IMG/VR virus record: IMGVR_UViG_3300025671_000189
Location: 1-37,434 of that record
Length of the DNA: 37,434 bases
Reading direction: 5' to 3' (one strand)
Origin: a virus
Below the pieces are notes generated by a model, which saw only the letters and a program-made list of their open reading frames with translations, was not told the origin of the DNA and did not search any database. Shown here in pieces: positions 1 through 37,434 of the stretch (its first letter is position 1; every line of letters begins with the position of its first letter). A program made the position numbers and the translations under genes.

Positions 1-3000
1 AGCGCCGACGAACATTGTCATCACCGCCATTGTCTTTCACGAAGCGTCGAATGAATGGCATGTCATCCGTTGTGACAAAACCTTGGATGGCATTGGCATC
101 CATGCTTTCCAGCTTCATGTTGTGCTGCAAGTTCTGAGCAGCTTCGAAAGCTTTGAGGTTGCTACCTAAGTATGATTCGAGCAGATACCACATTGGATCT
201 GTATTGAAGTCCAGGTCAACACCATACATATCACCTGATACGTGCTCACTTCCGCCACCCCATTCATTCAGGTCTTCCATCCAATACTTCAGTACCTCTG
301 GCCCACGCATAATCTCCTCGGAGTCGGGGATCCCCTCATCGTCACGATAGATCTCGCGCCCCGTGAGCATTGCCTTGTTTGCAAAGATTTCTACTGGTCC
401 ACGCGCAAAGTCTGGAACGATCAAGGAAACCAAGAACTCCGAAGCGCCAGCGTCAAGAGACTCCCCTTCCGTTGCTTTTGCTGGGGACGGTCCTGCTAGA
501 TAGATGGGGGCGATGTGGTGTTTCATTGCAGATGTCATGAACAGGGCGGCATCCAACTCATTGGTTCTACCCATCAGCATCTCTGTCGCAGTTACACCAA
601 ACACATAGTTCAAACCATATCCATACTGAAGGGAGATGCCGTACCTCTCCCCGTCTGTGCCGTTGGGATCGAGTAGACTCAGGCGAGAGTAGCGCTCCCA
701 ATCTGGGATCTGGTCGTAAGCACTGACACCTAGCTCATCCTTGTAGTCCATAGCAATATTCCACATGGTTGCCAGGCTACCAAGGGCAGCCAATCCACCC
801 GCAGCCTTAAACTTCGGAGACATCTTGGTCAAGCTAGACACAGGGTTTCCGTAAGCGTCAACATCAGCCGCCATGCCCGACCTGGTGAACATGTTGGTCA
901 AGAACTGATTCGTGCCCTGGATGCCTGGGTTAAAGAAATACTTGACTGCACCTACCTGACTGCCTTCGTATCCTTTGCGATTAAAGTTTACACTGATCTC
1001 CTTGGCAATATTGGCAGCCATGTCGATAGACATACCAGCCTCCCTGGCTTTACGATAAGCATTAAACCTGATAGCGTTCTCGAAGGTCCCGTTCAGCCCC
1101 TCTAGCAGCTCCAATCCATACTTGTTCACCCAGGTTTCGCTCCACTTTATTTTCGCCTCCTGAGTTGTGGCTTGTTCGAGCTGCTCAGACAACTTGCGCA
1201 GAGGCTGCATGCTAATCCAGCCTGTCTCTCCACCTGCTCTCAAGAACTCTTGCACCATAGCCAAGTCCTTACCTGTAAGTTTCTTTGGTAGGTTAGTGGC
1301 ATCCAACGCCACCATGCTCCATGACTTGAATACATCTGCTGGGTTTAGAACCCCCGCTTGGAAAGCAGCTGCATCTACAGGCATGCCGTCCTCGGTACGC
1401 AATCCATACCCATACTGCTGCTCTGTAAGAAAGACTGAGTTCTGGACAGCACCGACGTAGTCGCGGAACAAAGCCCATGGTCCAAACTCTGCAGACCAGT
1501 TGGTGTGGACTTTGCGAAGCCCCGATAAAACGGTCATGGTATGATAAACCGTACCTGCTGTAGGCTTACTGCCGAGATCAAGCGGCTGCTCCTTCAGCCC
1601 CTGCAAAATCATTGTGTTCGGGGTGCCATCACGGTGATAGAATTCCAGATACTTCCGCTGCCCATCGATGTAAACCACCTGGGTGTTGGCTGCATTAGAG
1701 TTCCCGTTGTCGGTGATGCGGTGCTGCGAATCAGGGTACTCCGCCATAAGGTTATGGAGACGCTGCATCGCTAGGTTGCGCTGCCCCAAGACATGCACCT
1801 CAATATTCTGCATCATCATCTTCGCTAACAGGTCCCCCGTCTGCTCGCTACGACCCTTAGCTTCCATCAAGAACTTGTTGTCCAGGTATGTCTGCCCGCG
1901 CACCTTGCTGTATGCGTCATCTGTTACCCTTACCTCGCCTGTAAGAGGATCAATAAGGGTGTTGTCGCCAATGCTGCGACCAAACAAAGCGGTGTAGTTC
2001 TCAAACTGATTCTGAAGTGTGTTGTATTGCTCTTCATTAATGAATCCATACTTGAGCAAGGCATCCTGAGTCTTGCCCACCAAGGCACTGAGTTGACCGT
2101 TAGCCTCGTCTAGGCGAGTGAGCAGTTCGTCTGGGAGGGCGTCAAGAAAAGCTTGAGACTGCTCGTCACTCATGCCACTCCCCTTCTTCTCAGCCATATA
2201 CTGCGCAAGCTTGCGCATGCGCTCTGTCTCCAACTGCGTCCGCCCTTCCTTTGCGCTCAGCTCATCGTGCTCGGCTTTGTTCTTATTGTAGATGTGCTGG
2301 TTACGTTCGTTAGCATGCAACGCATAGCGATACTGCTCAAACAAACTAAGTGGAGTAAGCCTACTACCTTCAGGCATAACGCCCGACAAAGCCTCTGCGT
2401 TCTCATCGATGAGCTTTTGTGTTGTTCTGCGGCCAGTAATCTTATCGATACCCTTGCCAATAGCACTGCGACTGCCACTGCGAACAATATCAAACAGCCC
2501 CCCTTTGTCCGTGATGACAGCCAGATCCTGCATCGCCGCTTGCTGTGCCCTGGGTTCAAGCAGTGTCATCATGGCAACGACATCCATCTCTTCAGGGACA
2601 CGCAAGCCGAGTCCCTCCCGCTCTTGGACACCACGCTGGAAATTCTCTATGCCACGGTACTGATCGACCAGGGATTCATAGAAGGGCTTGTCCCCCTCCA
2701 GCTGTTCCCTATACACAGTCTTCCCCTCTTGGGTATACATCAACCCCTTCGGACGACGAGGAACAAGCATCTCTATTGGACGGGGAGTCCGCGCCCCATA
2801 GCCTGGTGCTGCAGATGGATCGCTGTACACCCCAAGCTGCTCAGTAATCTCTGGGCCTTCCGCAAACGGATCGCGATCAAGCAGATTCCCATCGTCATCA
2901 TACCGCATGGGTCGAGGGTCCGCCTCGTAGAGAGACTCGATATTGTTGCGCTGCTGAGCCAGCTCCTCCAGCCTTTCTTTAGCAGCCTTGTATGATGGGC

Positions 3001-5206
3001 TTTCTTCATCGCGAAGCATAAGCATCAGGCGGCGCTGCTGATTCATCTCGTCTGTAATGATGAGGATGTTCTCCCTGTCTTCAGCGCTCATACTCCGATA
3101 GAACTCTGTGTCAGCCAGCTGCCTGCGCAGGTTCAGGTTCTCTAGCTCCAGGATTTCCCTGCCGATCATGAGTGCCTCCTCTGGCTTGGCATTCTGCAGG
3201 CGCGACAACAGCCCTTCAGACTGCTTGAGGTATGTCATGTTCTGCATACCCCTACCGAACCTATCCCTAGCTAGTGCACGCGCCCCATTGAAGTAATTAA
3301 ACCCAGCACCCGCTGTGGTAATCAATCCACCATACGCAGCTCCCGTCGGCAAGGCGGACAATCCAATCTCCTCCACCTCTTTCCAATCCACCTCGCGGCC
3401 AGTGGCCTCCTGGTAGGATACATACTGAGCCATAGCTTGAATGCTGCTGGTCACACCCCCCACTGGCACAGCATACCCCATGTTGGTAGCGTATGCACTC
3501 CACCACTTCCGCATCTGCGGACCCGCTAGGGTGTGGGTCGGTAGCGATCTCAGGGCATTCATAAAGAAGCGAGAGGACATCCCATCGACAGCGAAGTTCA
3601 TCCCCGCTGCACTGGCTATGTACCCTAGTTCCGCTGCGACATCTTGTTCGGCAGTATACTCAGCCATCTTCTCAGGGTCTCCGCCTGTGGCCATGATCAT
3701 ATCGCCGTAGCTGTACTCTCTTCCGTCCTTCTTGTAAACCTTAAACTCGTCGTTGTCTTTTACCCTAGCAAACTCCTGCATGGTGAGCATGGCTGTGCTC
3801 TCAGCAGCCATAACACCGATGATGCCATTGGTAGACATGTTTAAGGCAGCCAGGCGCCCGCCAGTATATATCTGCAGTGGGAACGTAGCCATAAAGAATG
3901 GCGCCCCCTCAGCCATGGTCCCCATGGTTCGTTTGTAATAATTCTCCCAAGACATCTCGGAAGAATCGTCAACAAATTGCATAGCCCCACTGCGGTACTG
4001 CTCTGCACGCTCCCTGCGGCTCCTAACATCTTCATCAGGTGCCCCAAACATATTAGCCACCCCGTTGATTAAATCCAACGAGCCTGCACGAATCAGGTCT
4101 GGCATGTAGCCCTCAAACTTTGGGTACTTGATCATCTGATTCCCCCACACAGCAGTACCCCATCCTCCCCATTCGATAAGGGGCTGAGTATTAACAGTGC
4201 CATCCTCGTCCATATCCACCAGCATCATGGTGCGCTCGAAGATGTCATTCTCAATATGCCGCAGGGACTCAGAGTTCTGTTGGTGCTCAGTCGGCAAGGA
4301 CATCCGCAACTCTTTAGCCATCGCACCGTACACATCACGAACCAGCTTGTCATTGATGAGCCGCTTGCGCTCAGCGATCATCTCTGGCTCACTATACTCG
4401 ATCATCGTGCCGCTGCCTGGTTGGTACGAGCCGCCAAACTGGGTGTCCACTTCGATACCAAAGATTTCTTTAGCTACGTCAGGGTACTTAGCTACCTCCC
4501 CTGCAATAGCGTCGATGCCTGTGAAGATGTCTGTATCGTACCGTGCGATATCACGCATAGCATTACTCAACACAGACTCATACTCTTGTGGTGCGCCATC
4601 ACGGGTAGCCCCCAACAACTTCTGTGTCACCAGGAATCCCTGCCTCTGTAGCTGGCGCTGCAGGACTTGGTCAGGAACATTCAAGGGTTCCCGCTGCCGC
4701 ATGTCACGAAGGTTCGGTGTCATGTCAGCGATGCTGACCTTGCCGTCCTTCAGTTGGTACGTTAGCTCACCAAACTTGCGCCTAATTGGAGTCGTCCCGC
4801 CACCGCGCAGAACCAGGTCAGGGTATGTGTCACTATCCTCGACAGATCCCAGCCCGAAGCGTTCTTCCTCCGATACCTGCGGTGACTCCAAAGAACTTTC
4901 CGTCCCATCCAAAGCTGAGGTGGAAGGTGAGAGCGGTGTGCCCTGATCTTTTTTTTTTACGTCACCTGGGGTAGCAAAGAACTCAGGGAACTTCGCGTTG
5001 ATGACTGCGGTATCCTGCTTGTACTCAGGGTTGTTGTAGGTTTCAACATAGTCGTGCAGATCCTGAGCCTTGAGGTGCTGATACTTCCCACCTGGTTGAA
5101 ACTCAGGGAACTTCGCGTCAATAACATTCCAATCCCCACCATAACTGGGGTTGCTTGCAGTAGCAGCGTAGTCTAAAAGCAGCTGTCCCAACTCTTCTTC
5201 TTCCAT
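1..5206 (-). CDS. Giant internal virion (ejection) protein with LPD38-type region, partial
   Basis: This reading frame has no stop from an ATG at 5206 to the window edge, giving at least 1735 residues; the C-terminus lies outside. I translated it by hand. Residues 10-76 hold two 40-residue-period repeats ending in DAKFPEF and NAKFPEF. A hydrophobic stretch lies near 420-475. Around residue 965 is LHANERNQHIYNK, followed by GSGMSDEQSQAFLDAL and a helical stretch. Near 1400-1430 is NFNRKGYEGS followed by KYFFNPGIQGTNQF. That pattern is characteristic of the large polyvalent protein-associated domain 38 seen in DarB-like and T7 gp16-like internal proteins. As third gene of the ejection unit it probably enters the host with the DNA and helps form the trans-envelope conduit (inferred). 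No lysozyme or RNA polymerase motif was recognised. The ATG follows the stop of the preceding gene by two bases. Confidence 0.82.
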   Translation of the reverse strand, partial: MEEEELGQLLLDYAATASNPSYGGDWNVIDAKFPEFQPGGKYQHLKAQDLHDYVETYNNPEYKQDTAVINAKFPEFFATPGDVKKKDQGTPLSPSTSALDGTESSLESPQVSEEERFGLGSVEDSDTYPDLVLRGGGTTPIRRKFGELTYQLKDGKVSIADMTPNLRDMRQREPLNVPDQVLQRQLQRQGFLVTQKLLGATRDGAPQEYESVLSNAMRDIARYDTDIFTGIDAIAGEVAKYPDVAKEIFGIEVDTQFGGSYQPGSGTMIEYSEPEMIAERKRLINDKLVRDVYGAMAKELRMSLPTEHQQNSESLRHIENDIFERTMMLVDMDEDGTVNTQPLIEWGGWGTAVWGNQMIKYPKFEGYMPDLIRAGSLDLINGVANMFGAPDEDVRSRRERAEQYRSGAMQFVDDSSEMSWENYYKRTMGTMAEGAPFFMATFPLQIYTGGRLAALNMSTNGIIGVMAAESTAMLTMQEFARVKDNDEFKVYKKDGREYSYGDMIMATGGDPEKMAEYTAEQDVAAELGYIASAAGMNFAVDGMSSRFFMNALRSLPTHTLAGPQMRKWWSAYATNMGYAVPVGGVTSSIQAMAQYVSYQEATGREVDWKEVEEIGLSALPTGAAYGGLITTAGAGFNYFNGARALARDRFGRGMQNMTYLKQSEGLLSRLQNAKPEEALMIGREILELENLNLRRQLADTEFYRSMSAEDRENILIITDEMNQQRRLMLMLRDEESPSYKAAKERLEELAQQRNNIESLYEADPRPMRYDDDGNLLDRDPFAEGPEITEQLGVYSDPSAAPGYGARTPRPIEMLVPRRPKGLMYTQEGKTVYREQLEGDKPFYESLVDQYRGIENFQRGVQEREGLGLRVPEEMDVVAMMTLLEPRAQQAAMQDLAVITDKGGLFDIVRSGSRSAIGKGIDKITGRRTTQKLIDENAEALSGVMPEGSRLTPLSLFEQYRYALHANERNQHIYNKNKAEHDELSAKEGRTQLETERMRKLAQYMAEKKGSGMSDEQSQAFLDALPDELLTRLDEANGQLSALVGKTQDALLKYGFINEEQYNTLQNQFENYTALFGRSIGDNTLIDPLTGEVRVTDDAYSKVRGQTYLDNKFLMEAKGRSEQTGDLLAKMMMQNIEVHVLGQRNLAMQRLHNLMAEYPDSQHRITDNGNSNAANTQVVYIDGQRKYLEFYHRDGTPNTMILQGLKEQPLDLGSKPTAGTVYHTMTVLSGLRKVHTNWSAEFGPWALFRDYVGAVQNSVFLTEQQYGYGLRTEDGMPVDAAAFQAGVLNPADVFKSWSMVALDATNLPKKLTGKDLAMVQEFLRAGGETGWISMQPLRKLSEQLEQATTQEAKIKWSETWVNKYGLELLEGLNGTFENAIRFNAYRKAREAGMSIDMAANIAKEISVNFNRKGYEGSQVGAVKYFFNPGIQGTNQFLTNMFTRSGMAADVDAYGNPVSSLTKMSPKFKAAGGLAALGSLATMWNIAMDYKDELGVSAYDQIPDWERYSRLSLLDPNGTDGERYGISLQYGYGLNYVFGVTATEMLMGRTNELDAALFMTSAMKHHIAPIYLAGPSPAKATEGESLDAGASEFLVSLIVPDFARGPVEIFANKAMLTGREIYRDDEGIPDSEEIMRGPEVLKYWMEDLNEWGGGSEHVSGDMYGVDLDFNTDPMWYLLESYLGSNLKAFEAAQNLQHNMKLESMDANAIQGFVTTDDMPFIRRFVKDNGGDDNVRRR
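4949..4958 (-). other. A10 homopolymer inside the ejection protein gene
   Basis: On the coding strand ten consecutive A residues span a Val codon end and three Lys codons (V-K-K-K-D-Q), at about residues 83-86. They fall just after the two N-terminal repeats. The frame stays open through the run, so a frameshift is not required, but it is a classic slippage site for polymerase or ribosome. Confidence 0.6.
4979..5179 (-). repeat. Tandem 40-codon repeat, two copies
   Basis: The 18 bases actcagggaacttcgcgt occur at 4981 and again at 5101, exactly 120 bases apart. The encoded units are LLDYAATASNPSY...VIDAKFPEF (residues 10-36) and LHDYVETYNNPEY...VINAKFPEF (residues 50-76). Both share the pattern L-x-DY-x(5)-NP-x-Y-x(5)-VI-[DN]-AKFPEF, so this is a duplicated short helical module at the N-terminus of the ejection protein. 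Confidence 0.85.
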
Positions 5207-5208
5207 AC

Positions 5209-6900
5209 TTACCTAGATGTTCCTGTTGCCCTAAAGGGATTGTTTTGCAGCACCTGATTACGCAGCGCCTGCAGAGCTTGCTGCGAATCGAAAACCTGGC
5301 CGAGCACAAGGTTGATCTGGCTATCCAGGTCGACGGTGGCCTTCGTGAGGTTCGATGCATCGACCCAAACCAATGCCCCATCTTCACCCTCAACAGCATA
5401 GATGTTTGGATTGGGGGTGAAGTAAACACCCTGAATGTTTTGCGTGTCTGTTTGGCTGTTTGCTTTCGTTAGCAACTCGGCCACACCATCGGGGAGGTCG
5501 CCCGTTGCCCTAAACAAACCTGTGTTCACATCCCTCTCCAGCAGGTCTGTACTCTCCAGCAATTTCATCGCTTGGTAGTACGCAGAGTTACGCATGTTCG
5601 CGTTGATGTCATTCATCGTTGAGCCACGGATACCGCGCAGGGCCTGGTACCTCACGGGGAACTCCGTAGCGTCATGGTCGTCAGTGTCCCTCAGTGATTG
5701 AGCAGTCACATCGCTAGTGATAATACTGGGGTATGCCAACTTAGCAATGTTCAAGTCTACATCCCCTGCCAGAGTATCAATGTTCGCAATCTTGAGAGTC
5801 GCTATACGCGCACCAGGACGAAGATCGTCAGGGGTTGACCCGCCGCTACGAGACTTATACTTGTACTCAATCAGCTCTTTGTAGTCTGTGTCCCATACTT
5901 CTTGTAGTGAACCCATGATGTTCTGAGCCAGAGTTGGCTGCTGCTCCATAGTCTCTTTATCCAAGTCAAACATCTCAATCAGTACTTCATCAGGCATCGC
6001 TGCTGCTGTGGAATCAAAGTACTTATAGTTTGGGTCGCGCAGCCGTTCCATTATCTGTTCTGCTGCCATGAGTCGCCACTCATATTGCTCTGACTCACGA
6101 TTGACTGTACTGAAATCCATAGGGTCCCTCCAGTGCCGAGTGTAATCGCGGCTGATGTCGTCCCAATTGAAGGGGAGGTTCCGAGCCATGCGAGCAGAGA
6201 CCAAGTTCTCCGCCAAATCCTCCATGTCTCGTGGGGCTACACGCATAGTGCTGGGGGTGAACCAGCTTTTATCATTGAAGTGTCGCGCCATGCGCCCGTC
6301 GATCTCAGTGCCGTCCATAGGTTCACCAGTCTTTGGGTCTACATCCATCCCCATGACAGAGAAACTACCATCATTGTTGCGCACAACGTGAGGGTTTTGC
6401 ATCAAGCCTTTCGTTTGATAGTTCCATTTCTCTTGGAACTCCTGCATACTTGCATTCAACCTGCGGTCTGCAGGTAGGCTCGATTGCATAGTGTTGTACG
6501 CTTCGGATTGAGGGTCAATAAAGTTGGCGTAGTCATGCGACGCAGCAATCATATCCTGGTCAACTAGGTACTTGTCCGCCGATTTAATAAAGTTCTCGTA
6601 CTCTATCTTCATCATACTCGGTGCGACACTGGGATCCATGGATAGAATCTGAGGTACGCGCTCAGTACGAAAGCGGTCCCACTCCTGCGTGATATATGGT
6701 TTGAAGAACGGGTGATAGTCCTGATCGATACCTCCAAGCTCCCCCAACGCTTTTGCGCGGGCCTCGTTGGCTGCCTTTAAAGCAGCAGCCTGCTGTTTCC
6801 TGTTCGCCGCGTACTGTTTGTTGCGTGCTATGTATGCCTGGGGGATGAGCTCCATCCCCTTAGTCAAGTCAGGTATGGCGATCTTGCCTGTATACCTCAT
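5209..6900 (-). CDS. Internal virion protein, 563 aa (second of the ejection trio)
   Basis: A 563-residue mostly helical, soluble protein that I do not recognise from a named domain. The N-terminus is rich in Ala, Lys, Gln and Arg (about residues 25-50) and looks like a long helix. The middle is rich in charged residues and methionine, and a Gln/Asn-rich segment ends the protein. It starts with ATG overlapping the previous stop (ATGA) and ends two bases before the giant LPD38 gene, so the three are translationally coupled. Position and size match the T7 gp15 slot and the cargo proteins of crAss-like phages, which is the basis for the call; sequence alone does not prove it. Confidence 0.62.
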   Translation of the reverse strand: MRYTGKIAIPDLTKGMELIPQAYIARNKQYAANRKQQAAALKAANEARAKALGELGGIDQDYHPFFKPYITQEWDRFRTERVPQILSMDPSVAPSMMKIEYENFIKSADKYLVDQDMIAASHDYANFIDPQSEAYNTMQSSLPADRRLNASMQEFQEKWNYQTKGLMQNPHVVRNNDGSFSVMGMDVDPKTGEPMDGTEIDGRMARHFNDKSWFTPSTMRVAPRDMEDLAENLVSARMARNLPFNWDDISRDYTRHWRDPMDFSTVNRESEQYEWRLMAAEQIMERLRDPNYKYFDSTAAAMPDEVLIEMFDLDKETMEQQPTLAQNIMGSLQEVWDTDYKELIEYKYKSRSGGSTPDDLRPGARIATLKIANIDTLAGDVDLNIAKLAYPSIITSDVTAQSLRDTDDHDATEFPVRYQALRGIRGSTMNDINANMRNSAYYQAMKLLESTDLLERDVNTGLFRATGDLPDGVAELLTKANSQTDTQNIQGVYFTPNPNIYAVEGEDGALVWVDASNLTKATVDLDSQINLVLGQVFDSQQALQALRNQVLQNNPFRATGTSR

Positions 6901-8066
6901 GCCTGTTGAAATTGCGGCAAGGAGAACAGCATGCTCATATAGCCCAGCAAGCCATTCGCATCACGAGACTCAATGAAGTCCTCGATTTTATCAGTCTGCT
7001 CTGGATTAAAGACGACCTCACCACCTGTTAGCTCCCCCTCTTTCTGTCCATTCTCCTCGTCGATGATGGCCTTCTTGTTTGTGTCGTGACTAAACTCCCC
7101 TTCAGTTACACCGCCACCCTCGGCGATGTAGCCGCCCTGACGGAATTGATACCCCCCGTAAGGCAAGATGCCAGTGAAATTTTGGAAGTCATCAACACTG
7201 CCCATAGATCCAACCCCGTAGGTGTTCCATCCAAAGCCTTGATCACGAATGACATCCTCTAGATCCGCCCCCTGAAAAGCATTCGCCAGCTCTTTGTTGG
7301 TCATGGCTTCCAAGGGGTTTGCCATATCAGTTTGATACGGACCTGAGTAAAGACTTACTTTACCAGGACTAGACGAACCAGTACCAAATTTTTCAAAATC
7401 CGCTGGGTCATACGTCGGTGCATATTCTTCTGTCGCACCATCAGCACCTCCGCCGCCCTGACGCTGCGTTCTAGCTAGTGCCCGTTGATCAGGCGTACCT
7501 GAAGCGGCAATGAGTGATGAACTCAAGGTGTTGCCTGCAGCAGCAAACTGTTCCGCAGTGGCAGCTTTAGATCCAAAGTATGCGTCCATACCCGTATTGA
7601 TACGGGCCAGATCACGCTCCCTGGTGTCAGCGATGTTGAACTCCATGCCACGCTTGACATCCTCCAACCCCTCACTGCGCTTAGTTAAACCAGCTTCCCC
7701 CTGCAGCTTCAGCATCGCACCCTCTAGGCGTGCATCGCGCTTGCCCTTCATTAGATCGCTGACTTTACCTACAGCAGCCATCTCCTCACGGGCATCACCA
7801 ATGCCCGCCATCATCTGAGATGCGAGCTCATCGGCATCAGCCACCCCCGCCTTAGATAGCTCCTCTGCCACCTGGTAGTACGTGTCGCGAAGCTTATAGC
7901 TCTGCTGCCCTACGCCAACCTCGTCAGCGATGCGAGACAGGTTGCCTAGCGTGATGTCGTAGTCTGCTTCTCCCTGAGCAGCCAGAGCCTGACCTTCTTT
8001 GCCGATCTCTTGATTCTCAAGATACCCCAGTGTCTGCCCTACTGCAAATGGTATTAGTTGCCACAT
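6897..8066 (-). CDS. Internal virion protein with tape-measure-like C-terminal motif, 389 aa
   Basis: The N-terminus (MWQLIPFAVGQTLGYL) is hydrophobic and is followed by about 190 residues of Ala/Glu/Lys-rich helix, the arrangement of T7 gp14-type internal proteins. A Gly-rich linker (QRQGGGGADG, near 205) leads to a Tyr/Gly-rich part. Near 315-365 is EFSHDTNKKAIIDEENGQ followed by GELTGGEVVFNPEQTDKI. I recognise this motif from the C-termini of tail tape-measure and internal proteins of many aquatic phages. It is the first gene of the ejection unit, with a TAnnTTTG box just before its ATG. It probably sits in the head or tail lumen and is ejected early. The function is inferred from motif and gene order. 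Confidence 0.66.
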   Translation of the reverse strand: MWQLIPFAVGQTLGYLENQEIGKEGQALAAQGEADYDITLGNLSRIADEVGVGQQSYKLRDTYYQVAEELSKAGVADADELASQMMAGIGDAREEMAAVGKVSDLMKGKRDARLEGAMLKLQGEAGLTKRSEGLEDVKRGMEFNIADTRERDLARINTGMDAYFGSKAATAEQFAAAGNTLSSSLIAASGTPDQRALARTQRQGGGGADGATEEYAPTYDPADFEKFGTGSSSPGKVSLYSGPYQTDMANPLEAMTNKELANAFQGADLEDVIRDQGFGWNTYGVGSMGSVDDFQNFTGILPYGGYQFRQGGYIAEGGGVTEGEFSHDTNKKAIIDEENGQKEGELTGGEVVFNPEQTDKIEDFIESRDANGLLGYMSMLFSLPQFQQA

Positions 8067-8074
8067 TGTAATTG

Positions 8075-8082
8075 CAAAAGTA
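8075..8082 (-). promoter_or_regulatory. Candidate -7 promoter box of the ejection unit (TACTTTTG)
   Basis: Reads TACTTTTG on the minus strand, matching the Bacteroidota consensus TAnnTTTG. It lies in the 21-base gap between the stop at 8088 and the ATG at 8066, with 8 bases between box and start codon. No convincing -33 TTG is visible. Confidence 0.45.
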
Positions 8083-8087
8083 AATAA

Positions 8088-9035
8088 TTATTGTCTACGC
8101 CTCGTTTGCTTGCTTGCTCCTGACGCCCCGCCAGACCTACGATTGTATCGTTCATCACGATGATCATAGTCAGTCTCTTCGTATTCTAAATTCAAGGCGT
8201 ACAATTCGTAGTTTGCGGCCCCTAAAGTGATGACAGCATTCACAGTCTGCCCCCGCGCCTGCTCACCGTTTACTTCTCCTGGCGTAGCAGAATACAAGTA
8301 GGTATTACCTGCACCAGGGAGTGTGATCGCGCCCCCAGAAAAATATATAACGTTGGTACCGATAGACTCAGTGGTTGCAAGCGGAGCTAGAGCCAGAGCA
8401 GTAGGGATATTATTGTATGCTACGGGGTTGATAACGTTTGTAACGTTGAATTGAAAATAAGTTGTCGCAGTAGTCCCATTGGGGTTGTCTTGCACATTGG
8501 CAAAAAAGTATCTGGTAGATCCATCAGCATCTAGGTTGTACGAATCTCCTCCATCAATAAACTGTATCTCAACAGTGTTTATGGCCCCATTGGTCACACC
8601 CTGCACCACCCCTACAAGTTTGACGTTAGCTCCCGTCAGCCTCTGATCCAGCCCGACACTGCCATACATAATTCCACCCTTCTCCTCTAAGACGGTGGCA
8701 GTAGGGTTTACCGCCTGGGCAGCTACAGTACTATCATTAACCGTCAACACGGACACGCCGTTCACGTTGTTGGTTGACTCCAAAGAAAAAGCTTTGTAAA
8801 TCTTATTGCTACTCGCATTTTCGTTGAAGGTCACAGCAATAGCACTCCCGCCCTGCGCATTGTAGAAATTAGTACGACCTGCCGTCTCACTATTGTGCTC
8901 CCATATAGGCGCCGTCCCAAAGGTTTGGTTGAAGCTAAAGAATAGGCGGTCAAGGAATGCATAGCAATAGCTATAGAAGCTATAGCGTGTCTTCCAATAC
9001 CCACCTTTATGACTGAACGCTACTGTATTAGGCAT
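8088..9035 (-). CDS. Tail-associated structural protein, 315 aa
   Basis: I place the start at the ATG at 9035, which overlaps the nozzle stop by 8 bases and begins MPNTVAFSHKGGYW. The longer upstream extension (MLLTIQLLV) is unlikely. The first 100 residues carry a pattern I recognise from tail proteins of crAss-like and other marine phages: TVAF-x(5)-W-x(3)-YSF, then IWEHNSETAGRTNFYN, then VTFNENASSNKIYKAFSLES. The rest is a beta-rich, Gly/Thr/Asn-rich virion domain. The tail end is short and very basic (RRSGGASGASKQTRRRQ). It is the last gene of the connector-nozzle unit, so a tail-tip or fibre-attachment role is plausible but not proven. Confidence 0.62.
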   Translation of the reverse strand: MPNTVAFSHKGGYWKTRYSFYSYCYAFLDRLFFSFNQTFGTAPIWEHNSETAGRTNFYNAQGGSAIAVTFNENASSNKIYKAFSLESTNNVNGVSVLTVNDSTVAAQAVNPTATVLEEKGGIMYGSVGLDQRLTGANVKLVGVVQGVTNGAINTVEIQFIDGGDSYNLDADGSTRYFFANVQDNPNGTTATTYFQFNVTNVINPVAYNNIPTALALAPLATTESIGTNVIYFSGGAITLPGAGNTYLYSATPGEVNGEQARGQTVNAVITLGAANYELYALNLEYEETDYDHRDERYNRRSGGASGASKQTRRRQ

Positions 9036-12000
9036 TACTAGGAGTTGTATAGTTAATAGCATTTACTATAGCAGTATTCACTTGGTCTTCTGTCAACTGA
9101 ACGTTGTCGGCAATAGCACCAAATCGGAGAAATGGATTAAGGGATACAGCGGGGTTAGCAATCAAGGTCGAATCAGGTATATTTTGACTGGTATAAACAT
9201 CAATAAATTTTTGGGTGAGCTCAGGAGACCAACTGGTCCCTTCCTGCATGTCTGCGTAAGGCTCCATAAGAATCATAATCTCCTGCATAGCAGCGCCAGT
9301 ATCACCTATAACCTGCCAAACAAACCCAGGGGGATAGGCGCCGATAAGTAGGTTCCAGAAATTATCTCCTAAGTCCAGCCTGTCTTTCGTTTGTGAGCCA
9401 CCTTCGAATACTCCAGGTGTCCCCCAATATCCAGCCTGGTATGACGCAGATTCCCACGGGAATTCAACGGGGAATAATGATTGATCTATCCACGTATATG
9501 ACCCTGTAGCTAGGTTTACGTCATATCGCCCCGCCTCTAAATTCTTTAGTTGTGCACGAACCCACGGGTATCTTTGCAGATGGAAGCCCGCTGAAGGATT
9601 CGAGTCAATCGCTACAATATTAAGATTAGCTGCCTCAGCCATATTAATGTAGACTTGTAGCGCATCAGGCTCTGTCATCATCGTGGCTATCTGGATTCCT
9701 CGTAGACCAGCAACTTTAACGAGTGGTTGATATATTGCAAATGGGTTGAGGAAAGCACCATCAGCGTCTGTAGCGCCAGAAGAAATTAGCGCATTGCCTA
9801 AATCTTGGGACGTAAGCAATGCCTCACCAGTAATATTCAGTGGATTAGTAAAACCGTCAAGATTCGTTAAAGCTCGGATGCCATCTGGATCATCTCGTAG
9901 ACTGATGAATTGCTGTGCCAATTTTTGACTAGCAGAAAATTCAGAGGCGGATATAGTTGTAGGATCAACACCGACGTTTGGCATTTGACTCAGCAGCGTC
10001 TCTCCGATATCGGCCAAAACTTGCGCAACAAATTGGGCGCCTAGGTCTGGGGTTAGGGCATCAGCAGTCGTGGCATTGTTGGTAATAATAAACTGAATCA
10101 GAGGATCAAAATCTCGTGTTACGTCGCTGTATGTCAGGAGTCCATCCTGAGCAATTGTATTGATGCTTGACGACTCCAACTGTGTAGATGTCACACCTGA
10201 AATAAGTGGTTCACCCCCATCGAAATTCAAGGTGGCGTCACTCAATGCCTGTACTTGATCCGTTAGCACATCCACTTGATTGCGCAAGGTGGCATTGGCC
10301 GATGCTAAATCTGTCAAAATAGACGATAAGTTTACGCCCTCCAATCCCAAAAGCGGAATGAATGTATCCCCTACCGTAGCCAGAAGGGAATTAAACTGAT
10401 TTAATACATTGTACTCGATAGGTCCTAATGGATACGATGTTTCAGTAAAGCTACCAAAACCACCGACCAGGGTAGTCTGACCATCTGGATCGCTCAGGGT
10501 CTGAATGGTAGTACTGCCCAATACAGTCAAAGCGAATTGTTCCAGGTCAGTAATTGCTACCAGTGTTTGGTTCAGCAAAGCTGCAATATTTGGGTCATTG
10601 TTTATACCCAGCGTAGTCAGTTGCGCAATGACATTATCAAGATCGCCTGGTAGTTGGTTGATCAGCTGTAGTATTTCTGTTTCTGGACCATTTTTAATAC
10701 TGGCAATGAGCTCGTTCTTTTTCTGAACGAGATAATGTTTGCGGACTTCGACTGCACCACGCAATGAAAGATTGCCAAACAGCACCTCCCCCTCGCCTAA
10801 CCTCGCTCTGTAATTGGACGCATCGATATTATTGAGATCAAAAGTCACCCAAGATGAGATCGGGTTATTAGGATTCGGATTGCCATTAATATTTTGCGGA
10901 ATGCCCGTTATTGTGGTATCACCATCAAAACTTAGCTGCGAATCTCCTGGACCATTCCATGTCCATGGTCCTAGGGTTTCGCGTAAAGCAACAGGCCATA
11001 TTTCCCTGACATCTACTGTAAACGGATTGAATCCGCCTCCAAGTTGGATACGGGTTGTGTAACTGCTTGGTTCATATGGATCAGCATATCCAGCCGTACC
11101 ACCATTAGAGGTATCATCAATTATACCTTGATTGAATACAACAACATCAATTTGACCCTTGCCAGAGTTGCCAATACCATCTCCATTCGGCGCTGGCCAC
11201 CCATCGTTTTCGGTAGGAGAAACCCCATCGGGCGCTGTGCCACCTGTACTTATGATCTCATCCGTGTAATCTGTTGCGGGACCGCCATATGAAGTATCCC
11301 AATCAATTACGCCTTCACCTTCCTCACCAAAGCCAGAACCCCCGTCTCCGAGACCTACATCGGTCAAAAGACCCAAATTGGGCTGCGTGTATTCATTAAT
11401 GCCTGGTTCTGCCAACGCCTCAGTGGTCAACACAGTAATGATATACTCGTCATTTAGCGGATCATATCCACTGACCACACGAACCAGGTCCCCGTAGCCG
11501 TAGTCCTCGAACACATCTACGAAGAAGGCGTTCATGCCTGCGTCAGAGATAACCTGGAGCCCGCCCTTGGGGCTGAAGCGATACACTTGCTTGTTGGTTT
11601 TGTGAGCAAAGTACACGCTGTCATCGACCTTGATAACACTCTCCCTATTGTTGTCTGCCCCTGCGTGCCCAGAAATTAATTGCTGATTGCCCACGACTTT
11701 ACTGGTTGCAATCAAGCTCTCTGCCCCTAGCACATCACTAATGATCTGTCTGTTTATAGGGAGCATACTCGCCTTATCCTCTTGCACAACAAAGAGCGAG
11801 TCGTTGTAGTTGAGCAGAGCGTTGATATTTCCAAACTCATTGGGCAGGTCTTTGAACGGAGCTAGGTATGGGTTGAACACGGTGTACCTAAGACGCCGCA
11901 CACTGTAGTTATTCTCGTCGCTATAGATCACGCTAGAGAACCTGCGTACTTGCGTAGCGTTTGGCTTGTATCTCTTGACTTTACCCAACCCATTTACATC

Positions 12001-15000
12001 ACAGCCAGGGAAGGTGTCATTGAAAGTTGTGCTTTCTAAGTACACGCTGCGGAACCGCGCCTGTGTGGGGAAGGTGTTCTCATTGCCTAGGTCATCAACC
12101 TCTGGTTGAATGAGGTTTAGGAATTGACTGTTTTGATAATCCTGAACGTTTACAGGTACAGCTCTCCACCATACGTCGCCATTGTCAAACAACAGTGTTG
12201 GCGTCTGGTAGTACACACCCGTATTACCTCGACCTACATTGTACACCTGCGAGGTCTCACGATACAATATCTCCTCCCCTTCTGCTATGCGTCGGGGGGT
12301 AATGATCTCCACAATGCAGCGCCCCCTCCAGTAATTAGTGGAAGTAGTGTTAGCCGCATTGTTCCCAACAATAACATCACTGAATCTAAATCCCTGTGCA
12401 TCTTGATTATCCTTGATTATTAGGAACTGTCCAGTCAAATGCGTAGCCTGGACATTATCCGCCTCCATAAGAGGGTTTGTATCTGCGTCGGCAGTCAATG
12501 TCACCTGCCCTGCAATCTCAAAGATTAGATTGGTTGGATAGACCTGGTTCGTAGCATCAGTGTAGTAGCTGATGACGCGTAGGTAATCACCAGGGGAGTA
12601 CACATACAGGTCGCTTGTGCCGTCAGGGTGCACCGCCCCAAAGGCATTAGCATACGAAACTGTCGGGTGGAATTGAAGGTGATTCAGAGAAACGTAAAGG
12701 TTATTGAGCTGCTCTTCTGCGCCATCAATAGCATGGTAAGCACCCCCCACACTGTACTGAATAAAATTTTGTACTGTGCTATTGCCTGCGTACACAAGCT
12801 GATAGTAGAATGCCCAATCTGGTGGGTCGCTCAGTAGTTCTACTTGCAAAGCCACCCTGCCTTGAAAGCCAATGCCATTTCTTTCTGCAGGTGAATACCC
12901 TGGAACAAAGACAGGATCAATAGGCTGGACATTGCCTGGGCGTCCACGCTGATCGTAGTGGATGATACCCAAAGCATGAGTGGCGTTGGTCTTAAAACTC
13001 CTAAAGGCCCCGCTCAGGTCTGACTCGCCTAAGAATATGTCCGTTTGAATCTCTGCCCTAGGCCCCGCCGTTCCCTCAGGTACGCTAGTCTCGAACTCAT
13101 AAAATTGAGCGCCGCCGCCAGCGCCGTCAGTCGCAGCCCCTACACCACCAGAATTAATAAGCGACCCCCCGATCCGCTCAAAAGCGGACTGAAAGATGAG
13201 TGGAGTGGGCAGCAAGTCACCAATCTGTGCACCTTGTAAGTGTTGCGGAAAGTTAGTAGCCCACGCCGCACAACCGTACATCACCGCCATAGTGCCATAG
13301 CACCCGATGTCTGGATCGTTGGGAGTAAAGACGTGGTCTAAACCGTCAAAACCATTCTCCAAGTTCTCAGTGTCAAGGTATTCCCCCCGATATACAGCGG
13401 GGTGTGACTCACCATCCTGCAATGATGTCCCCACTGCCTCAAAGCCAATGCCAAATAGGTTTACCTCATTGACTTCCAGGTTATTACTAATCAAAATTTG
13501 CTCCCTCCTCTCTCTGTTATTTACAAAAAGATCACCCCCAGGAATAGGGTTACCGACCCCAACGGTTTGGCTGTACAAGAAGCCTAGATAACGGGCACGC
13601 CTATCTAGGGGCAGCAAATCATTATCATCGCCCTGCGCAATATTAGCCAGGAATGCACTCATGTCTCTGGGATCTGCGGAAGGCATATCCAGAACATTGT
13701 ATTGGTTGAGGTAAGATGCAGAGAATACCCGCCACCCCTCAAAGCGCAAGGGTTGATCAAAAGGACCAACACCCCCATCTAAGATACCCCCTGGATTAAG
13801 GATAGGTAGGCAGGTACGCACGTCGCAGTCGCCCACCTGGTCCAACTCAAGGTAGAAGACCAGAGATCCCAGCGGATCGTTAGTTATAGTTGGCATGGCC
13901 CTCAACCGAAAACTCAAGGTTGCTGAATTGACAATGCAAAATCCTTGGGCTGCGTTAGAATTCCAGACACTGGCCACCGTACCGTAAGTATCATTGGCCG
14001 TAGCGGAGCCCACGGGGAAGATGAGCTTAGCCACATCTCTATGTGCCGAATTCTTGGTTGGGAGGATAGCGTATTCTGGAGTGTCGGTATTGATTACGCT
14101 GTAAGTTGCTTCCTGCCCAGAGCCTGGAGCTTCAGGGCCAGTGCCCAAAAACATCTGCCCTACCCCTTCTATGCCGTCAGGTGCAGTTGCAGGATCATTC
14201 AAATAAGCTTGATACTCAGGGCTCTCGGTTGGATCTTTTAAACCTAGGTCAAATCCATACGAAGGGGTTATCTGCGAGTTCGTAACCTCCCACCCTTGAA
14301 TTAAGAAGTCGCTGCCCTGTAGCCCATACCGAAGCACATCGCGTACTGACGTCTGAGGATTCGTGATTGCCCCCTGTGCCGTCGCAGTAAAACTAAAGAC
14401 CAATTGCTCCGATGCGCCTTGCGGTCCACGGAATCGTAATGGCGACAGACCATGTCCGCCAACACGAGCGCCATTTTCGTATGGTGTACCAAATACGCTT
14501 TGCGCCTGAGCTATGGTTTGCCACCGAAGCGTGTCTCTACCTACACCCTCACCAATAAAGCCTACAGGAAGCGTGCCGTTCAGACTAAAAGTTCCAGTAG
14601 TATTGGATGAGGCATAATTCTCACCTGGGAGCTGCCCATTTTGGAGGGCGTTGTTTTGCGTAAAGTCGAGTGTTTGAGCGTTGGTGGCATTTAATCCGTC
14701 ACCAAGCAGCTGATTGGCGTGAAAGTTCTTCGCTCCCTGATATGCCTCTACTGCCCCACCAAAAGCCACGCGGATCAAGCACGTAAGAACAGCCCCGTCT
14801 GGTAGCGTATCAGGTAGTTGAGAAAGGTCCATGACAAACCCTGTAGACTTCTCACGAAACGCCGTGGGGTCACCCGCAAGAGTTAGCTCGCTGTCCATAG
14901 GGACAATTACAGGACTGACGGGGATGTTGATATTAATAAACTCATTAGGCCTGTCTTGATACAACACGTTGACATTCGCCTCTAGAGGAACCTCATCAAA

Positions 15001-16110
15001 TCCCTCTACGTAGTTGCCATAGAACAATCTGTTTTCAACCACAGCTAGAGCCTCAGCTACCTGTGGGTGCGCATCGAAGTCTCTATTCTGCTCTTCATTG
15101 GTCAACCCCGTCAGTACCTCGTCGTTGTAGAAGTTGTAGACAACTGGAGCGCCACCGACGCTCGTCCAATCAACCTCATCGATTTCATACCACGCCCCTA
15201 TATTACCTTGACGAACCAGCAAGCGAATGCGTTGAACCTCCTCAGAGAAGTTGGGCATCCCATCAACTTGTGAAGGAACCACCAGCTGTAAAAACTTCGG
15301 TAGTTCTAGCTGTGTAGCAGTAAAGCCTTGCCGCAAGTATTCTTCGGGCACCGCGATATCCGAGTATGTCGAAATCGCAGACTCCTCGCCTGTGTAGTAG
15401 ATGCATTGATACGCAAACTGCATACCAGGGATCCGACGGAAGTTGCTTTGGGCGCGTTCGGGGTCGGGCAGAAACTCAAACTGAATCGGGTGAATGGGCG
15501 CTTTGGTGCAAGCAGTAATGACATCGACGTCATCAACACTGTTTTCTGTGTACTCAAAGCCAGTAGGGTCATATCCATTCTCCACACAGCGCAAGACATC
15601 AATCCTGCGTGGCTCATTCTCGTTGTCTGTGAAATACAGGATGGGACGGAACGTATCGTTAGGACCAGTGATGTGCACGACATCCCCTACAACCCTACCT
15701 GTAGAGCTAAACTGGAACTCACTAGTCGTGTAGATTGGTCGCCATGCCTGATCACCACCTGGCAAAAATCCGTAAGCATCATATGCATACACCCCCATCT
15801 CACTCGGCGTCTCCGAATAGATGAACATGTACACAACCCCCGCACGAGAGTCAACCACCCTGCCTAGGACCCGCCTATTGACTGCAGGCGTAGGGGGGAA
15901 TACAGCATCAAGGTCATACGTTTTGATAGGCCTGGCTTCATTGCCCTTTTGAGGCTTAATAACCCCAGCGTCACCCCCCTCGTTCGCACCGCCTAACGCA
16001 TCAAAATCCTCTGTCGCGACGATATTCAAAGCGTCGTTCATCTCGGTCTTCGAGCGAATCCGATTGTCTTTGCTGGAATTTAAAATGCGAGGAAAAATCT
16101 TATCGATCAT
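9028..16110 (-). CDS. Giant tail nozzle / muzzle protein (T7 gp12-like), 2360 aa
   Basis: The N-terminus begins MIDKIFPRILNSSKDNR followed by EMNDALNI, the usual opening of crAss muzzle-type proteins. Near residues 1430-1560 lies the T7 gp12-type beta-propeller signature: VRRLRYTVFNPYLAPFKDLP, then VDDSVYFAHKTNKQVYRFSP, then ISDAGMNAFFVDVFEDYG, then SGYDPLNDEYIITVL. Between them are very large beta-rich insertions. From about 1680 onward the character changes to a helical, coiled-coil-prone region (QLINQLPGDLDNVIAQL; LASANATLRNQVDVLTDQVQ), then an aromatic-rich final domain. It probably forms the hexameric tube under the connector. It is far longer than T7 gp12 (about 800 aa). Start and stop are coupled to both neighbours (TGATG before, 8-base overlap after). 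Confidence 0.78.
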   Translation of the reverse strand: MIDKIFPRILNSSKDNRIRSKTEMNDALNIVATEDFDALGGANEGGDAGVIKPQKGNEARPIKTYDLDAVFPPTPAVNRRVLGRVVDSRAGVVYMFIYSETPSEMGVYAYDAYGFLPGGDQAWRPIYTTSEFQFSSTGRVVGDVVHITGPNDTFRPILYFTDNENEPRRIDVLRCVENGYDPTGFEYTENSVDDVDVITACTKAPIHPIQFEFLPDPERAQSNFRRIPGMQFAYQCIYYTGEESAISTYSDIAVPEEYLRQGFTATQLELPKFLQLVVPSQVDGMPNFSEEVQRIRLLVRQGNIGAWYEIDEVDWTSVGGAPVVYNFYNDEVLTGLTNEEQNRDFDAHPQVAEALAVVENRLFYGNYVEGFDEVPLEANVNVLYQDRPNEFININIPVSPVIVPMDSELTLAGDPTAFREKSTGFVMDLSQLPDTLPDGAVLTCLIRVAFGGAVEAYQGAKNFHANQLLGDGLNATNAQTLDFTQNNALQNGQLPGENYASSNTTGTFSLNGTLPVGFIGEGVGRDTLRWQTIAQAQSVFGTPYENGARVGGHGLSPLRFRGPQGASEQLVFSFTATAQGAITNPQTSVRDVLRYGLQGSDFLIQGWEVTNSQITPSYGFDLGLKDPTESPEYQAYLNDPATAPDGIEGVGQMFLGTGPEAPGSGQEATYSVINTDTPEYAILPTKNSAHRDVAKLIFPVGSATANDTYGTVASVWNSNAAQGFCIVNSATLSFRLRAMPTITNDPLGSLVFYLELDQVGDCDVRTCLPILNPGGILDGGVGPFDQPLRFEGWRVFSASYLNQYNVLDMPSADPRDMSAFLANIAQGDDNDLLPLDRRARYLGFLYSQTVGVGNPIPGGDLFVNNRERREQILISNNLEVNEVNLFGIGFEAVGTSLQDGESHPAVYRGEYLDTENLENGFDGLDHVFTPNDPDIGCYGTMAVMYGCAAWATNFPQHLQGAQIGDLLPTPLIFQSAFERIGGSLINSGGVGAATDGAGGGAQFYEFETSVPEGTAGPRAEIQTDIFLGESDLSGAFRSFKTNATHALGIIHYDQRGRPGNVQPIDPVFVPGYSPAERNGIGFQGRVALQVELLSDPPDWAFYYQLVYAGNSTVQNFIQYSVGGAYHAIDGAEEQLNNLYVSLNHLQFHPTVSYANAFGAVHPDGTSDLYVYSPGDYLRVISYYTDATNQVYPTNLIFEIAGQVTLTADADTNPLMEADNVQATHLTGQFLIIKDNQDAQGFRFSDVIVGNNAANTTSTNYWRGRCIVEIITPRRIAEGEEILYRETSQVYNVGRGNTGVYYQTPTLLFDNGDVWWRAVPVNVQDYQNSQFLNLIQPEVDDLGNENTFPTQARFRSVYLESTTFNDTFPGCDVNGLGKVKRYKPNATQVRRFSSVIYSDENNYSVRRLRYTVFNPYLAPFKDLPNEFGNINALLNYNDSLFVVQEDKASMLPINRQIISDVLGAESLIATSKVVGNQQLISGHAGADNNRESVIKVDDSVYFAHKTNKQVYRFSPKGGLQVISDAGMNAFFVDVFEDYGYGDLVRVVSGYDPLNDEYIITVLTTEALAEPGINEYTQPNLGLLTDVGLGDGGSGFGEEGEGVIDWDTSYGGPATDYTDEIISTGGTAPDGVSPTENDGWPAPNGDGIGNSGKGQIDVVVFNQGIIDDTSNGGTAGYADPYEPSSYTTRIQLGGGFNPFTVDVREIWPVALRETLGPWTWNGPGDSQLSFDGDTTITGIPQNINGNPNPNNPISSWVTFDLNNIDASNYRARLGEGEVLFGNLSLRGAVEVRKHYLVQKKNELIASIKNGPETEILQLINQLPGDLDNVIAQLTTLGINNDPNIAALLNQTLVAITDLEQFALTVLGSTTIQTLSDPDGQTTLVGGFGSFTETSYPLGPIEYNVLNQFNSLLATVGDTFIPLLGLEGVNLSSILTDLASANATLRNQVDVLTDQVQALSDATLNFDGGEPLISGVTSTQLESSSINTIAQDGLLTYSDVTRDFDPLIQFIITNNATTADALTPDLGAQFVAQVLADIGETLLSQMPNVGVDPTTISASEFSASQKLAQQFISLRDDPDGIRALTNLDGFTNPLNITGEALLTSQDLGNALISSGATDADGAFLNPFAIYQPLVKVAGLRGIQIATMMTEPDALQVYINMAEAANLNIVAIDSNPSAGFHLQRYPWVRAQLKNLEAGRYDVNLATGSYTWIDQSLFPVEFPWESASYQAGYWGTPGVFEGGSQTKDRLDLGDNFWNLLIGAYPPGFVWQVIGDTGAAMQEIMILMEPYADMQEGTSWSPELTQKFIDVYTSQNIPDSTLIANPAVSLNPFLRFGAIADNVQLTEDQVNTAIVNAINYTTPSNA

Positions 16111-16976
16111 CAGTGCTTCGGTGACTGTCGGAAGTTTTGACGCACGGTTTTCAATGCTTCTTCTTTTGTGAAGTTGTTCATGCGGGCCTTAGCCTTGCGA
16201 CGCTCATTGTAATACTCCTGTCGAGCCCTGGCTTTTTCCCCTGCGGGTATCGTTGACTTGCGCTCACACAGCTTGTAGTACATATAGCAACGCAGGGCCT
16301 CCTCTGCATACACATGGATCACAGGGTAAGTAGATCGAGCTTCATCGGCGATATACTCAAGCACAACCTCAGAAATATCAGAGCTTGTATCTAGCTCAAT
16401 CCTGTTCTGCTCTAGGTTCATGCGATAGTAACCCCGCAAGTGACCACCCCCAGCACCATATAACCTACCAAGTCCACCCTGGTACAGGTAGTTCTGGAAC
16501 ACGTAGAAGTCGTAGTCATTCTCCCCGTTACCACCCCCCGCAGTATCAGTCCCATCGTCATCACGGTTCTGAATAAAATTTGCAGGAATGTCTAAAGGGC
16601 CATCTTGGCTATCGGTAGTTGCGATATCCCCGTTCGCGTCAGCAGCCTCGATGATCTGGCTCATGTTGATGTTCTTGTTTTCACCAAGCACATACACGAT
16701 ACCATCTGATACTATCCCCAACTTAATCAAGTCTACAAAATCGTCAGGAAGAGCCACGGTATTCGTCGCCGTGTCGATGGACCGCTTGAGAGAACGCACT
16801 CGACTGGTGACGTCAAATCCAAACTCGCGGATACCACGCAGCGCTACGTTGCGGATCGCGGCGTCGTTGACGTTACTGATGTAGTCATCAGTGTCCATAG
16901 TAATAATGAAATCGTCAATCACCTGGCGGAGACTGACGTGATTCATTGCATCTTCTGCTACGTTTGTTAGTGGCAT
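16110..16976 (-). CDS. Head-tail connector / ring protein, 288 aa
   Basis: The N-terminal half has the helix pattern RQVIDDFIITMDTDDY then IRNVALRGIREFGFDV, then VALPDDFVDLIKLGIV. After an acidic Gly/Asp-rich loop comes LYQGGLGRLYGAGGGHLRGY, then VVLEYIADEA and IHVYAEEALRCYMYYKLCER, with a basic helical end. Such a beta core followed by HxxAEEALxxYxYY helices is the style of adaptor or ring proteins between portal and nozzle in crAss-like phages. It overlaps both neighbours by single bases (TAATG, TGATG), directly before the nozzle gene. The exact ring layer cannot be told from sequence. Confidence 0.65.
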   Translation of the reverse strand: MPLTNVAEDAMNHVSLRQVIDDFIITMDTDDYISNVNDAAIRNVALRGIREFGFDVTSRVRSLKRSIDTATNTVALPDDFVDLIKLGIVSDGIVYVLGENKNINMSQIIEAADANGDIATTDSQDGPLDIPANFIQNRDDDGTDTAGGGNGENDYDFYVFQNYLYQGGLGRLYGAGGGHLRGYYRMNLEQNRIELDTSSDISEVVLEYIADEARSTYPVIHVYAEEALRCYMYYKLCERKSTIPAGEKARARQEYYNERRKAKARMNNFTKEEALKTVRQNFRQSPKH

Positions 16977-17836
16977 TACTCAGCTTGGGTTTCCATCATT
17001 CCATATTGCATCAAGACATTGTCGCGCAAGCGCACGCCAATAAGCTGACAGATCTCCATCACCACCTCATGGATATAGTGCGCAGGTAAATCAAACCCCC
17101 TGCTGCTGTTAAGGTTTGGGATGATGAACCCCGTGCCGTCGTCAACTGTGTTGGCCACGAAAGTGGGTTGGCTGTTTGGGATGTATTCACCCAAACCATA
17201 GTTAACAGCGAACGCTACGCCTGCTGCATCTAAGGTATTCAGCTGAACCGCAGCCTCAGCCCTAGACTGTGGTTGCCTGTAGTACCGCATCACCACACCT
17301 GTAACATCCGTGGGGAAGACCTGAAAGACCTCATTCATCTCCAAGGCTACAGGAAACTCTAGCGTAGGGGTAGACAGGTTGCTGTTCAACACACGGTTCA
17401 GTTTCTCTGAATCGTAGATAAGTTCGACGCTGGTGTTTGTCCCCTCCAGCTGCATAGAGATGAGGTGGCCAAAGTCTGAGGGGCGACGGAATGTAAACGC
17501 ACCATCAGGATTCACATTGACCGTAATGGTCTGGTCTGGGTCGTTAGGATCGGGCGCCTCATCAGCATACGCATCGATGTCTGTGGTGATCAGCATATTG
17601 TTGATGTATGTGGAGAGGTCCTCCTCAACCATCTTGTATGCCGACTTATCACGACCTGAGTCACGACCAGATTTTCGCAGTGCCGTAGCCAGCTTCATCT
17701 CATTGAACATCTCGTTATAAATGTTCTGCTGAGCCACACGGGCGAACGAAGTAAATACGTTCGGGGCGATGAATCCCTTCTGATCCTTATTCGCCAGATC
17801 GCGAACAATATTGTATACCCTAACGATACTGACCAT
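16976..17836 (-). CDS. Head-tail connector / ring protein, 286 aa
   Basis: The ATG at 17836 (MVSIVRVYNIVRDLANKDQK) is preferred to a TTG nine bases upstream that lies on the candidate promoter. The N-terminal region VYNIVRDLANKDQKGFIAP followed by FTSFARVAQQNIYNEMFNEM is a pattern I recall from crAss-like connector proteins. A beta-rich middle (FRRPSDFGHLISMQLEG; VMRYYRQPQSRAEAA) and a helical C-terminus (YIHEVVMEICQLIGVRLRDN) follow. It is first in the unit that continues with the second ring protein, nozzle and tail protein. It has its own promoter box and follows a terminator. Role inferred from context. Confidence 0.63.
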   Translation of the reverse strand: MVSIVRVYNIVRDLANKDQKGFIAPNVFTSFARVAQQNIYNEMFNEMKLATALRKSGRDSGRDKSAYKMVEEDLSTYINNMLITTDIDAYADEAPDPNDPDQTITVNVNPDGAFTFRRPSDFGHLISMQLEGTNTSVELIYDSEKLNRVLNSNLSTPTLEFPVALEMNEVFQVFPTDVTGVVMRYYRQPQSRAEAAVQLNTLDAAGVAFAVNYGLGEYIPNSQPTFVANTVDDGTGFIIPNLNSSRGFDLPAHYIHEVVMEICQLIGVRLRDNVLMQYGMMETQAE

Positions 17837-17842
17837 AGTATA

Positions 17843-17850
17843 CAAATATA
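17843..17850 (-). promoter_or_regulatory. Candidate -7 promoter box of the connector-nozzle unit (TATATTTG)
   Basis: An exact TATATTTG on the minus strand, only 6 bases before the ATG at 17836. It directly follows the T-tract of the upstream terminator. A start site 5-7 bases past the box would fall at the ATG itself. Confidence 0.6.
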
Positions 17851-17858
17851 AAAAAGAA

Positions 17859-17879
17859 AAGGCCGCGCTTGGCGGCCTT
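17859..17879 (-). terminator. Rho-independent terminator after the 279-aa gene
   Basis: A perfect 8-bp stem AAGGCCGC / GCGGCCTT with loop CAAGC, followed on the minus strand by TTCTTTTTT. It lies 20 bases downstream of the stop at 17900 and ends the single-gene unit before the connector promoter. Confidence 0.85.
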
Positions 17880-17899
17880 CTCAGCTGTGTGTCAAAGAC

Positions 17900-18739
17900 T
17901 TAGGCAAGCTTCGCCAGCTTGTCTTCTAGGTTGCTCAACACCGACGCACCCTTCTCAGTCAGGCAGAAGCGGGTGAGTACATCAATAGGGTCCATGCCAG
18001 CAGGTACAGATACTATCACCTTGTTGCTATCAAACCACCGCACTGAATCTGGTTTGGCATTGATGAATTGATAATCCGCTGCTTGCTGCACAATAGAACG
18101 AGCCTGTACCTGCGGATTGTCAAACGACTGGATGAAATCTGACGGGTTCTTCTTCGCCACCTGCAACAGGTTATATCGGATGTCGCTGGTAGACACGTTG
18201 ATGTTCACCCCATGATAGATGGCAACAGCGAGGAGATCCTCGATGGGCTTCTCACGCACCAGCTGAATAGCATCGTTCAACAAGAACTCCTTCTGAAGTT
18301 GATCCTCAGCCTCCTTCTTCTTATCTACAGCTCGGAACAGCCCCCCTCCATTTGCTTCGTTACCTGGATGAACCTCCAGGAACTTACGCAGGTTAGGCTT
18401 ATTCTTTGGCACAAAGATGCGCCCATCCCGAAAGATGACTGCTTCACGCCTGGCCTTCTCCCCCTGCTCATCAGTCCAAATGCTAGGTTCATTAGGGCAG
18501 TACCGCACCTCACGGACAGTATCTTTTTCAGGATCGTAAACAGTTACACCTTTCTGCGGGAGCATAGTGACAATGCCGCCGTTGCGGATAATCTCAAACT
18601 CCGCGTTGGAATTAACGGCCTCTTTACGCTTGAGGACTGTCTTCTTTTGTGTTTGCTTTGGAGTCTCAGCGACTTCGACTGGTTTAGTTTCAGTCTTACG
18701 CGGACGACCTGGCGCCCTGCGGGTAGTTGTTTCACTCAT
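17900..18739 (-). CDS. Conserved phage protein with AT-hook-like N-terminus, 279 aa
   Basis: The N-terminal 45 residues are basic and disordered, with RRAPGRPRK, an AT-hook-like core, at about 7-15. A globular part follows: an acidic/aromatic domain (VYDPEKDTVREVRYCPNEPS), then helical segments containing EDLLAVAIYHGVNINVSTSD, DFIQSFDNPQVQARSIV and VRWFDSNKVIVSVPAGMDP, ending FCLTEKGASVLSNL. I recall similar proteins in structural regions of aquatic phages but know no function. The gene is a single-gene unit with its own TATATTTG box and its own terminator. DNA binding is suggested only by the short hook motif. An internal DNA-organising or regulatory role is possible; it could equally be structural. 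Confidence 0.6.
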   Translation of the reverse strand: MSETTTRRAPGRPRKTETKPVEVAETPKQTQKKTVLKRKEAVNSNAEFEIIRNGGIVTMLPQKGVTVYDPEKDTVREVRYCPNEPSIWTDEQGEKARREAVIFRDGRIFVPKNKPNLRKFLEVHPGNEANGGGLFRAVDKKKEAEDQLQKEFLLNDAIQLVREKPIEDLLAVAIYHGVNINVSTSDIRYNLLQVAKKNPSDFIQSFDNPQVQARSIVQQAADYQFINAKPDSVRWFDSNKVIVSVPAGMDPIDVLTRFCLTEKGASVLSNLEDKLAKLA

Positions 18740-18759
18740 TTTAATTGAATTTGTTCAGA

Positions 18760-18767
18760 CAAATATA
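18760..18767 (-). promoter_or_regulatory. Candidate -7 promoter box of the 279-aa gene (TATATTTG)
   Basis: An exact TATATTTG abutting the TAG stop of the previous gene (18768-18770), with 20 bases to the ATG at 18739. The short leader ends in an A/T-rich stretch (CAATTAAAATG), typical of Bacteroidota leaders without a strong Shine-Dalgarno. Confidence 0.58.
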
Positions 18768-20033
18768 CTAAAAAGAATAGTAGTTGTATCTAGCGAACAA
18801 ATCCTGGGCAATACGAGCCGCTTCTGAGCTACCGATATCAGACGGGATGACTCCAAACCTAGCAAGCTCCCCCTTCCACTCCGTTCCAGTACCGTCCCCA
18901 CCGAGGCGATCAACACTCAAGTCCCCGTCGGTTTTCTGTGTGCCCTCTACTTTTCTAGGGATGTATCCAATCACATCTCCTTGATAGTCATGGATATAGA
19001 TGTTAAAGTCTTTATCCCTTCTGATAACCCATACGTAGCAAATCTGCGCTCCTGCCTTGTTAGCACCTAGCGCCGCGACATCATCAAGCTTAGGGTCTTG
19101 TAATCGTGAAGCCTTGGTTCCAAAGTCTGTTGTGCTTGTCAATACGTTTGCTGGTGCAGCAGATCCCGTGTCGAAAGAAAAGGACATAACGTCCTTTGTA
19201 TCACCTCTACCGAAACCTTCAGCAGCGCTGGAACTGCTGCCATAGATAGGGTACATCTGTAACCGAGCAATCAATCCATACACCATGTACATCGTGTATT
19301 CACCAGCTACCGTCAGCTTATTATTAAGATGCAGTGCGTCAGACGCAGTGATTGTCACAGCATCCGTAGCGAGGTTGTTGTTTCTCGCCCTGCTATGCAG
19401 CGGATTACCTGTGTCCGCATTGATGTCATAGGTGGTCCCCCCAGTACCGAGGTTGGTCCAAGTATGGCTACCACCAACATTGCTTCCAATAGTGCCTGTA
19501 AAACCAGTGTCGTTATAATCAATAATCGGCTTAGTGCTTGCGGATGGGAACGCCACGCCCGCAATCGTAGTCGTTGCAGTACTTGTGATGTCCGTGTCGG
19601 CGGGATCATTACTGATGGTCTGCGTAGCCATAACTGTCGGCTGCTTGTACACCTTCGCTGCGATACTGTTTGCTGTACTCAGCTGTGCTTGCCTAAAGGT
19701 TGAGTTGCCCGTGACAGCGTCGAACACCATTGTATTCTTAATGGACTTGTCATTGGCAATGAAATCCAGTACGTCACGAATAAGGCTAAACTCCTCCCCC
19801 TCTGGACAAGCCACATCGATGCTGGTTTTACGCAGAGCCTCTTTTGTGCTTGTGCTATGCTGCTCATACACCCCTGCATCATTGAATACAAAGGTCACCT
19901 TGCCTGCGGTCCCCTTCATGTGCGAGACATGGCTGGCAGGGATAGCAATAACTGATAGGTTGTCACCAGTATTAGATACCTCCTCGCTAAAGACAGTCGG
20001 GTTTTCTCTACGGAACAGGAAAAACTTTGCCAT
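18768..20033 (-). CDS. Virion protein with LamG / concanavalin-like domain, 421 aa
   Basis: Residues 1-130 form a compact domain beginning MAKFFLFRRENPTVFSEEVS, likely the virion-anchoring part. From about 140 the sequence becomes Thr/Gly/Asn-rich beta structure. The C-terminus ends GELARFGVIPSDIGSSEAAR then IAQDLFARYN. That last element is the usual closing motif of LamG/concanavalin-like jelly rolls, where a final strand is followed by an acidic helix. Such domains bind glycans, so host-surface attachment or capsid decoration is plausible. It lies between the capsid genes and the connector genes and is transcribed alone from a TATTTTTG box 4 bases before the ATG. Function inferred. Confidence 0.55.
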   Translation of the reverse strand: MAKFFLFRRENPTVFSEEVSNTGDNLSVIAIPASHVSHMKGTAGKVTFVFNDAGVYEQHSTSTKEALRKTSIDVACPEGEEFSLIRDVLDFIANDKSIKNTMVFDAVTGNSTFRQAQLSTANSIAAKVYKQPTVMATQTISNDPADTDITSTATTTIAGVAFPSASTKPIIDYNDTGFTGTIGSNVGGSHTWTNLGTGGTTYDINADTGNPLHSRARNNNLATDAVTITASDALHLNNKLTVAGEYTMYMVYGLIARLQMYPIYGSSSSAAEGFGRGDTKDVMSFSFDTGSAAPANVLTSTTDFGTKASRLQDPKLDDVAALGANKAGAQICYVWVIRRDKDFNIYIHDYQGDVIGYIPRKVEGTQKTDGDLSVDRLGGDGTGTEWKGELARFGVIPSDIGSSEAARIAQDLFARYNYYSF

Positions 20034-20037
20034 CTCT

Positions 20038-20045
20038 CAAAAATA
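20038..20045 (-). promoter_or_regulatory. Candidate -7 promoter box of the LamG-like gene (TATTTTTG)
   Basis: Minus-strand TATTTTTG matches TAnnTTTG and lies 4 bases before the ATG at 20033 (TATTTTTGAGAGATG). The GAGAG could alternatively serve as a weak Shine-Dalgarno if transcription starts further upstream. An overlapping TTTATTTG lies at 20046-20053. Confidence 0.45.
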
Positions 20046-20052
20046 CAAATAA

Positions 20053-20078
20053 AAAAGGCCCCACTAGGGGGCCCTTTT
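20053..20078 (-). terminator. Rho-independent terminator closing the capsid unit
   Basis: On the minus strand AAAAGGGCCCCC, loop TAGT, then GGGGCCTTTTTT: a strong GC hairpin with a small bulge, followed by a T-tract. It lies about 20 bases past the stop at 20097 and immediately before the next promoter box. Confidence 0.82.
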
Positions 20079-20096
20079 CGTGTATCAGATGTGCTA

Positions 20097-20567
20097 TCAG
20101 CTGAACGGAGTTGCCAGCGTACCTGCACCGCTCAGGATGCAGCGCACGTTCCAGCCAGTCGGCGTGCCGATAAGCTCGATGCGATCGCCAATCAGACCAC
20201 CTGTCGTGCTACCGTTGAGGGTGATGACCAAATCATCCCCGTCAGGTGCAAAGTACGTGAAGTCGTTAGCGGCGCCATCAGCTTCATCGCGAGTAAAGGC
20301 GTAGCCCTTGAGAAAATCGCCAGTAGCAGCAGTGATGACGTGGTTGTTAGACGTGACATCAGCAACGTTGAAGAAGCTGATGCGGGCGCCAGGCGTAGAG
20401 GCGGGGAGCGTGACAGCAATGCCTGCTGCCTTGTTCAGCCCGTACTCCTTGCCAGCCACAGCCGTGAAGTCGGCATCAACAACGACGATATCAAAGAAGT
20501 CGTCGTATCGTTTTGCAGTCTGCAGGTTTGCACAGACTACCTCAGTGAGTTGCATTATTGAAGCCAT
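20097..20567 (-). CDS. Small decoration-type virion protein, 156 aa
   Basis: An acidic, Ala/Gly/Thr-rich beta protein. Residues 37-60 read VAGKEYGLNKAAGIAVTLPA, resembling the Y-x-LN-x-AAG-x-x-VTLP motif of phage decoration and fibre-base domains. The segment ending WNVRCILSGAGTLATPF closes the beta domain. It overlaps the preceding gene (TGATG) and is last in the capsid unit before a terminator. This location, two genes after the major capsid protein, favours a capsid-surface or head-completion protein. I do not know a specific family. Confidence 0.55.
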   Translation of the reverse strand: MASIMQLTEVVCANLQTAKRYDDFFDIVVVDADFTAVAGKEYGLNKAAGIAVTLPASTPGARISFFNVADVTSNNHVITAATGDFLKGYAFTRDEADGAANDFTYFAPDGDDLVITLNGSTTGGLIGDRIELIGTPTGWNVRCILSGAGTLATPFS

Positions 20568-21031
20568 CAGTCAAAGATTGTATAAACAACAGAAATCTCC
20601 AGTTGATTGTCACCAGTAACAGCAGCAGCTCCAGTGGTGATACGACCATACAAGGTGCGGGCGTCACTCAACAACGCGCCAGTACCGTTTGTTACGCCAG
20701 GCGTAGCTGCACCACCACCAGCGACGGTGAAGGAAAAGACGTTACCTGCAGAAACAGTCAATGCATCACTACCGTCAAGAATACCGTTCGCGACAGCACC
20801 GACAATTTGTCCCCCCGCATGGTCAGTGGCAGTGCCCAGATTGAAGCCCACATCGACTGCTGATGCTACCGTGATACCCCCTAGGACACGCACGAAGACC
20901 TTATCGATAATACTATTGGCAGGCTGATCAATCTCAAAATTAGTGTTGGTGCTTTGCGCACAAGCATCAGAGATGATGATCTTGTTGGAGACAACCACTG
21001 GCCCAGGGAATGTGTGTGAAAATTTAGCCAT
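20567..21031 (-). CDS. Capsid decoration protein candidate, 154 aa
   Basis: This is the gene immediately after the major capsid protein. The sequence begins MAKFSHTFPGPVVVSNKI and contains NTNFEIDQPANSIIDKVFVR, VLGGITVASAVDVGFNLGTA and a closing QLEISVVYTIF. It is an all-beta, Val/Ala/Gly-rich jelly-roll-like protein with no membrane segment. Similar proteins follow capsid genes in several marine phages, where they are annotated as structural. A role cementing or decorating the head is inferred. The start codon is embedded in a small inverted repeat, and a GC-rich hairpin separates it from the capsid gene, so its dosage may be set separately. Confidence 0.6.
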   Translation of the reverse strand: MAKFSHTFPGPVVVSNKIIISDACAQSTNTNFEIDQPANSIIDKVFVRVLGGITVASAVDVGFNLGTATDHAGGQIVGAVANGILDGSDALTVSAGNVFSFTVAGGGAATPGVTNGTGALLSDARTLYGRITTGAAAVTGDNQLEISVVYTIFD

Positions 21032-21047
21032 AATCGTTTGTGATTAT
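21030..21047 (-). repeat. Inverted repeat over the start codon of the decoration gene
   Basis: ATAATC-N6-GATTAT is a perfect 6-bp inverted repeat. Its GATTAT arm on the minus strand runs into the start codon (GATTATGG). It could be a weak start-sequestering stem in the mRNA or an operator. Confidence 0.5.
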
Positions 21048-21054
21048 GAAGCTT

Positions 21055-21078
21055 GGGGAGGAGCCGAAACCCCTCCCC
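21055..21078 (-). terminator. GC-rich stem-loop after the major capsid gene (no U-tract)
   Basis: On the minus strand GGGGAGGGG-TTTCGG-CTCCTCCCC forms a 9-bp stem with one G-T wobble. It lies 13 bases past the capsid stop. The following bases (AAGCTTCATAATC) lack a T-run, so it is more likely a partial terminator or mRNA 3'-end stabiliser than a full stop. Confidence 0.6.
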
Positions 21079-21091
21079 TCACTCCAAATGA

Positions 21092-22507
21092 TTATCCCTT
21101 GATTGCAACGTGCTGGTTAGCAGCACGAACCACGAGGTTACACTCCGAACGGTAGTGGAAGACCGCCTGGTCGCGACCTGCATCACCGTTGTTGTTGTAC
21201 CCCAACACGCCACCACCAGTCACCCAGTGCTCCATCTGACGGCTGTAGCCGTTGGCCTCCTTGTAGTACATGGCCAAGGACGGAGCCTTATTACCAGTAC
21301 GCGGGTCAGCCACGTTGGCCAGCGGGACCATAGCCCCCTGGTACACCGTGCTGGCGCCGAGGAGGGTGGGGTCGTTCAGCAGCTTCCAATCGTGCTTGTG
21401 GAAGGTGTATCCACCACGCGTGAAGCTCTTGAAGCCAAGCTGTACAGCCATGTCAGCGTTGTTCTGGAACGCACCGAACTGACCAGGCAGACCTGCCGTG
21501 ACGCTCGTAGCGATACCAGAAGCCAACATGTCATCGATGGCCAAGTCTTGCTTCCGATTCAAGTACATGGCGTACTCTGCAGGAGCGCCGACCTTATCGA
21601 GCTCAAGGATGATGTCATCGATCTCAGCAAAGCTGTCGATCGGGTTAGCGTTGGCGCCAGAAACATTGATACCCAAAGTCTCCACTTGCGAGAAGTATCC
21701 GTCAGATCCAGCCAGGTCGTCCGTGAGATCCGTGCCACCCGCACTAGTGATGTATTGCTCACCGAAGAGGAGCATCATCTCACGCTGGTCCTCGAAACGC
21801 TTCCGAGCCTCCTGCTCTGCGTACATAAACCAACGGTACTCACCACCGCCGAGGTTGACCCAGCCGATGTTGGTAGCCTGTGAGCCACTCACCTCGTGAC
21901 GACCCTTGACGATCATGAACGGGTTGCTCCGCTTGTGAACGTCAGTTTCGTTGTAGGCACCAGGCTGCTCAGAACCTTGGGCGTACATATTGCCCAGCTT
22001 GATGAAGCTACCGTTACTACTGACATCAATGTCGGCTGCCGCGAACGTGCCACCGTCAAGCGGAACGAGGATAACGGGAGACACAGCAGTGCCCGTACCG
22101 AAACCGCCAGACTGAACGATGAAGCGGGAGCCCGTATCGACTTCCATCAGCACGTCGTTAAGCTGGACGTTGTTCACGATATCGGTGTCCGTGCAGGTCA
22201 CACTCACGCCAGCACCCGTATCAGAAGTGTTAGCAAGCGTGTAGTTCAAGACCCTGTGACGACGACCCACCTCGTACCAGTCGACCTGGTCTGAGGTTCC
22301 GCCGCTTTGTACGGCGCCCGTCAGCTCCAGGAATCCTGTGATGCCTTGGTTGCCGTAAGTCTCGACAAGCTCAGGCATGACGAAGTCCTTCGTCGTCTTG
22401 ATCAGGGTGTCGAGAGTCGTGTATGTTTCAGGATTAGCACGAAAGTCGAGCGCAGCCTGGTTTTGGGTTGAAACGCCATTTGTAATAGCGCCTGTAGTTG
22501 TTGCCAT
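21092..22507 (-). CDS. Major capsid protein (HK97-fold type), 471 aa
   Basis: It lies directly after the scaffold gene and is the expected length. The N-terminus MATTTGAITNGVSTQNQAAL leads to TLIKTTKDFVMPELVETYG, then LELTGAVQSGGTSDQVDWYE, an early helix plus strand layout. The middle has MYAEQEARKRFEDQREMMLL and IDDIILELDKVGAPAEYAMY (spine helix and adjacent strand). The C-terminal part has FKSFTRGGYTFHKHDWKLLN, and the protein ends FHYRSECNLVVRAANQHVAI, the typical final strand. This resembles capsid proteins of crAss-like and other Bacteroidota podoviruses. It assembles the icosahedral shell with the scaffold. An A-rich leader (AATAAGAAAAGATG) precedes the ATG. Antisense frames across it are artefacts. 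Confidence 0.87.
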   Translation of the reverse strand: MATTTGAITNGVSTQNQAALDFRANPETYTTLDTLIKTTKDFVMPELVETYGNQGITGFLELTGAVQSGGTSDQVDWYEVGRRHRVLNYTLANTSDTGAGVSVTCTDTDIVNNVQLNDVLMEVDTGSRFIVQSGGFGTGTAVSPVILVPLDGGTFAAADIDVSSNGSFIKLGNMYAQGSEQPGAYNETDVHKRSNPFMIVKGRHEVSGSQATNIGWVNLGGGEYRWFMYAEQEARKRFEDQREMMLLFGEQYITSAGGTDLTDDLAGSDGYFSQVETLGINVSGANANPIDSFAEIDDIILELDKVGAPAEYAMYLNRKQDLAIDDMLASGIATSVTAGLPGQFGAFQNNADMAVQLGFKSFTRGGYTFHKHDWKLLNDPTLLGASTVYQGAMVPLANVADPRTGNKAPSLAMYYKEANGYSRQMEHWVTGGGVLGYNNNGDAGRDQAVFHYRSECNLVVRAANQHVAIKG

Positions 22508-22519
22508 CTTTTCTTATTG

Positions 22520-23698
22520 TTAGATGTTGAATGTCATTGTGGAACGATTTCCACGAAGAATATCCCTGACCTGTTCGCCCAGGGGGTTTGTGTTTTGAGT
22601 GCCAGAGACGTCATCAGGCGCCTTGGCTTGAACGTTAGCTGCATTCTGCACCACTCCGCGCTGACCATCGCTCATGCCCTGCCGATAGGCAGACTGCACG
22701 ATCTTATCGATGTTGTCAATCACTGTGCGGTGAGAGGACAGCATGTCGAAATCCCAGCTCCCATCTTCACGGACGTATGGATCAAAGAAGTTTTCGAGGT
22801 TGGCGTTCTTGTACGCCAGTTGCTTCTTGTACTCCTGGTCCATTCCGAAGGTGAACGTCTTGTCGTTACCGAGATCAAACTCGATACCTTCCATAGCGTC
22901 CAGGTTATACGCCATCTCACGAACCCAGTTCTGGTCAATCAGCGGTTCGGCTTCTGCCTGCTGAGGGGCCTCTGTGGGTTTAGGGGCGACGTAATTGGAA
23001 CGCATACGGTCGATACTCTCACGAGCAGACGTTGCATCCATCTTCAATTGAAGCTGAGCCATACGCTTCTGGTCATCCGTAGCATCGGCGCCAGGAGCAT
23101 ACTTGCTCTTGATGAGTAGTCCCAGTTCCTCCCCGTTCAGGTTCGGATGCTCTGACGCCATATGGACACGTACCGCCGTGATATCGTCCATCTCGGACGG
23201 GTTAAGCGACTGATACCTGAACCAATCTTGCGCAGACCTACCTGTGTCCTGCATAAACTTGGAGATCACTTGCAGCCCCTCATCAAGCTGCGGTTGCGAC
23301 AGTTCCTCGAATGACTGAATCGGTCTCCCCAGCTTCTCGCTGAGGTATGAGATTACAGCACCATCAACATCCTGTTGCGAATACCGACCCACTTGTGGCT
23401 CAGGCTGAAACCTGCGATCATCAAATGGTTCTGTGGTTTGAGGCTCAGTAAAAGCCTCTGGCTCAACAGCCGTCGTCTCCTCCTGCTCTGCAAAATCTCT
23501 TTGCATACTAGCAGCCAAAGCTTCAGGGCTATCAAAAATTTCAAAGGGGGCCTTCTGCTCTTGAGCAGGAGCCACCTCCACAGGGGCTTCCTGAATCGTA
23601 GGCTCCTGAGTCGGAGCTTCCTGTACGGGTGCCTCTGTTACCGCTTCTTGTGCGGGGGCCTGCTCGACGACAGGCTCTTGTACTTGTGCTTCTTCCAT
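22520..23698 (-). CDS. Capsid scaffolding protein, 392 aa
   Basis: An acidic, Gln/Glu/Pro/Ala-rich protein immediately upstream of the capsid gene in transcription order. Residues 1-50 are low-complexity repeats of the type QEAPTQEPTIQEAP and VEQAPAQEAV. The central part is helical (YLSEKLGRPIQSFEELSQPQ; QKRMAQLQLKMDATSARESI). The C-terminal portion has VIDNIDKIVQSAYRQGMSDG followed by QRGVVQNA and then LGEQVRDILRGNRS. The conserved SAYRQGMSDGQR element is typical of scaffolds in related phages and probably touches the capsid subunit. It directs shell assembly and then leaves. The AT-rich 16-base gap before the ATG shows no TAnnTTTG box, so it is read from the promoter at 24814. Confidence 0.78.
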   Translation of the reverse strand: MEEAQVQEPVVEQAPAQEAVTEAPVQEAPTQEPTIQEAPVEVAPAQEQKAPFEIFDSPEALAASMQRDFAEQEETTAVEPEAFTEPQTTEPFDDRRFQPEPQVGRYSQQDVDGAVISYLSEKLGRPIQSFEELSQPQLDEGLQVISKFMQDTGRSAQDWFRYQSLNPSEMDDITAVRVHMASEHPNLNGEELGLLIKSKYAPGADATDDQKRMAQLQLKMDATSARESIDRMRSNYVAPKPTEAPQQAEAEPLIDQNWVREMAYNLDAMEGIEFDLGNDKTFTFGMDQEYKKQLAYKNANLENFFDPYVREDGSWDFDMLSSHRTVIDNIDKIVQSAYRQGMSDGQRGVVQNAANVQAKAPDDVSGTQNTNPLGEQVRDILRGNRSTMTFNI

Positions 23699-23714
23699 TT
23701 TATTTAATTATATA

Positions 23715-23975
23715 TCAATAGTATGCCAGCAGGCCAGCCCCCACCACTGAGGTAAAGCTGCCGTACAGAGTGCCGCCAGGCTGAACCGCAATGGTCTGAC
23801 TAGTAGCCACGTCTTTGTAGACAGTACTTTGGAACGTCTTCATGCGACCAATGACTGCCGCATCGATGGCGGCGTCGGTAGGATTGTGAAGGGCGTAAGT
23901 AGTATGATCCGTATAAGCATTGCTGCCTGACAGGATCACCATGTTGTTAGGAAAGGCTGAACTAGGATGTGCCAT
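23715..23975 (-). CDS. Small protein of the capsid unit, 86 aa
   Basis: I do not recognise the family. The sequence MAHPSSAFPNNMVILSG, then AYTDHTTYALHNPTDAAIDA, then MKTFQSTVYKDVATSQTIAV and PGGTLYGSFTSVVGAGLLAYY suggests a small compact beta protein with a hydrophobic end and no signal peptide. It begins on the stop of the previous gene (TAATG) and precedes the scaffold gene. A minor virion protein is the most likely role, inferred from position only. Confidence 0.55.
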   Translation of the reverse strand: MAHPSSAFPNNMVILSGSNAYTDHTTYALHNPTDAAIDAAVIGRMKTFQSTVYKDVATSQTIAVQPGGTLYGSFTSVVGAGLLAYY

Positions 23976-24382
23976 TAGCTGAGTCTTACTGCGGAGCTAT
24001 CCAATCCGAATACTCCATAATCAATCAATTGATCCACCTTAGTCCCGTAGGCTTTTAGGCTGGTGTCGTTTTTTGCAGGAAAGAATGCAAACTCACCGCC
24101 AGCCAGCTTCATGATTACAGGGTCATCCGCTGCTGTATCCGCATAGACATAGATGTAGTCCTCTTTCTCTACCGCCAGGTTCTGAATGAAAACGTATGCT
24201 ACTTCGAGCTTATCACTAGGTTTATTGATAACCGTAGCATCAGCCCCCGCTGAGGTGCCGAGTACTTTACTGCGGATCAAACTCCCTGAATCCGCCAACA
24301 CATTCGCTGACGCATTCAAAGACAGAGGTGAGCTCATCACCCCAGGGCTCTGCAGTGTTAGATTAGCTCGAATGTTCGCCAT
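23975..24382 (-). CDS. Beta-sandwich virion protein, paralogue of its neighbour, 135 aa
   Basis: It begins MANIRANLTLQSPGVMSSPL and has LEVAYVFIQNLAVEKEDYIY, then VIMKLAGGEFAFFPAKNDTS. Spacing and pattern (V-x-I-x-N, an aromatic strand, L-A-G-[ED]-x(2)-F-x-P) match the adjacent 136-residue protein, which indicates gene duplication followed by strong divergence. It is soluble and all-beta. Related proteins occur in head/tail regions of cyanophage-like and other marine phages, usually of unknown structure. The start overlaps the previous stop by one base (TAATG). It may be a head fibre base or decoration subunit. Confidence 0.58.
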   Translation of the reverse strand: MANIRANLTLQSPGVMSSPLSLNASANVLADSGSLIRSKVLGTSAGADATVINKPSDKLEVAYVFIQNLAVEKEDYIYVYADTAADDPVIMKLAGGEFAFFPAKNDTSLKAYGTKVDQLIDYGVFGLDSSAVRLS

Positions 24383-24792
24383 TAGGCTTCGAAGATCAGT
24401 GCGTACTCAACCGTCAGAGATGTCGCAACACTGGGGGTATACACGATGTCTGCATCAGTCGTAGTAGTATCCGCATTCCAGGGGATGAATAGCCAGTCAC
24501 CTGCATACAAGCGACCGATCTCCGTCCCTCCAATTTTCACCTGAACATACTCCGTGGCCACGGTGCTGGTGTTCTTGATGTACACCTTATGATTTTTATC
24601 GTCCGTGTAGTCTGCTGCTGCAAACAAGGTGACATCAGACGTAGCCAAAGTTGTCTTACGACCGACACCAGTAGTCTGATCCAGACCAGTGGTTGTTCCA
24701 GCCTTGGTCAGCGTGCTCGTCGTAGACAGAGCCAACGCATCACCAGTCAGGTCGGAGCTGGAGAGAGTTACTGTTGCAGTTGTCGTAGGCAT
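24382..24792 (-). CDS. Beta-sandwich virion protein, 136 aa
   Basis: The Thr/Ser-rich N-terminus (MPTTTATVTLSSSDLTGDAL) is followed by LTKAGTTTGLDQTTGVGRKT, an element I recall from small structural proteins of marine phages. Then come HKVYIKNTSTVATEYVQVKI, GRLYAGDWLFIPWNA and the closing strand TVEYALIFEA. It is the first gene of the capsid unit, read from the TATATTTG box at 24814 with a leader of about 15 bases. Its neighbour is a divergent paralogue. A capsid decoration or fibre-base role is plausible; nothing catalytic is visible. Confidence 0.58.
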   Translation of the reverse strand: MPTTTATVTLSSSDLTGDALALSTTSTLTKAGTTTGLDQTTGVGRKTTLATSDVTLFAAADYTDDKNHKVYIKNTSTVATEYVQVKIGGTEIGRLYAGDWLFIPWNADTTTTDADIVYTPSVATSLTVEYALIFEA

Positions 24793-24813
24793 TTTTCTGT
24801 TAGTATTTGCCTA

Positions 24814-24821
24814 CAAATATA
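24814..24821 (-). promoter_or_regulatory. Candidate -7 promoter box of the capsid unit (TATATTTG)
   Basis: An exact TATATTTG, 21 bases before the ATG at 24792, in the 38-base gap after the stop at 24831. The leader ends ACAGAAAAATG. It would drive the beta-sandwich pair, scaffold, capsid and decoration genes down to the terminator at 20053. Confidence 0.62.
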
Positions 24822-24830
24822 ATACTAAAT

Positions 24831-25064
24831 CTATTTGCGCTTTTTCTTTGCTTTGCTCTTAGCGCCAGCAGCAATCTTAGCTGCTTCTTTTTTACCAAAG
24901 GCAGACTTAACTCTAGCCATAGCCCAAGCATGTTGTGATGTCTTGGGTCTGTTTCCGCTGCTCATATATGCAGCCAAGCCTCTGCGATAAACTTCTTTCT
25001 GGGCAGCAGACAGCCCAGCCATACCCCCCTTCTTCGTCTTACCTCCTTTCTTGTAAACCTTCAT
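24831..25064 (-). CDS. Small basic phage protein (DUF5824-like motif), 77 aa
   Basis: A strongly basic protein: Lys/Gly-rich start (MKVYKKGGKTKKGG), core YRRGLAAYMSSGNRPKTSQH followed by AWAMARVKSAF, and a Lys/Ala-rich tail (AGAKSKAKKKRK). The core resembles the G-LA-A-W/Y-x(3)-G-x-RP...W-x-AR-V-x-S motif of DUF5824-type proteins found in many marine phages, whose function is unknown. The ATG overlaps the previous stop (ATGA). It ends the five-gene micro-cluster. Nucleic-acid contact is suggested by charge only. Confidence 0.55.
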   Translation of the reverse strand: MKVYKKGGKTKKGGMAGLSAAQKEVYRRGLAAYMSSGNRPKTSQHAWAMARVKSAFGKKEAAKIAAGAKSKAKKKRK

Positions 25065-25258
25065 AGCTTATCCCGTCTCTTCATCAACTCTTTCAGACGC
25101 TTTGCTACAGCAGGGGGGAACCCCTTCTTCTTTCGCTTATCCTTTGTGCCACGATGCTTCTCGTAAATCGCCGAGATCTCACTCATCAGCCGCTTACGCT
25201 CCCCTACGTTTTTACTTCCTTTCGTGTACTTAGGGTTGAACTTCTTCACCTTAGCCAT
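25061..25258 (-). CDS. Small basic phage protein, 65 aa
   Basis: About a third of residues are Lys or Arg. The sequence runs MAKVKKFNPKYTKGSKNVGE, then RKRLMSEISAIYEKHRGTKD, then AKRLKELMKRRDKL, mostly helical. No family was recognised. It overlaps the preceding gene by 8 bases and the following gene by 4, so translation is coupled. It is one of four basic micro-proteins between head-fibre and capsid genes; charge suggests a nucleic-acid or acidic-protein partner. Confidence 0.5.
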   Translation of the reverse strand: MAKVKKFNPKYTKGSKNVGERKRLMSEISAIYEKHRGTKDKRKKKGFPPAVAKRLKELMKRRDKL

Positions 25259-25436
25259 GACTGACTAGTTTAAACTTGGCCTTGGCTTCCGCACCTGGGT
25301 GTGGCTTGTAATCCCCCTTCATTAGGAAGTACCTTCCATTCTCCTGCATCCAGTGATGTCCAGCAGGTGGATCTACAGCCACAGTCTTCTGTGAGACCTT
25401 TAGCTTTCCGTTCTTGTTCTTCTTGACGGCATTCAC
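25251..25436 (-). CDS. Small basic protein with GTG start, 61 aa
   Basis: The start is GTG at 25436, chosen because it forms a GTGA overlap with the preceding stop and gives the Lys-rich N-terminus NAVKKNKNGKLKV. The core PPAGHHWMQENGRYFLMKGD followed by YKPHPGA resembles a short motif (PPxGxHWMxxxGxYxLMK) I recall from small phage proteins of unknown function. No ATG alternative would keep the motif. The gene is embedded in the coupled micro-cluster. Confidence 0.5.
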   Translation of the reverse strand: MNAVKKNKNGKLKVSQKTVAVDPPAGHHWMQENGRYFLMKGDYKPHPGAEAKAKFKLVSHG

Positions 25437-25636
25437 TGCATCTGATTCTTTGCAAGCAGCATTTTGATCTCCTGGATTTCTGTCAGAAGCGTATCAATCT
25501 TGCTTTTGAACTCACCGTTGTCCATCTCCAGGACCTTAACGCGCGACTTGAGGGTGGTAAAATCTGACTGAAACTTGAGCCACATTCCTACCAGTCCCCC
25601 CGCTACTGTAAGAAGTTCGAATTGTGTAAGGTCCAT
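25433..25636 (-). CDS. Small membrane-plus-coiled-coil protein, 67 aa
   Basis: The ATG at 25636 overlaps the previous stop (TAATG); an in-frame GTG two codons upstream is less likely. Residues 5-22 (QFELLTVAGGLVGMWLKF) form a hydrophobic segment. About 40 residues of heptad-like coiled coil follow (TTLKSRVKVLEMDNGEFKSK; IDTLLTEIQEIKMLLAKNQ). This layout occurs in XhlA/holin-accessory and small spanin-like proteins, so it is a candidate lysis helper. It could instead be an internal capsid membrane-interacting peptide. It is the only non-basic member of the cluster. Confidence 0.52.
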   Translation of the reverse strand: MDLTQFELLTVAGGLVGMWLKFQSDFTTLKSRVKVLEMDNGEFKSKIDTLLTEIQEIKMLLAKNQMQ

Positions 25637-25914
25637 TACCACTTGACTTTATCGGCCCAGTATGCTGCACTCATCTTACCCTTCTTGATGTTCCGCGCAT
25701 GACGGGCTTTGAAGGATGCACGCTGCTTGGCGTTCTGATTTGTCTTGGCTCCCTGCTCCCCAAAGCGAATCAGCTTTACCTTATTGCCTTCTTTAGCCAA
25801 CACGATGTGCGACTTCTTCGGGTGTTTAGGTGTGCGCTTAGCTTTGTTTACACCCGATAAACCGTGCTTCTTGAGTAGGTTTTTTACTCTAGTAGATGTA
25901 GGAGAGCTTGCCAT
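25636..25914 (-). CDS. Small basic conserved phage protein ending in SAAYWADKVKW, 92 aa
   Basis: The sequence runs KHPKKSHIVLAKEGNKVKLI, then RFGEQGAKTNQNAKQRASFK, then ARHARNIKKGKMSAAYWADK with VKW at the end. The combination of KSH-V-x-A, LIRFG-x-QG, FxARH and a terminal SAAYW-x(2)-K-x-KW is a well-spread phage motif (I think of the DUF6321-like group), function unknown. It is often a standalone small gene or a C-terminal tail of larger structural proteins. It is the first gene of the micro-cluster, with a TATATTTG box only 4 bases before its ATG. Confidence 0.6.
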   Translation of the reverse strand: MASSPTSTRVKNLLKKHGLSGVNKAKRTPKHPKKSHIVLAKEGNKVKLIRFGEQGAKTNQNAKQRASFKARHARNIKKGKMSAAYWADKVKW

Positions 25915-25918
25915 TATG

Positions 25919-25926
25919 CAAATATA
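25919..25926 (-). promoter_or_regulatory. Candidate -7 promoter box of the micro-gene cluster (TATATTTG)
   Basis: An exact TATATTTG followed by CATA and then the ATG at 25914. A start site five bases past the box falls on the A of ATG, so the message would be leaderless. The gap to the previous gene is just 16 bases and the box fills half of it. Confidence 0.6.
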
Positions 25927-25930
25927 ATTC

Positions 25931-26191
25931 CTACGGCTTTATGCCATACTCGCCCTCAGTCAAGGTGTACGTCTTGGTTCCCCCAGTGTCCTGACACAGA
26001 TAGGTCATGCTAAAAGTCTCTCCTGCTGGGACCTCTAGCGTTTCATATGAACCCACATAAGTACCATCAACCTGCAGGCATTCTTCGTATGTCTGCTCAA
26101 TAAACCCCCACTCCATGTTTGGACAATTAGCGTCAGTCCATGTTGACTCAAGATCCTGCTCCGACGCGATCACTGCTGTTCTGGTAGCCAT
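25931..26191 (-). CDS. Small acidic protein after the RCC1-like gene, 86 aa
   Basis: The family was not recognised. It is acidic, with three cysteines (ANCPNMEW, EECLQVDG, YLCQDTGG), and reads as a small beta domain: YVGSYETLEVPAGETFSMTY, then KTYTLTEGEYGIKP. It overlaps the RCC1-like gene by one base (TAATG) and ends just before a promoter box, so it closes the portal-fibre unit. It could be a chaperone or partner of the fibre or propeller protein; this is only a positional guess. Confidence 0.5.
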   Translation of the reverse strand: MATRTAVIASEQDLESTWTDANCPNMEWGFIEQTYEECLQVDGTYVGSYETLEVPAGETFSMTYLCQDTGGTKTYTLTEGEYGIKP

Positions 26192-27498
26192 TATGTTGCT
26201 GCTGTTGCGATTGTTACCACCTCGCCTAAACTACCGTTTTGTTCTTTGTATGCGACAAGTATGTGGTTAATACCGACGGTAATATCATTTCCCTGAAGAA
26301 GAGTGTTTATCGACTCCCAAGTGTTGTCTGTTGTCGGTGATTTGCTGCTGGTGTTTGCTGCAAAAGAGTTTATTCCTATAGTATTTCCATGATTTGCATA
26401 CCAAGCCCCGTTCTTCTTTGCAAAAAGAATCTGTATTCCTGTGTTCGACGATGTTTCGTGGGATAATATTTCTTCGTAATCAGTGTCAGTTCCGCACTGA
26501 CGATACGTTCTGTCTGCTGTTGTAGGCCCGATATTGTATTGGAAAACTGAGCCTCTCGACCCATGAAGAGAACCATCGGTCTTAATACAAAAGCCTTGGT
26601 GCCTCGCCTTAGCATAAGGTATATCCCAGTCAGTGTCAGTACCTGCTTGTACTGGATACAAAGAATCTGTTGTATTGCCTTGACCTAAGTGACCATCATT
26701 GGCATCGCCAAAAGCAAAGAGCTTTCCGCTTGTTGTGACAACCATAGTTGATTGATAGCCTGCGCTAATCTTCTCTATTGTTTCGGTCCAGTCTGTACTC
26801 GCACCAGATTTCACTCTCGTAAAAGGCTTTGTGCTACCAGCGGTAGTTCCTACTCCTGTCTTCCCCCAATAGTTAATTCCGCATGAATACAAATATTCAG
26901 ACCCCGTTCCTCCTTTGATTGCTATGGTAACAGCAGGGAAAGTTGGGAAGCAATCAATGTCTATCCAGTCGGTGTCACTGCCGAACTGAGACCACCCGTA
27001 GTTTGTGGAGGTTGTGCTACCAGTTCCTGTATCTCCGCTATCGGCAAACTGGCTAATCCTTCCGCACCACCATAGCTCACCGTTGGTTTTAATAGCCCAG
27101 CATCCATTGTCGTGGGGCGCGAACTTACTTACGCCCGTTAAACATTGTACAAGCTGATGTTCATCGCTGGAAACAGACCTTCCAAGGCTAGTGTTTTGTG
27201 ACCACCCAGAAGAATATAGGTTTCCAGAACTGTCAAGAGCAAAAGTGTGGTAATTACCATCTTTTATTCTTACGATGTCCGTTCTAGTAGAAATCTGCGC
27301 CTTGTACAAGCCAACTGCAGAGTCTCCAAAAAACTCCTGAGCGTCAGGCATTCTACTATTGAATCCACCCCCCTCAAAATAAAGAACCCCTGTACTCGAC
27401 TCTGATACCCCGCCGCCGCCGCCTGAGGCTACCGTTTGTCCACTAATCTTTGCAATATCGGCCATGGTTATACCACTGTATTTTGCTATGTCTGGCAT
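26191..27498 (-). CDS. RCC1-type beta-propeller virion protein, 435 aa
   Basis: The N-terminus ([20 protein letters not shown], then a Gly run near residue 27) looks like a virion-attachment module. About six repeats follow in the bacterial RCC1 pattern: DGNYHTFALDSSGNLYSSGW; NGCWAIKTNGELWWCG; ISAGYQSTMVVTTSGKLFAFG with NDGHLGQGN; HQGFCIKTDGSLHGSRGS. They are joined by GSDTDW, GASTDW, GTDTDW and GTDTDY linkers. RCC1 propellers are protein- or ligand-binding. Here, beside a collagen-like fibre, it is probably a host-binding or display domain. Base composition appears more AT-rich than neighbouring genes, which may mean horizontal acquisition. It starts on the stop of the fibre gene (TAATG). 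Confidence 0.72.
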   Translation of the reverse strand: MPDIAKYSGITMADIAKISGQTVASGGGGGVSESSTGVLYFEGGGFNSRMPDAQEFFGDSAVGLYKAQISTRTDIVRIKDGNYHTFALDSSGNLYSSGWSQNTSLGRSVSSDEHQLVQCLTGVSKFAPHDNGCWAIKTNGELWWCGRISQFADSGDTGTGSTTSTNYGWSQFGSDTDWIDIDCFPTFPAVTIAIKGGTGSEYLYSCGINYWGKTGVGTTAGSTKPFTRVKSGASTDWTETIEKISAGYQSTMVVTTSGKLFAFGDANDGHLGQGNTTDSLYPVQAGTDTDWDIPYAKARHQGFCIKTDGSLHGSRGSVFQYNIGPTTADRTYRQCGTDTDYEEILSHETSSNTGIQILFAKKNGAWYANHGNTIGINSFAANTSSKSPTTDNTWESINTLLQGNDITVGINHILVAYKEQNGSLGEVVTIATAAT

Positions 27499-28772
27499 TA
27501 CGCAATCTCAATGTAGTCCTGCGCTGGGTCAATGTAGATGTAGTTGCTACCGAGAGCATACCCGATAATCCGCACGAAGTCACCCGTTGCTGACGGAGCC
27601 GTAGCCGTGATCTCCCCCTCAGTCGTGCTTATATAAAGGATCTGACCCGCCGTGAATCCACTATACGCTGTGCTGGCACGTATGCCTCGAACTAAAAGCC
27701 CGTCTGTGGCTGAGGATGTACCCAACGCCACACCGAACAATCCATACGTCTTCGTCTCTATATCCGCGTCTACCGCAGTCCATCCCGAAGATGTATACAC
27801 ATAGCTCTTGCCAGTACTCAATGTGTCGCTCCCGAACTTGACCACATGCCCTTCGTAGGAACCATTGCCGTAGGCAGTGCTGCGGGTTATGACTTCGAGG
27901 ATCTGACCATCCAGCTCATTCCCGCCGCTAGGCGTGCTAAAAGAAACCGAACCAAGACCATCCGTGGTAAGAACTTGACCGCTGGTTCCGTCCGAAGTGG
28001 GAAGCGTGTAGGCATTGGAAATCTTAGTTACGCCTGTGTTTGCGTTTACCGCAAATACCTCAACCCCAGATCCATTTAACAGTTCATACCTCGCGGCTGT
28101 CAGATTAAAGTACAGTCCATAATTGGTAGCCCCTGCTCCTGTGTGGTACCTAAAGACATATACGTTGCCAGTGACCAGCAGCTCTGCAGAGTTGGTGAAC
28201 ATGTCCAAGTCCGCTGCCAACTGAGGCGTTGTATCCAATACAATATCGGTCCCACCATTGGCTCCTGTTGGGCCCGTCGGACCAGTGGGGCCTGTTGCAC
28301 CGTCAGTACCATTGGTTCCATTAGTACCCGCTGCACCCGTCGGACCCGTGGGGCCAGTAGGGCCTGTAGCTCCGTCTACTCCGTTCGTTCCATTGGTGCC
28401 AGCAGGACCAGTGGGGCCTGTAGCGCCAGTCGGACCCGTCGGGCCTGTGGCTCCGTCTACTCCATTAGTACCGTTGGTGCCAGCTGCACCTGTCGGGCCC
28501 GTTGGGCCTGTTGCCCCTGTTGCCCCTGTGAGTCCAGTAGAGCCCGCCGCGCCAGTCGGACCAGTAGGGCCCGTAGGTCCAGTGGCTCCATCCGACCCGT
28601 TAGTTCCTGCCGCACCCGTCGGGCCTGTAGGACCAGTAGCACCTGTGGGGCCCGTGGGGCCTGTAGCACCAGTATCGCCTTTGCGCCCTGTGTTAGCTAC
28701 AGATACTGATCCAGTTGTAGGTACTGTAACCGTAACTGACGTACCACCAGAAACTGTAATCTCTGTAGCCAT
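27498..28772 (-). CDS. Collagen-like head or tail fibre protein, 424 aa
   Basis: Residues 1-29 form a short beta anchor ([20 protein letters not shown]). Residues 30-174 are nearly uninterrupted Gly-x-y triplets, dominated by GPTGPTG, GATGPTG and GTNGTNG, which fold as a collagen triple helix. The C-terminal 250 residues start with a linker ([14 protein letters not shown]) and include [20 protein letters not shown], the common fibre motif, then [19 protein letters not shown] and [20 protein letters not shown] at the end. Trimeric fibres of this plan project from heads or tails and display binding domains. It lies after the portal in the head unit, so a head fibre is the favoured reading. Start coupled by TAATG. 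Confidence 0.75.
28250..28685 (-). repeat. Collagen Gly-x-y repeat region
   Basis: A nine-base-periodic DNA tract (variants of GGGCCCACTGGACCT-like codons) encoding about 48 Gly-x-y triplets. It is prone to copy-number change. It also creates long proline/valine-rich open frames on the opposite strand that are not genes. Confidence 0.85.
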
Positions 28773-29257
28773 TAGATACTTTTTGAGACGTCGTCATTAA
28801 TGACAAACCTGCCCTCAAGAATGGTCCTTTGCGTATCCCCTACACTGTACTGAAAGTCATACTTGTATCTACCAGGGCGAACTTTCCTCATGTCCTGAGC
28901 AGACAGAAAGACTGTGACATTTCCTAAGTCATCCTTATTGAGGAAGCTGAAGTTCACAGGGCCCTTTACGCCCTGCTCTGTGCTACCAATAAAAATACCA
29001 TCGGTGATGGAGTTGTCGTCGTCACTTTCGCCTCCGCCTCCGCTACTACTAGAAGTGACAGCCCGAAGAATTGGGTCGATCCGCTGAGTAGGGCTGTCCC
29101 TAGTGCTTCGAACCTGCATTAAAAAAGTGTAGTCATCTGTCAATAGAGGCAGGGCGTCGCCGCTGCTATCCTTTAGAGTCAGATTCAATTCGAAAGTATC
29201 TCCGCGTCGGCAAGTAATATCTAGCCTATCAGTTATGTCGAGATTAATCTTAGACAT
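28772..29257 (-). CDS. Beta-rich structural protein preceding the fibre, 161 aa
   Basis: The N-terminus contains [20 protein letters not shown], then [16 protein letters not shown]. After a Ser/Gly/Asp-rich loop (residues about 68-83) come [34 protein letters not shown] and [20 protein letters not shown]. This R-x-GDTF-x-LxLTLKD ... G-x-YxYDxQ layout is a common phage immunoglobulin-like domain seen beside fibre and baseplate genes. It probably serves as adaptor or base for the collagen fibre. It starts two bases after the portal stop in transcription order, within the same unit. Confidence 0.6.
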
Positions 29258-29259
29258 CC

Positions 29260-31686
29260 TTATACCATATTGCTAAAGTCAAATCCTGAGGGCTGCTCCT
29301 CTAGTTCTGGGCGCTTTCCCTGGCGCTGGCTGATCAGCTTGCTTTGCTCAACAGCCTGCTTCTTCACGCGCTCGTCCTTGCGGTCATCCTTCTGCGTCTC
29401 AACCGCCTTCCTGCTCTGCACCTCTCCTTGCATAGTAGCGGCTTGAACTTGCAGTTTCATCTGCATAATCTCCTTTTCGAACTGATGCTTGATCTTAGCT
29501 AGTTCTAGATCAGCCATAGCTTTAGCCTGGATCACCTGGACGTCAGCTTGGGTCTGTGTAGCAATCTCTTGCTGACGACCTTGCATCTTGATAGCCTCTG
29601 CCTGCTGAGCCTGCTGAGCCTGCATCTGCTGCATCTGCATCTGCTGATCCTGTTGCTTTTTCATTCGCTTAGACCTGCGAATAATAAGTAGCCGTTCAGC
29701 CTGGTTGATGTCTTTTAGGTTTCGGATAGCCATTGCATCCTCAAGGTCTATTTCTTTTTGAGCTAGAGACATCTGAATGTTCTGCTCTAGGTATGCCTTG
29801 TCTTTATCCTCCATGTCCTTCATCACCTTCACCCCAAAATTGTACATTGGTAGGTCCGCGAAAGTGGCTAAGACATTCATGTTGCTATCCCCAATAGCAT
29901 TTCGGTAGGCCGTATGAATGGCTGATTCTTGCGGCAGGATCTGAAGACACTTAACTACATCCTCACAAACCTTGCGATAAAGCACCATGGCGGCATTGGT
30001 GATGTCGTATGTAGCGTTATTGCTGGCAGCGATAGCTTGCTGCTGGACACCAACCAGCGTATCCCCCTTCGGAGTTGACGCATCAGCCATTTCATTGATA
30101 CCCGTGGTATCGCGAATCATGCGCAGATAGTGGTTGTACAGCGCAATGAGCTCGTTAATATTACGGATGCTGTTGCCTATCTCTCGTACTGGCGGATTCT
30201 GGAAGCCACCCTCAGGGTTCTTACTTCGGTAGTAAAAGACCCCCGTCTGTTCGTAGATATCATGGAGATCCAAAGGTTGAAGCTCTCCGCCTTTACCAAG
30301 CTGAACATTCTCCAGACCTTCAATATCAATAACCAGGCCGTCTGGTTTCGCTTTGGCAATGGCTTGCTGAAGTTTCAAGTGTGTAAGCTGCAGCATATCC
30401 GCAAACCCCACACACCCGTCAACCATAGACTTAGGCATATTAGCCACCATATTCGTCGACACCACAGAATACGACATCCGCGCCCTGGTGACATCATGCA
30501 TGTTCTTTGGCGTGTTGTACTGCTTACCATAATTAATCAGATGATCTGTACCTAGAATGTACATACCCTGGTAGATACACTCAACATCCATAGAGTGGGG
30601 GGTGCGATCGTAAACGCTACCTTTCTTCTCTTTATATGCAAAGCCCTCGTAGAAGAAGTTTGTATTCCCATACTGATTCTCCTTCTCCTCGAAGTACATC
30701 GTGTCTACTGTCTTGAACTCAAACTCCAACACTTCAATAACATGGCCGCTGAAGTTCTGCTTCTGTAATCCACTGGTACTGTATGGGTGGTCAGGGTATT
30801 TGCTGGAGCTAGAACGCCGAGACTTTTTAAGCAGGTCTTTTAACTGCTGCTCGGTCATCTGATCCCCCGCCAAACGCTTCAGCTCAGCTAGAGTGATTTC
30901 CCGTACATGCCCCATGTACACAACATCATCAAAATTGGGATCTTGCGTATACCCATGAACAAAATGTACTGGGTCTACATAGTCGAGCTTGATACCGTAG
31001 CTAGGGTCATTACTCCGTTTCACTACAGCCATACCGCAACTAGTCAAGTCATTGACGCAACGCCGATAAACCCCCTCACTAAAATCGTTCCACTGCAAGG
31101 TCATTTCCGTTGCAACCTGCGCCGCTATCTCTGCATCTGTTTTGATGTTAGTGGCCATAAAAATTTCGGCCTCTTCAGTCGTCTCAGGTATTTGCTCCGC
31201 AGGTTCATCTAGAACGGGCTGCCCCATGCGCTGCTCCAGCTCCATAAACATGGGGCGCATAGCCACCTTGTTCTGCATGATATTCTTCTGCAGATTCTTT
31301 TCGCTAGAAGACAAAGGGTCTACTGCCTCTAGGTTCGGATACATATTCCTACCTAGAATCTTGTTGACCACAACACGAACAAACTTGGGTAGAACAGGGA
31401 CTGGGGTGTAGTCCAAATTCATCAAGGATCCCTCCCCGTTGTTTGGATCCGTAGTGTTTAGCAACTGCTTATAGATAGCAGTGTCCTGGGTTCCATTCGC
31501 ATAATCCCTGTTGCGAGCAAAGATATTCTTCCTACCCCCGAAAGTAGAAGTATTGTCCTGAGTGTTACCCCATTGCGCTTCGATTGCCTTAGCGTACTTC
31601 AGCCCATATTCTTTGGAAAGCTTCTCCTCTTGCGGCGCCAGTGGATCTGGGAAACCACCTGGATCACCTGACTTATTGTTGTACAT
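29260..31686 (-). CDS. Portal protein, 808 aa
   Basis: It occupies the position right after TerL. The core includes YTPVPVLPKFVRVVVNKILG, MSYSVVSTNMVANMPKSMVD and, near residues 528-560, RDTTGINEMADASTPKGDTL followed by VGVQQQAIAASNNAT. The last motif is typical of crAss-like and related podovirus portals (long alpha helix and tunnel loop). After about residue 670 there is an exceptional Gln/Met/Lys-rich coiled coil (QQDQQMQMQQMQAQQAQQ), then a charged helix to the end. The dodecamer forms the DNA entry vertex and binds TerL and ring proteins. A TATATTTG box lies 22 bases before the ATG. The long C-terminal barrel-like helix may contact packaged DNA or ejection proteins. Confidence 0.85.
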   Translation of the reverse strand: MYNNKSGDPGGFPDPLAPQEEKLSKEYGLKYAKAIEAQWGNTQDNTSTFGGRKNIFARNRDYANGTQDTAIYKQLLNTTDPNNGEGSLMNLDYTPVPVLPKFVRVVVNKILGRNMYPNLEAVDPLSSSEKNLQKNIMQNKVAMRPMFMELEQRMGQPVLDEPAEQIPETTEEAEIFMATNIKTDAEIAAQVATEMTLQWNDFSEGVYRRCVNDLTSCGMAVVKRSNDPSYGIKLDYVDPVHFVHGYTQDPNFDDVVYMGHVREITLAELKRLAGDQMTEQQLKDLLKKSRRSSSSKYPDHPYSTSGLQKQNFSGHVIEVLEFEFKTVDTMYFEEKENQYGNTNFFYEGFAYKEKKGSVYDRTPHSMDVECIYQGMYILGTDHLINYGKQYNTPKNMHDVTRARMSYSVVSTNMVANMPKSMVDGCVGFADMLQLTHLKLQQAIAKAKPDGLVIDIEGLENVQLGKGGELQPLDLHDIYEQTGVFYYRSKNPEGGFQNPPVREIGNSIRNINELIALYNHYLRMIRDTTGINEMADASTPKGDTLVGVQQQAIAASNNATYDITNAAMVLYRKVCEDVVKCLQILPQESAIHTAYRNAIGDSNMNVLATFADLPMYNFGVKVMKDMEDKDKAYLEQNIQMSLAQKEIDLEDAMAIRNLKDINQAERLLIIRRSKRMKKQQDQQMQMQQMQAQQAQQAEAIKMQGRQQEIATQTQADVQVIQAKAMADLELAKIKHQFEKEIMQMKLQVQAATMQGEVQSRKAVETQKDDRKDERVKKQAVEQSKLISQRQGKRPELEEQPSGFDFSNMV

Positions 31687-31708
31687 GTAGGGATTACGTT
31701 ATCACCCA

Positions 31709-31716
31709 CAAATATA
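31709..31716 (-). promoter_or_regulatory. Candidate -7 promoter box of the portal-fibre unit (TATATTTG)
   Basis: An exact TATATTTG in the 36-base gap between the TerL stop (31723) and the portal ATG (31686), with 22 bases to the start codon. No obvious -33 element. Confidence 0.62.
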
Positions 31717-31722
31717 ACTAAA

Positions 31723-33840
31723 TCATCCGCGCACCTTATAACGCCTAAAAAAGCGCTTCTCGTCAAATTTAGAGTCTTGTTTTTTCTGCTTGACTTTTTG
31801 TGCCGCTAATAATGCTAAGCCAGAGCTAATGGTAAGGTCGAATCGCGTCCTGTTATTGATGTCGTAGCCAATCCAGTCCTCCAGGGTTTTATTGAAATAC
31901 ATTGCCCCCATCTCCCCAGTCTCTCTATTAACGCCAACATGGTTGTGGATGTAGGCCTCGATAGCCTGGGCGTGGGACTGTATTACATCTTGAGAATTAG
32001 ACGGGATACCCTTCGTCTTTACCTTGATGTTTGTGTTGGGGGCAGATAGGTGCTTAGGCCTATCCAAAAGATACCCATCATATCCACGTTGCTCAAAGTA
32101 CCGCGCAATACCATACTTGTTGTTCTCTATCAGTATCGGGTATCCGTAGAAGACTGCGGCCATAAGTACGTCTTCATAAAAGATCGAAGCCAGCGGAGGA
32201 CGGGAAGCGTACTCCAACACAAACATATTAGCAGGAGCATCCATGCTAAACTTATTGTATAAGTGCAATGCTCCTTTAGATCCTCTGCCGTCAACAGTGG
32301 CGTCAAGATCATAACTATCCACGCCGCCACAACCAAGATGTGTATTAGGCGCCACCCTTTTGTTTCTTTCATATACTTTCAAATTACGCTGCCCAGACTC
32401 TGGCATCCACGCCACCTTAAACCTACCCTTAGGGTCTGGAGTGAACACAACCTCAGTATCCTTTACACCACCTTTCCATGTGAAGCTACCCGTCACCACA
32501 GGGTTTGGGAATAGATCATCGTTGTGTTCTATCTGCTCATAGATCTGGCCGATATTAAACAGACTAGCCTCAATGCTATCCCTAAAAGCTTCGTCTGTAG
32601 TAAATGGGAACTGCCTTATGATCTCATTCAGCTCACTAGGATCATCGCGCAAACTATCCCTCTCGTTCTTCAAGAAGGTCTTCGCCCCCATGTGTATCCA
32701 CTCCCCATCAATACCTTCAACTGGCTCCTTTGGGTCGTCCACTACGGGGTGCCCGTACAGATCAAAGAACCCCTCTAGAGAGTCGTGGGCTGGGATGAAC
32801 AGCCGATACAACCCAGACCTAGTCCTCCCATTCTTGTTCCGCTCCTGAGGATCCGAGTCCGCCCATAAATCTTTGTACTCGCTTCCGCCTTTCCCCATTG
32901 GATTCACGGTGCTTCCGACCATGGCCTTGCCTACGACCTTCCGACCAACGATCAAACATGTCCGCTGGATCCTCCAGGCCTCTCTTATGTCTGTTGGTTT
33001 TTCCCATTTGCCTGCCTCATCTAAGTATAGCAGGTGAAGTTTCTCCCCGTCGTATGCGTTGTTTGTGGTGTTCTTCCAATTGATCACCGTATTCAAGGCG
33101 TCACCAACCTGTGCTGTTTTGTTTTTCTTCGTGATCTTCTTCGATGGTTCTCGGAACGCCAACTCCATACGGGGATTCGTTGTACCATCCTGAATAGGCT
33201 TGAAGAAGAATGGGTACTTGCGGAACATGTTGACCACCTTCTTCATGAAGATGTTCTCTTGAGCGTCCTTACCCGTCTTACTCTGAATGCCTATCAGCTT
33301 GTCCTTGACCTGCGTAGCTTCATCTACGATGACAGAAGAGCATATGTTGGTGTATCCTGATCTACGGCATTTGGTATATAGCTGTCCGATACAACGAGGG
33401 TCCGCCTCACACGCAGCCAAATGTAAGAAAATATCTCTCTGGAAATCAAGGTAGTAAGGGGCACCGATGTCCAGCTGCCCCCACTGCAGCATCATATAGT
33501 GACGACCCGTGATGTATGTAGCATCACCTCGATTATAAAACCAAACGCCCTCACGCCTACGCCGAAACTCCTCCTCGATGTATGGACGAAACTTTTCTCT
33601 GAACTCCCTCGGCATCTCCGCCCACTCATCCATAGAACGTATACGCGATAACTCCTTGGGAAGATCAACGCGCCGCCAATGCTGATCAGCAATGGGAAGA
33701 CCATGGAAGAGGATGTCTCGGACCTTAGGCGCCTTGGGTAAGACAATGACAATCCCACCGACCTCGATGTGGTCGCCCAGCGTACCGTTGGCACAAATCG
33801 CCACGCCCTGTTCATCATATCCCTCTACCTTAACTAGCAT
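31723..33840 (-). CDS. terL: Terminase large subunit, 705 aa
   Basis: The packaging motor ATPase and nuclease. Residues 99-120 (VWFYNRGDATYITGRHYMML) form the pre-ATPase motif of crAss-type terminases. A Walker A-like loop TKCRRSGYT lies at 156-164, Walker B LHLLYLDEAG at 268-277 (D-E acidic pair) and the coupling motif VGSTVNP at 308-314. The RNase H-like nuclease shows GGVDSYDLD at 505-513, IENN at 571-574 and RFDLTISSGLALLA at 666-679. It ends in a basic tail. It works with the portal to pump and cut the genome concatemer. No small terminase was recognised nearby; the 95-112-residue upstream proteins are candidates by size only. The start overlaps the glycosyltransferase-like gene (TAATG). 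Confidence 0.92.
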   Translation of the reverse strand: MLVKVEGYDEQGVAICANGTLGDHIEVGGIVIVLPKAPKVRDILFHGLPIADQHWRRVDLPKELSRIRSMDEWAEMPREFREKFRPYIEEEFRRRREGVWFYNRGDATYITGRHYMMLQWGQLDIGAPYYLDFQRDIFLHLAACEADPRCIGQLYTKCRRSGYTNICSSVIVDEATQVKDKLIGIQSKTGKDAQENIFMKKVVNMFRKYPFFFKPIQDGTTNPRMELAFREPSKKITKKNKTAQVGDALNTVINWKNTTNNAYDGEKLHLLYLDEAGKWEKPTDIREAWRIQRTCLIVGRKVVGKAMVGSTVNPMGKGGSEYKDLWADSDPQERNKNGRTRSGLYRLFIPAHDSLEGFFDLYGHPVVDDPKEPVEGIDGEWIHMGAKTFLKNERDSLRDDPSELNEIIRQFPFTTDEAFRDSIEASLFNIGQIYEQIEHNDDLFPNPVVTGSFTWKGGVKDTEVVFTPDPKGRFKVAWMPESGQRNLKVYERNKRVAPNTHLGCGGVDSYDLDATVDGRGSKGALHLYNKFSMDAPANMFVLEYASRPPLASIFYEDVLMAAVFYGYPILIENNKYGIARYFEQRGYDGYLLDRPKHLSAPNTNIKVKTKGIPSNSQDVIQSHAQAIEAYIHNHVGVNRETGEMGAMYFNKTLEDWIGYDINNRTRFDLTISSGLALLAAQKVKQKKQDSKFDEKRFFRRYKVRG

Positions 33841-34580
33841 TAACCAAAATGCCCGTCTAAATATAGGTCCAAGCTTGGGTGACGGTGGCGGATTACCTCT
33901 CTGCTTAGATACCGTGGATAGGCAGCGACCTCCATATACGATGAATAGCTGTGTATGTTGACGCCGTTTTTTACGTCAATACAATCCTCCTCGTCGAAGC
34001 TGACGTTCTCAATAATGTCCTCCCCCCACTTATCTACCATGGCATCGATAACCTTACCATCGAAATTAAACGTCTGATCAGAATCATAAATCGTGAGGGG
34101 ATTCACTGAGTGTCTCAAACTGTGGGTCAAGAAGAACTGGCCAGAGCTAATCAGATAGTGATTCCTTGGTGTGAATACGCAGGTGTCTTCTTCGCCTGGC
34201 ATGGCGCTCATGATAACACAGTTCTTGGTGCCAAAGGTCGCCACCTTCTTACCCTCTAAAACCCCAGCGCACTCCACTAGATAACCTGCCCCATGCACAT
34301 TGTTACTCCCCCACCAAGCAATGTAGTCGCACCCCATCTGGATGGCACGTAGCCACGCATAGGAGAACTTGTTGGATACAGGGTCATTAGCAAACATCTC
34401 GTGCTGGATACCGCGTGACGCACAGAATTGTGCTACATCGTAGCTTTCCCCTATAGCTAACCCTACAACATCGTGACCATCGTAACTGAAAAACTGCATC
34501 GCCCCCTGCATATCATCCAATGCCATCTTAGTCAATGCGGGGCGTCCGTGGTACACCATGAAGAAACAGACGCTCCTCAT
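33840..34580 (-). CDS. Glycosyltransferase-like protein, 246 aa
   Basis: The start MRSVCFFMVYHGRPALTKMA resembles the first strand and helix of GT-A family 2 enzymes. FSYDGHDVVGLAIGESYDVA and CASRGIQHEMFANDPVSNKF follow. Then AWLRAIQMGCDYIAWWGSNN is the position where GT2 proteins have the metal-binding DxD (here GSNN, so the acidic pair is not obvious). Later NHYLISSGQFFLTHSLRHS and NVSFDEEDCIDVKNGVNIHS occur. It may transfer sugar to a virion protein or host surface, or be a non-catalytic relative. It sits between small packaging-operon genes and TerL with overlaps on both sides (ATGA, TAATG). Fold assignment moderate, activity uncertain. Confidence 0.58.
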   Translation of the reverse strand: MRSVCFFMVYHGRPALTKMALDDMQGAMQFFSYDGHDVVGLAIGESYDVAQFCASRGIQHEMFANDPVSNKFSYAWLRAIQMGCDYIAWWGSNNVHGAGYLVECAGVLEGKKVATFGTKNCVIMSAMPGEEDTCVFTPRNHYLISSGQFFLTHSLRHSVNPLTIYDSDQTFNFDGKVIDAMVDKWGEDIIENVSFDEEDCIDVKNGVNIHSYSSYMEVAAYPRYLSREVIRHRHPSLDLYLDGHFG

Positions 34581-34864
34581 ATTGGCTTGTTCTGTCTTTC
34601 AGAATCTACCTCTATAGCTATTGGGGTCTTTGGGCCTAGATACCCCCCAGTAGTATTGAATGAGATATACTCTAGCGCCTCCTCCTGACTCATCTCATCC
34701 CGCTTCATGCAGACCTCGACCATCCTGTCATGGTCATACACCGCAACAGGCTCAATGCCCACAGTGATACCTATAAGAGCGTCTTCGAATCCATCCCAGG
34801 TGATGCACTCATTGTCTTCCAGGGACATCATCAGTTTATCCCAACCTTTTGCTTGCCAACTCAT
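34577..34864 (-). CDS. Small acidic protein, 95 aa
   Basis: An acidic protein that I do not recognise: MSWQAKGWDKLMMSLEDNEC, then WDGFEDALIGITVGIEPVAV, YDHDRMVEVCMKRDEMSQEE and ALEYISFNTTGGYLGPKTP. The part FEDALIGITVG-x(2)-PVAVYD...EEALEYISFNTTGGYLG looks like a small alpha/beta domain seen in phages and generally unannotated. It is coupled to both neighbours through ATGA overlaps. By size and place it could be a small-terminase or packaging accessory, but no helix-turn-helix is clear. Confidence 0.5.
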   Translation of the reverse strand: MSWQAKGWDKLMMSLEDNECITWDGFEDALIGITVGIEPVAVYDHDRMVEVCMKRDEMSQEEALEYISFNTTGGYLGPKTPIAIEVDSERQNKPI

Positions 34865-35151
34865 TTTGAAAATCTTTCTGCAAAACCACCAGAGTAATCC
34901 TTATCCTCTGTCATGGTTCCGCTCAAAGTAAGATCTTTCATCATCTGCTCCAGCCGCTGTCTTTCAACAAGAAGTTCTTTACAATCTATAGCCGTCTGCT
35001 TAATAGACTGAAGCTCAGCCTTTCTAGCGCTACCATTGATCTCCTTGTCTACAGGCTTTTTGATTTCCTCAATCATATTGTTGATAGCTACCTCCATAGA
35101 AGCCATCAACCGACGAGCAGCATCAATCGTGGTGAATTGCTTTCTGGACAT
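34861..35151 (-). CDS. Small helical protein, 96 aa
   Basis: The ATG at 35151 (MSRKQFTTIDAARRLMASME) is chosen; longer extensions upstream only read antisense-like sequence through the GroES-like gene. The protein is largely helical and coiled-coil-like: VAINNMIEEIKKPVDKEING, then ARKAELQSIKQTAIDCKELL, then VERQRLEQMMKDLTLSG, with an acidic, flexible end. It overlaps the GroES-like gene by 29 bases in another frame and the next gene by 4 (ATGA). Function unknown; size and helical character are compatible with a small terminase-like oligomer, which is only a suggestion. Confidence 0.5.
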   Translation of the reverse strand: MSRKQFTTIDAARRLMASMEVAINNMIEEIKKPVDKEINGSARKAELQSIKQTAIDCKELLVERQRLEQMMKDLTLSGTMTEDKDYSGGFAERFSK

Positions 35152-35719
35152 ACAGTAAGTCTTCGGTTCGTACTCGGTACATCGTCTCGTCGTTGACCTT
35201 AAAATCGTAACGCAGCTTGCTAGGGAAAACAACCACATCACCCTCTTCAATCCCCAGGTCCTTGTGCATATACGTTCGATACGCAAGAACTCCACGATCT
35301 GGATCAGCATCCTTTAGTCGCACCTCTGTCCACAGCTGCGTGCGATCCACTATCTCCTCCTGGTGTGGGCGAAGGATAGACCACATAGACAATGGTATGA
35401 CATCATCCTCACCTTTCGGGGTGTACGCAAAAGCATGGCAGTTGATGGTGACATCAGGATCGTAGCTTACCAAGTACTCCCCCTCCCTGTCTGCAAAAGG
35501 CATCCCCCCATTGATGACCACCAAATGATGGAAGTACAATGTGTCCCCTACTTTGACAGGGGTGTCGTACTTCTTCGGTACCGACACCACCTCCCCTTCA
35601 CACACCCTATGTTCAAACTCGTTGAACTTAGTCTCCATGTAGATATTCTGGTCACCCAGCTTAATCTCGTCTTGCAGCAGCTTGTCTAGCTTCACCACAA
35701 AGTAATGCAGCATATCCAT
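35123..35719 (-). CDS. GroES-like co-chaperonin (gp31-type), 198 aa
   Basis: The middle contains EFEHRVCEGEVVSVPKKYDT followed by PVKVGDTLYFHHLVVINGG, the GroES pattern (G-x-VVxVP ... VKVGDxVxF). FADREGEYLVSYDPDVTINC HAFAY and a separate C-terminal GDVVVFPSKLRYDFKV followed by NDETMYRVRTEDLLYV correspond to the closing GroES strands (I-x-V-x-DxxYxRVRxxDILA). It is about twice the length of host GroES because of an inserted segment near 75-130, as in T4 gp31 and phage relatives. It probably caps host GroEL to fold the major capsid protein. Starts on the previous stop (TAATG). Confidence 0.66.
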   Translation of the reverse strand: MDMLHYFVVKLDKLLQDEIKLGDQNIYMETKFNEFEHRVCEGEVVSVPKKYDTPVKVGDTLYFHHLVVINGGMPFADREGEYLVSYDPDVTINCHAFAYTPKGEDDVIPLSMWSILRPHQEEIVDRTQLWTEVRLKDADPDRGVLAYRTYMHKDLGIEEGDVVVFPSKLRYDFKVNDETMYRVRTEDLLYVQKAIHHD

Positions 35720-35955
35720 TAGAAATTCAAATCAAACTCAAGTAAACACGGGAGACCATCGATCGCCTTCCAGAGAGACTGACCCCCATCGACACCGATG
35801 TAGATTAAGTACCTACTGCGACCATACCTATGCAGATGCTCCTCGTCTAAGACGATCGTCGATACACTCCCATCACCTACGCGCATACCTAGGTAATATG
35901 CCATCGCGTCCTTTGGGTTCGGACCGATTATGATTTTTCTGATTATTCCATTCAT
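35719..35955 (-). CDS. Small phage protein, 78 aa
   Basis: The ATG at 35955 forms a TGATG overlap with the previous stop; the reading frame extends three codons upstream through a TTG, which is less likely. The sequence MNGIIRKIIIGPNPKDAMAY, then YLGMRVGDGSVSTIVLDEEH, then RYGRSRYLIYIGVDGGQSLW and KAIDGLPCLLEFDLNF suggests a small alpha/beta domain. A family with this I-x-IGPNPKDAMAYY-x-G pattern is known to me only as hypothetical phage proteins. It precedes the GroES-like gene in the same operon and may be functionally linked to it. Confidence 0.52.
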   Translation of the reverse strand: MNGIIRKIIIGPNPKDAMAYYLGMRVGDGSVSTIVLDEEHLHRYGRSRYLIYIGVDGGQSLWKAIDGLPCLLEFDLNF

Positions 35956-36293
35956 CAATTGCAAGATGGGTCAAACCCGTCTTGCTCGTTAAGACCATCT
36001 ATGATCTCTTTGTACCAGTTTTCACTATCGAATTCAACATCCTCCTCTGCAGGGAAGACATACGAGAACCGCAAAAAATCGAACACCTCATCCAAAACAT
36101 CCTCGCTCTCTACATCTAGAGAGAACACCGCTTTCAAAACTGGGTCATCAAATTCATCTGTAGACAACATGCCAGTGAGCATCACGTTGATCACCTGCCC
36201 TTGCAGGTCATACTTATTCACCAGCATATCCACTATCTTGTGAACCTTCTGCATCTCCACTAGAAACAACTCCTTTCGCGTCAGATCGTCCAT
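35955..36293 (-). CDS. Acidic helical protein, first gene of the packaging operon, 112 aa
   Basis: I place the start at the ATG at 36293 (MDDLTRKELFLVEMQKVHKI). Longer versions read into an opposite-strand gene. It is acidic and helical (VDMLVNKYDLQGQVINVMLT; VESEDVLDEVFDFLRFSYVF) with a tail rich in Asp/Glu. It was not recognised. It is preceded by a TATCTTTG box about 46 bases upstream, inside the plus-strand gene. Its start codon and that of the plus-strand gene share a single CATG palindrome. It ends in TGATG overlap with the next gene. As leader of the operon that ends in TerL it may act in packaging; no direct evidence. Confidence 0.55.
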   Translation of the reverse strand: MDDLTRKELFLVEMQKVHKIVDMLVNKYDLQGQVINVMLTGMLSTDEFDDPVLKAVFSLDVESEDVLDEVFDFLRFSYVFPAEEDVEFDSENWYKEIIDGLNEQDGFDPSCN

Positions 36294-36714
36294 GCCAGCT
36301 TCCAAAAAAAAGATATTTCGAGAGCATTCTCGATTACAACAAAGATACGTAAACAAGAACCACCTCAAGAACCTGAGGTCCAGTCTGTTACGCTTCCAGG
36401 ACAAGTACGATCTATTTCAAAAAGAGATGTACTTTTTACTGTGGGCATACGACCTGGAGTTCTGGACTCTCAAGTACGCTCAGGAAGAGTATGGGTACAG
36501 CAAAAAGAAATTGGAGGACACCATCGTATACCCCCTGCAGAGAGAAGGGTACATACACAAAGTGTTTGATAAGCTTACCCCCTCCGATGTCAGGGAGGAT
36601 CACCTCTTCAGAGAAGAGACCAAGTACAACTACAGGGTGCGATACGCCTTAACGCAAAAGGCTAGGCTTATGGTGCAGCGGTTCTACAACGAGCTTAGCC
36701 CAAAGACAACTTGA
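36292..36714 (+). CDS. Winged-helix (MarR-like) regulator candidate, 140 aa
   Basis: This is the only plus-strand gene. The N-terminal 40 residues are basic (MPASKKKIFREHSRLQQRYV). The remainder follows the winged-helix pattern: LFQKEMYFLLWAYDLEFWTL, then YAQEEYGYSKKKLEDTIVYP and LQREGYIHKVFDKL, a loop, then YRVRYALTQKARLMVQRFYN. The element LTQKA/GR-x(2)-VQRFY is common in small phage proteins that I associate with MarR-like folds. It likely binds DNA and regulates phage transcription. It overlaps the next convergent gene by 20 bases and contains the promoter box of the divergent packaging operon within its 5' coding part. The ATG at 36292 is tentative; a shorter start at 36425 would begin at MYFLLW. 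Confidence 0.68.
   Translation: MPASKKKIFREHSRLQQRYVNKNHLKNLRSSLLRFQDKYDLFQKEMYFLLWAYDLEFWTLKYAQEEYGYSKKKLEDTIVYPLQREGYIHKVFDKLTPSDVREDHLFREETKYNYRVRYALTQKARLMVQRFYNELSPKTT
36340..36347 (-). promoter_or_regulatory. Candidate -7 promoter box of the packaging operon (TATCTTTG)
   Basis: Minus-strand TATCTTTG matches TAnnTTTG, with a TTG 18 bases upstream (36366-36368) at the expected -33 spacing. It lies 46 bases before the ATG at 36293 and entirely within the plus-strand gene. Confidence 0.5.
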
Positions 36715-37270
36715 CGTCTTTCATATAATAAGACTCTCCAGCTATAGGGAAGTTGAAAAACCGATCCCACTCGTACAGGTAGAAGAATGAACTAAACATA
36801 CCTATCGTCTCCCCGCTTACGTCAATGGTGGTCCAAGTTTGGTCCTGCAGCGTAGTTTGGAATTTATCCTGCTCTGTAGTCCCAAAGGAAGTAGTGAATG
36901 TAATCTGAGTTCTACTGGAGTCAAGAATGCAGTACAACTTGGCTTGCACCCTCCACTTGGTATAGTCTGCAAAGTTGATGAAGGTGCTGCCGCCGTCAGG
37001 CACCAAAGCACTACTAGGGGCCCGCCACTGACACGTATCTGTCTGGGTTGCGTTTACCACGAGCTTCGCGTAGTCCGTCTCGCCATCCAAAGCAGCCGTT
37101 TCAAAACTTAGCGAAGGTTGAGTTGTCGACCAAGAATTCGGTCGGAAGCCTAAAGTAGCACTTATGAGATTAGCGTCGTTTTCCCACGTCCTGAACGTCG
37201 TGTATGGACTTACTACTTCTGGAACCGCTCCTCCACGATCCAAACTCGCACCAAGGCCGAGGCTTGGCAT
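36695..37270 (-). CDS. Jelly-roll-like virion protein, 191 aa
   Basis: The start MPSLGLGASLDRGGAVPEVV resembles the short virion-docking leader (LGLG-x(2)-x-RGG) found in phage structural proteins. The rest is a beta-sandwich of carbohydrate-binding type: LSFETAALDGETDYAKLVVN, then STFINFADYTKWRVQAKLYC, then TQITFTTSFGTTEQDKFQTT, then LQDQTWTTIDVSGETIGMFS, and closing YYMKDVKLSLG. Alternating strands with W-x-TIDVSG are typical of CBM-like modules. It is likely a fibre or receptor-binding accessory. It starts on the stop of the upstream small gene (TAATG) and converges with the plus-strand gene, overlapping its 3' end by 20 bases. Confidence 0.6.
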   Translation of the reverse strand: MPSLGLGASLDRGGAVPEVVSPYTTFRTWENDANLISATLGFRPNSWSTTQPSLSFETAALDGETDYAKLVVNATQTDTCQWRAPSSALVPDGGSTFINFADYTKWRVQAKLYCILDSSRTQITFTTSFGTTEQDKFQTTLQDQTWTTIDVSGETIGMFSSFFYLYEWDRFFNFPIAGESYYMKDVKLSLG

Positions 37271-37434
37271 TACTGCTTCTTAATACGGTCTGACACAATC
37301 ATATTAATGAGGGTGTCAAACCATCCAAATACTTGATTGTCAGTCTCCGTGGGGGTGATGTTGACCACGACCTTAATAAAAGCCATAGCTCCGAGAAGCA
37401 GCTCACCCCAGTTTTCGATGATAAAATCTAACAT
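37270..37434 (-). CDS. Small membrane protein, holin candidate, 54 aa (start at window edge)
   Basis: Not large enough for ORF lists but clear by translation: an ATG is exactly at the last base of the window and the frame ends in a TAATG overlap with the next gene. The protein has one hydrophobic segment (FIIENWGELLLGAMAFIKVV), then VNITPTETDNQVFGWFDTLI and a basic end (SDRIKKQ). A single membrane helix, an amphipathic second part and a basic tail fit small holins or pore helpers. Similar 50-70-residue proteins recur in marine phages. An upstream start outside the window cannot be excluded. Confidence 0.55.
   Translation of the reverse strand: MLDFIIENWGELLLGAMAFIKVVVNITPTETDNQVFGWFDTLINMIVSDRIKKQ

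Follow-up and report, generated by a model that had tools for sequence, protein, structure and literature searches.

A predicted packaging-operon promoter embedded antisense in the opening codons of a regulator-like gene in uncultured Bacteroidota phages

Introduction

Repressors of the MarR family have divergent, autoregulated promoters. In the Bacteroidota, the sigma-A -7 element is TAnnTTTG, and in F. johnsoniae transcription starts 4–5 nt past this box and the -33 element (TTG or TTTG) is weak (PMC6847099). Noncontiguous operons, including ith/tha of S. aureus phage 80alpha, have a nested antisense gene, and mutually exclusive expression has been proposed for them (PMC11087260). Coliphage 186, a temperate phage with a CI repressor, has the convergent promoters pR and pL (PMC6593788).

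Here we describe a junction of two head-to-head genes in IMG/VR virus record IMGVR_UViG_3300025671_000189 (positions 1–37,434; 37,434 bases), the whole stretch of DNA analyzed and hereafter called the window, which resembles each of these systems in part. Like the Bacteroidota sigma-A promoter described in F. johnsoniae (PMC6847099), it has an exact -7 box in which neither free position is a G, and a weak or absent -33 element; however, this box is placed antisense within the coding sequence of a protein and is extended by a conserved TTTACG. As in a noncontiguous operon, a lone gene that would be transcribed separately, in the antisense direction, is nested between co-oriented genes, but here the nested gene is regulator-like and belongs to the structural-gene cluster of phages in which we found no integrase. 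Face-to-face promoters with overlapping 5′ transcripts, as in coliphage 186, are predicted in about half of the relatives of the window, whereas here the promoters would lie inside opposing coding sequences and the window has one of the two boxes; because of this single box and the lack of an integrase in 21 records, we did not class the junction with the 186-type switch. The predicted winged-helix fold of the nested gene product and an inverted repeat near the start sites recall the MarR repressors, although the protein has no MarR HMM match and the sequence of the repeat differs between lineages. We found no such arrangement described for Bacteroidota or crAss-like phages in the open-licence literature.

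The Junction and Its Gene Neighborhood

The plus-strand gene (36292..36714, 140 aa) stands alone on its strand and starts head to head with a minus-strand operon, whose first gene (35955..36293, 112 aa, stop codon at 35955–35957) is followed by a second of ~78 aa (35719..35955) that overlaps the stop of the first, and by a GroES-like gene of the packaging operon (phrog_13932; 35123..35719, ~195 aa). Also on the minus strand, PHROG matches identified the terminase large subunit (phrog_6681; 31723..33840) and the portal protein (phrog_6547; 29260..31686). On the other side of the plus gene, a convergent minus-strand gene (36695..37270) overlaps its 3′ end by 20 nt (36695–36714), which leaves no space for a terminator. 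The terminase is 42–49% identical to those of an uncultured podovirus from Manatee Spring and of Flavobacterium phages, and its remaining named matches were mainly to Cellulophaga and further Bacteroidota phages; a Bacteroidota host, and hence a TAnnTTTG-type promoter, was therefore expected. In G001 (61 kb), which is the nearest of the long relatives, the plus strand has the genes for replication (primase-helicase, Sak-like annealing protein and exonuclease) and the minus strand a large structural-gene cluster, within which the plus gene stands alone. As no tyrosine or serine integrase (PF00589, PF00239) was found in any of 21 records of 37–65 kb, a lysogeny-type switch is unlikely and was rejected. 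Judged by size, the GroES-like gene occupies the same place in relatives, and in a Flavobacterium elemo phage, too, a GroES-annotated gene is the neighbor of the terminase.

An earlier note on this DNA had taken the plus gene product to be a winged helix, and the structure model (pLDDT 79.6) bears this out, nearly all of its top Foldseek matches in the PDB being MarR-type proteins (TM 0.43–0.58, best E-value 1.4e-3). The MarR Pfam profile gave no match in 38 members of the plus-protein family, just stray weak winged-helix matches being found; by this model, which is of moderate quality, the protein has a MarR-like winged-helix fold, without a MarR family HMM match. Our searches with the minus protein, which is small (~90–116 aa in relatives) and acidic, returned no match to a known family, relative or fold. 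A search of a phage collection gave no credible match to a named phage for either junction protein. The plus gene has relatives on at least 595 viral contigs, and its only match among sequenced cellular genome contigs was a fragment, the C-terminal half of the gene at the end of a 3,294-base contig (L164, DNHN01000125.1) of a Bacteroidetes metagenome-assembled genome.

For the comparison of relatives, in which ATG alone was taken as a gene start, 296 loci yielded 294 coding sequences (127 unique), which fell into 75 lineages below 90% protein identity. The head-to-head partner, with the minus gene on the left, was found in all 75 lineages, and in 70 of the 75 the next gene on the right is also on the minus strand and usually overlaps the 3′ end of the plus gene; because of this right-hand neighbor we regard the plus gene as a nested antisense gene. 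Comparing this junction in related phages, which the earlier note had put forward as a check, thus showed that both the gene pair (75/75) and the embedded box described below (65/75) are conserved. The same cannot be said of the CATG common to both start codons (36291..36294; plus ATG at 36292–36294, minus ATG at 36293–36291): it is present in the window exactly as had been claimed, but is shared by only 16 of the 75 lineages, with nine changes on the tree, and the spacing of the two start codons varies between -47 and +1, with 23 different values and 38 changes on the tree. We therefore rejected the CATG as a functional element and consider it incidental.

A -7 Box Antisense to the Regulator-Like Gene

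Before start codons, the density of TAnnTTTG was 4.84/kb in intergenic and 3.07/kb in antisense-coding DNA, compared with 0.3–0.4/kb in other coding DNA, and this contrast upstream of starts leads us to treat TAnnTTTG as a promoter signal in these phages. The junction has such a box, TATCTTTG, on the minus strand at 36347–36340, antisense to codons 17–19 of the plus gene; it is of the host type, fitting TAHHTTTG in the orientation of the operon, and directly upstream of it is the conserved TTTACG extension (36348..36353, minus strand; codons 19–21, TAC GTA AAn). Following the F. johnsoniae rule (PMC6847099), transcription of the operon is predicted to start at 36334..36335 on the minus strand, which would give the transcript a leader of ~42 nt. 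Across relatives the conserved form of the box is TTTACGTAYCTTTG (TTTACG-TAYCTTTG, minus strand), and the remaining TAnnTTTG boxes of the same cluster have another form, mostly TATATTTG; late timing of the junction box, as the earlier note had it, is thus no more than a possibility. Since TAnnTTTG is not enriched in the window alone (19 found versus 16.9 expected, sd 4.5), the weight of the junction box rests on comparison.

Synonymous shuffling of the plus gene placed the box in nucleotides 10–99 in 31 lineages (sd 3.8) and the extended motif in 4.4 (sd 2.0), as against 65 and 39 of the 75 lineages observed, in tests that treat the lineages as independent although they are related, a point that the tree counts and within-gene controls answer in part. 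Elsewhere in the plus gene the same box was rarer than by chance (5/75 versus 9.4 under synonymous shuffling). Pairwise codon identity is raised at codons 17–21 (CAA AGR TAC GTA AAA) relative to the rest of the gene, and these codons have the fewest synonymous changes on the tree (ranks 1/63, 1/32, 2/63, 1/25, and 4/63 by degeneracy class). Gln17 is CAA in 60 of 61 cases and Arg18 is AGR in 56 of 57, though arginine elsewhere in the plus gene is freely encoded by CGN; at Arg18 only AGR preserves TTTG on the opposite strand. Where lineages differ, it is the free positions that change (TATC, TACC, TAAC, TATT), with TA and TTTG kept. In two lineages (L016 and L023) the box with an ACG extension has been relocated to +41, in other codons and still antisense, and in a third (L015) a box precedes the minus ATG by 5 nt, relocations that argue for a function at the DNA level. 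The claim of the earlier note that the box lies inside the opposing regulator-like gene is well borne out by its exact coordinates and by these counts, and we conclude that the operon promoter is very probably embedded antisense in the codons of the plus gene and kept by selection on the DNA beyond the needs of the protein.

The exact minus box is absent in 10 of the 75 lineages, several of which have one-mismatch forms, whereas one clade among them (L044, L072, and their kin) has none. L044, L072, L092, L165, L166, and L168 have the head-to-head pair with no TAnnTTTG in the first codons of the plus gene. A TTG 18 nt upstream of the TATCTTTG box (36368–36366, minus strand), which with the box falls within plus-gene codons 17–26, had been proposed as the -33 element; it is present in the window but not conserved, the Leu25 codon being free to vary with no synonymous constraint, and we rejected it as incidental, in agreement with the weakness of the -33 element in F. 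johnsoniae (PMC6847099). The 14-mer made up of box and extension occurs about once per 60-kb genome and was rejected as a general late promoter, since it is all but confined to the junction. Of the second near-matches, the few that we looked at fall within other coding DNA or at sites of an unrelated kind; e.g., in three genomes a near-copy with one mismatch is on the sense strand of a 145–147 aa gene (L300:2757, L301:4721, and L302:4579).

A Reverse Box and an Inverted Repeat

About half of the relatives have a plus-strand TAYCTTTR box inside or beside the start of the minus gene, mostly 25–31 nt before the plus ATG. It was found within the minus gene in 28 of the 75 lineages, versus 7.5 (sd 2.2) expected from synonymous shuffling, and upstream of the plus ATG, variants included, in 38 of the 75. 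The minus-gene codons for Tyr-Lys-Asp (TAC AAA GAT), which read ATCTTTGTA on the plus strand and together with the next codon TATCTTTG, are the most synonymously constrained of its two-fold codons (ranks 3, 1, and 2 of 58), and the lysine is AAA in 26/26 with zero synonymous changes. In lineages with both boxes, the predicted starts face each other ~70 nt apart. The clade of the window itself (L001, L005, L007, and L012) has no recognizable plus-strand TAnnTTTG box.

At 36318..36333, in plus-gene codons 9–14, lies the inverted repeat TCGAGA-GCAT-TCTCGA (plus strand), a candidate operator or 5′ stem-loop. Among the relatives, inverted repeats peak at plus-gene codons 8–13 (z 10.8; 23 stems of at least 6 versus an expected 2.8); none of the 44 positions scanned scored higher, and the next separate peak was 5.8. 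Their sequence and register differ between lineages, and with G-U pairs allowed they fit the minus strand slightly better than the plus strand. Folding of the leader RNA was ordinary (z 0.02 for the window, with the group value within the control range), and a structured leader RNA was set aside as unsupported by folding energy. The repeat may serve the regulator as an operator, or the operon transcript may begin with it as a short 5′ stem-loop.

Discussion

As the predicted operon promoter lies inside the regulator-like gene, transcription of that gene must run head-on through it, a consequence drawn in the earlier note and supported by the position of the box and its conservation in relatives; and since hardly any intergenic DNA separates the two head-to-head starts, the 5′ ends of both transcripts would overlap. 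RNA polymerase reading the regulator gene would pass over the operon promoter and lower its firing, and transcription of the operon, together with read-through from the right-hand minus-strand genes, would run antisense through the regulator, with opposite-phase expression of regulator and operon during lytic infection as the result. Where the start of the minus gene has a plus-strand box of the host type at or within it, as in about half of the lineages, this box would serve the regulator, giving face-to-face promoters and interference that would be reciprocal. The MarR-like protein might bind the inverted repeat at plus-gene codons 8–14, between the two start sites, and so set the direction of the switch. 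We consider interference between regulator and operon transcription likely, and the junction is probably a dual-coded regulatory node in which it takes place; action of the MarR-like protein at the inverted repeat is a guess to which we give less than even weight. More speculative still, the whole switch could be contained in ~100 bp with almost no non-coding DNA, having two face-to-face host-type promoters, each in the opening codons of the opposing gene, and the regulator's operator inside its own coding sequence, and timing the packaging genes of strictly lytic phages.

The conservation at codons 17–21 would be equally expected of an ordinary operon promoter with no switch attached. If the promoter lay in the neighboring gene simply because the genes abut, and selection kept it there with no interference and with a plus gene whose job is unrelated, conservation of the minus box would need nothing further, and the variable spacing between the two starts and the lack of a facing promoter in the clade of the window would fit as well. 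Such economical packing leaves aside the reciprocal box that about half of the lineages have kept where the minus gene starts, and the inverted repeat between the two boxes, and a winged-helix product in a conserved nested antisense position is what a regulatory arrangement would be expected to have; we regard it as possible, though doubtful. It is quite improbable, in our judgment, that the 14-mer is instead a binding site for a host or phage regulator, or a phage-specific promoter rather than one for host sigma-A, its likeness to TAnnTTTG being partly coincidence. That conservation reaches past the -7 box to TTTACG, unlike in the intergenic boxes of the same phages, and that the motif occurs about once per genome would suit such a site, but the fit to TAHHTTTG in the operon's orientation is exact, the variants between lineages spare TA and TTTG, and in L015, L016, and L023 the box has moved to a new position with other codons.

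Read as a dual-coded node, the junction is a clear and statistically testable case of a predicted promoter and a protein encoded by the same DNA letters on opposite strands, and kept in no fewer than 65 of the 75 phage lineages. Gene timing has received little study in Bacteroidota phages, and the junction offers a natural system in which transcriptional interference could readily be measured in them; it also gives a way into an abundant, uncharacterized phage gene pair in a large group of uncultured Bacteroidota viruses.

Other TAnnTTTG boxes of these phages lie close to start codons. In the window and 41 relatives we found 49 sites, mostly TATATTTG, exactly 4 or 5 nt before the ATG of an ORF (39 at 4 nt and 10 at 5 nt, compared with 0–4 for scrambled control motifs at those distances), in 15 protein families; examples in the window are at 25919–25926 and 20038–20045 (minus strand). 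By the F. johnsoniae start rule these boxes would give leaderless mRNAs, a class that makes up only 5.5% of F. psychrophilum mRNAs (PMC9723704). Before two minus-strand genes of the window (20033–20060 and 17845–17870), a GC-rich hairpin resembling a terminator, T run included, is immediately followed by a TAnnTTTG box, a pairing that suggests stop-and-restart promoters within the structural cluster.
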